DNA of 64,000 nucleotides, taken from positions 248,001-312,000 of the forward strand of contig NZ_JABFNK010000005.1 of the NCBI RefSeq assembly GCF_020386975.1. The letters run 5' to 3'. The stretch comes from Thermococcus bergensis (GTDB lineage Archaea > Methanobacteriota_B > Thermococci > Thermococcales > Thermococcaceae). The notes beneath the pieces were generated by a model that was not told the DNA's origin, searched no databases, and was given only the letters and a program-made list of their open reading frames with translations. The translations under genes and the position numbers were made by a program. This document shows positions 1 to 64,000 of the stretch, piece by piece. The stretch's first letter is position 1; every line of letters starts with the position of its first letter.

Positions 1-7
1 CCGTTGA

Positions 8-1042
8 TCATGAGTTACCCTCCGTGCTTTCCTTCCACAGCTCGTATGCTTCTCTAACCTCTTTTTCTCTAAATTTGGGGACAGCATCTTTAAATGGGTT
101 GAAGGATTCTAGTTCTCGCTCGCTGTTTCCTATATATGTGGCAATAAGACCTACCTTTGAGTGGAGAGAAGAAGGCAGACGGAGAATCCTCTTTACGTCA
201 ACAGTTACCCTTCCGTCAAAATATGCTTTTGAAAATGTTGTGGATAAGCTGAACAATCTTAAAAGTGTCTTGTATCCAACTCCCTGAGGAAACGCGGTCA
301 ATAGGGCTTTTTTTACAAAATTTTCGTATATATTATCTCTATTCTCCATTATTGGGTTTATTTGCGTCTTATTTAAACCAATGTTTCTCAGGTGATGTTC
401 AGAAATTCTCTTAATAAAATAACCAAACCTCAATCTAAAGACCCGGTAATAGCCAGATGACAGCAGTATTTTTCTTTCTTGGATATCTTCGAAAGTTATT
501 TCTTCGGCACTGGATATATAGCTCAAAATTCTTTCCCTGGCTTTTGAGTCCAGTTCGAGAGCCCAATCATCTAAAACCCTGATATGGTAGCCCCTGCCAG
601 AATAAACAACATGAATGTTTTCAACTCCAAAATCCTCCCTCAGAATAATGAGAGTATCCCTGGCTAATTCCTTGGCATCTTCAAGACATACTGGACACAC
701 AGTTCCTGCTTCATGGTTGCACCTCTTTAGGGGGAGGTCTTTTGCATCTATGTCAAAAACTAACTCCGCTCCAAGCCAGCCATCCATATTTTTCGGATCA
801 CTGTATAAAGCTACGCTGGAATAGATTGAATAGGGGGCTGTAATTTTTACATAGTCTTCTAAATCTTTAATATCATGAAATGCATTTTTTCTGTCATTGG
901 GACCTTCTCCAGTATGGTCGAATCCGAACTCCCTATTCTCTAAGGTGTCCAAAATAAACTTTGGAATTTTCTTTGGATTCCACTCTTTTGAATAATATTT
1001 TGTTCTCTCCTCCTTGCTGACTTCCCTAAAGAGGCTGCTCAT
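8..1042 (-). CDS. priS: DNA primase catalytic subunit PriS
   Basis: Small catalytic subunit of the archaeal/eukaryal-type DNA primase, which makes primers for replication together with PriL. The FDID motif carries the metal-binding aspartates (about residues 97 and 99 of the 344-residue protein). It is followed by a Cys/His zinc cluster (C108, H110, C116, C119) and the SGRGYH motif that contacts nucleotide. The start is the ATG at 1042, preceded by AAGGTGAAGAGA; an upstream in-frame GTG lies inside that ribosome binding site. The gene overlaps the 3' end of priL by 17 bp, so the two are translationally coupled. Length is typical of the family and the frame is intact. Confidence 0.95.
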   Translation of the reverse strand: MSSLFREVSKEERTKYYSKEWNPKKIPKFILDTLENREFGFDHTGEGPNDRKNAFHDIKDLEDYVKITAPYSIYSSVALYSDPKNMDGWLGAELVFDIDAKDLPLKRCNHEAGTVCPVCLEDAKELARDTLIILREDFGVENIHVVYSGRGYHIRVLDDWALELDSKARERILSYISSAEEITFEDIQERKILLSSGYYRVFRLRFGYFIKRISEHHLRNIGLNKTQINPIMENRDNIYENFVKKALLTAFPQGVGYKTLLRLFSLSTTFSKAYFDGRVTVDVKRILRLPSSLHSKVGLIATYIGNSERELESFNPFKDAVPKFREKEVREAYELWKESTEGNS

Positions 1043-2222
1043 TCTCTTCACCTTCGTTCTTTTTCTTACTCAGATACAGCTTTCTCAAATAGTATGTCAG
1101 TGGATTCCTGATGTACTTGCAGTCTTTGTCTGGCTTGCAGAGCTGGGGCGCACTGGAACGTATTTTTTCACAATTAGGGGGAAAATACCATGTTGAATTT
1201 CCACTGTCTTCTAAAGTCGGTTCCAGCGTGTAGCCAAAACCTAGATGATACCATATGTTCTTGATCTCGTTAGGCTGATCGTGAAAAAGAGGAGGCTTGC
1301 ATCTATTGCCAGCCTGAATTATCAAGGGTAGAATTTCTTCTTTTATTACCCTTAGATCTTTGACACAGTCTTTCACTCTAACGTCTCTTTTAGGGGGGTT
1401 AGGGCATATCCTAGCATAGCTCAAGAAAGAAGTCAGCAATACAGTTATAGCGTAGTTCCGCAATCCACTCGGGACTCCACCCATTGCGATTTTAATACAA
1501 GGGGGGAATATATCAAAACGCAAAGGCTGAGCAGTAGTGCTGAATTTCTCAACTCTCTCTTTAAAGTACTCTTGAGCAAGCTCGCTTAGCCGGGAATAAA
1601 GTTCCACGTAGTAGTGAGGCAGTTCTTCTCTGATATCATAAAGAATGTTGACTGCCTTTTCGAGGTTTTTCTCGAAACTCTTCTTCCACAGCTCAATCAC
1701 TTGTACTCTATTTAGGTATACATACCCGTTTTTTATATAAAAATTCTTAAGAGAGTCGTCATTTAAGGAAATGAATTCTTTTAGAGGCATTTTGTACTTA
1801 AGGCTTATTTTATCTTTTTCTTCAGGGGGCAACTCTTCATGGAGGGTTTTCTCAATTATTGTTCTGTCTCTCTTTGGAATCTCATTTTCAGATGTCTTTT
1901 CCAAGGGTAAAGCAAGCTCATCAAAGTTTTCTGACGACTCTATCTTTGTTAGATATATCTTCAAGTTTGCCTCCTTAACTAGCTCCATCTCCACTCCATA
2001 GGGAGAAAATGCCAAAGCTCCTAAAAGAGCATAAAAGCTTATCAAATCTCTCCAATCATCCAAATTTAGCAAATAATCGGGGATTTTATTGGTATTTGCC
2101 CACCGAACTCTTTCCAGAGCCAGCTCTATGTCCAAATAGGTGGGAATAATCTCAAGTAGCTCATTGATGCTCTCAAATTCATTCAATAATTCTTGGGCTC
2201 GTCTCCCAAATGGGTCTAGCAT
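1026..2222 (-). CDS. priL: DNA primase large subunit PriL
   Basis: Regulatory subunit of the heterodimeric primase (398 residues). The C-terminal third has the four conserved cysteines of the 4Fe-4S domain, in contexts PPCIKIA, ARICPNP, PPNCEKI and PQLCKPD. The protein starts with MLDPFGRRAQ, as in Pyrococcus homologues. The ATG at 2222 has a good ribosome binding site (AAAAGGTGAGTCA), so I prefer it to the longer frame that begins at 2297. It is the first gene of the priL-priS pair, with a TATA-like sequence about 55-65 bp upstream. The upstream intergenic region has been separated from the KaiC-like gene at 3215 by an IS6 insertion. Confidence 0.94.
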   Translation of the reverse strand: MLDPFGRRAQELLNEFESINELLEIIPTYLDIELALERVRWANTNKIPDYLLNLDDWRDLISFYALLGALAFSPYGVEMELVKEANLKIYLTKIESSENFDELALPLEKTSENEIPKRDRTIIEKTLHEELPPEEKDKISLKYKMPLKEFISLNDDSLKNFYIKNGYVYLNRVQVIELWKKSFEKNLEKAVNILYDIREELPHYYVELYSRLSELAQEYFKERVEKFSTTAQPLRFDIFPPCIKIAMGGVPSGLRNYAITVLLTSFLSYARICPNPPKRDVRVKDCVKDLRVIKEEILPLIIQAGNRCKPPLFHDQPNEIKNIWYHLGFGYTLEPTLEDSGNSTWYFPPNCEKIRSSAPQLCKPDKDCKYIRNPLTYYLRKLYLSKKKNEGEENEQPL

Positions 2223-2276
2223 TGACTCACCTTTTAGAATACTATCTCTTTCACAATAAAACTCTTTTGTTATGGG

Positions 2277-2289
2277 ATTATTATAAAGG
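2277..2289 (-). promoter_or_regulatory. TATA promoter of priL-priS
   Basis: Read on the - strand this is CCTTTATAATAAT, a BRE/TATA-like element 55-67 bp upstream of the chosen priL start. No other AT-rich box is better placed. Assigned by pattern and position only. Confidence 0.45.
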
Positions 2290-2356
2290 TTTATCAATCC
2301 CTTAGAAATTTTACAATATCATAAGCATGGGACACACAAATATCCAAAAACCTTAT

Positions 2357-3137
2357 GATACTGTTAGGATAAGCTGTGGGGTGTCAGGTTTAAGTTACTG
2401 GCAATACTTCAGAAAAAGAAGGGGGAACATGAAGTCTGAAACCATTATTTACTGGGTGGTTTCAGCCTTAAAACCCTTTCGTCGCAACAAAATCCCACCA
2501 GAAAAGAAAATCAGGGGAGTAGAATTATACCTGCGAGGCCTCAGTTACCGGCAAACCGCCAGAATCCTCAAAATCAGTCACGTAACAGTCTGGGAGGCCG
2601 TCCAAAAACTCGCAGAAGCAGTTTACAAGCCAAAAATCCTCGCAGTCAAAAAACAGCGAAACTTCATCGCAGTTGACGAAACAGTAATAAAAATCAACGG
2701 AAAGAAAAGATTCCTCTGGGCTGCAATTGACGTTGAGAGCAAGGAAGTTTTGGCAGTCTGGATTACGACTGTTAGAAACTGGTGGGTTGCCAGGGATTTC
2801 ATCCTGGTTGTTTTAAAGTCGTGTGAAGGGCAGCCTGTCTTTCTGGTTGACAGGGCTAGCTGGTATAAGTCTGCTTTTAAGAGTCTGGGGTTGGGTTATC
2901 TGCATGTGACTTTCGGGCCGAGGAACAGTGTTGAGCGCTGGTTTAGGACGTTGAAGGAAAGAACAAAGCGTTTCTGGAATAATTTCAGGAGTGAGGACTG
3001 GAGAAGGGTTCATAGGTTTGTTTTTCTGTTTGCCTTCTGGTACAATTTTGTCAGAATTCATTCTAGTTTTGGTGGTCCGCCTGGTGATTTTGCTGAGTGG
3101 CTTCAGGAGGTGATGCCCCAGTTATCCTAACAGTATC
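2357..3137 (+). mobile_element. IS6-family insertion sequence, complete, with 8-bp target duplication
   Basis: A 781-bp insertion sequence. The left end GATACTGTTAGGATAAGCTG and the right end (reverse complement GATACTGTTAGGATAACTGG) form terminal inverted repeats of about 22 bp. The flanks carry a perfect 8-bp direct repeat AACCTTAT (2349-2356 and 3138-3145), the duplication size known for the IS6/IS240 family. It holds one intact transposase gene. It landed in the divergent intergenic region between priL and a KaiC-like ATPase gene. A second, truncated copy of the same type is at 14786-15487. Confidence 0.93.
2429..3130 (+). CDS. IS6-family DDE transposase
   Basis: A 233-residue transposase, normal length for IS6. 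The N-terminal part carries a helix-turn-helix (around RQTARILKISHVTVWEA). The DDE catalytic residues are visible as IAVDETVI, FLVDRASW and SVERWFRT. The ATG at 2429 lies inside the element after a GGGGGAA stretch; the frame remains open to 2327 but that start lies outside the element. The frame is intact, so this copy may be active. Confidence 0.93.
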   Translation: MKSETIIYWVVSALKPFRRNKIPPEKKIRGVELYLRGLSYRQTARILKISHVTVWEAVQKLAEAVYKPKILAVKKQRNFIAVDETVIKINGKKRFLWAAIDVESKEVLAVWITTVRNWWVARDFILVVLKSCEGQPVFLVDRASWYKSAFKSLGLGYLHVTFGPRNSVERWFRTLKERTKRFWNNFRSEDWRRVHRFVFLFAFWYNFVRIHSSFGGPPGDFAEWLQEVMPQLS

Positions 3138-3214
3138 AACCTTATATTCTAAAGAATAGTAATTTGAGTAGATGATTGGGGAGTTTAAAGTAATGCCAAT
3201 ATAGGTGATTTATT

Positions 3215-3964
3215 ATGGTAGATGGCTTTTCCATAAGAAGGGTAAAAAGTGGGATTCCGGGATTTGACGATCTAATTGGAGGAGGGTTCCCTGAAGAATC
3301 AACGATCCTTATCACCGGTAGTACTGGAACTGGTAAAACTACTTTTGCAGCTCAATATATATACAAAGGTGCTGAAGAATACGGAGAACCGGGAGTTTTT
3401 GTAACTTTAGAAGAGAGAGCGAAAGATATAAGGAGAGAAATGGCCCAATTTGGATGGGACTTTGAAAAATATGAAAAAGAAGGATTGATAGCAATTATAG
3501 ATGGTGTCAGTGCAATTTCTGGAATACCTTCAGAAGAGAGATTCGTTTTGGAAGATAGACTTAACGTTGATAACTTTTTGAGATATTTATACAGGGTTGT
3601 TAAGGCAATAAACGCGAAGAGACTTGCTATCGATTCCATTCCGTCCATAGCTTTCAGACTTCAAGACGAAAGGGAAATTAGAGGTGTTCTCTTAAGGTTA
3701 AACACAATTCTTCTCGAGATGGGCGTCACAACACTTCTTACTACAGAGGCTCCCGATCCAAAAGCCGGAAAAATAAGCAGATATGGAATAGAAGAGTACA
3801 TCGCGAGAGGCGTTGTTATTCTCGATCTTCAAGAGAAGAATATAGAGCTTAAGCGTTATCTTTTAATCAGGAAGATGAGAGGAACTAAGCATTCCATGAG
3901 AAAGTATCCTTTTGAGATAACTCCTCATGGAGTTGTCGTATACCCAAGTGGTGAAATCTACTGA
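3215..3964 (+). CDS. KaiC-like RecA-superfamily ATPase
   Basis: A 249-residue single-domain KaiC/RadA-type ATPase. It has Walker A GSTGTGKTTF near residue 35 and an intact Walker B region RLAIDSIPS. The C-terminal MRGTKHSMRKYPFEI motif is typical of archaeal KaiC-like proteins. Cellular role is unknown; relatives have been linked to signalling and motility, but nothing here identifies a partner. The ribosome binding site is AGGTGATTTATT before ATG. A second KaiC-like gene follows after 14 bp and looks co-transcribed. The IS6 element ends 77 bp upstream, so the native promoter may be altered. Confidence 0.88.
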   Translation: MVDGFSIRRVKSGIPGFDDLIGGGFPEESTILITGSTGTGKTTFAAQYIYKGAEEYGEPGVFVTLEERAKDIRREMAQFGWDFEKYEKEGLIAIIDGVSAISGIPSEERFVLEDRLNVDNFLRYLYRVVKAINAKRLAIDSIPSIAFRLQDEREIRGVLLRLNTILLEMGVTTLLTTEAPDPKAGKISRYGIEEYIARGVVILDLQEKNIELKRYLLIRKMRGTKHSMRKYPFEITPHGVVVYPSGEIY

Positions 3965-3978
3965 AAGGGTGAGTTAAT

Positions 3979-4764
3979 TTGAATTCGGGGTTAAACTTTT
4001 CATCCAATGGGGAAATAGAAGAAAGATTGGAACGGGTTCCCACAGGTATAATTGATTCCTTGTTGATGGGAGGGATACCACGGGGCAGTGTTGTTCTATT
4101 AATTGGTGACCCAAAATCAGGTAAAACCACTTTTATAACCCAGTTTATGTATAACCAGCTCCTTTCTGGGGCGGATGTTATAGGGCTTCTAGTTGATGTG
4201 GCCAGATATGAGTTTATAAGCAATGCACTTGATTTTGGATGGGGGTTAATGGGATATTTAAATGACAGGCTCCATATTCTTGATGCATACACCCAGAGGC
4301 TACGTGGTGCACCAAAATTCTCATTTACAGAAGAGGTTATACCCGATATTAGGGATACCTCCCATCTAATAGACGTGATAAAGGATTTGACTACCAAGAT
4401 AATTTTGAAGAATCCTGAAGTTGAAAATCCCCCAATAATCGGAGTAGTTTCGTCTTTAACACCCATGTTCTTTGAAACTGAAAAGAAGCAGATATATAAA
4501 TTTCTAGAGGATTTAAAGGGATTTGCTCATAAAAACAAGCAAGTGTGGCTGCTAGAAATGAACTCTGGGGTAGAGGAGCCCCACGTTGAAACAATAATCA
4601 AGGCAATAGTGGATGGAATTATAGAGATGAAGCTGTTTGAAGAGGATAGAACTTTGAGAAGGTACTTAAGAGTTTATGGAATGAGAAGAACGCGTCATGT
4701 TCTTTCTTGGGTTCCTTATGATATAACAGAGAATGGAATTGTACTGCAGAATCAAAGTTTATAG
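3979..4764 (+). CDS. KaiC-like ATPase paralogue with degenerate Walker B
   Basis: A 261-residue relative of the preceding KaiC-like protein. Walker A is present (GDPKSGKTTF). At the Walker B position the sequence is PIIGVVSSL, with Gly where the Asp of the canonical hydrophobic-D-S motif is expected, so it may bind but hydrolyse ATP poorly (inference). The C-terminus keeps the family motif as MRRTRHVLSWVPYDI. The start is TTG at 3979, placed 5 nt after GGTGAG. It probably forms an operon with the upstream paralogue. Confidence 0.8.
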   Translation: MNSGLNFSSNGEIEERLERVPTGIIDSLLMGGIPRGSVVLLIGDPKSGKTTFITQFMYNQLLSGADVIGLLVDVARYEFISNALDFGWGLMGYLNDRLHILDAYTQRLRGAPKFSFTEEVIPDIRDTSHLIDVIKDLTTKIILKNPEVENPPIIGVVSSLTPMFFETEKKQIYKFLEDLKGFAHKNKQVWLLEMNSGVEEPHVETIIKAIVDGIIEMKLFEEDRTLRRYLRVYGMRRTRHVLSWVPYDITENGIVLQNQSL

Positions 4765-4790
4765 CCCTTTAGTGAACCTGGTATCATCCA

Positions 4791-5659
4791 GGGCGTGTTT
4801 AGTTTCACCCCCTGTTATTTAAACAGTATTTGACTCTGAGGAGGATTTTCAGACCATAACACATTACCCCAAGCAGGATTCGGGTTACAGTAGTCTTTTT
4901 CAGAAAACAGGGGATCCTACTGCCAAACCACGTTGTAAACGCACCCCAGAACCCCTCATGAGGATTCCTATGCCTGTACTCTTCTTCAGAAAACACTCTA
5001 TCTCTCCTCTTACTACCAAAACCACCTGGAGGGTTCTTAGTTTTCTTAACAATCGGCCGATAACCCTTTTCCACCACAGTGTTCAGAACTTTCTTTGAAT
5101 CATAAGCCCCATCAGCATAAAAATTCCCAGAACCCTCCGGCAGGAGTTCAATCAGCTCGTTCTCAGAAGTTGTGATCCTCACAGCAACCGGATACAGTAA
5201 ACCCGGCAGGATTCTCGTTATTGCCTGAACTTCTATCCTGCCCTTTTTTTATTTGTGATAATGGTTGAGTCTGCTTGAGTGCTGGCGTAGGGTAATTTCT
5301 GGAGTTTTTTCAGGAGGTGGTTTGTCAGTTCTTCGAGGTTCAGCTTTTTCTCCCAGTTGTGGAGGGTTGAGTAGTGAATGTTTGCTCCGAAGAATTTTCT
5401 GCCGTAGTGCTGGGCGTCTCTGAGGGGTAGGTTGTAGTATTGTTTAAAGAGGAGTATTGCCAGTATTGTTTTTACTGGAAATTTTTTGGATTTTGGCAGG
5501 TTCTTCAGCTTTCCTTCTGATTCGAAGTCTGCTAAAACGTCAAGAATTGTGAATGCCACGCTTTCAGGGTCTTTGAGTCTGTGATCCCATCTGGGGATCA
5601 CGGCAACCACCTGAAAGAATTCGGCAAAAACCCTAATAAAGGTTACTATAAACACGCCC
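4791..5659 (-). mobile_element. IS4/IS5-type insertion sequence with 10-bp direct repeats
   Basis: An 869-bp element bounded by the short inverted repeat GGGCGTGTTTA (4791-4801) / TAAACACGCCC (5649-5659) and flanked by the perfect 10-bp direct repeat GTATCATCCA (4781-4790 and 5660-5669). The transposase is of the DDE_Tnp_1 type. I cannot choose between IS4- and IS5-related families; a 10-bp duplication fits IS4-like elements better. It is inserted between the KaiC-like pair and the secreted-protein gene at 5705. Removing it would bring those two genes to about 60 bp apart. Confidence 0.85.
4805..5655 (-). CDS. DDE transposase read through a -1 frameshift
   Basis: The transposase is encoded in two overlapping frames. 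The upstream frame runs from a GTG at 5655, inside the element, and stops at TAG three codons after a run of seven A (5244-5250 on the + strand as T7). A -1 shift on that run joins it to the downstream frame, giving one 283-residue protein (851 nt plus the re-read base is exactly 284 codons). The joined protein has TQADSTIIT and FYADGAYDSK as likely catalytic Asp regions and NPHEGFWGAF as the likely Glu region. Either a programmed frameshift or an inactivating indel is possible; see findings. Confidence 0.75.
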
Positions 5660-5704
5660 GTATCATCCATAAATTTTTTAACCTGATTTTTATTACTACT
5701 AATC

Positions 5705-6907
5705 ATGATTAAATTAACAAAACTTGAAATAGTTTTAATAGCGGTGTCTATTGTTTCGATTTTACTACTTTACCTAATAGGAGCCGAGGCCACAACTCCA
5801 GTACCATTGGAAAGGGCAGAGAGAGGCAGCTTGATAAACTTCACAGGTGTTTGTGTTTATTCGCAAAATGATTTTAGTGTTTTATACGATGGAAAAGACA
5901 CAATCGTCCTATATGATGCTCTGAAAATGGACAAAAGTTACAGGGTTGTGGGTAAGCTACTTGATGAATCAAAACACAGTGTAGAAGCCTTGAGGATAGA
6001 TGAGGTTCCCTATAATACTTTAAACTTAGACTCAATTGAAGGAGCGTTCTGGAGTGACTCTTCGTGCTATCTTCTAACACCTCAGAGAATCAAACTAAGC
6101 AAATGCTTAAACGTCACCAAAGGAGAAAAAGTCAAGGTTTATGGGCTTTTCTATGGAGAAAGATTCCATGTTGTTGATTACATCCCTAAGGGGCTTTTGA
6201 AAATACCCATAAATGGAATGCCTTTTAAAATCAGGGGAATTGTAATTCGGAACACAAGTCCAATAACAATATGGAACGGAAGCGAGGAAATTGACGCATA
6301 CTTACCCTATAAAACCAAACTAGAACTTGGCGATGAAGTCGAGATAATGGGAATTGCAAGGCTTTACTCCACACTCACCCTTTATGTCAATTCTCCCAGC
6401 GATGTAAAGGTCATTGGAAAAGCAAAGACTGTGCCCGTTGGAAAAGAGACAATTGGGGAGATAGCACATGGGGTGTGTCAGGTCACAAAAGATGGTATCT
6501 CCTTGGGCCTAAACTGCACAGAACTAAAATTATATGGCTTCTCGGCTAATTTTGGAGATATAATAGAGTTCTACGGCATAAGAAGAAGGAATTCCCTGTA
6601 CTGCATAGAATGCACTGTTAAAATCCCGCGGGATGAGCTTCCAAATTCAATCTGTAATCCCGATTTTGGCACCCCGCTGAAAATACATGGGAAGGTGGAA
6701 TGGGTGAAAGTCTACAAAAACGGATTTGGGCTCGCCAATGTTACCAACGAAGAATGCTGGATATTAGTTAAGCTCCCCAAATCCCTGGGAGTTTATCCAG
6801 AAGTCAATGAAACACTTACAGCTTTTGGTTTTTATACCACCTATAGGGAAGCACCTGCTTTTGAAATACCCTCAAGGGATGACATATGCTTAAATGGGTC
6901 ATGCTAG
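5705..6907 (+). CDS. Membrane-anchored secreted protein, OB-fold-like
   Basis: A 400-residue protein with one N-terminal hydrophobic segment (about residues 8-27), followed by a long polar, probably extracytoplasmic region. Several segments look like small beta-barrel (OB-fold-like) repeats, with recurring patterns such as KVYGLFYG, KIRGIVIR and EIMGIARLYS. There are repeated N-glycosylation-like sites and scattered cysteines. I do not recognise a named family. The gene overlaps the next one by 22 bp, so the two products probably act together. No clear ribosome binding site precedes ATG 5705. An insertion sequence lies 45 bp upstream and has replaced the upstream sequence. Confidence 0.7.
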   Translation: MIKLTKLEIVLIAVSIVSILLLYLIGAEATTPVPLERAERGSLINFTGVCVYSQNDFSVLYDGKDTIVLYDALKMDKSYRVVGKLLDESKHSVEALRIDEVPYNTLNLDSIEGAFWSDSSCYLLTPQRIKLSKCLNVTKGEKVKVYGLFYGERFHVVDYIPKGLLKIPINGMPFKIRGIVIRNTSPITIWNGSEEIDAYLPYKTKLELGDEVEIMGIARLYSTLTLYVNSPSDVKVIGKAKTVPVGKETIGEIAHGVCQVTKDGISLGLNCTELKLYGFSANFGDIIEFYGIRRRNSLYCIECTVKIPRDELPNSICNPDFGTPLKIHGKVEWVKVYKNGFGLANVTNEECWILVKLPKSLGVYPEVNETLTAFGFYTTYREAPAFEIPSRDDICLNGSC

Positions 6908-8037
6908 GCATTTTATTTGGTACGGTGACAGGTATTACGCCTGCTTTGCATGTCAACACCTTAGCATCTATTGTTGGAAGTTTCCTGACTTCTCCGGGAG
7001 GGTTTTCGTATGTGGTGCTTCTCTACTCAATGGGGTTAACGCACACATTCTTGGATGCATTTCCCTCAACTTTCTTTGGCATTCCAGAAGAAGAAACAGC
7101 GATAAGTGTCCTTCCGGCCCATAGGCTTGCCCTTCAAGGCCGAGGCCTTGAAGTCATAGCAATTTCCCTAAAAGCTAGTCTTTTAGCTGCAATATTCTCC
7201 CTTTTCTTGGCGGTTCCCTACGTTTTGCTGGCAAGACATTACACAGCTTTTCTTGGCAAAGTTGCTGTGTTTTTGCTAGCTTTCTTTCTTGTTATTACAG
7301 AAAAAGGCGTAAAACGATTATATGCCCTGCTGATTTTCATCCTCTCTGGAGCCTTTGGACTTGTCGTGGATAAACTTCCTCTTAGAGAACCATATTTCCA
7401 CGTTTTTGTTGGGTTGTTTGGGATTCCCGCAATATTGTTTTCTCTGAACAACAACCGGAAGATTGAACTTAAGGACTCAGAAATTCAAATGCCAAAAAAG
7501 AGGTTTTTGAAGTTCTCGTTCATTGGCACGTGTTTTGGAATGTTGGCTTCTCTTTTACCAACCTTTACGTCGTCTCAGGCCGCACTCTTAGGAAGCTTCT
7601 TTTCAAAAGATGAACGCACATTTTTGACAATAGTTTTCTCAGTTAACACCTCAAACTTTATTTTTGGCCTCATAAATTTTTATGCGACTGGAAAAACCAG
7701 AAACGGCATCCTAGTTTTGATTAAAGACCTTTATTATCCTCTAAGTCCTGAAGAGCTTGTTATTCTGTTTCTTGTAACAATAATGACTAGCAGTATCGTC
7801 AATTTCTACGGTATGGCGCTTTCAGAAATGCTCGGAAGGGCGATATCAAAAATCAATTACACAAAACTGAATTTGGCGGTGTTAGTTTTTGTATGGGCAG
7901 CATCTCTTTACTTCGATGGACTACTTGGACTGATGGTTCTTTTAACAGCCACAATAATAGGTGTTAGCACCACTCTTCTAAAAATAAAACGAACGACCTG
8001 TATTGGCGTGTTAATGCTTAAAATAATGTTGAGCTAG
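6886..8037 (+). CDS. TctA-like multi-spanning membrane protein (COG1784 type)
   Basis: A 383-residue integral membrane protein with about ten hydrophobic segments. The N-terminus (GILFGTVTGITPALHVN) and the segment GLTHTFLDAFPSTFFGIPEE resemble archaeal members of the TctA/DUF112 permease family. Family assignment is from overall pattern and substrate is unknown. It overlaps the anchored OB-like protein upstream, which suggests a two-component membrane system in which that protein is an extracytoplasmic partner (inference). Confidence 0.7.
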   Translation: MLKWVMLGILFGTVTGITPALHVNTLASIVGSFLTSPGGFSYVVLLYSMGLTHTFLDAFPSTFFGIPEEETAISVLPAHRLALQGRGLEVIAISLKASLLAAIFSLFLAVPYVLLARHYTAFLGKVAVFLLAFFLVITEKGVKRLYALLIFILSGAFGLVVDKLPLREPYFHVFVGLFGIPAILFSLNNNRKIELKDSEIQMPKKRFLKFSFIGTCFGMLASLLPTFTSSQAALLGSFFSKDERTFLTIVFSVNTSNFIFGLINFYATGKTRNGILVLIKDLYYPLSPEELVILFLVTIMTSSIVNFYGMALSEMLGRAISKINYTKLNLAVLVFVWAASLYFDGLLGLMVLLTATIIGVSTTLLKIKRTTCIGVLMLKIMLS

Positions 8038-8054
8038 ACAAAAAGATTAAAGAA

Positions 8055-8369
8055 TTAGGCGCCTTCCTTTTTTTCCTTCAATATCTTTTGGAATTCATTG
8101 TAATCAGTAACAACTTTAACTCCCTCAAGTGTCTCGAAATATGCCTTTTTGATTTTAATTTTTCTAACACCTGTGTATTTCATTTCTGGAGGATCATAAG
8201 AACCTGGTTCGACGATTTCGTCTTCTATTACATACGTTTTAATATCGGGTTGCCCTATATACTTCCAAACTTCGTAGAAAACCTCTGGAGCTAGGTGTAT
8301 TTCTCCATCCACCTCTGTGTAGTCTGCTCCAATTGCATCCAGAAACTCTTTTATTACTTCTAGGTTCAT
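8055..8369 (-). CDS. Conserved hypothetical protein, 104 aa
   Basis: A small acidic protein (MNLEVIKEFLDAIGADYTEV...) with no family I recognise. ATG 8369 is preceded by GGTGAGTTCT, which makes it preferable to the GTG four codons upstream. It converges with the TctA-like gene, 17 bp between stops, and is divergent from the methyltransferase gene at 8444. Codon use and ribosome binding site support a real gene. Confidence 0.75.
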   Translation of the reverse strand: MNLEVIKEFLDAIGADYTEVDGEIHLAPEVFYEVWKYIGQPDIKTYVIEDEIVEPGSYDPPEMKYTGVRKIKIKKAYFETLEGVKVVTDYNEFQKILKEKKEGA

Positions 8370-8443
8370 AGAACTCACCACTCATAATATATGAGGTCAA
8401 TGGTTAAATACCTATCGCCTTAACTTTGAAAGGGTGAGAGAAA

Positions 8444-9634
8444 ATGAGCAAAGTGTACGTTGATGCTCAAGCTTACAGAGCAATTGAAAAGGGAGCAATG
8501 ATTGTTTTCAAGAAGGGAGTAGTAAGGACTGAAGGCGAGATTAAGCCGGGAGACATAGTGGAGGTTTATTCTCGCGGAGGCAAGTTCTTAGGAAAAGGAT
8601 TCGCCAATCCAAACTCAAACATAATGGTTCGACTAGTCACAAAGGAGAAAGATGTGGAAATAAACAAAGAACTATTCAAGGAGCGCATAAGGAAGGCAAA
8701 TGAGTACAGAAAAAAAGTTCTTGGATACGACAAGGCATACAGAATGGTGTACGGAGAAGCGGACTATCTGCCTGGTTTGATCGTGGACAGATTTAACGAT
8801 ATCGCATCGCTTCAGATTTCAAGTGCTGGAATGGAGAGGTTTAAGCTTGACGTTGCGGAAGCTATCCTTGAAGTAGAACCTGAAATCGAAACGGTCTTTG
8901 AGAAAAACACAGGAAGGTCGAGAAGAAGAGAGGGCTTACCAGAGATAGAGAGAGTCTTGCTCGGGAAAGAAAAATACCGCACAATCATCGAAGAAGGGAG
9001 AGCAAAATTCATTGTGGACATGAGGGGTCAGAAGACAGGGTTCTTTTTAGATCAAAGAGAAAACAGAATTGCCTTGGAAAAGTACATTAAAGGCGGGGAA
9101 AAAGTGCTTGATGTTTTCACATACACGGGAGGTTTTGCTATTCATGCAGCAGTCGCAGGGGCAGAGAAAGTTATTGCAGTTGATAAGTCTCCATCGGCAA
9201 TAGAACAGGCAAAGGAAAACGCCAAGCTCAACGGTGTTGAAGATAAGATGGAGTTTGTCGTTGGGTCTGCATTTGAGGTTATGGAAAAACTGCAGAAAAA
9301 AGGAGAAAAATTTGACATTGTAGTTCTGGACCCTCCTGCGTTCGTCCAGCATGAGAAAGACCTCAAGAGGGGTCTTAGGGCATACTTCAACGTAAACTAC
9401 CAAGGGCTAAAGCTCGTTAAGGACGGGGGCATATTGGTTACAGCTTCATGCTCCCAGCATGTTGATATGCAAATGTTTAAGGATATGGTAATAGCCGCCG
9501 CAGCAAAAGCCGGAAAGTTCCTGAAGCTTCTTGAGCCCTATAGAACTCAAGCACCAGATCATCCGATATTGATGGCTTCAAAGGATACCGAATACTTAAA
9601 GTGCCTGTTCCTTTATGTGGAAGATATGAAATGA
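8444..9634 (+). CDS. PUA-domain class I SAM-dependent RNA methyltransferase (RlmI-like)
   Basis: A 396-residue protein with an N-terminal PUA domain (residues 1-70), an RlmI-type middle domain and a C-terminal Rossmann methyltransferase domain. Visible motifs are the SAM loop VLDVFTYTGGFAIHA, the catalytic-region LDPPAF and TASCSQHVD, where the Cys is consistent with an m5C methyltransferase. Length and layout match the RlmI/PH1915-like family. The substrate is probably rRNA, by family. The ribosome binding site is GGGTGAGAGAAA. A T-rich tract follows the stop. Confidence 0.9.
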   Translation: MSKVYVDAQAYRAIEKGAMIVFKKGVVRTEGEIKPGDIVEVYSRGGKFLGKGFANPNSNIMVRLVTKEKDVEINKELFKERIRKANEYRKKVLGYDKAYRMVYGEADYLPGLIVDRFNDIASLQISSAGMERFKLDVAEAILEVEPEIETVFEKNTGRSRRREGLPEIERVLLGKEKYRTIIEEGRAKFIVDMRGQKTGFFLDQRENRIALEKYIKGGEKVLDVFTYTGGFAIHAAVAGAEKVIAVDKSPSAIEQAKENAKLNGVEDKMEFVVGSAFEVMEKLQKKGEKFDIVVLDPPAFVQHEKDLKRGLRAYFNVNYQGLKLVKDGGILVTASCSQHVDMQMFKDMVIAAAAKAGKFLKLLEPYRTQAPDHPILMASKDTEYLKCLFLYVEDMK

Positions 9635-9637
9635 GGT

Positions 9638-9656
9638 CTTTTCTTATTTTATTTTT
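9638..9656 (+). terminator. T-rich terminator after the RlmI-like gene
   Basis: The pyrimidine-rich run CTTTTCTTATTTTATTTTT directly follows the TGA of the methyltransferase gene. It fits archaeal intrinsic termination, which uses T-tracts without needing a hairpin. Confidence 0.5.
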
Positions 9657-9721
9657 GGCATCAGACCGTGGGCGTGTCCTCATAGCTTTGCTCAGTGGAG
9701 GTGCTTTCTCCTCATCTGCCA
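9656..9721 (-). ncRNA. C/D-box guide sRNA
   Basis: Read on the - strand: terminal stem TGGCA, C box ATGAGGA, 13-nt guide, D' box CTGA, 8-nt linker, C' box ATGAGGA, 12-nt guide CACGCCCACGGT, D box CTGA, closing stem TGCCA. The order, spacing and perfect 5-bp terminal stem are those of an archaeal 2'-O-methylation guide. The D-guide target would contain ACCGTGGGCGTG. It lies between the convergent RlmI-like and RlmF-like genes and has its own TATA box about 25 bp upstream. The rRNA or tRNA target was not identified. Confidence 0.85.
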
Positions 9722-9740
9722 CACGAGGTTTGAGGTTTTC

Positions 9741-9750
9741 TAATATAAGC
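9741..9750 (-). promoter_or_regulatory. TATA box of the C/D-box sRNA
   Basis: On the - strand this is GCTTATATTA, about 22-28 bp upstream of the predicted 5' end (GTGGCAG). That is the right spacing for TBP/TFB-driven transcription of the sRNA. It begins immediately after the stop codon of the RlmF-like gene. Confidence 0.6.
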
Positions 9751-10497
9751 CTATCGTTTGATAAATATCAGTGAATGTCTGTATCTGGTTCCCACTTTAA
9801 ATCTTATATCGCGAACAAAATAACCAATGTGCTCCCCTTCTAAAATTAGGCTTCTCAGCAAGCTCTGTTTGTCGGGTAGAAAAAGAGCAACCTTTCCATT
9901 TTCATTTAGGTAGTCCCAACCTTCTCTAAGAATTTTTACGGAAAACCCTTCCCCATATTTGCCCCCACCAACACCCTCCCTCTCCGTAAGAACACCTTTT
10001 GTGGGCTTTTCGTAATACGGAGGTGCAGAAAATATCACATCGAACTTCTCTCCTTTTGGTATCAAACCCTCAATAATTTCCCCGTTGCTCTTTATCAGTT
10101 TTACGTTGGATTTATTTCGCTCGATATTTCTCTTAGCGTACTCAAAAAACTCATCATCGACTTCAGTAGCCCATACTTCGCAGTTAAACAGTTTATCCGC
10201 CATAATAGCCATTAGAGCAGAATGCCCGGTTCCTATCTCCAGAACTTTTTTTCCATCCCTTAGAAACGTCTTTAAGAAGATAAAACGGGAAATTGGTGTT
10301 GTTATAAGTCCTCTGGGATGATATTCAATGTCAATGTCAAAAACTGCGTCTGCAATCGCTTTGTTATATAATATCCTCGCCCTTCTGTTTGATAAGTCTA
10401 ACCTGCCCTTCTCATCAAGGTATTTTTCGAGCTCGGGGAAGATTTTAATTGCTTCCCTAACCGGCAGTCCAAGTTTCCCATCTTTCCATGAAGGCAT
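9751..10497 (-). CDS. RlmF/METTL16-like N6-adenine RNA methyltransferase
   Basis: A 248-residue Rossmann methyltransferase. The SAM motif is VLEIGTGHSALMA and the catalytic-type motif is SAPPYYEKP, a variant of the (N/D/S)PP(Y/F) signature of N6-adenine methyltransferases. The C-terminal half matches the RlmF-related/METTL16 group; specific substrate is inferred by family only. The start is ATG 10497. The gene is followed directly by the promoter of the C/D-box sRNA, so two RNA methyltransferase genes flank a methylation guide. Confidence 0.82.
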   Translation of the reverse strand: MPSWKDGKLGLPVREAIKIFPELEKYLDEKGRLDLSNRRARILYNKAIADAVFDIDIEYHPRGLITTPISRFIFLKTFLRDGKKVLEIGTGHSALMAIMADKLFNCEVWATEVDDEFFEYAKRNIERNKSNVKLIKSNGEIIEGLIPKGEKFDVIFSAPPYYEKPTKGVLTEREGVGGGKYGEGFSVKILREGWDYLNENGKVALFLPDKQSLLRSLILEGEHIGYFVRDIRFKVGTRYRHSLIFIKR

Positions 10498-10549
10498 GAA
10501 AGCAATTCCCTGACCAATAATTTAAAGGTTAGCATTATAAAAAGAAAGG

Positions 10550-11812
10550 TCAAAGAAGCGCCAGAGCTGCCATTATCTTGGCATCTTCAACCATGTTCTC
10601 AATTTTTGCATACTCGTTAGGCTGGTGGGCGGTCTCGTCGAGTGTAGCCCAAACAACTGCTGGAATTCCAAGCCTTCTGAAGTATGCGGCAAAGGTCCCT
10701 CCTCCGATGCCCCCTATTTTGGCTTCCTTTCCTCTGAATTCCTTTATAGCTTTCTGCAAGAGCTTAACAATCTCACTGTCCCTGGGAGTTGGAGCCGGTG
10801 CATCGAGCCTCTGCAACACTTCTATCTCAATCCTGGGCAGGACTTCACCGTTTATTTCTTTCTTGTACTTCTCCTTAATCTTCTCGGCAAGTTCTTGGGC
10901 ATCGTTTAGGATGTCATCTAGGCTGTACTGTGGCAACACTCTGCAGTCGAAGACAACCTCGTGCTCTCCTGGAGCTATGTTGGGAGCATCACTTGGATTT
11001 CCGCCCATAGTTGGTTCGAAAGTGCTCTCTGGGGGATCAAAGAGGTCATCCCTTGCGCTGTATTTCTCGTGGAGGAACTCATCAAGAGATTTTGCGTAAT
11101 CAATGGCAACCCTGTGAGCGTTTAACCCCAATCCTGGCATGCTTGCGTGAACCTGCTTTCCTTTGACCTTGATTTTCATCCAAAGAATGCTTTTTTCTGC
11201 TATTTCTATGAATGTTCCTTCTTCGTTTCCACCATCAGGTACCAAGACTAGGTCGTCTTTTTTAAATAGTTCTGGGTGTTCTTTTATTAGCCATTCTAAG
11301 CCGTATTTACTTCCAGTCTCTTCATCACTCACAAAGGCAAGGACTATCGTCCTCTTGGGTCTTATTCCAAGGTTCATTAGGGCTCTAACTGCATAAAGTG
11401 AGGCAACTAAACTCTGCCCGTTGTCTTCGCTACCCCTGCCATAAATTTTACCATCCTTAACGAGAGGCTTAAAAGGCTCTGTAACAGTCCACTTGCTTAA
11501 ATCTCCAGGTGGGACAACGTCCAGGTGGGTAAGAATCCATAATCGTGGGCTTTTTTCGCCCTGTTCACCGTAATAGTATGCCAGAATGTTCGGTCTAACG
11601 CCGTTTTTAGCCCTTGGGTCTGGAGCATCATAGCGTTCAATCTTGTCAAAGGGCCAGTCCTTGATTATCTCCAAGAGTTTTTGAGCCTTATCATATTCTC
11701 CTTCGCCGCCACTATCAGGACTAATTGCTGGGATCTTGATAAGCTCGACCAAAGTATCCACCATATCATCCCTTAAAGCTTCAATTTCCTTAAAAAGGGC
11801 TTCCGTATCCAT
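10550..11812 (-). CDS. M20-family metallopeptidase (ArgE/DapE type)
   Basis: A 420-residue zinc peptidase of the M20 family. Metal and catalytic motifs are LTHLDVVPPG, GRGSEDNGQS and DEETGSKYG, followed by the dimerisation lid domain and the C-terminal VWATLDETAHQPNEY motif. Probably a cytoplasmic carboxypeptidase or dipeptidase; exact substrate unknown. ATG 11812 is preceded by GGTGATGTAA. It lies directly downstream of the disrupted OPT peptide transporter gene on the same strand, a sensible functional pair. Confidence 0.9.
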   Translation of the reverse strand: MDTEALFKEIEALRDDMVDTLVELIKIPAISPDSGGEGEYDKAQKLLEIIKDWPFDKIERYDAPDPRAKNGVRPNILAYYYGEQGEKSPRLWILTHLDVVPPGDLSKWTVTEPFKPLVKDGKIYGRGSEDNGQSLVASLYAVRALMNLGIRPKRTIVLAFVSDEETGSKYGLEWLIKEHPELFKKDDLVLVPDGGNEEGTFIEIAEKSILWMKIKVKGKQVHASMPGLGLNAHRVAIDYAKSLDEFLHEKYSARDDLFDPPESTFEPTMGGNPSDAPNIAPGEHEVVFDCRVLPQYSLDDILNDAQELAEKIKEKYKKEINGEVLPRIEIEVLQRLDAPAPTPRDSEIVKLLQKAIKEFRGKEAKIGGIGGGTFAAYFRRLGIPAVVWATLDETAHQPNEYAKIENMVEDAKIMAALALL

Positions 11813-13202
11813 TTACATCACCATCCCTAATTGGGGGTTTCCATTTAAAGTAATTTTGGTTCAAGAATAAATCAAAGTTAAAAGAAGAAAAAGAAAGATC
11901 ACTCGACTTCCTTCTTTCCTGTGAGGTAGAGCCACACCGCTATAATTGCGAGGAGAGCTATACCAAGAAGGTCGCTGCTGAATCCTATTGATGGTGCTTT
12001 GTCTGCCACTATTAGGCCAGCGAAGACTATACCCATTAATGCTTCTCCAGCTATAAGTCCAGCTGCTCCAAGTACTCCAGCATCTGTCGGTTTTTCTTCA
12101 GCCTTTGCGCCTCTTGCTTTTCCTACGAGCCATCTAAGGATACCTCCAATGAAAATAGGAACACCGAGGCTCAATGGGAGGTAGATACCTACCGCTACGG
12201 GCATTACTGGCGTTCTGAACTTTGACTTCTTCATGGCCAAAATTTCGTCAAGGACTATTAAGGCTATGGCAATTCCTGCACCAATAAAGACCATGTTCCA
12301 CTCCAGCGTTCCGGTGAATACGCCCTCTGTAACTTTTGCCATGAGAAATGCCTGTGGAGCAGCTAATGCATTTTCCTTAGCCGTTGGTGTTCCGGCAATA
12401 CCGTAAGCCTTTATAAGTAAGTTCAACACGGGAGCCATCACTAATGCTGCCGTAAAAGTTCCTACTATCTCAAAGACCTGCTGTCTCTTTGGAGTGGCCC
12501 CAACAATGTGTCCCGTTGCCAAATCTTGCATTGTGTCTCCAGCAATGGCAGCGGCGGTACAGATAACGGCTGCCACCAATATAGTTGCTGTCATACCCTC
12601 TGTTCCACTAAGTCCGAGGCCTTTAAGAACCAATGCTGTGAAGAGCAAGCTCATGATTGTGATACCGGACACGGGGTTGTTTGATGAACCAACGACACCG
12701 GCTAAGTAACCAGCAATTGAGCTTCCGAAGAATCCCACGATAAGCATTATTACTGCCATAATTGCCGCAATTCCAATAGAGCCTATAACATGAGCATATA
12801 GCAGGAACAATGGAACCACGAAAGCAGCTATAAGCATTAATACCGTGGGCATTGGCATGTCCTCTTCAGTTCTTAGGATCGTTTCACCGCTTTGCTTTTT
12901 CCTTGCTGCTTCAAGCCCAGCTTTTATACCTCTCAAAATTGGGCCTCTGAGCTTTACAAGGCTCCAGAGACCACCAACGACCATTGCTCCAACTCCCATG
13001 TATCTTATTTTTGTACTCCAAGTAACCCATGCTAGATCCAAGGCGCTAAGTCCTTCGGGGTTGCCTGTCTTGGCAACGTAGAGTGGTATTGCTATAAACC
13101 ACGCAATTGCACCACCGAGGAAGACGAGGAATGCTATGTTGAGACCAACGATGTAACCAACGCTAAGTAGAGCCGCTGAAAGGTCGCTTCCAAAGTATAA
13201 TA

Positions 13203-14134
13203 ACCCTAGTTCCCATTAGATCGTTAGAGTTATAAGCACTTAAGTCTTTTGGTTGATTGGTGGTTGTTATGAACTTTCAGCAGGAAATCCTGATCATAAA
13301 ATCCGAAATCTATCCGATAATCAGCAAACACTACCCGAAAAACACTCGCAGGGAAGTAATCAGCCTCTACGACCTGATAACCTTCGCAATACTAGCACAC
13401 TTGCACTTTAACGGAGTTTACAAGCACGCTTACAGAGTCCTAATCGAAGAAATGAAGCTGTTCCCAAAAATCAGGTACAACAAACTAACAGAACGCTTGA
13501 ACAGGCACGAAAAACTCCTGCTCCTAGCGCAGGAAGAATTATTCAAAAAACACGCCAGAGAATACGTTAGAATACTGGACTCAAAGCCCATTCAGACCAA
13601 GGAGTTGGCCAGAAAAAACAGGAAGGAGAAGAAGGGTTCTTCAGAAATCATCTCTGAAAAGCCCGCAGTTGGGTTTGTTCCCTCTAAAAAAAGTTTTACT
13701 ATGGGTACAAGCTGACCTGTTACTCTGATGGAAATTTGCTGGCTTTACTGTCTGTTGATCCGGCGAATAAGCATGATGTGAGTGTTGTCAGGGAAAAGTT
13801 CTGGGTGATTGTTGAGGAGTTTTCTGGCTGTTTTCTGTTTTTGGATAAGGGTTACGTTAGTAGAGAACTTCAGGAGGAATTCCTGAAGTTTGGCGTTGTT
13901 TACACGCCGGTGAAGCGGGAGAATCAGGTTAGTAATCTGGAGGAGAAGAAGTTTTACAAGTACTTGTCTGACTTTCGCAGGAGGATTGAGACTTTGTTTT
14001 CGAAGTTTTCTGAGTTTCTTCTGAAGCCGAGCAGGAGTGTTAGTTTGAGGGGGTTGGTTGTCAGGATTTTAGGGGCGATTCTGGCCGTGAATCTGGACAG
14101 ATTATACAACTTCACAGATGGTGGGAACTAGGGT
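13203..14134 (+). mobile_element. IS982-family insertion sequence, copy 1
   Basis: A 932-bp element with terminal inverted repeats ACCCTAGTTCCCA and flanking 7-bp direct repeats TATAATA (13196-13202, 14135-14141). It is inserted in the coding region of an OPT transporter gene. The second copy at 17867-18798 has exactly the same length. The transposase is in two frames joined across an A7 run. Confidence 0.93.
13269..14131 (+). CDS. IS982-family transposase read through a -1 frameshift, copy 1
   Basis: The first frame starts at ATG 13269 (GGTGG upstream) and ends at TGA 13713-13715. A -1 shift on the A7 run at 13686-13692 continues as KKKFYYGYKLTCYSDGN into the second frame, giving a 287-residue protein (863 nt plus one re-read base is exactly 288 codons). 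The second frame contains FLFLDKGYVS and RRRIETLFSKFSEF, typical of IS982 DDE transposases. The same A7 and the same split occur in copy 2, although the proteins have diverged at a number of positions. Confidence 0.82.
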
Positions 14135-14772
14135 TATAATACCCTTCTTCCAACAAACTTGGCGGATTCAACAGCTCCCGCCCAAAGCCCTGAGCTTCCT
14201 AGGAGCTTGTAGATACCACCAAAAATACCGCCTATAAAGATTGGTTTTGCGTGGGAGCCACCTTTATCTCCTGCAATTAGGACTTCAGCACAGGCGGTAC
14301 CCTCTGGATATGGGAGCCTCTCTTCAACAATAAATGCCCTTCTTATCACAATTGTGAATAAAGCACCCAGTGAACCACCCAATGCCGCTATGATAGTTAC
14401 AAGCCAGTATGGAAACTCTGTGTAAGTACCTAAAACAACCAAAGCCGGGAATGTGAATATAACACCTGCCGCTAATGACTCACCTGCAGATGCCGCTGTT
14501 TGAACCATATTGTTTTCGAGAATGTTTTTGTCTTTAAATGCCATCAATATAGCCATGGATATGACCGCAGCCGGAATGCTGGCACTAACTGTCATACCGG
14601 CATACATACCAAGGTATGCGTTTGCAGCACCCATTATTATTGAGAGCACCACACCCAAAATAAATGCTTTAACAGTATATTCAGGTAAAGACTTTTCCGG
14701 TGGGACATATGGCTTAAACTCCAAATTCAACACCTCCAGGACGTTTTTGGCATTTTAACTCCACTAATTCAC

Positions 14773-14781
14773 ATATAAAAT
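14773..14781 (-). promoter_or_regulatory. TATA box of the OPT gene
   Basis: On the - strand TTTTATATG, about 40-50 bp upstream of the likely OPT start. The truncated IS6 copy begins just beyond it (14786), so only a short native upstream region remains. Confidence 0.4.
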
Positions 14782-14785
14782 ACTT

Positions 14786-15480
14786 TCGAAACCATTATTT
14801 ACTTACTGGTTTCAGTCTTAAAAACCTTTCGCCGGAACAAAATCCCAGCAAAAAAGAAAACCAGGGCAATAAACCTGTACCTGCACGGACTAAGTTACAG
14901 ACAGGTAGGAACAATCCTCGAAATCAGCCACACAACAGTCTGGGAAACAGTCCAAAAATTCGCGAAAGCAGTTTACCAGCCGAAAATCCTCGCAGTCAAA
15001 AAACAGAGAAACTTCATCGCAATTGACGAGACAGTGATAAAGATCAACGGCCAGAAGAGATTTCTCTGGGCTGCAATCGACGTTGAGAGCAAAGAAATCC
15101 TAGCAGTATGGATTACAAGCGTTAGGAACTGGTGGATTGCCAGGGACTTCATTCTAGTTGTTTTGAAATCCTGCGAGGGACAGCCAATTTTCCTGGTTGA
15201 CAAAGGGCCGTGGTATAAATCAGCGTTTAAATCTCTCGGGCTGGATTATCTGCATGTGACTTTCGGGCCGAGGAACTGTGTTGAGCGCTGGTTTAGGACT
15301 GTTAAAGAGAGAACAAAGCGTTTCTGGAATAACTTCAGGGCTAGAGACTGGAGGAGGGTTCACAGGTTTGTTTTTCTGTTTTCATTCTGGTATAATTTTG
15401 TTAGAATTCATTCTCGGTTTGGTGGACCGCCTGGTGATGTGACTGAATGGCTTCAGGAGGTGATACCCCAGTTATCCTGA
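14786..15480 (+). pseudogene. IS6 transposase remnant lacking its start
   Basis: The frame translates as ETIIYLLVSVLKTFRRN... and keeps the DDE positions (IAIDETVI, FLVDKGPW, CVERWFRT). It has lost the first three codons with the left end of the element. An internal GTG at 15034 could only give a fragment that begins after the first catalytic Asp. Confidence 0.85.
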
Positions 15481-15487
15481 CAGTATC
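14786..15487 (+). mobile_element. 5'-truncated IS6-family copy
   Basis: Similar to the intact IS6 copy from its GAAACCATTATTTACT segment to the right terminal inverted repeat (reverse complement GATACTGTCAGGATAACTGG, ending at 15487). About the first 72 bp of the element are missing: no left inverted repeat and no target duplication are seen. The remaining transposase frame is open from codon 4 to its stop at 15478-15480, but the ATG is lost, with a TAA a few codons upstream. It cannot transpose on its own ends. It lies between the OPT promoter and the MBL-fold gene. Confidence 0.88.
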
Positions 15488-15619
15488 CTATGAAATCAAA
15501 TTAATGTTAAATTTAGTTACAACATTGTCCCAAAAATAGTATAGATGAAGTTTTCAGTCCATCAATGTCCAGTGTATGAAAATTTGTTCATCAAACATCT
15601 ATCGGGACTATCCATAGAG

Positions 15620-15628
15620 CTTATATAC
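15620..15628 (+). promoter_or_regulatory. TATA box of the MBL-fold gene
   Basis: CTTATATAC, about 50 bp upstream of the TTG start at 15676, in an otherwise featureless 188-bp intergenic stretch (15488-15675). Confidence 0.5.
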
Positions 15629-15675
15629 ACATTTACTCCTACTATTAATATCGCTAAAAAGCGGAGGGAGGGAAA

Positions 15676-16491
15676 TTGGTAGAGATAATCTTTTTGGGAA
15701 GTGGTGGCGGAAGATTCATTACAATAACACAGTTTCGACCTACCGGCGGATTCTTTATAAATTCGAGTAAAAGGATATACATAGACCCAGGACCCGGAGC
15801 TTTAGTTAGAGCATGGAGGTACAAGATAGATCCAAGAAAGATAGACGTACTTTTTGTTTCTCATCGACATACAGACCACTGTAACGATGCCGAAATTATG
15901 GTGGAAGGAATGACAGTAGGGGTTACAAAAAAACGGGGCACACTCATAGCCTCAAAGAGCGTAGTTTACGGAGACGAGAATCACACTCCCGCAGTATCTA
16001 AATATCATCTAGATTCACTAGAAGAAGTTCATATCCCTAATCCAGGGGAGAGAATCCAGCTTGGAGAAGATGAAATGACAATAACTCCCACTGTACATTC
16101 AGATCCCACTGCAATAGGATTTATATTAAAAACACGTCTTGGGAAAATAGGGTACATTCCAGACACGGAGTATTTTGAAGAGCTGAAAAAAATATATGAT
16201 GGTGTTAGGCTATTGATAGCCTCGGTAACAAGACCAACAAATATGAAAATTCCCTATCATCTCTGCACTGAAGATGTAATCTACATGCTGAAAGACATGA
16301 AACAAAAACCAGAGATGCTCATAATGAGTCACATAGGCATGAAAATGCATTTTGCAAACCCATATAAAGAGGCCAAGTTCATAGAAAACGTGACAGGAGT
16401 AAAGACTTTGGTCGCAAAAGAGGGATTCAAGGTCAAAATGGAAAAAACAGATATAAAATTAAGAACTCTTAGACCTGCTAGAGAACTCTGA
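15676..16491 (+). CDS. MBL-fold metallo-hydrolase
   Basis: A 271-residue metallo-beta-lactamase-fold protein. The metal-binding signature is SHRHTDHCND, followed by the later ligands in TVHSDPTAIG, IPDTEYFEE and MSHIGMKMHF. The TTG at 15676 is preceded by a strong GGAGGGAGG. The substrate is unknown; the superfamily includes nucleases and thiol hydrolases. Its 3' end overlaps the convergent phosphohexomutase gene by 33 bp. Confidence 0.85.
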   Translation: MVEIIFLGSGGGRFITITQFRPTGGFFINSSKRIYIDPGPGALVRAWRYKIDPRKIDVLFVSHRHTDHCNDAEIMVEGMTVGVTKKRGTLIASKSVVYGDENHTPAVSKYHLDSLEEVHIPNPGERIQLGEDEMTITPTVHSDPTAIGFILKTRLGKIGYIPDTEYFEELKKIYDGVRLLIASVTRPTNMKIPYHLCTEDVIYMLKDMKQKPEMLIMSHIGMKMHFANPYKEAKFIENVTGVKTLVAKEGFKVKMEKTDIKLRTLRPAREL

Positions 16492-17829
16492 GACTAGTCT
16501 AGTAACCAAGTTGTATGCCAAACTGAACAGCTCTTCTCTTCTTTTTTCTGTGATTCCTTCCACAACGACCCTTATTTTTGGTTCAGTTCCACTTGGTCTT
16601 ACCAATACCCAAGAACCATCCTTGAGGTTTAACCTTATACCAGAAATTGTTATGACCTCTTCAATTTGGTCTTTCAAGTACTCTTGCAATTGCTCTTTTG
16701 CCTTCTCAACAACTTGATATTTTATCTCCTCTGGGCACTTCACGTTCTTTTTAACCATGTAGTATTTTGGAATGTCCTTAACTATCTCCGAAAGCGGTTT
16801 CCCTTCTTGGTCTATTATTTTTACCAACAGCCCAATTGTGACAAAGCTGTCAATCCACAGTCCAAACTTTGGATGGATGAACTTCCATGGTTCTGAGGCA
16901 AAGATCGCATTGTACTTCTTTATTCCATCATGGAGCTGACCCAGTGGGACTCTGTATACTTTTCCACCTTCCTCTTCCACGACTTTATCGATTCTGAAGG
17001 AAGTGTTTATTGAAACTACAACGTTTCCTCCATTATGTTCTCTGGCGTAAAGCCTTGCAAAAAGCGCTATCAGAGTGTCTTCCTCTATATAGTTGCCCTT
17101 TTCATCGAATATCGCAATTCTGTCAGCATCACCATCTTGAGCGATCGCGAGGTCGAAGCCAAGCTCTCTGACAAGATTGCTTAAATATGCTATGTTTTCA
17201 TAGGTAGGCTCGGATTTTCTACCCGGGAAATGTCCGTCTGGATGGGAATTCAACGTCACGACTTTTGCTCCCATCTCTCTCAATAAATATGGAGTTATTA
17301 AACTACCAGCACCATTCCCCATATCCAAGAGAATTTTCAATTTGGTCTCGTGATTTACATAATCCAGTATCTCTCCAATATACTGCTCTCTCAAATCTAA
17401 GTCTTTTACGCTTCCAATTTTATCCCATGGGGCAATTTTGTAGCTTTTGGAGAAGATTATTCTCTCCAGTTCCTCTTCTTGTTCCAAAAAGAATTCTATT
17501 CCTTTCTCATTAAACACCTTAATGCCATTATCACTCGGTGGATTGTGGGATGCCGTTACCATTACACCAGCGTTTCCAAGCTTGTTTGTGGCCCATGCAA
17601 GCATTGGGGTTGGAACAAGGCCAATTCTGATGACATCCACACCGCTGCTCAGTAGACCGCTTACGATTGCACTTTCGAGCATTATACTTGATGTTCTTGC
17701 GTCTCTCCCTACAACAACTGTACCGTGGTCAATATACGTACCAAGGGCTTTTCCGACATTTAGAGCAAGCTCTGGAGTAATTTTTGAATTAATAGGACCT
17801 CTAATTCCCGCAGTTCCGAACAGCCTCAT
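16459..17829 (-). CDS. Phosphomannomutase/phosphoglucomutase family enzyme
   Basis: A 456-residue alpha-D-phosphohexomutase. It has the phosphoserine loop TASHNPPSDNG, the metal loop DGDADRIAIF, the sugar-binding SEPWKF (usually SGEH/SEPS-like) and the phosphate-binding RPSGTEPKIRV near the C-terminus. Family members interconvert hexose or hexosamine 1- and 6-phosphates, or pentose phosphates; the exact sugar cannot be told. The ATG at 17829 follows GGTGTGGTGATAGA. An IS982 copy is inserted 37 bp upstream, in the presumed TATA box. Confidence 0.88.
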   Translation of the reverse strand: MRLFGTAGIRGPINSKITPELALNVGKALGTYIDHGTVVVGRDARTSSIMLESAIVSGLLSSGVDVIRIGLVPTPMLAWATNKLGNAGVMVTASHNPPSDNGIKVFNEKGIEFFLEQEEELERIIFSKSYKIAPWDKIGSVKDLDLREQYIGEILDYVNHETKLKILLDMGNGAGSLITPYLLREMGAKVVTLNSHPDGHFPGRKSEPTYENIAYLSNLVRELGFDLAIAQDGDADRIAIFDEKGNYIEEDTLIALFARLYAREHNGGNVVVSINTSFRIDKVVEEEGGKVYRVPLGQLHDGIKKYNAIFASEPWKFIHPKFGLWIDSFVTIGLLVKIIDQEGKPLSEIVKDIPKYYMVKKNVKCPEEIKYQVVEKAKEQLQEYLKDQIEEVITISGIRLNLKDGSWVLVRPSGTEPKIRVVVEGITEKRREELFSLAYNLVTRLVSEFSSRSKSS

Positions 17830-17854
17830 TCTATCACCACACCAAATTGGATGT

Positions 17855-17866
17855 TAATTTATATAT
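17855..17866 (-). promoter_or_regulatory. TATA element of the phosphohexomutase gene, now abutting IS982
   Basis: On the - strand ATATATAAATTA, 26-37 bp upstream of the ATG. Its 5' part is the TTATATAT sequence that the IS982 insertion duplicated. The sequence immediately upstream (the BRE position) is now the end of the insertion sequence. Confidence 0.5.
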
Positions 17867-18798
17867 ACCCTAGTTCCCACCACCTGTGAAGTTGTATAAT
17901 CTGTCCAGATTCACGGCCAGAATCGCCCCTAAAATCCTGACAGCTAACCCCCTCAAACTAACACTCCTGCTCGGCCTCAGAAGAAACTCAGAAAACTTCG
18001 AAAACAAAGTCTCAATCCTCCTGCGAAAGTCAGACAAGTACTTGTAAAACTTCTTCTCCTCCAGATTACTAATCTGATTCCCCCGCTTTACTGGCGTGTA
18101 AACAACGCCAAACCTCAGAAATTCCTCCTCGAGCCCCCTGCTAACATACCCCTTATCCAAAAACAGAAAACAGCCGGAAAACTCCTCAACAATCACCCAG
18201 AACTTTTCCCGGACAACACTCACATCATGCTTATTCGCCGGATCAACAGACAGTAAAGCCAGCAAATTTCCATCAGAGTAACAGGTCAGCTTGTACCCAT
18301 AGTAAAACTTTTTTTAGAGGGAACAAACCCAACTGCGGGCTTTTCAGAGATGACTTCTGAAGAACCCTCCTTATCCTTCCTGTTTTTTCTGGCCAACTCC
18401 TTGGTCTGAATGGGCTTTGAGTCCAGTATTCTAACGTATTCTCTGGCGTGTTTTTTGAATAATTCTTCCTGCGCTAGGAGCAGGAGTTTTTCGTGCCTGT
18501 TCAAGCGTTCTGTTAGTTTGTTGTACCTGATTTTGGGGAACAGCTTCATTTCTTCGATTAGGACTCTGTAAGCGTGCTTGTAAACTCCGTTAAAGTGCAA
18601 GTGTGCTAGTATTGCGAAGGTTATTAGGTCGTAGAGGCTGATTATTTCCCTGTGAGTGTTTTTCGGGTAGTGTTTGCTGATTATCGGGTAGATTTCGGAT
18701 TTTATGATCAGGATTTCCCTCTGAAAACTCAATACAACCACCAATCAATCAAAAGACTTAAGTGCTTATAACTCTAACGATCTAATGGGAACTAGGGT
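17867..18798 (-). mobile_element. IS982-family insertion sequence, copy 2
   Basis: A 932-bp element, opposite orientation to copy 1, with the same ACCCTAGTTCCCA ends. The flanking direct repeat is TTATATAT (17859-17866 and 18799-18806). It sits between the phosphohexomutase gene and the UPF0146 gene; the stop codon of the latter lies in the duplicated target. Confidence 0.93.
17870..18732 (-). CDS. IS982-family transposase read through a -1 frameshift, copy 2
   Basis: Same two-frame structure as copy 1: the A7 run (T7 at 18309-18315 on the + strand) joins both frames into 287 residues after a -1 shift. The start corresponding to the ATG of copy 1 is TTG here. Differences from copy 1 include HREIISL for RREVISL, DKEGSSEVI for EKKGSSEII and GLEEEFLRF for ELQEEFLKF. 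The copies are therefore not a very recent duplicate, yet both keep the shift site and both open frames. Confidence 0.82.
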
Positions 18799-19215
18799 TT
18801 ATATATCTTTCCCGTATGGCCTCCAGGTGTAAACGGGTAATCCATTGTAGTTTTCGAGCTTCAAAATTCTGGGCATTGAATCGAGAGAAAACGGCAAAAT
18901 GTACACAGGGGTTTTAAGCAGTTTGCCCAGTTTTAAAATTGGCTCAACGATTTCTGGGGTTGGCCGAACAGAATATATAGCAGTTGCGTTCCTGTATATC
19001 TCCAACCTCGGTGAAAAAACATCATCCACATAAGCTTCCAATCCTAATTCCTTGGCCTTTTTAACTGCCTCGGCGTTCCAATCCACAACTAAAACCTCTC
19101 TTCCGAGTTCTTTTAGCTTTAATGCTACTTTAAAGTTGAATCCAACTCCTATTTCAACGAATTTTCCCTCTGGATGTCTTTCGACTAGGAACATAGCGAG
19201 TTTCTCAAAACTCAT
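18799..19215 (-). CDS. UPF0146-family protein
   Basis: A 138-residue Rossmann-like protein (FVEIGVGFNFKVALKL, VLVVDWNAEA) matching the archaeal UPF0146 family. It looks like a small SAM- or nucleotide-binding fold but its function is unknown. There is no ribosome binding site before ATG 19215; an AACTTTTTAACC box about 30 bp upstream suggests a leaderless transcript. Its TAA stop lies in the target duplication of IS982 copy 2, but the coding sequence is unchanged. Confidence 0.8.
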   Translation of the reverse strand: MSFEKLAMFLVERHPEGKFVEIGVGFNFKVALKLKELGREVLVVDWNAEAVKKAKELGLEAYVDDVFSPRLEIYRNATAIYSVRPTPEIVEPILKLGKLLKTPVYILPFSLDSMPRILKLENYNGLPVYTWRPYGKDI

Positions 19216-19250
19216 AAAAGATACGAGAAAAAGAAAGGTTAAAAAGTTTT

Positions 19251-20369
19251 TTAGAATATTGCTTTTTTTGTTTTTTTATCGAAGGTGTGGATTTTCTTCA
19301 TGTCAAAGACAACGTCAACCTCTTCTCCCTCCCGAACTTTAGACTCAGCCGAGAACTTACCAACAAAACTCAAACCACCAACCCTCAAATGCACGACCTT
19401 CTCCCCACCAAGATTCTCAACAATATCAACCCTAGCCCTAACCATATTCTCCCCAGGAACCTTCACCTGAGCAAACAAAGCATCATAAACATCCTCCGGC
19501 CTAATACCAAAGATTACTTCTTTACCCACATAATCCAACTCCTGCAAGACCTCAAACTGGTCCGGCAGCAGTTTAAGCCTGAACTCGCCAAAGTCCAAGA
19601 AACCATCCTCTGTAACGCTGGCATCAAGGAAATTCATTGGTGGCGAGCCAATAAAACCAGCCACGAATGTGTTTGCGGGTTTGTCATAAACCTCTTCGGG
19701 AGTTCCAACTTGTTGTAGTACTCCAGCATTCATCACGGCAATCCTGTCACCCATCGTCATAGCCTCAACCTGATCGTGAGTAACGTAAATTGTAGTGACG
19801 CCAAGCTGCCTCTGCAGTTTCTTCAACTCAGCCCTCATCTTAACCCTCAACTTAGCATCCAGATTACTCAGCGGCTCGTCCATAAGGAAAACTTTAGGCC
19901 TCCTAACAATCGCCCTACCGAGAGCAACACGCTGTCTCTGACCGCCGGACAGCTCCCTCGGCTTCCTGTTGAGGAGTTCTGTCAGGCCGAGCAATTCGGC
20001 AACTTCCCTAACCCTCTGGTCAATTTCCTGCTTTGGTACTTTTCTGAGCTTTAATGGAAAAGCGATGTTGTCGTAAACAGTCATGTGGGGGTAGAGGGCG
20101 TAGCTCTGGAAGACCATGGCAATGTCCCTATCCTTTGGCGGGACGAAGATTCCTTTTTCTGGGTCAGCAACGAGTTTATCGCCAATGTAAATTTGCCCCT
20201 TGCTCGGTTCTTCTAAACCGGCAATCATCCTTAAAGTGGTAGTCTTACCACAACCACTCGGGCCGAGTAAAACCATGAATTCTCCGTCTTTAATTTCTAA
20301 ATTCATTTCTTTTACTGCTTGGAAGTCCCCAAATATTTTCCAAACATCTACAAGCCTCACACCAGCCAT
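19251..20369 (-). CDS. malK: Maltodextrin/maltose ABC transporter ATPase MalK
   Basis: A 372-residue ABC ATPase very similar to the structurally known Thermococcus litoralis MalK, which is the same length. Walker A is GPSGCGKTTT, the signature LSGGQRQRVALGRA and Walker B VFLMDEPLSN. The C-terminal OB/TOBE regulatory domain follows from about residue 240. The ATG at 20369 is preceded by GAGGTGATTCCT; the upstream in-frame GTG is part of that ribosome binding site. It is the last gene of the mdxEFG-apu-malK cluster and energises MdxF/MdxG. Confidence 0.93.
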   Translation of the reverse strand: MAGVRLVDVWKIFGDFQAVKEMNLEIKDGEFMVLLGPSGCGKTTTLRMIAGLEEPSKGQIYIGDKLVADPEKGIFVPPKDRDIAMVFQSYALYPHMTVYDNIAFPLKLRKVPKQEIDQRVREVAELLGLTELLNRKPRELSGGQRQRVALGRAIVRRPKVFLMDEPLSNLDAKLRVKMRAELKKLQRQLGVTTIYVTHDQVEAMTMGDRIAVMNAGVLQQVGTPEEVYDKPANTFVAGFIGSPPMNFLDASVTEDGFLDFGEFRLKLLPDQFEVLQELDYVGKEVIFGIRPEDVYDALFAQVKVPGENMVRARVDIVENLGGEKVVHLRVGGLSFVGKFSAESKVREGEEVDVVFDMKKIHTFDKKTKKAIF

Positions 20370-20430
20370 AGGAATCACCTCTTGATTTCAATTTTTCGCT
20401 ACTTTAAAAATAAATAATAAGGAAAGAAAG

Positions 20431-23400
20431 TTACTCCATTTTTCTCCTTAGCAGCAGTGGGATTAACGCTAGTCCTACGAGTGCTGCTGGACCACAGATT
20501 CCTCCGGTTTCTGTTGGGCTTGGGGAGGAAGTTGGGGTTGATGAAGTTGTTGGGCTTGAGGTTGTCGAGGTTGGAGAGGTCTCGCTTGGTGTTGGGCTTT
20601 CGGTTTTAGTGGGGGTTTCACTTTCGACGGGTTTTTCTTCAACTCCAAAGAGCGGTATCATTTTTACTGTTGCTCTCTTTCCACTTTCTGCATCATAACT
20701 GCTCAGTTGTTCTTCCTGAGTTGGTTTAAATCCTTCTGGGACTAGGAGATCATACACTCTAGGCGCTACACCAGCAACAACTGCGTTAACATCAGCTCCT
20801 CCGCCCTTCCACTCCTCTGCCTCAACTGCAACTGGTCTCCACTTGTCTGGACCATAACCGTCTTGAGAACCAACAAGAACTGCTCCGTAGAGACCATAGT
20901 CTTCGTTTATTTCAATGTACTTCTTTGGAACTTCAACAATTATTGCATTCTTTGTCGGATCTGCAGAGATTTTCATTTCTCCTTGATAGCTTGTTCCATC
21001 GGGGAGAACAATTATGTTTCCATAGTCCCAACCAGCAACTCTAATCGCTAGATCCCATGGGTGCTCCGGGTCTAAATCAACGTTGCTTCCTGGCCCATCT
21101 GGGAACATCTTAATTGCCGAGGAGTTTCCACCATCCTTGAAGTCGAGGTAGACTTCGATTATCTGTAAGCTGAAGCCATTGGGTCCATTCCATGGGTTGC
21201 CCCCCAGATCTGCGAAGTAAAACTCCAAAGTATATGTTTCACCACTATCAAGCATCCTGAACTTCAGAAGATCCAGGTGTCCTGGCACAAAGACTTTGTT
21301 TGTGGCGTAAGTGTAGCTTCCTGGACCATGGTCGTCTCCCTGTGGGTCAGTAGCCTCTATTATTACATTGGTTGCTGTTGTTACGGGGATCATTTTTACT
21401 GTTGCTCTCTTTCCACTTTCTGCATCATAACTGCTTAGTTGTTCCTCCTGAGTTGGCTTAAATCCTTCTGGAACTAGAAGGTCGTAGACTCTTGGGGCAA
21501 CTCCAGCTATAACTGCGTCAGCTGGAGCTCCTCCACCTTTCCATTCCTCAGCCTCAACCGCGACAGGCCTCCACTTGTCCGGGCCATAACCATCTTGAGA
21601 ACCAACAAGCACGGCCATATAATCCGGCACCTTTGGAAGGTACTTCTTTGGAACTTCTACCACAATGGCGTTTCTAGCCGGATCTGCAGAGATTTTCATC
21701 TCGCCCTGATACCTCGTTCCATCTGAGAGTACAACTATGTTTCCGTAATCCCAACCGGCAACTCTAATCGCTAGATCCCATGGGTGCTCCGGGTCGAGGT
21801 CTACATTGCTTCCAGGCCCGTCGGGGAACATCTTAATTGCCGAAGTGTTGCCTCCTTCTTTGAAGTCGAAATATGCCTCAATTATCTGCAAGCTGAAGCC
21901 ATTAGGCCCATTCCAGGGATTGCCGCCAAGATCCTTGAAGTAGTACTCAAATACATATGAATTTGGTTTCTCGAGAACTCTCACTTTGAGCAAGTCCAGG
22001 TGTCCAGGAACGAAAACCTTGTTAGTGGGATAAGTGTAGCTTCCAAGACCATAATCATCTCCTTCAACATCCTGAATTTCTGCAACCACAACTCCTTCCA
22101 CCTGCTTTGGAAGTTTTACTTGGATTGGAGTGGTTATTACTTCGAGTTCTCCTTTATCGTCAACTGTTGAAACTGCGAAGTAGAAGTCGGAGGGACTGTC
22201 CAGATAATCGAATGGGACTATGACTTCAACCCCGCTTTCTGTTTCTTTTATGTTCACTTCCCCGGTCTTTTCATATGCTTCGTAATCAATTGCCTTGTAG
22301 ATTTCAGCTTTTCCATCCTTTACGACTATGTGCGTGGTTATCATAAGCCCAACGCTGTCTTTGCTGAACGGGAAGATATCGTACCTAAGCCCACTGGGCT
22401 TATTCTGTAGGAGTGTGAACGTGTTACCCACGACCTTTCCTGGTTCAAAGATGCTTATTTCGAACTCTTTTGTAGTTTTAACAACAAAGTGAAGTCCTTC
22501 CTCATTAAAGTACAGCTCTACGCCATCTGCAAGTGGTGACAAGCTTGACCAAGTCTTTTTCTCCCCTTCCTGTACTCCTGTTAGTTCCCTTGTTACATAC
22601 GGCTCCCCATTGGGGAAGTAGTTTCCGAAGAGATAGCTTGGGATTTCCAGACCGGCGAACTTGTACATCTCGTAGAGATAGGCCTTGAGGTATCGGTCGA
22701 ATGTATAATCCTGTCCGCTGTCTTGGTCGCTTCCATACCACCAGAACCAGTCACTTGCCTCTGCCCTTAAAAGATACTCGTATGCAGTGTCCCAGTCGGC
22801 AACTTTATCTTTGTTCTCAAATAGTGCTTTCCTTCCCAGGTAGAGCCAGTACCATCCAAGGTTCTCCTGCGGCTCGCCAATCCATGTTGAGAGTGTTCCG
22901 TCAATCCAGCTGGACTCGGGCCACTGCATATTCTCTTCAACGCCAACGATGTCATAAAGCTCGCCGAGGCTTTGAGCCGTTAACAGGGCATTGACTTTCT
23001 CCTCTGTTGTAAAATCAAGCCTCTTCATGAGCTTTGGAGTAAGTTTGTTGGCCTTGTCGCCATACATCTGGATGTACTCGCTTGGAGTTACCGTCCTTAT
23101 TAGGCCCTGCTTTTGAAGTTCGGTTAGCTTCTTGTACAGCTCCTCAAGGAATATTTTGCCATCAAATGGATAGTGCTCCCATGGGTTCTCTCCATCGAGG
23201 GTTACTACATAAACTAGGCTCCCATCGTAGTTCTCTTTTTGTATCCTGAGGAGTTCGTTTACAAAATCCTCAACGGCTTGGTATTGGTTCATGCCTGAAT
23301 ACCTAAACCCAACTCTGTCACTTAAGTCGTGGTTTCTTGGGAAGAGGTAGATTTTCTTACCGTTAAATTCAGCCACCCAAGGCTTGTAATAGTTTTCAAC

Positions 23401-24447
23401 TGTGTTTGGGATTCCAAGGATATCGAGAACCATTTGATCTGTCATTACCCATTTCCATCCGTTGTTTGCCAGTATTTCGAGGGTCTTATCATTTAACGCG
23501 CTCTCCGCAGCCCATCCGCCCTGGGGTTCAACTCTGTTATCTCCAAGATACTCCTTGTAGAGCTCGTGGGCTTTCTTTACGTGAGCATCAAAATCCTCAT
23601 ACCATCCAAAGTCGTTGAGCAGTGGCCCAATTGGATGAGCATAAGGAACTACAGTAACTTCGACATTTCCATTTCCAAGGAGGTAGTTTATTTTTTCGTG
23701 TTCTTCAAACGTGTGATTAAGAAGCCACATCTGGTGCTTTAGCACGGTTGCCACGTCTTCTCTTGTGTAGCCCCCAACATCCACTTTGTCGTAAAGTACC
23801 TTAAGCTCGGGGGTGTTGATTATGTAGTTATAGTCAGTCCAAGCCAAGTTGAACAGGACAGCCAAGTCAATGTAATCCTGCTCTGTGAATTCACTCGTTA
23901 TCTTTACTTTTTGCTCATTTAAAGGCAGGTTTGCATACTTTTTAAACGCACTTTCTCTTTTGTCCTTGAGTTCTGTGTATCTCTTCCACTGCTTTCTGTA
24001 GGGATTGCCGTTTTCGTCTGCAACGGGCTCTCCATTCCACGGGATTGTGTGGTCAAAAAATCCTCCTGGGGCTTGTAGCATAAACCATTTGTCTTCAAGT
24101 GTTAGTGGTTCTCCAGTTGCTATTTTCTCCGTGACTATCTGGTAGGTATCTTTTTTGCCGTTCATGTAGTCCGCAAGCTGGGCAATTAGAGAACCTGACA
24201 AGTCTATAGCAACATGTACATCCGGGTATTTGCTAAGATAGTTTGCCATCTTCCAATAGTTGTTTGCTGCATGCAGTCTAACCCATGGGCGGGTGTAGAT
24301 ATCTTGGATTGGATCGTAGTAGTATGGCTGGTGCTGATGCCATACAATAACAACGTTTAATGGTTTGGGCGTCTCTGCCTTTACTCCAGCTCCAGCAGTG
24401 CTTAAAAGAACCAAAAATACAAAAAACAATGCTAGACCTTTTTTCAT
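20431..24447 (-). CDS. apu: Secreted GH57 amylopullulanase with CGP-CTERM tail
   Basis: A 1338-residue extracellular type II pullulanase (alpha-1,4 and alpha-1,6 cleavage, by family). Signal peptide at residues 1-24. GH57 motifs: HQHQPYY at 37-43, the predicted nucleophile Glu315 in GGWAAESALN and the acid/base Asp418 in VTLDGENPW. The C-terminal half has two tandem copies of a roughly 240-residue DOMON/glucodextranase-like domain, almost identical in parts. Then come a Ser/Thr/Pro-rich linker, GGICGPAALV, a hydrophobic helix and RRKME, which is the Thermococcales CGP-CTERM surface-sorting signal. ATG 24447 follows GAGGTGGGGAAAT. Confidence 0.95.
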   Translation of the reverse strand: MKKGLALFFVFLVLLSTAGAGVKAETPKPLNVVIVWHQHQPYYYDPIQDIYTRPWVRLHAANNYWKMANYLSKYPDVHVAIDLSGSLIAQLADYMNGKKDTYQIVTEKIATGEPLTLEDKWFMLQAPGGFFDHTIPWNGEPVADENGNPYRKQWKRYTELKDKRESAFKKYANLPLNEQKVKITSEFTEQDYIDLAVLFNLAWTDYNYIINTPELKVLYDKVDVGGYTREDVATVLKHQMWLLNHTFEEHEKINYLLGNGNVEVTVVPYAHPIGPLLNDFGWYEDFDAHVKKAHELYKEYLGDNRVEPQGGWAAESALNDKTLEILANNGWKWVMTDQMVLDILGIPNTVENYYKPWVAEFNGKKIYLFPRNHDLSDRVGFRYSGMNQYQAVEDFVNELLRIQKENYDGSLVYVVTLDGENPWEHYPFDGKIFLEELYKKLTELQKQGLIRTVTPSEYIQMYGDKANKLTPKLMKRLDFTTEEKVNALLTAQSLGELYDIVGVEENMQWPESSWIDGTLSTWIGEPQENLGWYWLYLGRKALFENKDKVADWDTAYEYLLRAEASDWFWWYGSDQDSGQDYTFDRYLKAYLYEMYKFAGLEIPSYLFGNYFPNGEPYVTRELTGVQEGEKKTWSSLSPLADGVELYFNEEGLHFVVKTTKEFEISIFEPGKVVGNTFTLLQNKPSGLRYDIFPFSKDSVGLMITTHIVVKDGKAEIYKAIDYEAYEKTGEVNIKETESGVEVIVPFDYLDSPSDFYFAVSTVDDKGELEVITTPIQVKLPKQVEGVVVAEIQDVEGDDYGLGSYTYPTNKVFVPGHLDLLKVRVLEKPNSYVFEYYFKDLGGNPWNGPNGFSLQIIEAYFDFKEGGNTSAIKMFPDGPGSNVDLDPEHPWDLAIRVAGWDYGNIVVLSDGTRYQGEMKISADPARNAIVVEVPKKYLPKVPDYMAVLVGSQDGYGPDKWRPVAVEAEEWKGGGAPADAVIAGVAPRVYDLLVPEGFKPTQEEQLSSYDAESGKRATVKMIPVTTATNVIIEATDPQGDDHGPGSYTYATNKVFVPGHLDLLKFRMLDSGETYTLEFYFADLGGNPWNGPNGFSLQIIEVYLDFKDGGNSSAIKMFPDGPGSNVDLDPEHPWDLAIRVAGWDYGNIIVLPDGTSYQGEMKISADPTKNAIIVEVPKKYIEINEDYGLYGAVLVGSQDGYGPDKWRPVAVEAEEWKGGGADVNAVVAGVAPRVYDLLVPEGFKPTQEEQLSSYDAESGKRATVKMIPLFGVEEKPVESETPTKTESPTPSETSPTSTTSSPTTSSTPTSSPSPTETGGICGPAALVGLALIPLLLRRKME

Positions 24448-24458
24448 ATTTCCCCACC

Positions 24459-25802
24459 TCACTCTTTTAATCCTCCAAGAGTAAGTCCACTCCTTACGTA
24501 GTTTTGGGCTAAGAGGAACATGATAAAGACCGGCAATGCGAATATCAAAGCGGCTGCGGCAAATTGATTCCACGAAATAGACCTCAAGTTCGCGAGCATT
24601 GTGTAGAGCCAGACAGTCAATGGATAGTTCTCCTGGTTGAGGAGCAGGTTCGCAAGTATAAGCTCCGTCCAACCCCCAATGAATGCGAATATTGCCACTG
24701 TAGCTAGCCCGGGGAGGGACATTGGGATAAGCACGTGTCTTATAATTTGCAGGTATCCTGCACCGTCTACCAGCGCTGCTTCATCGAAATCTGGAGGGAT
24801 TGAGTCCAGATAAGACTTCAAAAGCCACGTGTTGAAAGGTACTGCACCAGCCGCATAGATTACTGGCAAGACAAAGATGTTGTTGGTTAGGTGGAGCTTT
24901 ACCAGCATACCATACAGCGCAACTAATCCTGCTATTCCTAATCCTCCCGAAACCTGGGTGAACATCAAGTAAAAGTAGAGAACGTGTTCTCTTCCGAAGA
25001 ACTTGAGCCTTGAAAATGCATATGCTGAAGGTATTACAAATATGAGGGTCAGGATAACGGTAAGAGTGGCTATCAGCAGGCTTCTCTTCATGTAATCTGG
25101 GACCTCTCCACCCACCTTTGCTAGGCGAATAAATGCAAAGTCAGTTGCAGTGAATGTTGCTTCCTCCGCTGAGATTATTCCTCCCTCTTTTATCTCCATT
25201 TCTACGTTCTGGGCTTCGTAGGTATTTTCATCGATCTTGGTGAACCCTGAGAGGTCTAAGGGCACTTCATCCGGGGAACTAACTTTTACTATTATTCTCT
25301 GTGCAGAGACCTTGAGGTTCTTGACACCGCCAGTACTTTCAACTTGCTTAGCACTTAGTTTTATTAGTTCACCTCTGACAATAATTTGAGTGCCATCTGC
25401 TTCTTGTCTCTCCTCTCCACCTTCTCTTTCGAGTACTTGTGCGTCTATTAGTGTAAACCTACTCGAATAACTCCCTACAATCGTAACCTCATGAAGTTCT
25501 ATCTCATATCTGTTCAGGGAGTCCTTTATAGTGCCGTCTTTAGCATTTATTTCAAAGTCTGTTGTTTTTATAAGCCCCTCTGTATGGCCAATGAGCAAAT
25601 CCTTGTAATTGGAGAGAGTAACCTTGTCTGGTATTAGGTCAATTTCAGTGGTTGCAAGAGCCCCTGATGGTTTAATGGAAAGCATTGCCATGTAATAAAC
25701 GGGGAAGAGTAAGATTCCCACAACAAAAAGTGCCAACAAAGTCAGTGCAAATGACTTTAACAGCTCATCCTTTCGCTTTGGCAGTTCAATTTTAAGCTTC
25801 AT
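24459..25802 (-). CDS. mdxG: Maltodextrin ABC transporter permease MdxG with long extracytoplasmic insertion
   Basis: A 447-residue MalG-type permease. The N-terminal helix is followed by about 170 residues of polar, beta-rich sequence (roughly residues 45-215) before the second membrane segment. Classic MalG proteins are near 280 residues and lack this. The EAA loop is DEAALVDGAGYLQII. ATGA overlaps the mdxF stop. The insertion is on the external side by topology, where it could contact MdxE or substrate, as the P2 loop of E. coli MalF does (inference). Confidence 0.9.
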   Translation of the reverse strand: MKLKIELPKRKDELLKSFALTLLALFVVGILLFPVYYMAMLSIKPSGALATTEIDLIPDKVTLSNYKDLLIGHTEGLIKTTDFEINAKDGTIKDSLNRYEIELHEVTIVGSYSSRFTLIDAQVLEREGGEERQEADGTQIIVRGELIKLSAKQVESTGGVKNLKVSAQRIIVKVSSPDEVPLDLSGFTKIDENTYEAQNVEMEIKEGGIISAEEATFTATDFAFIRLAKVGGEVPDYMKRSLLIATLTVILTLIFVIPSAYAFSRLKFFGREHVLYFYLMFTQVSGGLGIAGLVALYGMLVKLHLTNNIFVLPVIYAAGAVPFNTWLLKSYLDSIPPDFDEAALVDGAGYLQIIRHVLIPMSLPGLATVAIFAFIGGWTELILANLLLNQENYPLTVWLYTMLANLRSISWNQFAAAALIFALPVFIMFLLAQNYVRSGLTLGGLKE

Positions 25803-26701
25803 CCCTTAACCCCCTCCTGCAGTCTCGTTATTCTCATGTTGACGAACATGTAAACTGCAAGGACTATTGTTGCTATGAGCAAAATAGCCGCTGCCCTTCC
25901 GTAGTGAGGGACTGAACTGCCGAACGCTTTTCTATATCCGTAGAGGAGCAGGAACCTATCCTCAAACAGCCCTGCATTGTATATAAACGGAACAAGGAAA
26001 TACTGAAAGCTTGCCGCAGAAGTTAGGATTGTGGCAAAAGCTATGGGTTTACTTACAATTGGAATAACTACTTTTGTCAATCTCTGCCAGTAATTTGCTC
26101 CGTCTATAATTGCAGCTTCAATTAGGGTATCTGGAACACTCTGGAGAGCTGAGGTTATTACCGTCATCATAAATGGGTAAGCGAGCCATACTTCAATTAT
26201 GTTCAAAGCAACAAAGCCCCAAGTTACGCTTGTCATCCAGTCTGGTGGGTTTGTTACTCCCAGATTTTTCAACATTATATTAATCGGACCCACAACAGGA
26301 TCAAACATAAAACGCCATACCATTACGGAAAAAAGCAGAGGCAACGCCCATGGAATTATCAAAAGTGCCCTATAAAAGAATTTGCCCTTTACGTATTTAT
26401 TGTTATAAAGAACACTCAAAAGAATTCCAACAATAACTTTCAAACTCACACTGGTCGCCACAAAAATCCATGTCCAGACAAAAGCAGATCTGAACTTTGG
26501 ATCGCTTAACGCCCATTTAAAGTTTTCCAGCCCGACAAACCTCAACGGTTCGGCAGTAGGAGCTTGTATTGGGAAGTTGCCCAACTTAGCGTTTGTGAAT
26601 GCAATGTAAACGGAGTACAGTATTGGGTAGATGTTAAAAAACAGGAACGCTATCATACCGGGCAATATCAGGGCAAGAGCGGCTATTGTTCTTTTATCCA
26701 T
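25799..26701 (-). CDS. mdxF: Maltodextrin ABC transporter permease MdxF
   Basis: A 300-residue MalF-type permease with six predicted membrane segments and the EAA loop IEAAIIDGANYWQRL that docks on the MalK ATPase. ATG 26701 follows GGGGGTGAGTGA. It overlaps mdxG by 4 bp. MalF-type proteins often carry the large periplasmic loop; here that loop is absent and the partner MdxG has one instead. Confidence 0.9.
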   Translation of the reverse strand: MDKRTIAALALILPGMIAFLFFNIYPILYSVYIAFTNAKLGNFPIQAPTAEPLRFVGLENFKWALSDPKFRSAFVWTWIFVATSVSLKVIVGILLSVLYNNKYVKGKFFYRALLIIPWALPLLFSVMVWRFMFDPVVGPINIMLKNLGVTNPPDWMTSVTWGFVALNIIEVWLAYPFMMTVITSALQSVPDTLIEAAIIDGANYWQRLTKVVIPIVSKPIAFATILTSAASFQYFLVPFIYNAGLFEDRFLLLYGYRKAFGSSVPHYGRAAAILLIATIVLAVYMFVNMRITRLQEGVKG

Positions 26702-26724
26702 TCACTCACCCCCGAGAACTAGAA

Positions 26725-26748
26725 GTAGAAAGAAAAAGAAGAAAAATC
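26725..26748 (-). terminator. Partial T-rich terminator between mdxE and mdxF
   Basis: On the - strand the run TTTTTCTTCTTTTTCTTTCT follows the mdxE stop. It could terminate part of the transcripts, leaving more mdxE than permease mRNA, as is usual for binding-protein operons. Confidence 0.4.
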
Positions 26749-26750
26749 AG

Positions 26751-28064
<1,314 letters not shown>

Positions 28065-28092
28065 TCACCTCAGTTGAAGATTTCAAATTTAG

Positions 28093-28109
28093 TATCATCT
28101 CCAGTGATA
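28093..28109 (-). promoter_or_regulatory. TGM operator (Tgr/TrmBL1 site) at the mdxE promoter
   Basis: TATCAT-CTCCA-GTGATA matches the Thermococcales Glycolytic Motif TATCAC-N5-GTGATA with one mismatch. On the - strand it directly overlaps the downstream edge of a TATATATA box (28107-28114) with an AAGG BRE. Location at or downstream of TATA is the arrangement in which Tgr acts as a sugar-relieved repressor. Confidence 0.85.
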
Positions 28110-28183
28110 TATATACCTTACGCTTTGATGCTCATGGAATAGCGGGTGTTCTAAATGAGACACTGATGAAAAAATTTAGGATT

Positions 28184-30151
28184 TTATGAGGAATGACCAA
28201 CAAAAAATGAGAAAGGTTTCAGGGCAATGCCATCTAAATTTCCCAGCAGCACTTCGTCGGGAAGTTTTTTAATAGAACCATAGTTGTCCGAATAGTTTAT
28301 TCCAATCAAAAGTTTTTCATCTCTGTGTGTCCTCTCGTAAAGTAACAGTCCCTCTTGGAATTGTAGTGGTTTGAACGCTCCAATCTGTAGTGCTTTACTG
28401 CTCTTTCTCAGTTTTATCAGCTCTTTGACTACACTTAAAATATCCGAGTCCCACTTCTTGCTGTCCCACTCCATGGGGGCCCTTGAGCGCTCCATAAAAG
28501 GTGCCTCTATATTTTCCATCCCGATTTCATCCCCGTAGTAGATAGAAGGAATCCCTTTGTAGGTGAAAAGGAATACCAATGCACAGAGATATTTTCTCTT
28601 GTCCTCGAGCAAGCTGAGCATTCTATCCACGTCATGGTTGTCCAAAAAGTTATACATTGCATACTCAGCAGGGCCGTAGTATACGCTCAAAAGCTCAAGC
28701 CAGTTCAAGAACTGCTCTGCGTTAATTTCCCTCGTCACAAAAAATCTCAAAATTGCCTCATATAGCGGGTAATTCATGGTTCCATGAAACTTATTGAACA
28801 ACCACAGCCGTGCGTCGTCCATTACTTCCCCAACTAGATAAGCATCACCTGGTAGCGTTTCTTTAATTTCTTTCCATACTTCGGGAGGAACTCCGTGGGC
28901 AACATCTAATCTCCAGCCATCGGCTCCTTTTTTAATCCAGTATTCCATTACATCCTTAATGAACTCTTTTACCTCTTTGCTGTCGTGGTTTAAGCGGGGC
29001 ATCAACCATACAGAATAAAAGCTCTCATAGTTCCATCTGAGAGATTTAAGCCGCTTATACTTTTCATGCCATGGGAGGTCTGAGTATAAAATATCAAGGA
29101 ACCTTTTTGGAGCGACTGGAAACCCGGTTATGCGATAAAAATTCTTATACCTGCTGTTCTTTCCGTTTTTGACTACATCCTGAAAGTAGGGGTGGAAAAA
29201 GCTCGTGTGGTGAAATACTCCATCCAAAACAAGTTTTATGTCTTCTTTTTTCAGCTTTTGCACTAACTTTTCGAAGGCTTTATCTCCTCCAAACTTTTGG
29301 GCGACATGATAATAATCAACTATGTCATATCCGTGATACGTCATTGACTCAAAAATGGGGGTTAAATAGAGAGCATTTACTCCCAGTTCAGTTAGGTACT
29401 CAATTTTCTGGATTACTCCCTCCAAGTCTCCTCCATAATGGGAAATGCTTCCGAGATCAATTCTGCCGTTGGGATCGTTTTCAGGATTTCCGTTAAAGAA
29501 CCGGTCTGGCATTATCTGGTAAAAAACCCTGTTTAAAAGCCATGAAGGCAGGGGGTATTTTTCTTCCTGCTTCCCTAAATCAACATCAAAGTCTCCATAT
29601 TCTAGGGTGTCTTCATCTGTTTGTACTCTAAAGTAGTAGTGTAGGTTCTCTTTTTTTGGGAGTCTTACTTCGAAGTAATCAAAAAGCTCATCGTGGGCTT
29701 TCTTTCTCATTTCCCAGCTTTTCTCTTCCACCAGAAAAACCCTTTTAACGATCCCTTTAAGTGCTCTAAGACGTATATAAGTGTAGTCTCCAAAGGAATA
29801 CAAATATGTGAGTGCAGGGAAATGGTAAATTTCCTCGTCTGAGAAAATTCTCGCTACATTTGCCTCTCTTTCAGCCTTATAAGAGAGCCTTCGAAAGTGC
29901 TTCTTATTCGGGTTTTCAGGGTCAAGCACTTCTTTGCCATCTACTGAGAATGTGTAGTACCAAACTCCTTCAGGAAGCTCTACCCTTATATACCATCTAT
30001 CTCCCTTTTCTTTCATCCTAAAGCTTCCCTCGTTGAATGCATTAAAATTTCCCAGAAGGTATGCATAGGATCCACTTTTAGGTATAGAGAACTCGGTGAT
30101 TCCCACCTTTCCAAGGTACTTATCATCTCTAAATCCGAAAGTTTTATACAT
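28184..30151 (-). CDS. GH13 neopullulanase/cyclomaltodextrinase-type enzyme
   Basis: A 655-residue alpha-amylase-family enzyme. The N-terminal region to about residue 210 is beta-rich (CBM/N-domain-like). The catalytic barrel shows DGVFHH, DGWRLDVAHG (nucleophile Asp), LVGEVMDDAR (acid/base Glu) and FLDNHDVDR (transition-state Asp). There is no signal peptide, so it probably acts on imported maltodextrins or cyclodextrins in the cytoplasm. ATG 30151 follows GAGGTGTTTAAT. It lies just upstream of mdxE and is divergent from the tgr regulator gene. Confidence 0.88.
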   Translation of the reverse strand: MYKTFGFRDDKYLGKVGITEFSIPKSGSYAYLLGNFNAFNEGSFRMKEKGDRWYIRVELPEGVWYYTFSVDGKEVLDPENPNKKHFRRLSYKAEREANVARIFSDEEIYHFPALTYLYSFGDYTYIRLRALKGIVKRVFLVEEKSWEMRKKAHDELFDYFEVRLPKKENLHYYFRVQTDEDTLEYGDFDVDLGKQEEKYPLPSWLLNRVFYQIMPDRFFNGNPENDPNGRIDLGSISHYGGDLEGVIQKIEYLTELGVNALYLTPIFESMTYHGYDIVDYYHVAQKFGGDKAFEKLVQKLKKEDIKLVLDGVFHHTSFFHPYFQDVVKNGKNSRYKNFYRITGFPVAPKRFLDILYSDLPWHEKYKRLKSLRWNYESFYSVWLMPRLNHDSKEVKEFIKDVMEYWIKKGADGWRLDVAHGVPPEVWKEIKETLPGDAYLVGEVMDDARLWLFNKFHGTMNYPLYEAILRFFVTREINAEQFLNWLELLSVYYGPAEYAMYNFLDNHDVDRMLSLLEDKRKYLCALVFLFTYKGIPSIYYGDEIGMENIEAPFMERSRAPMEWDSKKWDSDILSVVKELIKLRKSSKALQIGAFKPLQFQEGLLLYERTHRDEKLLIGINYSDNYGSIKKLPDEVLLGNLDGIALKPFSFFVGHSS

Positions 30152-30174
30152 ATTAAACACCTCTAATGATTAGG

Positions 30175-30191
30175 TATCACTCTTAATGTTT
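30175..30191 (+). promoter_or_regulatory. Weak TGM-like site between GH13 gene and tgr
   Basis: TATCAC-TCTTA-ATGTTT has one perfect TGM half and one poor half (9 of 12 positions). It adjoins TTTAAATTT, which could serve as TATA in either direction. It might give weak Tgr binding or autoregulation; uncertain. Confidence 0.3.
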
Positions 30192-30235
30192 AAATTTTCG
30201 AAAGTGAATATTAAAAGCCTTTAGGAGGAAAAAAC

Positions 30236-31261
30236 ATGAGGGAAGAAGAGATAATTAAAATGCTTCAGAAGCTTGGTTTGACAAAATACGAAAGTTTGGC
30301 ATATATAACTCTTCTAAAGCTCGGAACGAGCAAAGCCACAGACCTTACAAAGGAAAGTGGAATTCCCCACACGAGGATATACGACGTGTTGAGCTCTCTT
30401 CACAGAAAGGGATTTGTGGACATTATGCATGGGACACCGAGAATGTACAAGCCAGTGAATCCAGAAATAGTTTTTGAGAAACTTAAAGAAGAGCTTTTAA
30501 GTGATATAGACTCTGTAAAAAAAGCCCTTCTTGAGCTCTACAAATCGGTCCATGGCGAAGACATACCTGAAATATGGACTATCCACGGATTTGAGAACAC
30601 TTTGGAGAGAGCCGAGTATATAATAAGAAGCGCAAAAAGAGAAGTGCTAATAAACACACCTTTTGAGTTCTTACGGTTACTTAAGGATGAAATTAAAAAG
30701 AGAAAGGATATCATTTTTGTGATTGTAAGTAACTTTGAAGAGATTCCAGACTGGCTTAACAAGGAGAACGTGATTTTAGCTAAGAGTGGAGGGGCTCCAT
30801 GGTTAATGGCAACTTGGATCATAGGGGATGTAGACTACGCGCTCTTTTTCGGAGCACTTCCAAAGGACAGAAGAAAAGAGAAATTCTATTCCTTCTGGGG
30901 CAAATCTCCAAAATTAATCCAGAACTACATGCACTGGTTTTACACAATGTACTTTGACAACAGCGAAGTTATAAAGCCTGTTGACTATGAAAGGGTCAAG
31001 AAGCCTTTTGAAGTAGTTAGTATAAGAACCCTTATAACGATCCTTAAACAGGCAGGGCTTCCAAGAAAGCTAGAGGTCATAGGGCACTTCGTTGATACAA
31101 GAGATGAAGCAACGATAAATGGACAGGTTGTTGATTATGAGTACACATCCCTCACGGCTAATATAACCTTAAGAGATGAGAAGGGGAAAGAATGGAAAGT
31201 TGGAGGACTGGGAAGCTACTTTGAAGACATTGAGGGAGAAAAGTTCATTTTATTAGAATAA
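30236..31261 (+). CDS. tgr: TrmB-family sugar-sensing regulator (TrmBL1/Tgr)
   Basis: A 341-residue TrmB-family transcription factor. Residues 1-80 form the winged helix-turn-helix (TKYESLAYITLL, SGIPHTRIYDVLSSL), followed by a short coiled coil. The C-terminal sugar-binding domain starts with WTIHGFENTLERAEYII. By similarity it is the global regulator of glycolysis/gluconeogenesis genes that binds TGM sequences. The GGAGG ribosome binding site precedes ATG 30236. glgA follows after 19 bp, probably in one transcript. Confidence 0.9.
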   Translation: MREEEIIKMLQKLGLTKYESLAYITLLKLGTSKATDLTKESGIPHTRIYDVLSSLHRKGFVDIMHGTPRMYKPVNPEIVFEKLKEELLSDIDSVKKALLELYKSVHGEDIPEIWTIHGFENTLERAEYIIRSAKREVLINTPFEFLRLLKDEIKKRKDIIFVIVSNFEEIPDWLNKENVILAKSGGAPWLMATWIIGDVDYALFFGALPKDRRKEKFYSFWGKSPKLIQNYMHWFYTMYFDNSEVIKPVDYERVKKPFEVVSIRTLITILKQAGLPRKLEVIGHFVDTRDEATINGQVVDYEYTSLTANITLRDEKGKEWKVGGLGSYFEDIEGEKFILLE

Positions 31262-31280
31262 AAGGAAGGAGGGAGTCGAT

Positions 31281-32648
31281 GTGAAAATACTAATGCTTGG
31301 ATTTGAGTATTTGCCAGTAAAAGTTGGTGGGCTTGCAGAAGCTATCACAAGCATTGCGGAAACTTTAGCAAAGCTCAACAACGAAGTCTGGGTTTTTACA
31401 CCTTCTCATGGTCATATAGACGGAAAAAAACTTCTTGAGTTCGATATAAATGTTTACGGGAGCAAGGAAAGGGTAAGAGTATACGAAAGAATTCAAAACG
31501 GCGTTAGAGTATTTGCCCTAAGCAGCAACTTGCTTGACAACAAAGACGTCTATGGCCCCGGATGGGAGGGAATGCTTGGCAAGGCCGTGCAGTTTGGGAA
31601 GGCAAGTGTTGGTCTGCTGAACTACCTGATAGAGAATGAAGGAAAACCAGACGTATTACATTTCCACGACTGGCATACCGTCTTTGCTGGAGCTTTGATT
31701 AAAAAGTACTTCCAGCTCCCGGCAGTCTTTACAATCCACAGGCTCAATAAATCCAAGGTTCCGGCCCATTACTTCCACGAGGCCCATCTCAGTGAGTGGG
31801 CTCCGTACCCTGATATAGACCCGGAGTATGTGGGTGCTTATATAGCTGATGTAGTGACAACCGTAAGCAAAAGCTATCTCTGGGAGGAGTGGGGCTTTTA
31901 CAAGAACTTTGAAGGAAAAGCCACCTATGTTTACAATGGGATAGCATGCGACTTCTGGAACGAGGAACTGCTGGAGAACAAAGAGCTGCCAAGAGAAGAG
32001 AGAAGAAGAAAGATCCTTGAGAGCTTGGGGCTGAGCGATGGAATTGCTTTCATGTTCATTGGCAGGTTCGATAGGGGACAAAAGGGTGTTGACACGCTTT
32101 TAAGGGCCATTGAGCTCATTGCTCAGAGCTATCCATCTGAGTTCTCGAAGATGCGCTTCATAATAATTGGAAAAGGAGATCCCGAGCTTGAAAGCTGGGC
32201 TCATGCGTTGGGGGCAAAATATCCTGAGAACGTCAAGGTAGTAACTGAAATGCTGAAAAGAGAGTTTACAAGGGAGCTCTACGGCAGTGTTGATTTTGTT
32301 ATAGTGCCTTCCTACTTTGAGCCCTTTGGTCTGGTTCAGATGGAAGCAATGTGCTTGGGAGCAATCCCCATAGGCTCAGCCGTGGGTGGAATAAAGGACA
32401 CAATAATAAGCCTCGATGAAGACGAAGAAAATGCTACCGGATTGCTTGTTCCTCCGAGAGACCCAAATGCTCTTGCTCAGGCAATTCTCAGGATGGCGAA
32501 GATCAGGGAAGAGCAACCGGAGTTGATTGAAAAGATGCGCCAGAACGGAAAGAAGAGAACAACGGTCTTCACGTGGGAAAACGCTTGCAGGAGGTACATG
32601 AGGGCATATAAAAATGACATAGACAAGGCAGTCGAGTTCCTTAGGTAG
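31281..32648 (+). CDS. glgA: Glycogen (starch) synthase, GT5
   Basis: A 455-residue GT-B glycosyltransferase. The N-terminal motif is VKVGGLAEAI, HFHDWHTVF lies in the first domain, and VPSYFEPFGL is the donor-site motif in the second. It makes alpha-1,4-glucan from nucleotide-sugar. The start is GTG 31281 after AAGGAGGGAG. Coupling to tgr puts glycogen storage next to the maltodextrin uptake and degradation genes. The antisense C/D-box sRNA begins where this gene ends. Confidence 0.92.
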   Translation: MKILMLGFEYLPVKVGGLAEAITSIAETLAKLNNEVWVFTPSHGHIDGKKLLEFDINVYGSKERVRVYERIQNGVRVFALSSNLLDNKDVYGPGWEGMLGKAVQFGKASVGLLNYLIENEGKPDVLHFHDWHTVFAGALIKKYFQLPAVFTIHRLNKSKVPAHYFHEAHLSEWAPYPDIDPEYVGAYIADVVTTVSKSYLWEEWGFYKNFEGKATYVYNGIACDFWNEELLENKELPREERRRKILESLGLSDGIAFMFIGRFDRGQKGVDTLLRAIELIAQSYPSEFSKMRFIIIGKGDPELESWAHALGAKYPENVKVVTEMLKREFTRELYGSVDFVIVPSYFEPFGLVQMEAMCLGAIPIGSAVGGIKDTIISLDEDEENATGLLVPPRDPNALAQAILRMAKIREEQPELIEKMRQNGKKRTTVFTWENACRRYMRAYKNDIDKAVEFLR

Positions 32649-32706
32649 GCATCAGCACCGAGATTTGTCCTCACTGCTCGGAAGCGGCCAAGCTCATCAT
32701 CTGCCA
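32647..32706 (-). ncRNA. C/D-box guide sRNA with perfect 12-nt spacings
   Basis: On the - strand: TGGCAG, C box ATGATGA (consensus), 12-nt guide GCTTGGCCGCTT, D' CCGA, linker GCA, C' GTGAGGA, 12-nt guide CAAATCTCGGTG, D CTGA, closing TGCC. Both guides have the ideal 12-nt length and the ends pair (GGCA/TGCC). Targets would contain AAGCGGCCAAGC and CACCGAGATTTG. The 3' end touches the last bases of glgA on the other strand. It shares the GTGGCAGATGA 5' start with the sRNA at 9656-9721. Confidence 0.9.
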
Positions 32707-32727
32707 CAAACCTTTAATTCTTTTTTC

Positions 32728-32738
32728 CTTATAACGTT
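32728..32738 (-). promoter_or_regulatory. TATA box of the second C/D-box sRNA
   Basis: On the - strand ACGTTATAAGG, about 22-30 bp upstream of the predicted RNA 5' end at GTGGCAG. It lies within the 100-bp gap between glgA and the HIT gene. Confidence 0.55.
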
Positions 32739-32749
32739 GAGGTGGAAAC

Positions 32750-33202
32750 ATGAAGTGCCCCTTCTGCAGTCCATCCGAAGAGGTTCTGCTCTATGAAGAC
32801 GAACACATTAGGATTCTCATAGACTCTTTTCCTGCAAACAGGGGACATCTTCTCGTGGTACCAAAGAGACACGTTGAAGATTGGAAGGAGCTCAAAGAGG
32901 AAGAAAAATTTGCCATAATGAGGGGAATAGAGCTGGCAATTGAAAAGCTGGGTGAAGTCCTAAAGCCAGAGGGATTCAACGTTGGGATAAACCTTGGGGA
33001 AGCAGCAGGTCAAACGGTGGCTCATCTTCATGTTCATGTGATACCAAGGTACAGAGGGGACACTAATTTCCCGCGAGGAGGTGTAAGAAAGGCGGTTTTA
33101 AACATTGAAGATGAGAACTTAAGCTTAAAAGAGAAATGGGCTGGAAACAGGCTCACTCAAAAAGAAAAAGAGACATTAAAAAGGCTATTCGCTCACATCT
33201 AA
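32750..33202 (+). CDS. HIT-family nucleotide hydrolase
   Basis: A 150-residue histidine-triad protein: HLHVHVIPRY is the active-site triad and CPFC near the N-terminus is the usual zinc site half. Family members hydrolyse AMP-linked substrates such as dinucleoside polyphosphates. ATG 32750 follows GAGGTGGAAAC. Its 3' end overlaps the convergent MazG-YbaK gene by 18 bp. Confidence 0.9.
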   Translation: MKCPFCSPSEEVLLYEDEHIRILIDSFPANRGHLLVVPKRHVEDWKELKEEEKFAIMRGIELAIEKLGEVLKPEGFNVGINLGEAAGQTVAHLHVHVIPRYRGDTNFPRGGVRKAVLNIEDENLSLKEKWAGNRLTQKEKETLKRLFAHI

Positions 33203-33937
33203 GACCTCAGCCTTCTGGAATTCCACGATTTTCTTTGGACTTAGCCTGCTCAACCTGTCTATCCTTCCTCCTCCGCCGATTACAAACTCCTTTTCCACGA
33301 GTTTCTTGTCAACCACTGTTTTTATAGGGATGCCCACAGGGGGGACTTCACCAACTTTGTAGCCGGTTATCTCTTCCACTTCCTTTGGTTTCGCCATTCT
33401 GACGTTTCCAAAAATGTTTCTTAGCTTCTCCAGGCTCACCTTTGATTTTCCGTCGACTATGACCAAAATGGGCTCGCTTTCATTTACAATAAAAACGAGA
33501 GACTTGATGATGTTTTCGGGACTAACTCCCAGGAGCTTGACAACCTGCTCCACAGTTTTTACTTCTCCTTTTGGTTCTATAATCTCTCCTCCCAGCTCTT
33601 TAACAATCTCTTCCACTCTTATTACATTTGCAGGATATCTCTCCTCATTCTTTTTCAATTTTCTCTCCACGGCTTCGTCAAGGTCGATGTTAAGCTCATG
33701 GGCTAAAAGGGTAAGGTATATTATCACATCAGCCATTTCATCGGCAATTTTTTCCTTTTTCGTGGGGTCTTTAATGCTCTGAAGTATTTCCTCGTTGGTT
33801 TCCCATTGGAAGTGCTCTAGAAGCTCTCCCACCTCAACAGCCAGAGAAATTGCGAGATTTTTTGGAGTATGGTACTTTTTCCAAAGCCTTTCATCCCTAA
33901 ATTTGACAGCCTTCTCTTCGATTTCTTTAAAATTCAT
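33185..33937 (-). CDS. Fusion of MazG-like nucleotide pyrophosphohydrolase and YbaK/ProX deacylase domain
   Basis: A single 250-residue frame with two domains. Residues 1-102 are a MazG/RS21-C6-like all-helical pyrophosphohydrolase, with the acidic motifs EVGELLEHFQWE and EMADVIIYLTLLAHELNID. Residues about 104-250 match a YbaK/ProX aminoacyl-tRNA deacylase fold (VEEIVKELGGE, KSLVFIVN, GYKVGEVPPVG, VIGGGGRIDRL). The junction is KNEERYPANVIRVEE, with no linker. Each half is usually a separate protein. ATG 33937 lies inside the end of the upstream gene (11-bp overlap). Confidence 0.85.
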   Translation of the reverse strand: MNFKEIEEKAVKFRDERLWKKYHTPKNLAISLAVEVGELLEHFQWETNEEILQSIKDPTKKEKIADEMADVIIYLTLLAHELNIDLDEAVERKLKKNEERYPANVIRVEEIVKELGGEIIEPKGEVKTVEQVVKLLGVSPENIIKSLVFIVNESEPILVIVDGKSKVSLEKLRNIFGNVRMAKPKEVEEITGYKVGEVPPVGIPIKTVVDKKLVEKEFVIGGGGRIDRLSRLSPKKIVEFQKAEVLDVSE

Positions 33938-34214
33938 GAGCCTTCATCTCCTTTAGGAGTGTTAGATATCTCAATAGCTCTTCCAGTTCTTCCTTTGAAA
34001 ACTTTTTCTCAGCATATTCCTCAGGGTCAAAAGATGACAGGTAACCCTTTATTTTGTTTAACCTATCTAGTTCGTCCTCCAGCTCAAGAGACCTTTTTGT
34101 AAACTCCCAGGAAGTATGAGGGCTTTCAAAAATCCGCTGCTTGTTGCTGACTATGGCTATCTTTACATTTGCTATCGCTTCGTCAACTAGTTCCAACAGC
34201 TCCTTTATCTTCAT
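33927..34214 (-). CDS. Small helical hypothetical protein, 95 aa
   Basis: A highly charged, helical, coiled-coil-like protein (SWEFTKRSLELEDELDRLNK, FSKEELEELLRYL). No family recognised. It overlaps the MazG-YbaK gene by 11 bp and is likely co-transcribed with it. It is divergent from the small membrane protein gene at 34286. Confidence 0.7.
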   Translation of the reverse strand: MKIKELLELVDEAIANVKIAIVSNKQRIFESPHTSWEFTKRSLELEDELDRLNKIKGYLSSFDPEEYAEKKFSKEELEELLRYLTLLKEMKAHEF

Positions 34215-34285
34215 CTTTCACACCGTTGATAATAACCAAGTAACTTATTTAAAGTTGATTGAAAAAATTAATATGGGGAAGCTCC

Positions 34286-34543
34286 ATGGATTTTGACCTG
34301 TTCATGGAGAGGTATGGCTACAAAATTCTCCTTGGGATAATAGCAGTAGTTATCATTAGCCTTCTCGCAATTCCCATCCTTGGAATTGCAGAATTAATAA
34401 GGATGTATGGGCTCGAAATTGGGCTTATAACCATCATAGTGTCGGCAGTTTATGGTTTTACAGTGTGGAGAAGATTTAATGAGGCACGTGCAGAAGCTCT
34501 TGGGAAGTACTTCTACGACGACAAATGGTATAAAAAAAGGTAG
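34286..34543 (+). CDS. Small membrane protein, 85 aa
   Basis: Two hydrophobic segments (ILLGIIAVVIISLLAIPI and GLITIIVSAVYGFTVW) and a charged C-terminus ending WYKKR. ATG 34286 is preceded by ATGGGGAAGCTCC; an in-frame TTG at 34259 is less likely. No function recognised. Its stop lies 2 bp from the convergent stop of iorA. Confidence 0.65.
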   Translation: MDFDLFMERYGYKILLGIIAVVIISLLAIPILGIAELIRMYGLEIGLITIIVSAVYGFTVWRRFNEARAEALGKYFYDDKWYKKR

Positions 34544-34545
34544 AA

Positions 34546-36426
34546 TCACTTCTTGCTTGGATAAACTATCGCATCGAAGGGACAGAGCTGCTCGCAAAGC
34601 CCGCAACCTGTGCATATTAGCGGATCGATTTTCATCTTCCCTTTTTCCTCCTCAAAGACCAGCGCTGGACAGCCGGTTAGGAGGGCACATGCTTTACATC
34701 CTGTGCACTTCTCCTCAATGACCACCGGTATTTCTCCAATTTCGCCCCTTCTAAGCACTGGAATTATACATTCCCTCTTTGCTATTATTACTGCCGGGCC
34801 TTTAACCTGCATAGCTTCTTTTATAGCCTCCTTAGTGGTTTTTAGATCATATGGATCCACGGTTTTTATGTACTTCACTCCAAGTGCCTTTACGAGTGAT
34901 TCGATATCTATTTCCCTGAATTTCCTTTTAGTTTCACTGCCCCCAGTTCCCGGGTGTGGTTGATGCCCAGTCATTGCAGTTGTTCTGTTGTCAAGTATCA
35001 TAACTAAAACATCAAGATCTTTATAAACAGCATCTACAAGAGGTTGCAATCCATTGTGGAAAAATGTTGAATCTCCTATTGTGGCAATTATCTTCTTGTT
35101 CATCGCTATGCTCTGACCATTTGCGAGGCTTATGCTTGCACCCATAACGTATTCGGTCCATATTGCCTCTAAGGGTGGGAGTAAAGATAAAGCATAGCAT
35201 CCTATATCCCCATGAATTGGAAGTTCATCCTTCTTGAACCCTAGTTCTTTTAGGGCATCAAGCAAAGCTCTATAGGAGCCCCTGTGTGGACAGCCGGGAC
35301 ACATTGTGGGAGGTCTTGAGGGGGCTAGGTTTTCTGCTTCTTCAACTTCTTTTGCCTTTATGTATTCTTCTCTATCCTTGCCGAGGAGCTTCAAGAGGAC
35401 ACTTTTAACCAATCTTGGAGTTAGTTCACCTTCAAGAGGCAGATGTCCGGTGCGTTTTCCATATATTGGAGTTGTTATCCCTTCTTCCTGGGCTACTATT
35501 TTCACTTCCTCCTCCAAAAACGGTGCACCATCTTCCACAACTATTGCTTTTTTAACTCCCTTCAGGAACTCAACGACGAGTCTTCTCGGCAGAGGGTGGG
35601 GTGTTGAGATTTTGAGGATTTTAAATTTCTCATCAAGTTTTGAAACAACTTCTTTCACGTAATTGTAGGGTGCCCCTTCAGCTATAATCCCAATCTCGCC
35701 CTCCCCTTCAATCCAGTTAAAGCTTAAGCCCTCGAATTCAGCTTCAATTTCTTTCAGTGTCTTATTCAACCACCTGTGCCTCTCAAGGTTGCCCTTCATT
35801 GAAGCCCTTACATATCTTTGAATATCCTTTTCAAACTTCGGCTTTCTGTCAAGCTTGACGAATTCTCCTACCTCCACATCGGCAGTTGTGTGGTTTACTC
35901 TCGTGGTTGTCCTGAAAATGACAGGTACTTTGTACTTCTCACTCAGTTCATACGCATATTTTATCAAATCATGGGCTTCCTGAACGTCTGCAGGCTCCAG
36001 AACAGGTAGCAAAGCGAGCTTTCCGTAATACCTGTCGTCCTGCTCCGTTTGAGAAGTATGCGGCCCGGGGTCATCGGCCACTAAAATAACGAGCCCCCCT
36101 TCCACTCCAGAATAGGCGAGGCTCATTAGAGGGTCAGCAGCAACGTTAAGTCCAACACACTTCATCGTTACAAGTGCCCTGAGACCAGCATAAGCAACTC
36201 CCGCGGCTTCTTCAAGTGCCACTTTCTCATTGGGCGCCCATTCGGCGAAGACTTCGGGGTTTAGTCTTGCTATGGTCTCAATAACTTCAGTTGAAGGTGT
36301 TCCGGGATATCCGGTTGCGAATGATACACCACTTTCGAGCGCTCCATATGCAATCGCTTCATTTCCCATGAGAAGCTTTTTAGTTAATGACTTGGCAACT
36401 GTCGGAGAACTTGAGCTAGCTTCCAT
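34546..36426 (-). CDS. iorA: Indolepyruvate ferredoxin oxidoreductase, alpha subunit
   Basis: A 626-residue TPP-dependent 2-oxoacid oxidoreductase subunit that oxidises aryl pyruvates from aromatic amino acids to aryl-acetyl-CoA, reducing ferredoxin. The N-terminal pyrimidine-binding half shows GYPGTPSTEVIE. The TPP motif is GDSTFFHNG...VLVMILDN. The C-terminal ferredoxin domain has two clusters, CTGCKACALLTGCP and CTGCGLCEQLCP. ATG 36426 follows GGTGAGC. The partner iorB is not adjacent in this window, unlike the tandem arrangement I expect in relatives. Confidence 0.94.
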   Translation of the reverse strand: MEASSSSPTVAKSLTKKLLMGNEAIAYGALESGVSFATGYPGTPSTEVIETIARLNPEVFAEWAPNEKVALEEAAGVAYAGLRALVTMKCVGLNVAADPLMSLAYSGVEGGLVILVADDPGPHTSQTEQDDRYYGKLALLPVLEPADVQEAHDLIKYAYELSEKYKVPVIFRTTTRVNHTTADVEVGEFVKLDRKPKFEKDIQRYVRASMKGNLERHRWLNKTLKEIEAEFEGLSFNWIEGEGEIGIIAEGAPYNYVKEVVSKLDEKFKILKISTPHPLPRRLVVEFLKGVKKAIVVEDGAPFLEEEVKIVAQEEGITTPIYGKRTGHLPLEGELTPRLVKSVLLKLLGKDREEYIKAKEVEEAENLAPSRPPTMCPGCPHRGSYRALLDALKELGFKKDELPIHGDIGCYALSLLPPLEAIWTEYVMGASISLANGQSIAMNKKIIATIGDSTFFHNGLQPLVDAVYKDLDVLVMILDNRTTAMTGHQPHPGTGGSETKRKFREIDIESLVKALGVKYIKTVDPYDLKTTKEAIKEAMQVKGPAVIIAKRECIIPVLRRGEIGEIPVVIEEKCTGCKACALLTGCPALVFEEEKGKMKIDPLICTGCGLCEQLCPFDAIVYPSKK

Positions 36427-36504
36427 GCTCACCACCACAATTCCTTGGGTTTTGAACCTATAAAACCTGTAGTTCGAAGAAAAACAAGGAAAATCGAAAA
36501 TTTT

Positions 36505-37185
36505 TTAGATTTTGGCCTCAAAAACCATAAACATTCTCGCTACGGGGTTTGGATAAATTTCCCAGTCAGTATCAATTTTTTCTATTGGTATCTCTCCGTA
36601 GAGACCCCCTTCCCTTGGGTCGAGGCTCTTTCCTACTATTTTGTTTTCGGTTATTTCAACTGTCATGTAGCGTGGAAGCCCTATCCGTACAAAGCCTTCT
36701 TTCATTGCATATTCAATTCCCCACTTTACGGAGTAAATTCCCGCGTAAAGCTCGGCTATTCTTACGGCAACGCTTTCTTTTCCTATAGCCAGGATCTCAA
36801 TTCCGGTTTCTTCCCAAAATCTCTTTGCCAACGGCTGCAGATCTTTGCTTAACTCGTGCCATATGGCTTTTCCTCTATCGGAAATTCTCAGCGCATCTAT
36901 AGTTGGATCATCCAGTTTTCTAACTTCTATTCCCCCAAGGCTGGAGTCTAGGTGGATAACATCGGGCTTTACTTTTCTTGCAAGCTTTAATCCCAGAAGA
37001 GCTTCATCCTTCAGTGCCGTCCTTCCGCTGAGGTCATAGTCAAAAGGATTGGAGTACTTCACAATGCTCAGCGTTGCTGTTCTGTATGGTTTCTCCACCA
37101 AAACAGCTGCAGTTGCTATTAGACCAATTGGATTGTAGTTTTCATCTAATACCGCTCCTCCAGTATCTGCAGAGACTATCCTCAT
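36505..37185 (-). CDS. DUF4152-family protein
   Basis: A 226-residue archaeal protein starting MRIVSADTGGAVLDEN, which resembles DUF4152. An RNase H-like or DPH-type role has not been shown as far as I know. ATG 37185 is preceded by AAAAGGTGAGAAAT, where the TGA of dph6 is embedded in the ribosome binding site. Probably co-transcribed with dph6. Confidence 0.72.
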   Translation of the reverse strand: MRIVSADTGGAVLDENYNPIGLIATAAVLVEKPYRTATLSIVKYSNPFDYDLSGRTALKDEALLGLKLARKVKPDVIHLDSSLGGIEVRKLDDPTIDALRISDRGKAIWHELSKDLQPLAKRFWEETGIEILAIGKESVAVRIAELYAGIYSVKWGIEYAMKEGFVRIGLPRYMTVEITENKIVGKSLDPREGGLYGEIPIEKIDTDWEIYPNPVARMFMVFEAKI

Positions 37186-37190
37186 ATTTC

Positions 37191-37871
37191 TCACCTTTTT
37201 GGCTCCAAATGGGCCCTTTTAACAACCAAAACTCCCGAACCAGTGAAGGCATCCCATATTTTTTCGGTTTCGTCAAAGACTATTTTTGCCTTAAAAAATG
37301 GTGCATCTCTAACGAATGTTTCGAATTCTCCTCCTTCGCCAGCAATGTGAACTTTATACTTCCTGTTAAGCTCCTTCAGCTCTTCAAGGGCTTTTTCATC
37401 TATTTTTCTCCCCAGCCATTTTTCATCCAGCCCATAGGCTGAAACTCCTACTATAACAACATCGAGGCCATCACGAATTAGGGCTCGCATGTACTCCTCT
37501 GGCTCAACCTTCCAGAAGGGCACAAAGACCTTTATTCCAAGTTCCTTGGCAATTCGTTCGACCCTTTCTTTTTGATACTGGCTAGCCAACGCCCCAGCGA
37601 CGACACCCTCTATCTTTAGCCCCTCGAGAACTCTCTTCAAGTCTTCAACCTCTCTTTCTTTCTCTCCCTTCGTAAAACCTTTGACGATGGGAATTCCAAT
37701 AGCTCTCGCCTGCAGTTCTGTGAGGTGAAGGTTTGGGACGTGATACATGTAACTTTCTTCACTCTCAGAGTGCATTGTGACAAGATATCTAACTTCATGA
37801 CCTTCCTTCAATGCCCAGTAAAGGGCATATGTAGAGTCCTTTCCTCCAGAAAAGAGTACTGCGACCTTCAT
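37191..37871 (-). CDS. dph6: Diphthine-ammonia ligase Dph6
   Basis: A 226-residue ATP-PPase protein. The PP-loop is [12 protein letters not shown] and the C-terminal family signature is [10 protein letters not shown]. Family members perform the last amidation step of diphthamide formation on elongation factor 2. The 3' end overlaps the ribosome binding site of the DUF4152 gene. Confidence 0.88.
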
Positions 37872-37933
37872 TTCTGACCCTCTTTGTGTTTTTGAAAAAT
37901 AGTTAAACAGAGCTTTTTAAAAAATTTTGGAGA

Positions 37934-38039
37934 TCAGAGATATTCCAAAGCCTTCTCTGTTTTTTTATCAAAGAGGATTACTCTGTCCTCTCTGGGCACT
38001 ATTGTGACTTTTTCCCCAAATCTAAAGTGCTCTTCCTCT
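37934..38039 (-). pseudogene. Detached 3' end of the sugar ABC ATPase gene
   Basis: This encodes PEEEHFRFGEKVTIVPRED...EKALEYL, the C-terminal 35 residues expected for a MalK-type ATPase TOBE domain. It is in frame with nothing upstream except about 25 codons inside the 265-bp element. The main part of the gene is at 38304-39276. Joining KVFA to PEEEH would restore a normal MalK tail of about 360 residues in total. Confidence 0.85.
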
Positions 38040-38303
38040 GGGCTGTTCTTTAAACGATAACTACCGGAACATTTGAATATTTTTGGTTCCGTAAAGCTTA
38101 AATGGTTTTGAGTCATATTTTTTGATGGTGTGGCAGTCTCCGATATGTGGGGGAAAGTTAAGCCCGAATGGAGACTGCTGAAAGCCCTGAAGATGTGGGG
38201 AGTTCCCGTTCCCCCCGAAAGCCCTCCGATGAAGACGGGAGGAGGGAAGCCTACCCGTTACGAAATTAACACCCTACACACACTTTACGGGTAGGCAGAA
38301 CGG
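38039..38303 (+). repeat. 265-bp mobile-like element, copy A
   Basis: Apparently identical, in inverted orientation, to 58697-58961. No long terminal inverted repeats and no clear target duplication; ends are known to within a few bases (TGGGCTGTTC...GCAGAACGG). It contains two perfect inverted repeats, each with a 28-nt loop: 38133-38141/38170-38178 (GCAGTCTCC) and 38249-38258/38287-38296 (GCCTACCCGT). A 54-codon frame (38130-38294) covers both hairpins. The structure recalls non-autonomous IS200/IS605-type elements, but no family was identified. It interrupts the 3' end of a sugar ABC ATPase gene. Confidence 0.85.
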
Positions 38304-39276
38304 CGAAAACTTTAACAAAAACATCACTATCGACTGCTACTGTTATTATCTGCTCCCTTCCCAGCGGCTCAAAAGAGTAAATCTCTCCTTTGATACCTTC
38401 TGCTTCTCCTCTCACTATTTCCGCGTCATGTGGTCTAAAGCCAAAAAGCACTTCTGTTATGTTAAGTTTCTTGATAATCTCCCCGTACTGCTTGGGTATT
38501 GGGATTCTGCTGTGGTATATTCTGAGCATATCTCCTTCCACTTCTGCTTCAACGAAATTCATAGGTGGGCTTCCCAAAAACCCTGCCACAAACTTGTACA
38601 TTGGTTTGTAATATACCTCATCCGGGTCTCCAACCTGCAAGATGTTTCCGTCTTTTATAATCGCTATCCTATCAGCCATTGCAAGGGCTTCTGCCTGGTC
38701 GTGGGTTACATAAACGGCAGTAATCCCCAGCTCTTTTTGTAGCCTCTTAAGTTCTGCTCTAACTTCCAACCTTAGGAGGGCATCCAAATTGCTCAGAGGT
38801 TCATCAAGTAACAGAACATCAGGCTCTTTAACGAGTGCTCTGGCTATAGCGACTCTCTGCTGCTGACCACCACTGAGTTGCCAGGGATATCTATCTAGGA
38901 GGTGGTCTATATGGAGCATCTTCGCAACTTCCCTGACTTTCTTCTCTATTTCTTCTTTGGGGGCTTTTTTGAGCTCAAGGGGGAACGCAATGTTTTTGAA
39001 GACCTTCATATGGGGATAAAGTGCCCAGTTCTGGAAAACTAAGCCCACATTTCTGTCCTTTGGTGGGACTTCGGTAACATCTCTTTCATCAAAGTATATC
39101 TTCCCGCTTGTTGGTTTGTATATCCCGGCTATAGTGTAGAGCAAAGTTGATTTGCCACTTCCGGAAGGTCCTAAGAGAGCCATAAATTCTTTGTCTTCGA
39201 TTTCCAGAGTTATGTTGTTAAGTGCCGTGAATTTTCCAAACTTTTTGGTTATTCTATCCAGGGTTATCTTAACCAT
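38266..39276 (-). CDS. Sugar ABC transporter ATPase, C-terminus replaced by an element
   Basis: A MalK-family ATPase: GPSGSGKSTL (Walker A), LSGGQQQRVAIARA (signature), VLLLDEPLSN (Walker B) and a TOBE region. The native sequence ends at VFVKVFA (about residue 325); the last residues VLPTRKVCVGC come from the inserted 265-bp element. The missing 35 residues are still present at 37934-38039. The nucleotide-binding domain is complete, so the product may still work, though the regulatory domain is clipped. It is the last gene of the operon that starts near 42735. Confidence 0.88.
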   Translation of the reverse strand: MVKITLDRITKKFGKFTALNNITLEIEDKEFMALLGPSGSGKSTLLYTIAGIYKPTSGKIYFDERDVTEVPPKDRNVGLVFQNWALYPHMKVFKNIAFPLELKKAPKEEIEKKVREVAKMLHIDHLLDRYPWQLSGGQQQRVAIARALVKEPDVLLLDEPLSNLDALLRLEVRAELKRLQKELGITAVYVTHDQAEALAMADRIAIIKDGNILQVGDPDEVYYKPMYKFVAGFLGSPPMNFVEAEVEGDMLRIYHSRIPIPKQYGEIIKKLNITEVLFGFRPHDAEIVRGEAEGIKGEIYSFEPLGREQIITVAVDSDVFVKVFAVLPTRKVCVGC

Positions 39277-39282
39277 CCCTTC

Positions 39283-40152
39283 TCACCCCTTTATTCCTCC
39301 TGAATAGCTTTGGAGAAGCAGCTGCTGGGCGGTTAGGAAAAATATGATGGTGGGCAGGAGATATAAAGTCCCAGCAGCAGCTATTAGCGGCATGTGTGAG
39401 TACTCAGCTTCAATATTCGCCTCTATAAATGTTGCAAGTGTTTGATCAATTAGAAATGTTCTTACGTAGATTAGGTCCTGCCAGCCTGCCAAAAATCCAA
39501 ACAACGCAACTGCAAGTATTCCGGGCTTTATTAGAGGTAGCATTATCTGTCGCCATACCTTTATCCTTGAAGCGCCGTCTATGATTCCCGACCATTCAAG
39601 CTCCCATGGGATTGTATCAAAGAACCCCTTCATAAGCCAGACCGACATAGGGATTTCTAGTGCTGCCCTAGCGAGAATTACATAGAAGAACGAGTAGAGC
39701 CTCACAAATGAAGGTTCTTGGGGAAACGTTAGGCGGTACAGCAAATAAACACCCACAATCAAAGCAACTCCTGGGAAAGCATGGAGCATGAGGAGGAGAA
39801 GCATCATTAATTTTCTTCCCCTGAATTTCATTCTAGAAAGAGAGTACCCGGCAAGCGTGCTGATTAGGGTCACTATCCCAGAAACTCCAAGGGCAACCAC
39901 AAGAGTATTCAGGGTTATTTTTAGGATGTTTTGCCTTATTCCTCCGGTTATTGCTAGTTTCCCCTGAAAAACGTTTATCCAATTTTCAATTGTTGGTCTA
40001 AACGAACTGAGGCTTAAATTGGTGACCATATCTTTGCTAAAGCTTGAAATTACTAAAAGTGCAAACCCCAGTATGAGGGGGAGGCTGGCGAAGAGTATCG
40101 TGAAGACTATTATCCACTCTCCCTTCTTTGGTCTTGTTTCAACGTCCCTCAT
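39283..40152 (-). CDS. Sugar ABC transporter permease (MalG type)
   Basis: A 289-residue permease with six membrane segments and the EAA loop EWSGIIDGASRIKVWRQI. Unlike MdxG it has no long extracytoplasmic insertion. It overlaps the upstream permease gene by 4 bp (ATGA) and is 6 bp from the ATPase gene. Confidence 0.88.
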   Translation of the reverse strand: MRDVETRPKKGEWIIVFTILFASLPLILGFALLVISSFSKDMVTNLSLSSFRPTIENWINVFQGKLAITGGIRQNILKITLNTLVVALGVSGIVTLISTLAGYSLSRMKFRGRKLMMLLLLMLHAFPGVALIVGVYLLYRLTFPQEPSFVRLYSFFYVILARAALEIPMSVWLMKGFFDTIPWELEWSGIIDGASRIKVWRQIMLPLIKPGILAVALFGFLAGWQDLIYVRTFLIDQTLATFIEANIEAEYSHMPLIAAAGTLYLLPTIIFFLTAQQLLLQSYSGGIKG

Positions 40153-41090
40153 TCTATATCACCCCTTGGCTCGTGAATCATCTTTTCAAATTGGAGCACT
40201 TTTAGGGTGACAAGCCCTCCTATGATGCCAATTATAGACAGTAACACTGCTGCTGCAGCCGCTAGGCCTTGATCCTGCTCTCCTCTTCCAAATGCAGTAT
40301 TGTAAACGTAGAGTGCTAGTGTCGTGCCGTAGTCCCTGCTTACCAAGTCCCACTGGACAAGGAGGAACAGGTGGGGATAGGTCGTTAATAAACTCAGGAA
40401 CTGCCAGGTTAGCACATATAGAAGGTGCCATTTCATCATTGGAACCAAGATTTTTCTGGAGATTTGCCATGCTGATGCCCCATCTACCCTTGCCGCTATA
40501 ACGAGTTCCTTTGGTATCTGATTTAAAGCAGATGTGAATACTATCATACCAAAACTAACCCCCACAAGACCATTAACAAAGATGATTATGCCCCAAGCTC
40601 CCCATGGAACGATTTGGCCCCACGGAACGGGTTGAGAAAGCACACCAAGCTTCATAAGGATGGAATTTAAAGTACCAATATTACTCCCATGAAAGAAGTA
40701 GTACCATACCAAGCTGTAAACGGCTATGGGAGACATTCTGGGCAACAACCATAGAAGTCTAATGGCTGAAGCTGAGCTTTCGTTTATGAAAAATGTCCCT
40801 AAAGCTAAAAGAAGACCTCCAAAGACGTTTATAATAAGGGTTATTCCCACAAAAATGATAGTAGTTAAGAGAACAGTTCTCATCAACGGGTCATGCTGGA
40901 ACATATGAAAGAGCCTCTGATAATTGTAAAACCCTACAATCTCGGTCAAGTACCTTTCAATATTCCAGTTTCGCATCTTGGTAAAGCTTATGTAGACAGT
41001 GAATACTAAGGGAATCAGGTAGAATAAACCGACCATTATAATCATGGGAGAAAGAAAAAAGGAAAGGTTTCGAAGCTTTTCCCCCTTCAT
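40149..41090 (-). CDS. Sugar ABC transporter permease (MalF type)
   Basis: A 313-residue permease with the EAA loop VIAARVDGASAWQISRKI. ATG 41090 follows GAGGTGAATGAC; the GTG three codons earlier lies in that ribosome binding site. It directly follows the binding-protein gene. Confidence 0.87.
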   Translation of the reverse strand: MKGEKLRNLSFFLSPMIIMVGLFYLIPLVFTVYISFTKMRNWNIERYLTEIVGFYNYQRLFHMFQHDPLMRTVLLTTIIFVGITLIINVFGGLLLALGTFFINESSASAIRLLWLLPRMSPIAVYSLVWYYFFHGSNIGTLNSILMKLGVLSQPVPWGQIVPWGAWGIIIFVNGLVGVSFGMIVFTSALNQIPKELVIAARVDGASAWQISRKILVPMMKWHLLYVLTWQFLSLLTTYPHLFLLVQWDLVSRDYGTTLALYVYNTAFGRGEQDQGLAAAAAVLLSIIGIIGGLVTLKVLQFEKMIHEPRGDIE

Positions 41091-41100
41091 GTCATTCACC

Positions 41101-42735
41101 TCATTGAAGCGTCCAGTCCTTTGGAATCTCCCCTACTACTTCCACGTTTTGGGCTAGTTCTGGATCCGCATTGACTTTTTGTATAATGTAGTTAACACCT
41201 TCTTCTGGGGTCATGTCTCCTCTCAACACCTTGTCCACTGCCTCTTTGAAGATATCAGCCAATGCTGGGTACTTTGGATGTGCTGGAGCTAGCTTTGTGT
41301 ACTCGAGCATATAACTCACATCGGCAAGGAACTTTGCGTTTATTGGGTGAACTGTTGTTGCGACAATGTCCTTTATGTTGCTCTTGACTTGAGGATCGAG
41401 ATCAATGCTGAGGCTCTTCAGGTCATCGAGCCACTTCTCGTTGCTGATTAGTTCTGCGGCTTCTTTTCTAACCGGCAGGTGGGCGCTTATTACGCTGTGA
41501 ATCGCATTTATATCGGGGTCGCTTGCTTTTATTACCATTAAGAACGCCAATTTGTGGTAGAGGTCTTTAAGCTCATCATACTTCGGATTTTGCTGGCCGG
41601 CTTTGGAGTTTATCATCCAAACAAACGGCTGGCTCAGAGTTACAGGCTTCAGACCCTTCTCCCCGGCTGGGAACAAAGTGTAGGTAAACCAAGCTTGGAC
41701 TTCTTCGGGCTTTAATGGTCTCGGAGTGCCTTCTTTTCCATAATAGTCCTTGGTCTGCCATTCCGTCCAGTACCAAGTACCGCCTATGTCAAACAGGGTT
41801 CTGCCTTCAACTATTGCGGGGTGAATTTGCTTTGCCCAGTCCCAGCTCATTATGTCTTTGGGGAGCAAGCCATCTTGGGCGAATTTCCACTCCACATAAA
41901 GCCACTTGTAAACTGCCGGAACGTCCACTACAAGCTTTCCAGATTCCTCGTTGTACAACTTGCCGCCAAATGCATAAATAAACTGAATTAGGTCTGGATG
42001 TGCGGATCCTTTTCTGTGTATCAATCCCCACTCCGCTGCACCGCTTTCCTTTGCTTTCTTAGCCCAGTAATAAACATCACTCCATGTGAATTCCCCGTTC
42101 TTGACTTTTTCTTCAATCCCCTCTAAGTTAAAGCCAATTTTTGCAGCTACGTCTTTTCTTATGTATAATGGCCTTGCTTCTGTATCTTGGGGCAAACCGT
42201 AAAGTTTGTCGTTGAATTTTGAAGCTTCGATTAGTGAGGGATAGAAGTCATCTATCACATTTTGATATGCGTTTGCATATTCAGTTATATCGAGAATGTA
42301 GCCTTCATCTGCGAGAGTTGGCAGGAATGCATAAGAGTTCACAAAGAAATCGCCAGCCTGTCCTAGAGGCTGTTTGCTGAGATATTCTTGGTACGCATCT
42401 TGGAAAGAGGCAACATAGTGTATGTCTGTTATCGTTATTTTTACGTTGACTTCATTCTCCTCCCAAACCTTATTTATTCTTCTCGCCGCTTCTACAATTC
42501 CGTAAACTCTCATTACACTGTTGGGGTCTCCAGACCCCCATGCAGAGAATTTTACCTCATTTATCCCGTTGCTTTCAAGTGTCCTGCCTATCGCCAAGAT
42601 ATCTTTTGTGAAGTCCCCTGTTAACTCAACGCCTGTAGTTTCGGTCTCTGAGCTTTCCTGTGAACCAATGCATCCACTGGCGATCACTCCAAAAAGCACC
42701 ACCATTGCCAGCAATATCCCCACTTTTCCCTTCAC
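41101..42735 (-). CDS. Sugar-binding lipoprotein of second ABC operon
   Basis: An extracytoplasmic solute-binding protein of about 544 residues, larger than most family-1 sugar-binding proteins. The lipobox is VIASGCIGS (Cys about residue 22), followed by a short SQESSETETT linker and the domain starting NEVKFSAWGSGDP. The substrate is unknown. The start is probably GTG 42735 with GAGGTGG upstream; GTG 42744 is the alternative. Two perfect DNA dyads lie in its upstream region. It is divergent from the inositol-1-phosphate synthase gene. Confidence 0.85.
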   Translation of the reverse strand: MKGKVGILLAMVVLFGVIASGCIGSQESSETETTGVELTGDFTKDILAIGRTLESNGINEVKFSAWGSGDPNSVMRVYGIVEAARRINKVWEENEVNVKITITDIHYVASFQDAYQEYLSKQPLGQAGDFFVNSYAFLPTLADEGYILDITEYANAYQNVIDDFYPSLIEASKFNDKLYGLPQDTEARPLYIRKDVAAKIGFNLEGIEEKVKNGEFTWSDVYYWAKKAKESGAAEWGLIHRKGSAHPDLIQFIYAFGGKLYNEESGKLVVDVPAVYKWLYVEWKFAQDGLLPKDIMSWDWAKQIHPAIVEGRTLFDIGGTWYWTEWQTKDYYGKEGTPRPLKPEEVQAWFTYTLFPAGEKGLKPVTLSQPFVWMINSKAGQQNPKYDELKDLYHKLAFLMVIKASDPDINAIHSVISAHLPVRKEAAELISNEKWLDDLKSLSIDLDPQVKSNIKDIVATTVHPINAKFLADVSYMLEYTKLAPAHPKYPALADIFKEAVDKVLRGDMTPEEGVNYIIQKVNADPELAQNVEVVGEIPKDWTLQ

Positions 42736-42768
42736 AGCCACCACCTCGAAAAAGCTCTGGGATTCAAG

Positions 42769-42784
42769 ATGCCAAAAGTGGCAT
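42769..42784 (-). promoter_or_regulatory. Perfect 16-bp palindrome, candidate operator
   Basis: ATGCCA-AAAG-TGGCAT lies between the presumed TATA box of the binding-protein gene (AATTATAATAAG, about 42787-42799, - strand) and its start codon. This is the position expected for a repressor site. Confidence 0.5.
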
Positions 42785-42807
42785 AAGCTTATTATAATTG
42801 AAGATAT

Positions 42808-42822
42808 GGTAGCAAAGCTACC
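42808..42822 (-). promoter_or_regulatory. Perfect 15-bp palindrome, second candidate operator
   Basis: GGTAGC-AAA-GCTACC is immediately upstream of the presumed TATA box of the ABC operon, 24 bp from the other dyad. Its half-site differs from TGM and from the first palindrome. Confidence 0.45.
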
Positions 42823-42885
42823 GGTGATATTTTGGGAGTCAAATTTTATAAACTTTATGTAACTTTAGTCGGGTTTTAGAATGTG

Positions 42886-42902
42886 CATCACCGAAAGTGT
42901 TA
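42886..42902 (+). promoter_or_regulatory. TGM-like operator upstream of inositol-1-phosphate synthase
   Basis: CATCAC-CGAAA-GTGTTA matches TATCAC-N5-GTGATA at 10 of 12 positions. It lies upstream of the AT-rich boxes (GATTATAAACC at 42918, AATATTTAATG at 42935) that precede the gene at 42975. That is the arrangement in which Tgr activates gluconeogenic genes. Confidence 0.55.
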
Positions 42903-42974
42903 TATATGCTCATAAAAGATTATAAACCAAAAAATATTTAATGCATGTAAAATAACAATACTAGAGGTGAGAGC

Positions 42975-44126
42975 ATGGTTCGTGTTGTAATACTAGGCCA
43001 AGGATACGTAGGGAGCATTTTTGCTCTTGGAGTTGAAAGGATAAAAACAGGAGAGCTTGGCTACTATGGAATTCCACTTCAGAACGAGCTCCCAATAAAA
43101 GTCGAAGACATAGAAATCGTTGGAAGCTATGATGTTGACAAAAACAAAATTGGCAAGTCTCTATATGAGGTTGTGAAGAACTACTGGGACGACAAAATCC
43201 CAGAAGCCCTTAAGAACATAATCGTAAGAAAGGGAATCCATCTCAGAAGCTTAAGAAACCTCCCCATAGAGGCTGAGGGCCTTGAGGATGAAATGAGCCT
43301 TAAGGAAGCTGTTGAAAAACTTGCTGAAGAATGGAAAAAGCTTGATGTTGATGTAATTGTCAACGTTTGTACTACAGAAGCCTTTGTTCCGTTCGGAAAC
43401 AAGGAAGAACTTATAAAAGCCATTGAAAACGACGAGAGAGAAAGATTAACCGCAACCCAGGTTTACGCTTATGCTGCCGCTCTGTACGCAAAGGAAAGAG
43501 GAGGGGCGGCTTTCGTAAACGCTATTCCCACACTCATAGCAAACGACCCCGCTTTTGTGGAGCTTGCCAAAGAGAGTAACTTAGTTATTTTTGGTGATGA
43601 TGGAGCCACAGGAGCAACACCGCTAACAGCTGATATCTTAGCTCACTTAGCTCAGAGAAATAGATACGTTAGAGACATAGCCCAATTCAACATCGGTGGT
43701 AACACTGATTTTCTGGCTCTGACAGACAAGGAGAGAAATAAAAGCAAAGAATTCACAAAATCAAGTGTAGTTAAAGACCTCCTCGGTTATGAGGCCCCCC
43801 ATTACATCAAACCAACCGGGTTCCTCGAGCCATTAGGAGACAAAAAGTTCATTGCCATGCACATCGAATACGTTAGCTTCAACGGAGCAATTGATGAGCT
43901 TGTGATAACCGGAAGAATCAACGATAGTCCAGCCTTGGCAGGGTTGCTCGTTGATTTAGTAAGATTGGGCAAAATGGCAGTAGAAAGGAAGGAATTTGGA
44001 ACCGTCTATGAAGTTAACGCCTTCTACATGAAAAACCCGGGACCAAGAGAAAAAGGCAACATTCCAAGGATAATAGCCCACGAAAAGATGAGAATGTGGG
44101 CAGGGCTAAAGCCAAAGTGGCTCTAG
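42975..44126 (+). CDS. Myo-inositol-1-phosphate synthase
   Basis: A 383-residue NAD-dependent enzyme that makes inositol-1-phosphate from glucose-6-phosphate. This is the first step to di-myo-inositol phosphate, the heat-stress solute of Thermococcales, and to archaeal inositol lipids. Motifs are LGQGYVGSIFALGVER, GDDGATGATPLTADIL, FNIGGNTDFLALTD and SKEFTKSSVVKD. ATG follows GAGGTGAGAGC. It overlaps the convergent AlaX gene by 4 bp. Confidence 0.93.
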   Translation: MVRVVILGQGYVGSIFALGVERIKTGELGYYGIPLQNELPIKVEDIEIVGSYDVDKNKIGKSLYEVVKNYWDDKIPEALKNIIVRKGIHLRSLRNLPIEAEGLEDEMSLKEAVEKLAEEWKKLDVDVIVNVCTTEAFVPFGNKEELIKAIENDERERLTATQVYAYAAALYAKERGGAAFVNAIPTLIANDPAFVELAKESNLVIFGDDGATGATPLTADILAHLAQRNRYVRDIAQFNIGGNTDFLALTDKERNKSKEFTKSSVVKDLLGYEAPHYIKPTGFLEPLGDKKFIAMHIEYVSFNGAIDELVITGRINDSPALAGLLVDLVRLGKMAVERKEFGTVYEVNAFYMKNPGPREKGNIPRIIAHEKMRMWAGLKPKWL

Positions 44127-45349
44127 CTCTTCAGCTTTTCTTTTAGTATCCTCCTTGCAACTTCAAGAACTTCCTCGGGGGTTTTCTTAAAGCCCCCTCC
44201 CTTTGCTAGAATCTCACTTCCACCGCCACCGCCGCCGACTTCTTTGAGAACTTCTCTGAGGAGTTCATTCATGCGGATACCTTTCGTGTTTTTGTTCTTT
44301 GCAAAGATCACGTAATTTTTTCCAACTGCCAAAACTACTGTGTTAGGGTTCTTATCTACAAGATACACAATAAATGCCTGTGCGTCTTTCATGTCCATTG
44401 ACTCAATGTAGGAGACTACTTTTATTCCGTCACTCTCATCGGCATTGGAAAGCAGTGCCTTGCCTTTCCATTCCCAAAGCTCTCTCCTCAGTTCAACTTT
44501 TTCTTTTTCGATGTTTTTGAGCTCTTGTTTTAGTTCTTCAACTCTTTCAATCAGGGGCCTATTCTTGTTGGGCATCTTATCTAGGCTTTCCCAGTAATCT
44601 TCCAAGAGCTTGTTTAAGTATATGAGAGCCCTATATCCACAGGCAAACTCTATGCGCCAGATGTTCTTGGTTTTTCTGTAGAAATTGAGGACTTTTATGA
44701 AGCCAACTTCTCCGGTATTTTTTACGTGAGTTCCTCCACAGGGAATTAGATCAACGTCTCCTATTTTCACCACTCGGATTTTTCCTGATATATCCTTAGG
44801 TAGGGATTTTCTAAGAGCGGAACTTACCTCTTCGGGAAGCTCCTCATATTCTTCAACCTCTACGGGAATGTTGGTCCAAACGACTTCATTGGCTTCAAGC
44901 TCTGCAGCGAGAATGTGTTCCCAAGTTAATTCCTCATCAAAATTGATCTCAATCTTGTTGTATTCCGGGAATATCTGAAATCCAGTGGTATCGCTGTTGT
45001 ACATCCTTTTCAAGATTGCAGAAAGTATGTGCTGGCCAGTGTGTTGCCTCATGTTTTCGTATCTCCATTCCCAGTCAAGCTCAAGCTCAACTTCCTCCCC
45101 TTCCTTTGGAATCCTCCCTTTGAGCTTTCCTTCATGCCAGATTTCATCTTTTCCCTCAACTTTTTCAACTTCAATTCTAAAGCTATCCCCCTTTATTACC
45201 CCTCTGTCGCTGGGCTGTCCGCCGCCTTCAGGATAAAATATTGTCTTATCAAGCAATACCCTAATTCTATTCCCTCTAACTTCAACATCCTCAACCTTTG
45301 CAGAAGCCTCTCTTAGGTAGGGGTCGATATAGAACAACTTGAACGTCAT
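44123..45349 (-). CDS. Alanyl-tRNA editing protein AlaX-L
   Basis: A 408-residue trans-editing protein that removes misattached Ser or Gly from tRNA-Ala. Zinc motifs are HTGQHIL and CGGTHVKNT, with an N-terminal AlaRS editing-like barrel (FYPEGGGQPSDRG). A coiled coil follows, then a C-terminal DHHA1 domain ending KEVGGGGGGSEILAKGGG. ATG 45349 follows GGTGAGACAT. Confidence 0.92.
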   Translation of the reverse strand: MTFKLFYIDPYLREASAKVEDVEVRGNRIRVLLDKTIFYPEGGGQPSDRGVIKGDSFRIEVEKVEGKDEIWHEGKLKGRIPKEGEEVELELDWEWRYENMRQHTGQHILSAILKRMYNSDTTGFQIFPEYNKIEINFDEELTWEHILAAELEANEVVWTNIPVEVEEYEELPEEVSSALRKSLPKDISGKIRVVKIGDVDLIPCGGTHVKNTGEVGFIKVLNFYRKTKNIWRIEFACGYRALIYLNKLLEDYWESLDKMPNKNRPLIERVEELKQELKNIEKEKVELRRELWEWKGKALLSNADESDGIKVVSYIESMDMKDAQAFIVYLVDKNPNTVVLAVGKNYVIFAKNKNTKGIRMNELLREVLKEVGGGGGGSEILAKGGGFKKTPEEVLEVARRILKEKLKS

Positions 45350-45393
45350 ATGTCTCACCAGAAGAGAATCTCAATAAAAAGATAAAAAGCTAA

Positions 45394-46038
45394 CTAAGCC
45401 TGAGCTTTAGCTTCGAGAAGAGCCTTAACTCTCTTCAATCTGAAGAAGTTTTCCCTCTCCATCTCATCCAGATGCTGACTTATGTACTTCACAGTTTCTT
45501 TCATTCTTGGAATGATGATATATTCTAGGGCATTAACCCTTCTTTTTGTTTTTTCAATCTCTTTAGCAAGCCTCTTTAGTGTTTCCTCCACTTCTGCTAG
45601 CCTTATAGCCAGCTCAAGAACTTCTTCAAATTTTTCCGATGCAATATCCACCTTGGAAGAACTTGAAACAAAAGCATAGCCTCTCTCACTGGGGTCTCTC
45701 TTAAACCCCTCTGCCTCAATTAAAGGCACCGGTACTCCCATGATGTTTCTTCTTTTAATATCTATCTCTTTATTTGGCCTTACACTAAGGGCTATCTCGC
45801 TAAGCCTGACAATTCCCGTGTCTATCTCAGCTAATCTAAGCTGTTCAAATGCTTCCGCTATTTTCTGATTGAGTTCCCTTCTCAGTGCCAGAGCCTCATC
45901 GTATATTGTGAAGAACTCCATAATAAGGGCATCTTGCTTTTCCTTGAGAATTTTGTGCCCCTTTTCAGCCAGCTTTATCCTTCTCTTTAGTCTCAAAAGC
46001 TCCATTCTGGTTGGCTTGACTTTCAGTATTTTCGTCAT
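45394..46038 (-). CDS. atpD: A-type ATP synthase subunit D
   Basis: A 214-residue central-stalk subunit. It is largely coiled coil at both ends ([20 protein letters not shown] at the start, [17 protein letters not shown] near the end), as usual for V/A-type subunit D. ATG follows GAGGTGAGCTAA. It is the last gene of the operon. Confidence 0.95.
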
Positions 46039-46063
46039 TTAGCTCACCTCAAAATAAAAGAAG

Positions 46064-47452
46064 TCAAGAGGAGTGTCTGTATTTTGGATGGTACTTCTCT
46101 ATGTACTTCCTCTCTACTCTCTTGAGCTCTGACTCCGGCAGTATTGATAGGAGATCCCATCCGAGGTCTAGGGTCTCAAAGATTCCCCTGTCTTCATCGT
46201 ATCCCTGGGCGACAAACTCTCTCTCGAATCTGTCTGCGAATTCAAGGTACTTTCTATCAGTCTCACTTAGGGCTTCTTCACCTACAACCGCCACAAGGTC
46301 TCTAAGACTCCTACCTTCCGCATAAGCCGCATAGAGCTGCTGGCTTAGCTGGGAGTGATCTTCTCTTGTTCTTCCTTTTCCTATACCGTCCTTCATTAAT
46401 CTGCTAAGGCTTGGGAGCACGTCAATTGGTGGGTAAATACCTTTTCTATGAAGGTCTCTGCTCAAAACTATCTGCCCCTCGGTGATATATCCTGTAAGAT
46501 CCGGAATTGGGTGGGTAATGTCATCGTCGGGCATTGTGAGTATTGGCATCTGGGTTATGCTTCCCTTCCTTCCCCTGACTCTACCAGCTCTCTCATAGAT
46601 AGTTGCAAGGTCAGTGTACATGTAACCTGGATAACCTCTTCTTCCTGGAACTTCTTCTCTTGCTGCTGAAATTTCACGCAAAGCCTCTGCATAGTTGGTC
46701 ATATCCGTTAAGATAACCAGAACCTGCATGTCATAGTCAAAAGCTAGATATTCAGCAACGGTAAGGGCCATTCTCGGGGTGATGATACGCTCAATTGCTG
46801 GATCGTCTGCAAGGTTAAGGAATAACACTGCCCTTTCAATTGCTCCGGTCTCTTCAAAGCTCTTCTTGAAGAAGTTTGCCTCTTCATATGTGATACCCAT
46901 TGCGGCAAATACAACAGCGAACTGCTCCTCTTCACCCAAGACCTTTGCTTGTCTCGCAATCTGAGCGGCGAGCATATTGTGAGGTAAACCACTACCGCTG
47001 AATATTGGAAGCTTTTGACCCCTAACAAGGGTATTCATCCCATCTATTGCTGAGATACCGGTTTGAATGAAGTCTCTTGGATATGCTCTTGCCACAGGGT
47101 TCAAAGGAGCCCCATGAACGTCTCTCCTGTCTTCAGGTATTATTTCAGGTCCACCGTCTATTGGTTCACCAATACCGTTGAATACCCTTCCAAGCATGTC
47201 CATTGACACCGGAACTTTGAGCGTTTCTCCGGTGAATCTAACTCTCGTCGTTTTGACGTCGAGGTCTCTTGTCCCCTCAAAAACCTGGACGATAGCTAGG
47301 TCTTCTCTCGCCTCTAGCACCTGCCCCTTTCTTTTCTCTCCACCTTCGACTTCTATTTCCACAACTTCCCCGTAGGCTACCCCTTTAACGCCTTGAACTA
47401 TCATCAAAGGACCGTAAATCTTGCTTATTGTGGAGTATTCCATTCCGGGCAT
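46064..47452 (-). CDS. atpB: A-type ATP synthase subunit B
   Basis: A 462-residue non-catalytic nucleotide-binding subunit. It has [17 protein letters not shown] in place of a P-loop, plus the family motif [23 protein letters not shown] 47452 is preceded by GGGGAGTGATAAAG, which includes the TGA of atpA. Confidence 0.95.
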
Positions 47453-47457
47453 CTTTA

Positions 47458-50400
47458 TCACTCCCCGTATTTCTTAAAGAGCTCCTCAAACTGCTCTTCT
47501 GTTTTCTTCATTAGTGAAGCTATTTCCTCAACGTTTGGATTGTACTTCATTCTTCCTATCTCCTCTCTAACAGGAAGCTTTGCAATTTCCTCTACCGGAA
47601 CTCCCATATCTATTGCCCTCATTGTATAGTGGTAGAAGTTGAGTATAACTTTCATCATTGTTATCTGCTTCTTTGGAGGACAGTACGTGTCAACCTCGTG
47701 GAAGGCGTCTTGCTGGAGGTAATCCTCTCTGATCATCCTTGCTACGAGAAGGATAGCTCTTTCTCTCTCTGGTAATGCATCTGGGCCCACTATTCTAACT
47801 ATCTCCTCAAGCTCAGATTCCTTCTGCAGGAGTGCCATTGCTTCATCTCTCATCGCCTTCCATTCTGGGTCAACGTTTTTGTGCCACCAGTCTTTTATAG
47901 AGTCCACATAGAGAGAATAGCTCGTAAGCCAGTTAATTGCCGGGAAATGCCTCCTCCTCGCCAGATCAGCGTCCAAAGCCCAGAAGACCTTAACGACTCT
48001 TAGAGTGTTCTGTACGACAGGATCGCTCAAATCACCACCTGGCGGAGAAACAGCTCCAATAACGCTTACACTTCCAATTCTACCGTCACTTCCTAACGTT
48101 CTAACCCTTCCGGCTCTTTCATAGAATTCGGCTATCTTTGAAGCTAGGTAAGCTGGATAACCTTCTTCACCGGGCATTTCCTCAAGTCTTCCTGAGATTT
48201 CTCTCAAAGCTTCGGCCCATCTTGAAGTTGAATCTGCCATTAAAGCTACGTTATAACCCATATCTCTGAAATACTCTGCTATTGTAATTCCCGTATAAAT
48301 AGAGGCTTCTCTAGCAGCAACGGGCATGTTTGAGGTGTTTGCTATGAGAACGGTTCTCTCCATCAATGGTTTGCCTGTTCTCGGGTCTTTCAGCTTGGGG
48401 AACTCTTCAAGAACATCCGTCATCTCGTTTCCTCTCTCGCCACAACCAATGTATACTACAACTTCAGCATCACTCCACTTGGCTAATTGGTGCTGTGTTA
48501 CTGTATTGTGAAGCAATGTTGGCATATTACCTCCAACGAAATTGTGGGTTTCAGTTGTTATGTCATACACTTCTTGAGGCTCGGGAATGTATTTAACTTC
48601 AACTACTTCATCAAAAAGAATGTGCTTGAGGTGATTCTCGGCTACCTCTTCAAGACCTACAAGCTTGGCAAACTTCCTGAAAGTCTCGTACGTCATGTTT
48701 TCCCCGTTTAAGTAGTTGTGAATCTCAATTCCCTCTCCCTTTAGTTCACTATACGGTCTCCCTAATGCATTGTATATACTTTCAACCTCAACTGGAACTA
48801 TGTCAATGTTCGTGTACCCTCTTGTTTCCCTTTTAATTCCCAACTTTTCGAGGTTAGTCTTTCCGCTTATGGCAATTCTGTAGTACTCCTTACCTTTTAT
48901 CTGCTTTTTCCTGAACGTTGCATAGATTCCAAGCTTTGCGAGCAGATAGCTCAGTCCGTAAGCTCCTTCTTCGGATGCTGTTGTTATTTCAATTTCGCCT
49001 TTTCTTTCGTGATAGTAACCGTCACAGACAATGTATGCGTTTATGAACGCTTTAACTACGCTAGGCGGTGAAAGTAGAAGTTCTCTAGGAACTTTCCAGT
49101 TTCTAGCCTTCTTACTTTCTGGGATTCCCAGCTTTCTGAAAAAGTCAACTAAAGGCTTGCTGTGGATTAGCAATGCTTTGACCGTCCTTTCCTGAACTAT
49201 CTTACCATTAATTCCAAAGAGCTTTGTGGAAAGGAAGTTTGCTCTCTTAAGCAGAGACTCGTCATTGTTGTAAATTGCAACAGTTCTTGGCTTTAAGGTG
49301 CCATCTGCAATCAGATATCCAAGGAACTCTGCTAGATCCTCATCAAGAACCTCCGGAACTTTAATCTTTCTGCTCTTTCTGAAGTCTGGAGATGTTGTGA
49401 GTTTAACGTACTCACCGCCGTCTATTTTCTTCACGACAGCTATTCTGTCTCCAGGCTTTATATGCATGGCCATTACTTCCTCAAGGGCAAGGCCATCTTT
49501 CGTTACTCTGCCCGTAAACAGCTTGTGAATTGGAGTAACCTTTATCTTCCTTCCTGTTCTCGTTCTGATCTCAATCATTCCAGAGGAGATTCCCTTGTAG
49601 ATGTGGGTAGCTTTAATCCCCACTATCCTGCCGTTTCTGTAGCCATAGACAGTTACTGGCGTTTCGAGTTCAGTCCATTCTTCATTTCCTTCAACAGTTT
49701 TTCTTCCTTTTCCGTCGAGCTTTTCATAGAGTTCCTTTATTTTGACTAAGCCAAACTCCTCAGTAAGCACTAAAGTATTCCCATCCACACATTTACCGCT
49801 ACCAAATGGTCCCGGAATTGCAGCGGTTCCTCCTTTTGCCTGAGGGAAGAAAGTATCGATGGTTCTCTGACCAGTAATTAGCGGAACCGCTGGAGGGAGT
49901 TTCTCTTTGTATGGTCTTTTAACTCTAACGGGCCATCTTTGGTACATCTTAAGCTCCTTTATCTCCCCGTCTGGGGTTTTAACCTTTGCAATGACTTCTT
50001 CTATCGTGTAATCTCCCTCTTCAGCAATCTCTACTATCTCGCCTTCAATCCCGGGCGGTACCATTATTTTGTGCTCTATGATGCTCGTTTCGGGAACAAC
50101 ACCAATTATGTCTCCGCTGACGACTTTATCGCCTACCTTTACCTTTGGTGTGAAGTGCCACTTTTTGTCCCTCGGCAATGCTGGAGCGGTAAGTCCTCTT
50201 CCTATGAAATCTCCGCTTTTCTCTCTCAAGATTTCTAGAGGTCTCTGTATTCCATCGTAGATTGAGGTTAACAACCCTGGACCAAGCTCAACACTCAAAG
50301 AGGCTCCCGTCCCGACAACGGGTTCACCGGGCCTAACTCCTGCAGTTTCTTCATAAACTTGGATAACAGCTTTGTCTCCTTCCAGTCTAATTATCTCTCC

Positions 50401-50502
50401 AATAAGCCCAAGTTCTCCAACTCTAACGACCTCATACATTCTCGAGCCTCTCATCTCATCAGCCACAACTAATGGTCCGGTAACTCTAATTATCCTTCCC
50501 AT
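47458..50502 (-). CDS. atpA: A-type ATP synthase catalytic subunit A, with intein
   Basis: The 1014-residue precursor of the catalytic subunit. Exteins join as [16 protein letters not shown], so the intein splits the Walker A loop GSGKT. The spliced protein would have 585 residues, normal for AtpA. Downstream motifs [13 protein letters not shown] and [19 protein letters not shown] are present. ATG 50502 follows GAGGTGAAAAAC. No functional ATPase can form without splicing. Confidence 0.96.
48505..49791 (-). other. Intein with LAGLIDADG endonuclease in atpA
   Basis: A 429-residue intein. It begins with Cys ([12 protein letters not shown]), block B is [11 protein letters not shown], block F is [13 protein letters not shown] and it ends PTLLHN before Thr+1. 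The endonuclease region has two LAGLIDADG-type motifs: [10 protein letters not shown] and [12 protein letters not shown]. All splicing residues (C1, block-B T and H, penultimate H, terminal N, T+1) are in place, so splicing should work. Whether the endonuclease is active cannot be told. Confidence 0.93.
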
Positions 50503-50507
50503 GTTTT

Positions 50508-50816
50508 TCACCTCTTTATCTCTACACCTATGGCTTTTCTAACGATTTCCCTCAATTGTTCCTCACCATAGAGTGATCCATACTTATCAGGAATTTGAAG
50601 GATTATCGGGAAAGTCACGTCAGGAATTTCAACTTTTTGTGCCAGCCGTTCTGTTATCAGAATTACACCAACATCTTCCCTTTCTATGAGTTCTTTTAGT
50701 TTATTTTTTGCTCTTTCTAACTCATGCATAGTTTCTCCAAATGAGTACGCTTCGTGAACTCCTGCAAGTCTAAAACCGAGTGCGGTGTCCTTATCTCCAA
50801 GAACCACTATTTTCAT
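50508..50816 (-). CDS. atpF: A-type ATP synthase subunit F
   Basis: A 102-residue stalk subunit ([20 protein letters not shown]..., [10 protein letters not shown]). It overlaps atpC by 4 bp. Family length is normal. Confidence 0.93.
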
Positions 50817-51922
50817 GGCAGTTCACCTACTACTTTCTTTATGATTTCTGGTTTTACACCGTCCTCTATTAGCTTTGCTATTGCTTTAAGCTTCCGTATT
50901 TCACTTTCTTTTTGGAGAATATAGCTTAAGGGCACTGCAATACTCAATGGATAGAATCTCGTCAGCTCCGCCATTCTTTGAAGTATGTACCTATCAAATG
51001 CCCTCTCAAATGCCGAAATGTCCTCCAGTATCTCTTCTCTGTGCTCCCTTATTATCCCCGAGTACTCTGTGGAGTCTAACTCTGCCAGAACCATCTCGAC
51101 ATCTTCCATGTTTGCAAGAGCCTCAAGGGTCTTCCTCTTGATCTTGCCTCCAAGTATCAGAGAATTTTTAAGTTTATCAGCCCCTAGCCCATGTGCCTTT
51201 CCTCTAAGTATCGTGCTTAGGTTTATCTTGTCGATTTTTAGGCTCACGAACTCCTGCAGAATTGTCTTTTCCTCATCTTTTCTTGTCGCTGCATATTTGG
51301 AGAGCTTCAGATAGTGGTTTTTGTAAAGTTCTGTTTCAAACTCCTCTGGTGTTATCTCCTTTAGTAAGAGCTTTTGATAAGCCTCCTCATATTCCGTCCC
51401 TTCCAGTATAACGAGTATTTCCTCAAAGCTCTTTGCATCAGCAATGGCCTTCACTTTTTCAACCATTGTGCCAATTTCGTTTATGTAATCCCTAGCAACT
51501 TCTCCCCTTAGCTTTGCTTTAACAGAAGAAGTTATGTTCCTAACGTCCCATTCTTCAAGGAGAAGTTTGAAGAACTCTCTTGTCCTCTTGGGGAGGATTT
51601 TAAAGAAAAGTCCATATGTGTCTGTCAAAGCTTTGTCAAGGGCTCTATCTATGCTTTCGGAGTTCAAAGCTGGAAGAGAGGTTAAGTACGGCTTGTAATC
51701 TGTGTCCTCTAGGTTCATGATAAAGTTATTCAGGGTCTTTGATTCCGCTAACTCGTTGAACTTCTGCTCTGTGAAAAGCCTCGCCTCCATTGCCCTGATT
51801 CTAGCGTTTGGGTATGAATATGGGGTGTACTTCCACAAAATTTGTCCGGTTTTGTAGGCTACCCATGTAAATATGATAGCCAAACTTGTGTCAAGAATTG
51901 CTGTTATGGTGCTAACTTCCAC
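50813..51922 (-). CDS. atpC: A-type ATP synthase subunit C
   Basis: A 369-residue subunit linking the rotor ring to the central stalk. It begins [14 protein letters not shown], as in Pyrococcus. GTG 51922 is chosen because AGGTGAGGAAT precedes it; a GTG three codons earlier overlaps the atpE stop. The conserved segment [17 protein letters not shown] is present. Confidence 0.92.
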
Positions 51923-51927
51923 ATTCC

Positions 51928-52539
51928 TCACCTAAACAGGGTTTTTGCTATTATGGAGCGAAGATCACTTTGAAATCTCTCCATTCTTGCCTCAAATGTG
52001 TTGTCTATTCTTATGCTCCTATCGGAGTTGTATATTACAACTCCCCCGATGGTCTCTATTGGTGTTCCTATGTCTATTTCAACGTCCTTTCCAAGTCTCT
52101 CTTTTGCCTCCTTCTTAATGTCTTCCAAGTGTTTTTCCAATAGAGCGAGGGTCTCTTTATTTGAAGCTACTATCACCTTCTCTTCTCCCAGTTCTTCGAT
52201 TCCCTGAATAATTAACTCTTTGAGGACTTCAAGGTATTCTTCTTCCGATATTGAGGCTAGTCTTTCCTTTAATGCCTTCAAAACCTCGTTAATTAACTCC
52301 TCTTGAAGTGCAAGCTTCTTCCTTCTAACTTCAAGCTTGGCATTGGCGATTATTCTCTGCTTTTCAAGCTCTGCCTGTGTTTGAGCTTTTCTAATTATCC
52401 ACTCAGCTTTTGCTTTTGCTCTTTTTTCAGCCTCCTTTCTAAGTTCTTCTGCCTTTTTTTCTGCCTCTTCTAAGATGTACTTTATTTTCAGCTCTGCCTC
52501 CCTGTTGATCTCTTCGATAATTAGCTTTGCTCCTTCCAT
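51928..52539 (-). CDS. atpE: A-type ATP synthase subunit E
   Basis: A 203-residue peripheral-stalk subunit. It has a long N-terminal charged helix (EAEKKAEELRKEAEKRA) and a C-terminal globular head ending FEARMERFQSDLRSIIAKTL. ATG 52539 follows GGAGGAATCCTCA; the longer frame to 52584 overlaps atpK and is unlikely. Confidence 0.93.
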   Translation of the reverse strand: MEGAKLIIEEINREAELKIKYILEEAEKKAEELRKEAEKRAKAKAEWIIRKAQTQAELEKQRIIANAKLEVRRKKLALQEELINEVLKALKERLASISEEEYLEVLKELIIQGIEELGEEKVIVASNKETLALLEKHLEDIKKEAKERLGKDVEIDIGTPIETIGGVVIYNSDRSIRIDNTFEARMERFQSDLRSIIAKTLFR

Positions 52540-52573
52540 TGAGGATTCCTCCTGGTAATAATAGGGAGAAGGC

Positions 52574-55059
<2,486 letters not shown>

Positions 55060-55062
55060 TTT

Positions 55063-55374
55063 TCATCTCCCTCTAATGAGCTTTATTGCTTCTTCAATTG
55101 CCTGTTCGAAGTTTTGTGTTGCCTTAATCCTTATCTCCTCAAGCTCTTTTTCGCCCTCTTCAGAAATCTTTTTTGCTTCCTGCTCACCTTCCAATCTTTT
55201 TGCTTCGATAAGAGAATTCGCCTGCTCTTGGGCTTCTTTTAGTATTTCTTCCTCAATTTTTTTGGCTTCTTCTTTTGCACGGTTTATTATCATCTTTGCT
55301 TCTTCTTTTGCTTTTTCAATCCTCTCTTCGGCTTTTTTTTCAGCATCCACAATTTCTTTAATGATTGTCTCCAT
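55063..55374 (-). CDS. atpH: A-type ATP synthase subunit H
   Basis: A 103-residue, almost entirely charged coiled-coil peripheral-stalk subunit. It is the first gene of the operon. ATG 55374 follows GGAGGGCTTCTC, and a TATA-like box lies 60-75 bp upstream. Confidence 0.9.
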   Translation of the reverse strand: METIIKEIVDAEKKAEERIEKAKEEAKMIINRAKEEAKKIEEEILKEAQEQANSLIEAKRLEGEQEAKKISEEGEKELEEIRIKATQNFEQAIEEAIKLIRGR

Positions 55375-55433
55375 GAGAAGCCCTCCAATGAATTTAATGA
55401 AAGTAACCAGTACAAAGGAGTGTTAAGTGGATA

Positions 55434-55448
55434 CTTTAAATAATTTAT
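55434..55448 (-). promoter_or_regulatory. Promoter of the ATP synthase operon
   Basis: On the - strand the TATA-like sequence ATAAATTATTTAAAG lies 60-75 bp upstream of atpH. The rest of the 169-bp gap (55375-55543) shows nothing else recognisable. Confidence 0.5.
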
Positions 55449-55543
55449 GCTCAAAGGTGCACAAAATAGAACAGAAAAGGTGAAAATTTTTGTATAAATG
55501 ATAAAACAATAAAAAGGATTCATAGATTAGTTTTGAACATACT

Positions 55544-56239
55544 TCAAGTCTGGTCTTTACTGTTTTTCTTCTGTTCAAAGATCTTTTTGATTTCGTTTAG
55601 GACTGAGTTTTTAGCAAAAACAACCACTTCGCCCTTTTTAGGCAGTTTCGTATCTCCTGAGGGGATTATTAGGTTGCCCTTTTCGTCATATATTGCCACT
55701 ATAAGGGAGTCTCTTGGCAAGTTGAGGTCTTTTACTGACTTTTCTGAAATCTCACTCTCATCATCCAAACGGAACTTAACGATTTCTGCTCCTTCTCTAG
55801 GGAACAAAACCCTATCAAACCCTGGAGTTGTCAAACTCCTGAAGATGTAGTTAGCTGCTATTTCCTCCGGGCTTATAACTACATCAAAGTATTTTTTTAG
55901 ATCCTCAACTCTTTCAAAGACTTCCTTATTTTTCGGTTTACTTATCCTGAGAACTGTCTTTATCTCAGGATTTAGGTGCTTTGCGAGAATGCACGCTAAT
56001 ATGTTTGCGTCATCTCTTCCAGTTAATGCCGCAAAAGCATCTGCCTGCTTCACATTAGCCTCTTCTAAGGTCTTATGATCTGTTGCATCTCCTTCGATTA
56101 CCAGGCCGTTAACAAGGAAGGAGAGCTCTTTGGCTCTCTCCTTGTCTATGTCAATTATTGTGACGTCGTGCCCTTCGTTTTCCAGCATTTTAGCTACGAG
56201 GTATCCAACCCTCCCGGCACCCATTATTACAATGAACAT
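55544..56239 (-). CDS. trkA: TrkA/RCK-domain potassium-channel regulator
   Basis: A 231-residue protein. The RCK_N Rossmann domain (VIMGAGRVGYLVAKML, DIDKERAKEL, DATDHKTLEEANV) is followed by an RCK_C domain (LNLPRDSLIVAIYDEKG). It regulates a K+ uptake system by binding NAD(H) or ATP. The channel subunit is not nearby. ATG 56239 is 5 bp from the secD stop, with GAGGTGAGACAA as ribosome binding site. Confidence 0.9.
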   Translation of the reverse strand: MFIVIMGAGRVGYLVAKMLENEGHDVTIIDIDKERAKELSFLVNGLVIEGDATDHKTLEEANVKQADAFAALTGRDDANILACILAKHLNPEIKTVLRISKPKNKEVFERVEDLKKYFDVVISPEEIAANYIFRSLTTPGFDRVLFPREGAEIVKFRLDDESEISEKSVKDLNLPRDSLIVAIYDEKGNLIIPSGDTKLPKKGEVVVFAKNSVLNEIKKIFEQKKNSKDQT

Positions 56240-56244
56240 TTGTC

Positions 56245-57765
56245 TCACCTCTCTTCATTGAGGAGAGCCTTGGCTATCTCGGCGTAGGCTGGTCTTGTTA
56301 TTAGTATCCCAATGAGTACTCCAAGTATCGTGGTGAATGCGAAGCCTCTCAAGCCTCCTACGAAAAACTTGAATAAAAAGCTCATTGCAACTATTGTGGT
56401 TGTTGCTGATGCCCAGATAACAAAGAACGCCCTGCCCATCCTCTTCAGTACTCCGCTCCTCTTCGTGATCTTTTCTTTTTTAGCTCCTCCCAGGAGTTCA
56501 TCTGTTATGACTATTTGCTGGTCAACTCCCGTACCTATAGCTGCTATTATACCGGCTATACTTGGCAGGTCGAGATTCCATTTTATTAGTGCTGCAACTC
56601 CCAAAATTGCAATAACTTCACTTAAACTTGTAAGCACTACTGGAATAGCTATTCTTGCCTTTCTGTAATGGAGGTAGACTATTAATCCAACCACAAGCAA
56701 AGCCACTATTCCAGCTTGTACTACTTGTTTTCTAAACTGTTCTCCCAAGGTGGGAGGAATGTAGTTAACTCCTTCTACAAAAACTTTTACTGGAAGTGAT
56801 CCACTCCTTAACACCACTGAAACGACCTGAGCCTGTCCCATTGCTGCAATGTCTTCTTTAGATCCCCCAATTGAAATCGCTAGTTCAGTATGGGGTTCTC
56901 CGGTGGTGAGTCCTTCTTGAAGCCTATATGGCCCATAAAGACCCAGTATTCTCTTAATAAATTCATCTGCAGCCTCTCCAGCCCTTGGTTCTCTCTTTTC
57001 AACTTTTATTCCCAAGTTCTTCAAGGTTGATTCTAGCTCTCCATTAACGTCAACAAGGATAATTTTCTCTTTTCCCTGGACAAGCTGGGCTATTTCCTCA
57101 ACACTTTGGTTTTCGTAAGGAATCACATCGATGTTGAATGCTTCTTTAAGTCTCTGTGGCAGAGGTTTGGCATCAGGTACAAATTTAAATTCATTTGAGT
57201 TCATTAGAGTATATATCTCCGGGGAAACTATCAAGGTTGAATTTACGGGTGGGTCAAGAAAGATATCTACTGGGTATCCCACTTTCCCCAGTGCCAGCTG
57301 GGCAAATTTTTCTGCGGCTTCTTTGGATATTGAAAACGGAACAATCCAAGCTCCCTCCCTGGGCTCGTAGCTTACCTGGTCAACCCTCTTTATGTCAGCC
57401 CCAGTTGCAAATATAACACCATCGAATTCAGCGTAGAAAACACCCTGACGGTTTATGGTGTCTATAATGCTGCTTGCTTCCTCTTCTGTGACGTTGGCAA
57501 CTCTTATTTTAATTATCTGATCTCCCCATGGCTCTAACGTGATGTCTTTAACTCCAAGAGTGTTCAATCTATTCTCAAGTGAAATCCTAACCTCTTCCAT
57601 AGTTGCCTCATCGACAGGTTTTTCGAGCTGCACAGTTATCTCAACGCCTCCGCTTATATCCAAACCGTAAGTTATCCCCTGAGCAATTATTGTTAAGATC
57701 GACCCCACAATAACGAGGATGAGTAAGAGAACCCTGCCGTTCAAAAGGAGCTTCTTTAGATTCAT
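56245..57765 (-). CDS. secD: Protein export protein SecD
   Basis: A 506-residue archaeal SecD. The N-terminal helix is followed by the D1 motif [17 protein letters not shown], a large extracytoplasmic region and five C-terminal helices, including [20 protein letters not shown]. It uses the ion gradient to assist Sec translocation, together with SecF. ATGA overlaps the secF stop. Confidence 0.95.
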
Positions 57766-58613
57766 TTTTTCTCACCCCTTTGTATGTACCATCTTAGCAC
57801 TCCAGCATTGAGGATCCATGTGTTCATAAAGTCAGCAAGCAATCCAAAAATCAATACAGCTGCTATCATGTCGATAACTTCCGCTTGTGAAATTAACCAC
57901 AGTGACGCTAAAGCCCCCAGTGTTGTGGTGCTCATTGTGAAGCCTGTAGAGACTGCTGAAAAGTAAGCCTCTTCAACGGTGTCTTCTTTCCTCCTCAGGA
58001 GCTTGGTAGTAAGGAGTATGTTGCTGTCTACGGAATAGCCTATAAGCATTAGAAGGGCAGCTATTGTAGCCTGGGTTAGTTCCAAACCAAAGATGCTCAT
58101 CAAGGCGAGTGCTATCACCATGTCTGAAAGAGCCGAGAAGATTACACTCAAAGATGGTACCGGAACCCTAAAGAACAGGAACACAACGATGGCCATTCCG
58201 AGAAATGCCAGAGAAATAGCTTTTAGACTCTGCTCTTGGGCAGTTTTTGATAAACTGGGCCCAAATTGAGTTTGTGAAATTGCTGCATCGGGATATTTTG
58301 ATTTTATGAGTTCAACTATTCTCTGCACATCTACATCGGCAGGTGCTCGTATTTCTACTTTTGTGTCTCCTGTAATGCTCCTAATTTCTCTCACTGTGAC
58401 TTCGAAATTTTCTGCCTTTAGTATGTTCTCAACATCTTTTGCGTTAGCGTTTCCTCCATGAATAGTTATAACCACTCCTCCCTCAAGATCTGTTCCGAGT
58501 TTCGGAAAATGAACCGCCAATATTAAAAGCGCTGCAAGAAAAACAATTAGCGGATATGTTATCATTTTCTTAGGATTTGCAGTTGCGAGCCGTTTAAGGG
58601 TATCTTCGAGCAT
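57762..58613 (-). CDS. secF: Protein export protein SecF
   Basis: A 283-residue archaeal SecF. The D1-like motif is [16 protein letters not shown], and the membrane core has [25 protein letters not shown] 58613 follows GGGGTGAACAAA. First gene of secF-secD-trkA. The 265-bp element lies 84 bp upstream. Confidence 0.94.
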
Positions 58614-58696
58614 TTTGTTCACCCCTACAGAATTTTAGTGCACAGTATCGTCTTTTTAGATACTCCACCGTAGCATTTAAAAATCTATTCAATGGC

Positions 58697-58961
58697 CCGT
58701 TCTGCCTACCCGTAAAGTGTGTGTAGGGTGTTAATTTCGTAACGGGTAGGCTTCCCTCCTCCCGTCTTCATCGGAGGGCTTTCGGGGGGAACGGGAACTC
58801 CCCACATCTTCAGGGCTTTCAGCAGTCTCCATTCGGGCTTAACTTTCCCCCACATATCGGAGACTGCCACACCATCAAAAAATATGACTCAAAACCATTT
58901 AAGCTTTACGGAACCAAAAATATTCAAATGTTCCGGTAGTTATCGTTTAAAGAACAGCCCA
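58697..58961 (-). repeat. 265-bp mobile-like element, copy B
   Basis: The reverse complement of copy A at 38039-38303, with no difference found by eye. It lies between the divergent secF and speH genes (58614-59014, otherwise only promoter-like AT boxes). Flanking bases are AATGGC and TAAATAG; no target duplication is certain. Both perfect hairpins and the 54-codon frame are preserved. Confidence 0.85.
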
Positions 58962-59014
58962 TAAATAGAACAAGTTTTAAAACCTAAGGTGGACAACTAA
59001 AGTAGGTGATGCTC

Positions 59015-59431
59015 ATGGATACCATTGGATATCATTACGTTGTTGAAGCTTCAGGATGCGATCCGGAAGTCCTAAAAGACCCAAACAAAATAAGGGAGAC
59101 CTTCTTGGAGGCAGCAAAAGTGGGAAACATGGAAGTCAAGGCAAGCTACTTTTTCAGGTTCTCGCCGACAGGAGTCAGCGGAGTTGTTATTGTTGCTGAG
59201 AGCCACATATCCGTCCATACATGGCCGGAAGAAGGATACGCAGCGTTAGATGTCTATACATGCGGCGAAAAGGCGGATCCAGAGAAAGCAGTAGATTATA
59301 TCCTCGAAAAATTCGGAGCTCAATACGCCCACGTTTCAGAAGTAAAGAGAGGAATCAAAGAGGAGGAAGGCACATTCACACACATGATCCTAACATGGGA
59401 AGAAAAACTAGATAGAAGAAACGAGAAATAA
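59015..59431 (+). CDS. speH: S-adenosylmethionine decarboxylase proenzyme
   Basis: A 138-residue pyruvoyl-dependent enzyme of polyamine synthesis. Self-cleavage would occur at Glu-Ser in VAESHISVHTWPEEG, the serine becoming the pyruvoyl group. ATG 59015 follows TAGGTGATGCTC; GTG 59006 is part of that ribosome binding site. Its promoter region abuts the 265-bp element. Confidence 0.94.
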   Translation: MDTIGYHYVVEASGCDPEVLKDPNKIRETFLEAAKVGNMEVKASYFFRFSPTGVSGVVIVAESHISVHTWPEEGYAALDVYTCGEKADPEKAVDYILEKFGAQYAHVSEVKRGIKEEEGTFTHMILTWEEKLDRRNEK

Positions 59432-59457
59432 CAAATTTTGTTTTTCATTTTTCATCA
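59432..59457 (+). terminator. T-rich terminator after speH
   Basis: CAAATTTTGTTTTTCATTTTT directly follows the speH stop, consistent with archaeal T-tract termination. Confidence 0.5.
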
Positions 59458-59494
59458 TTTCCTTACGGACATTGCGCTCTCTTCTAAGCGTGCT

Positions 59495-59600
59495 TTTTTT
59501 GACACGTAGTTCCGCTTTTTGGTATAATTTTGCTCGCCGTTATTCTTGGTTTAATGCTCCCATATAGTGTGGCCGGAGTCTTGAATTGGGTTTAAGGGGA
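59495..59600 (+). pseudogene. Possible relic of a transposase C-terminus
   Basis: One frame reads AFWYNFARRYSWFNA and, after a single +1 shift, SVAGVLNWV followed by a stop. FWYNF recalls the end of the IS6 transposases in this window, but the rest does not match them. The 223-bp intergenic stretch 59432-59654 holds no intact gene. Low confidence. Confidence 0.3.
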
Positions 59601-59654
59601 GGAATTCAATCATTTGACCTGAGAATATTTGTAAAATAAGAGAGGTGCAGGCTT

Positions 59655-61331
59655 TCACCCTTTATATTGCTTGTAGAACCCCAATTCTTTGTAGTTTTCT
59701 CCGAGGATTTTGTAACTGGCTATAGAGCTTTGATTCTTGGAGATATTTCTAGTTCCGTACCTTGTTAACCCCGCAAGCACTATAACAAAGTTCTTCTCAT
59801 TCCAAGGATTTCTGATGGTCTGCAGCACTCCCATGGAGCCATCATAGGGAATTGTACTGTTTAAAGAAAGCTCTATTATTCCCTCATCCGCGAATAGGAA
59901 AGCGTTAAAGTCCTTAACAACGCCAGGATTCCTCTTTAGACTCCAACCGTTTCCACTGTGAACAAAAGTTATTGGGAGCCGATCGTTTAGCTCCCGAGTA
60001 ACCTTATTCGCCACTGGGCCCCCAATGAGGATTAAATTCTCTCTCAAGTCCTCATCGGTCAAATTAACGTCTGCTTTAATGACTACCTTTGGAGTATACC
60101 CAAAACTAATGCTAAATCCTTCTTCAATGAATCTCCTGCACTCTTCCGCAGTTTCCCTGTCGTACTCCACCCCGCTTTTATCGGGGTTTTGAGTGCCGTA
60201 AACGATGATAACCTTCTTGAGATGTCCAATTCTATCCATAGCCAATCCTTCTGTGACCGGGGCATTCATTTTGAAGTACTCGCTAACGTTCTCTGGGGTT
60301 GCCCATCTCCCCATGTGTTCAGCCATGATAGGAGCGTAATCAAACAGGGTCTCATTCTCCCCCCTGATTTTTTCAAAGTGCTCGTACTCCTCAAGAAAGT
60401 CCTGGATCATCGGGAATAACAGTGACTCCATTAATATCCTGAACTTTACCGAGTCCCGAGGAATGCCGCTCTTTAGGGCAAAATACGCCGCAAGGCTTTC
60501 CGTTAAAGCCTCGTTAAGATATATCTCAAATGACCAGAAATGGTTATAATCATATGTGGCAGTGATGGGGAGCTGGTTTTTGACTCCATACAGATAGTAG
60601 CTCTTGTCCTCAAAAAGCTCATCGGTTTCCACTAAAAAGTCCTCAACAAAAGGATGTGTGAACTCATGGAATATTCCGATAACATCGTGAATCTTTTGTA
60701 CTTCATCATACCTGTCAATGTAAATGTAGTTGATACAATAGGCCACTCCGTCTTTGAGTGTTTCAAATGTATGGCCGTGTATCCTTAAAGAGTACGAGTA
60801 CTCGACGCGGTATTCTTTGGCGGCATACCCAAAGAATTCCCTGTGCAGCTCGGGGAGACTCTTCAAGTAAGGCTCTATGCTTGAAATGTATTCGGCGTAT
60901 TCTTTCTCGTGAGCCCTGTAAAATTCCATAAAGTTGCTCTCGTTGGCGAACTCCGCCAAAGGCTTTAAATCGCCAAGATTAGTCTCATTTGGCAAGTAAT
61001 CTAAGAGTACTAGTCTGTCGCTTAAAGCCATTATCGTGTTATCTCTGGAGTAATAGGAGTAGGAATTATCCATGATTTTCCTAATATAGTGGACTGCTTC
61101 ATGGTCTTTGTAAGGTGCAAAGTACGTTAGGACGTCCTGAACGTAGTCTTGAGGGCCAATTATGAACAGATCACTCCCATTGAAAGCTAGAATATAGAGC
61201 ACAGCCAGCAGTTCCAGGTTCGGGTTGACCTCCACAACCATTTTGGGTTCTTGAGCCTGGACAATGTGAAAACCCGGAGAAATGGATGTCACGAGCAGTA
61301 TCCCCATCAATATCGCCGCGAGCCTTCTCAT
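59655..61331 (-). CDS. Secreted DUF4932-type putative metalloprotease
   Basis: A 558-residue exported protein with a signal peptide at residues 1-26. A gluzincin-like HEFTH motif (His222, Glu223, His226) and a later YLNEALTESLAAYFA helix with the likely third ligand suggest a metalloprotease of the DUF4932 type. The C-terminal region contains LILIGGPVANKVTREL, a motif also seen in Thermococcales S-layer-like proteins. Substrate is unknown. A TATA-like box lies 50-60 bp upstream. Confidence 0.75.
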   Translation of the reverse strand: MRRLAAILMGILLVTSISPGFHIVQAQEPKMVVEVNPNLELLAVLYILAFNGSDLFIIGPQDYVQDVLTYFAPYKDHEAVHYIRKIMDNSYSYYSRDNTIMALSDRLVLLDYLPNETNLGDLKPLAEFANESNFMEFYRAHEKEYAEYISSIEPYLKSLPELHREFFGYAAKEYRVEYSYSLRIHGHTFETLKDGVAYCINYIYIDRYDEVQKIHDVIGIFHEFTHPFVEDFLVETDELFEDKSYYLYGVKNQLPITATYDYNHFWSFEIYLNEALTESLAAYFALKSGIPRDSVKFRILMESLLFPMIQDFLEEYEHFEKIRGENETLFDYAPIMAEHMGRWATPENVSEYFKMNAPVTEGLAMDRIGHLKKVIIVYGTQNPDKSGVEYDRETAEECRRFIEEGFSISFGYTPKVVIKADVNLTDEDLRENLILIGGPVANKVTRELNDRLPITFVHSGNGWSLKRNPGVVKDFNAFLFADEGIIELSLNSTIPYDGSMGVLQTIRNPWNEKNFVIVLAGLTRYGTRNISKNQSSIASYKILGENYKELGFYKQYKG

Positions 61332-61491
61332 CCACTCACCCCTAATCTCCGCGTTACTAATTTTTTATCTTTCTTCAAGTTTAAATAAGTTTCTTGTTTT
61401 AGTGGTATAGTACAATGGTTCTAAGTCAAACACACCGTCTTCTTTTATTCTGCTCAATAAAAAGAGGGCAATATCAAGAAAGAGAAGCTGT

Positions 61492-62442
61492 TCACTCCAG
61501 CAACTTTTCAAGCTCTATCTTTATTTTCTCTATCTTGTCTTTGATATTCTCGAACTTGATCTTGTAGGTCTCAAGCTCTTCGAGTCTCTGTTTAAGTTCA
61601 TTGTTCTCTTTTAAAAGCTCGTTGACTTTTCTCTCGAGTTCCTCTTTCTCTTTTCTCCACTCCTCTGCAAGGCCCTCGAACTCTTCAACTTTCTTTTCGA
61701 GCTCCAGCTTTTCATGTGTGATTTCGTCGAGCAGTTTCTCTAGTCTGTTAACTTCTTCTTCCTTTGCTTTGAGCTTTTCTTCCAGTTCTTTGACTTTTGC
61801 CTCTTCAACTTTCCTGCTCTGTAGCTCCATAATTTTTACTTTAGCTTCTGCAAGCTCTTTTTCAAGTTCCTTCTTTTCTTTCCTGACTCTTTCGAGTTCT
61901 GCTTTTGTTTCTTCGAGCTCTCTCTTGAGCTTCTCTATCTCTTCTCTAGCCTTCTCCAGGTTTTCAAGCTCCACTGTCTGTTTCATCTTTTCGAGCTCTT
62001 CCTTAACCTTCTCGTATTCCATCTTGAGCTTTTCATACTCCTGCATGAGCTTCTCATATTCCTCCTTGGCAATTACCTCTTTGAGTCCTCCTTTTTCTAT
62101 CATCTCTATGGTCTTGATAAGCTCATCGAGCTTCCCTTGCTTTATCAGCTCGTAGGTTTCTCTAACCAGTTGCCCAGCCTTGCTTTCACCTTTGAGGTGC
62201 TTCCTTATAGTTTGCTCGGTTCTGCCGAGCTCCCTTGCAATCTCGCTTGTTGTCATTCCGGCTTTCTCTCTTGCAATTGCTCCTGCTGCAACGGCTAAGC
62301 TGTCAACCCATGTTAGCCTCTCTGCAGGATCTTTGATTAGCTCAATGACCTCGGGTCTAAAGAGCGTTGCAAAGAGGAGGATGCTCTCTAACTGGTGAAT
62401 TTCCTGTCTTCCAACAGGGTTAAGTGGAATCTCAACTGTCAT
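61492..62442 (-). CDS. HTH plus long coiled-coil protein
   Basis: A 316-residue protein. Residues 1-85 contain a helix-turn-helix (MTTSEIARELGRTEQTIRKH). From about residue 120 to the end it is an almost unbroken charged coiled coil rich in E, K and L. It looks like a DNA-binding structural or regulatory protein. It is 15 bp downstream of a KaiC-like ATPase gene and probably in its operon. Function unknown. Confidence 0.8.
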   Translation of the reverse strand: MTVEIPLNPVGRQEIHQLESILLFATLFRPEVIELIKDPAERLTWVDSLAVAAGAIAREKAGMTTSEIARELGRTEQTIRKHLKGESKAGQLVRETYELIKQGKLDELIKTIEMIEKGGLKEVIAKEEYEKLMQEYEKLKMEYEKVKEELEKMKQTVELENLEKAREEIEKLKRELEETKAELERVRKEKKELEKELAEAKVKIMELQSRKVEEAKVKELEEKLKAKEEEVNRLEKLLDEITHEKLELEKKVEEFEGLAEEWRKEKEELERKVNELLKENNELKQRLEELETYKIKFENIKDKIEKIKIELEKLLE

Positions 62443-62457
62443 CGCCTATCACCCCCT

Positions 62458-63201
62458 TTAAATTTCTACAATTCCTCCTCTCTTCAGGACTTTGTTAGCA
62501 TAAACCACTATTCCTTTGTCGGTTATCTCAAACGGGTGTCTTCTCATTGAATGGCTTGTACCACGCATCTTCCAGACTATAAGGGAACGTTTGAGCTCTC
62601 CATCGATCTCATCAAGGTCGAGTCTTATGATACCGTCAACTCCATGTTCTACTCCAGGCCCACCAAAACCCCTTTCGCCCACGCTTATCTGGCTCACAAA
62701 GATGCTTGTACATCCTGTTCCAGCCAGAACCCTCTTGAGCTGGAGGATTATGCTTCTCGCCATAGCCGGTTTGTTTATGTAAAGCGTCGTAACAGAATCA
62801 ACAACAACCCTCTTAGCGTTGACTTCCTTTATAGCCTGCTTCAATACATCGATGAATTCTCTTATATCGGTTAAGTCGTGTACTATGTACTTCTCATACT
62901 CTTTTGACTTCCCTATTCCGGCAGTGAATGCGTCAACCATTGCAAACATTCCCTGCTCCTCGTAGGGTTTGACATCCCATCCAAACTGTGCCATGTTCTG
63001 CCTAACCTGAACCGGATGCTCTTCGAGGGCTACGTAAATCCCAGGCTCACCCATTTGTAAGCCATTCCATAAGAATTGCTGGCTGAAAATGGTTTTTCCT
63101 GTCCCAGGACCACCGCTAAGTAAAACTACGTTTCTCTCCGGAATTCCCCCATGAAGTATCTCATCCATCCCCGGAATGCCGGTTTTTACTCTCTTGACCA
63201 T
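62458..63201 (-). CDS. KaiC-like RecA-superfamily ATPase (PH0284-like)
   Basis: A 247-residue KaiC-like ATPase with Walker [11 protein letters not shown], Walker [10 protein letters not shown] and C-terminal [15 protein letters not shown]. It resembles the structurally characterised Pyrococcus protein PH0284. It starts at ATG 63201 with GGGTGGGAGG upstream and is followed by the HTH/coiled-coil gene. It is closer to the gene at 3215 than to the degenerate one at 3979. Confidence 0.88.
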
Positions 63202-63368
63202 CCTCCCACCCCCTTCTATAAACTACTAGCTGATTTTAGACCTTTTGAGAGAACAGTAATTTTAGTTACCAATAGATATTATATTGCCGAAAATATTTAA
63301 AGTTTGCGCTGACCCTCCCCCTCTGAAGGTGGAGGCTTTCAAAAGGAAAGGTAAAGCGCGGAAGAAGG

Positions 63369-63869
63369 TTATTTGTGCCTCCTTAGGAACTCACCAACAT
63401 CCGTTATGTTTTTAATGAACTTCTTTTCGCTCTTTGGGTTTATGAGACCCAATCCGAGAATTATGCCATCTTCATTCAGAATAACCAGCTTTTTGCTCCC
63501 CTGCCAGCTGTACTCTTTGACTCCCTCTCTGGGCACATCTTTGCCCGTTGTGAAAAGAAAAGCCGTTTTTGGCTTTAAAATGGCATAATTTTTCGTGATT
63601 TCTACAAAATAGAAGAACTCTATGTTTGGATAGAACTTCTCGACGAGATTTTCATCAACCTTTATCGTGCCAACAAACGTTCCAAATGCGTAGGGCTTTA
63701 TCCTCAAATTTTCTATCTTTTTCCATACTTCTTCGTTTACCGCGTAGACGTCTCTAAACTTTCCCTCGACTATCCCAAAAAACTCGTGCTTCAATTCCCC
63801 GAATTTTTCAGATTCCTTCATTATCAAATCAAACTCCCAGGAGGAAGTCCTCCTATACTTGAGTTCCAT
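63369..63869 (-). CDS. Nip7/PUA-like protein
   Basis: A 166-residue protein with a likely C-terminal PUA domain ([41 protein letters not shown]), resembling archaeal Nip7-like RNA-binding proteins involved in ribosome assembly. ATG 63869 follows GGTGAAGACA. It overlaps the upstream gene by 17 bp. Family assignment is moderate. Confidence 0.65.
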
Positions 63870-64000
63870 TGTCTTCACCGTTTAAAAGAGTGTTAAAACT
63901 GTCCAAATCTGTTTTTTCAAACTCTTCTTTAAATCTCACACCAAGTTCTGCTATTCTCGCCCTAGTGATAATCTCTTCTCCTTCTCCTATTCCCGGACAG
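63853..64000 (-). CDS. 3' end of an unidentified gene
   Basis: The last 48 codons of a gene that continues beyond the window: [20 protein letters not shown], then a charged tail ending NGEDNGTQV. It overlaps the Nip7-like gene start, so the two are co-transcribed. No family can be named from this fragment. Confidence 0.6.

What the first reader, a model, noticed from the sequence alone, without database searches (positions are those of the whole stretch)
33185..33937. One-polypeptide fusion of MazG-like and YbaK-like domains
An NTP pyrophosphohydrolase-like domain runs directly into an aminoacyl-tRNA deacylase-like domain, with no linker and no frameshift. This joins nucleotide-pool cleaning to tRNA quality control, a combination I do not know from standard annotations. 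It sits next to a HIT hydrolase gene.
Basis: partly seen in the sequence, partly recalled or inferred. Interest (0 to 1): 0.5.

Follow-up and report, generated by a model that had tools for sequence, protein, structure and literature searches.

The report
Nucleotide-cleaning and tRNA-editing fusion protein
In some heat-loving Thermococcus archaea, a gene for an enzyme that destroys unwanted nucleotides runs straight into a gene for an enzyme that removes wrongly attached amino acids from tRNA, giving one small protein; the fusion is real and conserved, but both halves are ordinary and related species keep them apart.

Summary
ORF 33185-33937 (-) encodes 250 aa. Residues 1-103 are a MazG-like all-alpha NTP pyrophosphatase domain (DCTPP1/AF1178 type). 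Residues ~106-250 are a complete INS/YbaK-type aminoacyl-tRNA deacylase domain, closest to APE2540 and ProXp-x. The junction has no linker, stop, frameshift or conserved internal start. The same ORF is intact in 18 of 94 Thermococcaceae genomes (plus one cut by a contig end), with motif residues kept and dN/dS 0.06-0.14. It is the only tRNA_edit domain found in the window's genome. I found the architecture nowhere else in the archaeal, phage and plasmid collections scanned. Other Thermococcaceae do not have two adjacent genes: in 22 g3 loci MazG alone sits beside P95, and a separate deacylase lineage, when present, lies elsewhere. The locus tree favours one old fusion, later trimmed to MazG in most of genus g3. 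Most likely it is a two-headed quality-control protein whose domains act independently, MazG probably multimerising the deacylase. My literature searches found no description. It is a new arrangement of two known families: modest interest.

The parts
33185..33937 (-). Fusion gene, 250 aa, ATG start, stop codon included
   Evidence: the ORF listing; full-length in 18 of 94 Thermococcaceae genomes plus one contig-truncated copy; no internal stops in the 18
33629..33937 (-). MazG-like / DCTPP1-like all-alpha NTP pyrophosphatase domain, residues 1-103; ExxE E35/E38, ExxD E67/D70, plus H23, W45
   Evidence: Pfam PF12643 E 2e-18; phmmer 4qgp E 4.6e-23; Foldseek 4qgp TMt 0.83-0.86, mouse dCTPase 6sqw TMt 0.83-0.84; residues invariant in 19 fused copies
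33188..33622 (-). INS/YbaK-type aminoacyl-tRNA deacylase domain, residues 106-250; conserved lysine K145 and GXXXP loop G196-P200
   Evidence: Pfam PF04073 E 9.5e-28; phmmer 1wdv E 6.8e-22, 2cx5 E 1.8e-16; Foldseek 1wdv TMt 0.89 rmsd 1.6, 2cx5 TMt 0.84; K145 in 19 of 19 and G196, P200 in 18 of 18 fused copies covering them
33623..33628 (-). Junction, residues 104-105 (no linker; helix 86-100 is followed by helix 103-114)
   Evidence: Alignment with stand-alone genes; AF2 secondary structure; no start codon conserved in residues 95-122 of 18 copies
33944..33951 (-). Shine-Dalgarno-like GGAGATGA before the fusion start, inside the end of the upstream gene
   Evidence: GGAGATGA at the same spacing in 16 of 18 full-length fused loci; L004 has AGAGATGA and L045 AGAGGTGA (counted from the printed sequences)
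33927..34214 (-). P95: conserved 95-aa protein just upstream, overlapping the fusion start by 11 nt; next to MazG in relatives with or without the deacylase
   Evidence: P95 found on 42 of the 49 MazG loci used; AF2 mean pLDDT 88.9; no Pfam family over cut-off. Against a fixed partnership: G015 has P95 without MazG beside it
32750..33202 (+). HIT-family hydrolase, convergent, 18-nt 3' overlap with the fusion
   Evidence: Pfam PF01230 E 7.8e-26; found near MazG in 33 of 43 P95-bearing loci (some loci are too short to show it)

Best explanation
One bifunctional quality-control protein whose two heads work independently. The N-terminal domain hydrolyses unwanted (d)NTPs to NMP and pyrophosphate, as DCTPP1-type all-alpha pyrophosphatases do. 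The C-terminal domain clears mischarged tRNA in trans, most likely of a small amino acid such as Ala or alpha-aminobutyrate, as its nearest characterised relative ProXp-x does. The deacylase was joined in frame to the end of a MazG gene between P95 and the convergent HIT gene, probably once in the ancestor of the g1, g6 and g3 lineages, and was later deleted from most g3 genomes. The practical gain is probably shared expression from the P95-MazG message and multimerisation of the deacylase on an oligomeric MazG core. Shown by sequence: the single ORF, both folds (predicted), motif residues, purifying selection, synteny. Inferred: both activities, the substrates, oligomerisation, the direction of gain and loss.
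For: Both domains are complete and predicted with high confidence (mean pLDDT 93.7) with clear matches to solved enzymes. E35, E38, E67, D70, H23 and W45 are invariant in 19 fused copies, K145 in 19 of 19, G196 and P200 in 18 of 18. dN/dS medians are 0.061, 0.070 and 0.136 (MazG half) and 0.083, 0.075 and 0.088 (deacylase half) in g1, g6 and the single g3 pair. It is the only PF04073 match in the window's genome (96.1% complete), so no INS domain was found in ProRS or elsewhere. The same locus with MazG alone occurs in relatives. In the locus tree the fused g3 copies group with the solo g3 loci (96/88), not with g1/g6, and G109 carries a decayed fused copy beside a solo deacylase. Precedent: a plant-specific C-terminal domain dimerises ProXp-ala and tightens tRNA binding (PMC9425024, passages); the N-terminal domain of MCP3 is needed for dimerisation (PMC11286415, passages).
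Against: No activity, oligomer state or substrate was tested. pTM is 0.69, so the relative placement of the domains is unsure. [quoted passage not shown] AU tests do not reject that the fused loci form one clade (p 0.060, and 0.109 with the decayed locus; p 0.295 on MazG alone), and five solo g3 MazG rows fall outside the g3 group in the MazG tree, so one old fusion with later loss is favoured, not proven.
Confidence: 0.6

Rival explanations
1. The MazG half no longer matters as an enzyme and serves only as an oligomerisation or tRNA-binding platform for the deacylase.
For: Appended domains dimerise plant ProXp-ala (and tighten its tRNA binding) and MCP3 (PMC9425024, PMC11286415, passages). 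AF2 gives a compact all-helical N-terminal domain.
Against: The metal-site residues expected for the family are invariant in 19 fused copies, as in the solo MazG relatives, and dN/dS of the MazG half is about as low as that of the deacylase half.
Confidence: 0.15
2. The two activities are truly coupled: nucleotide binding or hydrolysis by MazG gates the deacylase, or the two share a stress or metabolite cue.
For: Joining with no linker and retention under purifying selection in two genera.
Against: MazG persists next to P95 without the deacylase in 22 g3 loci. Stand-alone deacylases lie in other neighbourhoods (G015 lies nearer). In G109 the fused copy is decayed while a solo deacylase frame is open. 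Only 42 of 94 Thermococcaceae have any tRNA_edit match.
Confidence: 0.12
3. A neutral accident: a chance in-frame join gave a viable fusion that persisted in some lineages and is being lost, with no gain in function.
For: Patchy retention, clean absence of the deacylase at this locus in most g3, decay in G109, and an additional solo deacylase in G031.
Against: Kept in all 17 g1/g6 genomes that gave any match (20 examined; the 3 without a match are 75-79% complete) with low dN/dS.
Confidence: 0.13

Closest known systems
DCTPP1 / RS21-C6 and archaeal AF1178 (4QGP), MazG-like all-alpha NTP pyrophosphatases
   Same: N-terminal half: sequence (phmmer E 1.4e-18 for 2a3q, 4.6e-23 for 4qgp), fold, metal-site motif and the H/W residues
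   Different: The solved chains matched hold this domain alone; here the C-terminus runs directly into a deacylase domain
ProXp-x (T. thermophilus 2CX5/2Z0K) and APE2540 (1WDV), INS-superfamily deacylases
   Same: C-terminal half: 38% identity and TMt 0.89 to 1WDV, 30% and TMt 0.84 to 2CX5; conserved lysine and GXXXP loop
   Different: Single-domain proteins; the fused lineage is apart from the solo Thermococcaceae deacylases (fused side 84/49, solo clade 99/94)
Plant ProXp-ala (C-terminal domain) and T. brucei MCP3 (N-terminal domain)
   Same: INS deacylase with an appended domain that gives dimerisation, in plants also tighter tRNA binding (PMC9425024, PMC11286415, passages)
   Different: The appended domains are not described as pyrophosphatases in the passages I saw; here the added domain keeps a full catalytic motif
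MazG-NUDIX fusions in another family of the same class (L118, L119)
   Same: N-terminal MazG-like domain joined to a second hydrolase
   Different: Partner is a NUDIX hydrolase, not a tRNA deacylase; the MazG half is distant and under the Pfam cut-off

Membership tests
MazG-like / all-alpha NTP pyrophosphatase (DCTPP1 type) | Score above the curated Pfam cut-off | tested here: met
   PF12643 66.8 bits against 27
MazG-like / all-alpha NTP pyrophosphatase (DCTPP1 type) | Metal-binding ExxE ... ExxD acidic residues (motif recalled, not taken from a call) | tested here: met
   E35, E38, E67, D70 in 19 of 19 fused copies
MazG-like / all-alpha NTP pyrophosphatase (DCTPP1 type) | All-helical fold of dCTPase | tested here: met
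   AF2 helices H3-16 to H86-100; Foldseek 4qgp_B TMt 0.86
MazG-like / all-alpha NTP pyrophosphatase (DCTPP1 type) | Hydrolysis of dCTP or other NTP to NMP and PPi; dimer or tetramer | not testable with these tools
   Needs purified protein
INS superfamily aminoacyl-tRNA deacylase (YbaK/ProXp) | Score above the curated Pfam tRNA_edit cut-off | tested here: met
   PF04073 97.2 bits against 25.5
INS superfamily aminoacyl-tRNA deacylase (YbaK/ProXp) | Strictly conserved lysine and GXXXP loop (PMC11286415, passages) | tested here: met
   K145 in 19 of 19; G196 and P200 in 18 of 18 copies that reach them
INS superfamily aminoacyl-tRNA deacylase (YbaK/ProXp) | Deacylation of a mischarged tRNA | not testable with these tools
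   Needs an assay
YbaK proper (Cys-tRNA(Pro) deacylase, TIGR00011) | Score above the curated equivalog cut-off | tested here: not met
   62.9 bits against 153.25; an INS relative, not shown to be a YbaK orthologue
ProXp-x | Best match among characterised INS families | tested here: inconclusive
   2cx5, labelled ProXp-x in PMC11295145 (figure legend passage), scores better than YbaK and ProRS chains, but APE2540, not assigned to a family in what I read, is nearer by sequence; no cluster analysis done

The most novel reading that the evidence does not exclude
The fusion is a coupled sensor-editor: a multimeric MazG core that binds or destroys a nucleotide accumulating under stress controls tRNA deacylation on the same molecule, so that nucleotide-pool damage and translational fidelity are adjusted together. 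A Foldseek hit of the whole model to a giant-virus tryptophanyl-tRNA ligase, aligned over 244 columns (rmsd 14, 13% identity, unresolved), leaves open that this domain pair arose more than once beside tRNA charging.
Probability: 0.08. Interest if true: 0.6.

Novelty: new variant of a known kind. Interest (0 to 1): 0.3.

Why it matters
It gives a natural, presumably heat-stable two-enzyme protein and, in related genomes, the same locus without the deacylase. This is a ready set of comparisons for asking whether domain fusion implies functional coupling or only shared expression and multimerisation. For the annotator, it is the only tRNA_edit-type deacylase found in this genome and would be missed if the gene were named only MazG.

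Tried and rejected
Two adjacent genes in relatives: rejected; in the genomes listed with both domains separate, the genes are far apart or on different contigs (G033 about 255 kb). G015 is a partial exception to the different-neighbourhood picture: it has the HIT-P95 locus without MazG, and a solo deacylase about 3 kb from P95.

Sequencing error or frameshift: rejected by 18 intact copies. Internal start giving a separate deacylase: no ATG or TTG in residues 95-122 of any of 18 copies; GTG in 5 of 18 (at residue 108 in 4 of them, plus scattered others), so not conserved.

Independent fusions elsewhere: among listed matches, 0 spanned both domains in 23, 151 and 398 genomes of three other archaeal phyla. 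Limits: one protein query; one search is a sample of its phylum, scored at most 6 candidates per genome, and did not list its weakest matches. I fetched 18 regions, chosen for long frames or odd matches (15, 1, 2 from the window's own class), and found MazG and deacylase never in one frame. G649 matched residues 60-243, but its frame held only the deacylase. Plasmids: 67 of 72,556 records match, 0 cover 80%. Phages: 21 of 50,697 match, 0 cover 80%.

The giant-virus lead was not resolved: three viral-contig scans found nothing confirmed. P95: the AF2 model is a set of helices with no PDB fold match better than E 0.7.

Full report
What is there. The ORF at 33185-33937 on the - strand encodes 250 aa. 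Pfam places a MazG-like domain at residues 30-104 and a tRNA_edit domain at 125-239, both far above their cut-offs. NCBIfam gives no model above its cut-off for this protein; TIGR00011 (YbaK) scores 62.9 against 153.25. By sequence the nearest solved structures are AF1178 (4qgp, residues 6-106) and mouse/human dCTPase for the first half, and APE2540 (1wdv, 118-250) and 2cx5 for the second. AlphaFold2 on an alignment of 73 window and locus proteins gives mean pLDDT 93.7 and pTM 0.69: each domain is confident, their mutual placement is not. Foldseek agrees: 1wdv TMt 0.89 and 2cx5 0.84; 4qgp 0.83-0.86 and mouse dCTPase 0.82-0.86. Among the 50 of 246 PDB matches shown, the longest alignment is 162 columns, so none of them covers both halves.

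The junction. Helix 86-100 of the MazG part is followed at 103-114 by the first helix of the deacylase part. Stand-alone MazG proteins of the syntenic type end a few residues past the KYP motif, and stand-alone deacylases begin at about the residue aligned with 106, so the fusion is an end-to-end join with about two to three residues between. No start codon is conserved between residues 95 and 122: 5 of 18 copies have a GTG there (4 at residue 108), none an ATG or TTG. GGAGATGA precedes the ATG at the same spacing in 16 of 18 fused loci, with one-base to two-base variants in L004 and L045, inside the end of P95 (my count from the sequences printed); this suggests translational coupling to P95.

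Distribution. Of 94 Thermococcaceae genomes, 72 have some match, 18 have the full fused ORF and one more has it cut by a contig end: genus g1 10 + 1 of 13, g6 6 of 7, g3 2 of 61. The g1 and g6 genomes without any match (G003, G005, G034) are only 75-79% complete. One further g3 genome, G109 (85% complete, 4% contaminated), has a decayed fused copy with several stops. 42 of the 94 have any tRNA_edit match (counted), some of them broken or partial; the family itself is widespread (12 of 14 control genomes). The window's own genome has exactly one tRNA_edit match, in this gene, and one further weak MazG-like match elsewhere. The window's genus includes a MAG labelled Thermococcus sp. AUK126. I did not find the fusion among listed matches in 23, 151 and 398 genomes of three other archaeal phyla, with long frames checked by HMM, nor in plasmids or phages. 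The limits of those scans are in Tried and rejected. Bacterial chromosomes were not surveyed adequately.

History. The locus is syntenic: iorA - M94 - P95 - MazG[-deacylase] - HIT (convergent), with local rearrangements. In g3 genomes such as G033, G081, G089 and G019 the MazG gene at this locus stops right after the MazG domain and HIT follows at once. Solo deacylases of 14 g3 genomes and G020 share neighbouring ORF families with each other, and those of other genera lie in other surroundings (some neighbours named). G015 differs: no MazG between HIT and P95, and a solo deacylase about 3 kb from P95. In the deacylase tree the 18 fused copies fall on one side (support 84/49, not strong) and 22 Thermococcaceae solo genes form a clade (99/94). 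In the MazG tree 20 of 25 g3 solo rows are sister to the two fused g3 copies (22 rows together 99/96) within the fused set; the other five g3 solo rows fall with g2, g4 and g5 rows. In a concatenated P95+MazG+HIT tree of 43 loci, rooted on the single g5 locus, g1 and g6 group (89/84), and the two fused g3 loci plus the decayed G109 locus are sister to 22 solo g3 loci (25 rows together 96/88). The simplest reading is one old fusion, with the deacylase later deleted from most of g3 and decaying in G109. AU tests do not exclude the fused loci as one clade (p 0.060, and 0.109 with the decayed locus; 0.295 on MazG alone), so this is favoured, not shown.

Function. E35, E38, E67, D70, H23 and W45 are invariant in 19 fused copies and in the solo MazG rows compared; K145 is invariant in 19 and G196 and P200 in the 18 fused copies that reach them. 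PMC11286415 (passages) states that INS members use a conserved lysine and GXXXP loop; the ExxE/ExxD motif of MazG proteins is recalled. dN/dS medians: g1 0.061 (MazG, 22 of 45 pairs usable) and 0.083 (deacylase, 39 of 45); g6 0.070 and 0.075 (15 of 15 each); the single g3 pair 0.136 and 0.088. So both halves are probably working enzymes. The deacylase substrate is inferred: 2cx5 is labelled ProXp-x in PMC11295145 (passages), a family that clears alpha-aminobutyrate and, less well, Ala from tRNA. The pyrophosphatase substrate is inferred from DCTPP1 (dCTP and C5-modified dCTP; PMC7162842, passages). [quoted passage not shown]

Against strong coupling. MazG survives without the deacylase, deacylases survive alone in other neighbourhoods, G031 carries both fused and solo deacylase, and G109 keeps only the solo one open. 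I therefore read the fusion as independent heads with shared expression and probable multimerisation.

Novelty. In the held open-access library I searched MazG+YbaK+fusion (2 papers, off topic by their listing), MazG/aminoacyl-tRNA/deacylase/domain fusion, three of four terms (4, off topic by their listing), Thermococcus+YbaK+MazG (0), ProXp/trans-editing/archaea/fusion/Thermococcus, three of five terms (517, 20 listed), ProXp-x or APE2540 (5), DCTPP1/MazG terms (10, 9 listed) and INS-superfamily terms (23, 12 listed). None of the listings or passages seen describes this fusion. Domain-architecture databases and most subscription papers were not available, so sequence databases may well already hold the gene under a generic name.

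Noticed in passing
window 33927-34214 (-): P95, a conserved 95-aa helical protein without a Pfam family over cut-off, lies next to MazG on 42 of 49 MazG loci used, with or without the deacylase; a possible functional partner of MazG, though G015 has P95 without MazG beside it.
   Followed up: partly
L118:557-1327 (-), L119:563-1414 (-): MazG-like domain fused to a NUDIX hydrolase in another family of the same class: a different double clean-up fusion.
   Followed up: partly
L115:929-2137 (+): MazG-like domain at residues 21-123 of a 403-aa stop-to-stop frame in an archaeon of another phylum; the C-terminal part has no Pfam match.
   Followed up: no
BFVD A0A3G5A643 (not in the window): Best viral fold match of the whole model is a Hyperionvirus tryptophanyl-tRNA ligase aligned over 244 columns (E 3.2e-8, 13% identity, rmsd 14); it may hold an INS-like domain with helical neighbours.
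   Followed up: partly
L123 (G015:C10:17000-33000): The syntenic locus lacks MazG between HIT and P95, yet a solo deacylase lies about 3 kb from P95 beside the DUF4152 gene.
   Followed up: partly
L056 (G109:C405): Decayed fused copy with several stops, in a genome (85% complete, 4% contaminated) that has an open solo deacylase frame.
   Followed up: partly
G067:C1:213690-214117, G068:C1:1975989-1976243: Solo deacylase genes that appear broken or truncated in nearly complete genomes, so this editing function may be dispensable in some lineages.
   Followed up: no
window 44126-45370 (-): Open frame similar (35% over 247 aa) to a gene with tRNA_SAD and alanyl-tRNA synthetase domains that neighbours the solo deacylase in G031; possibly AlaX-like.
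   Followed up: no
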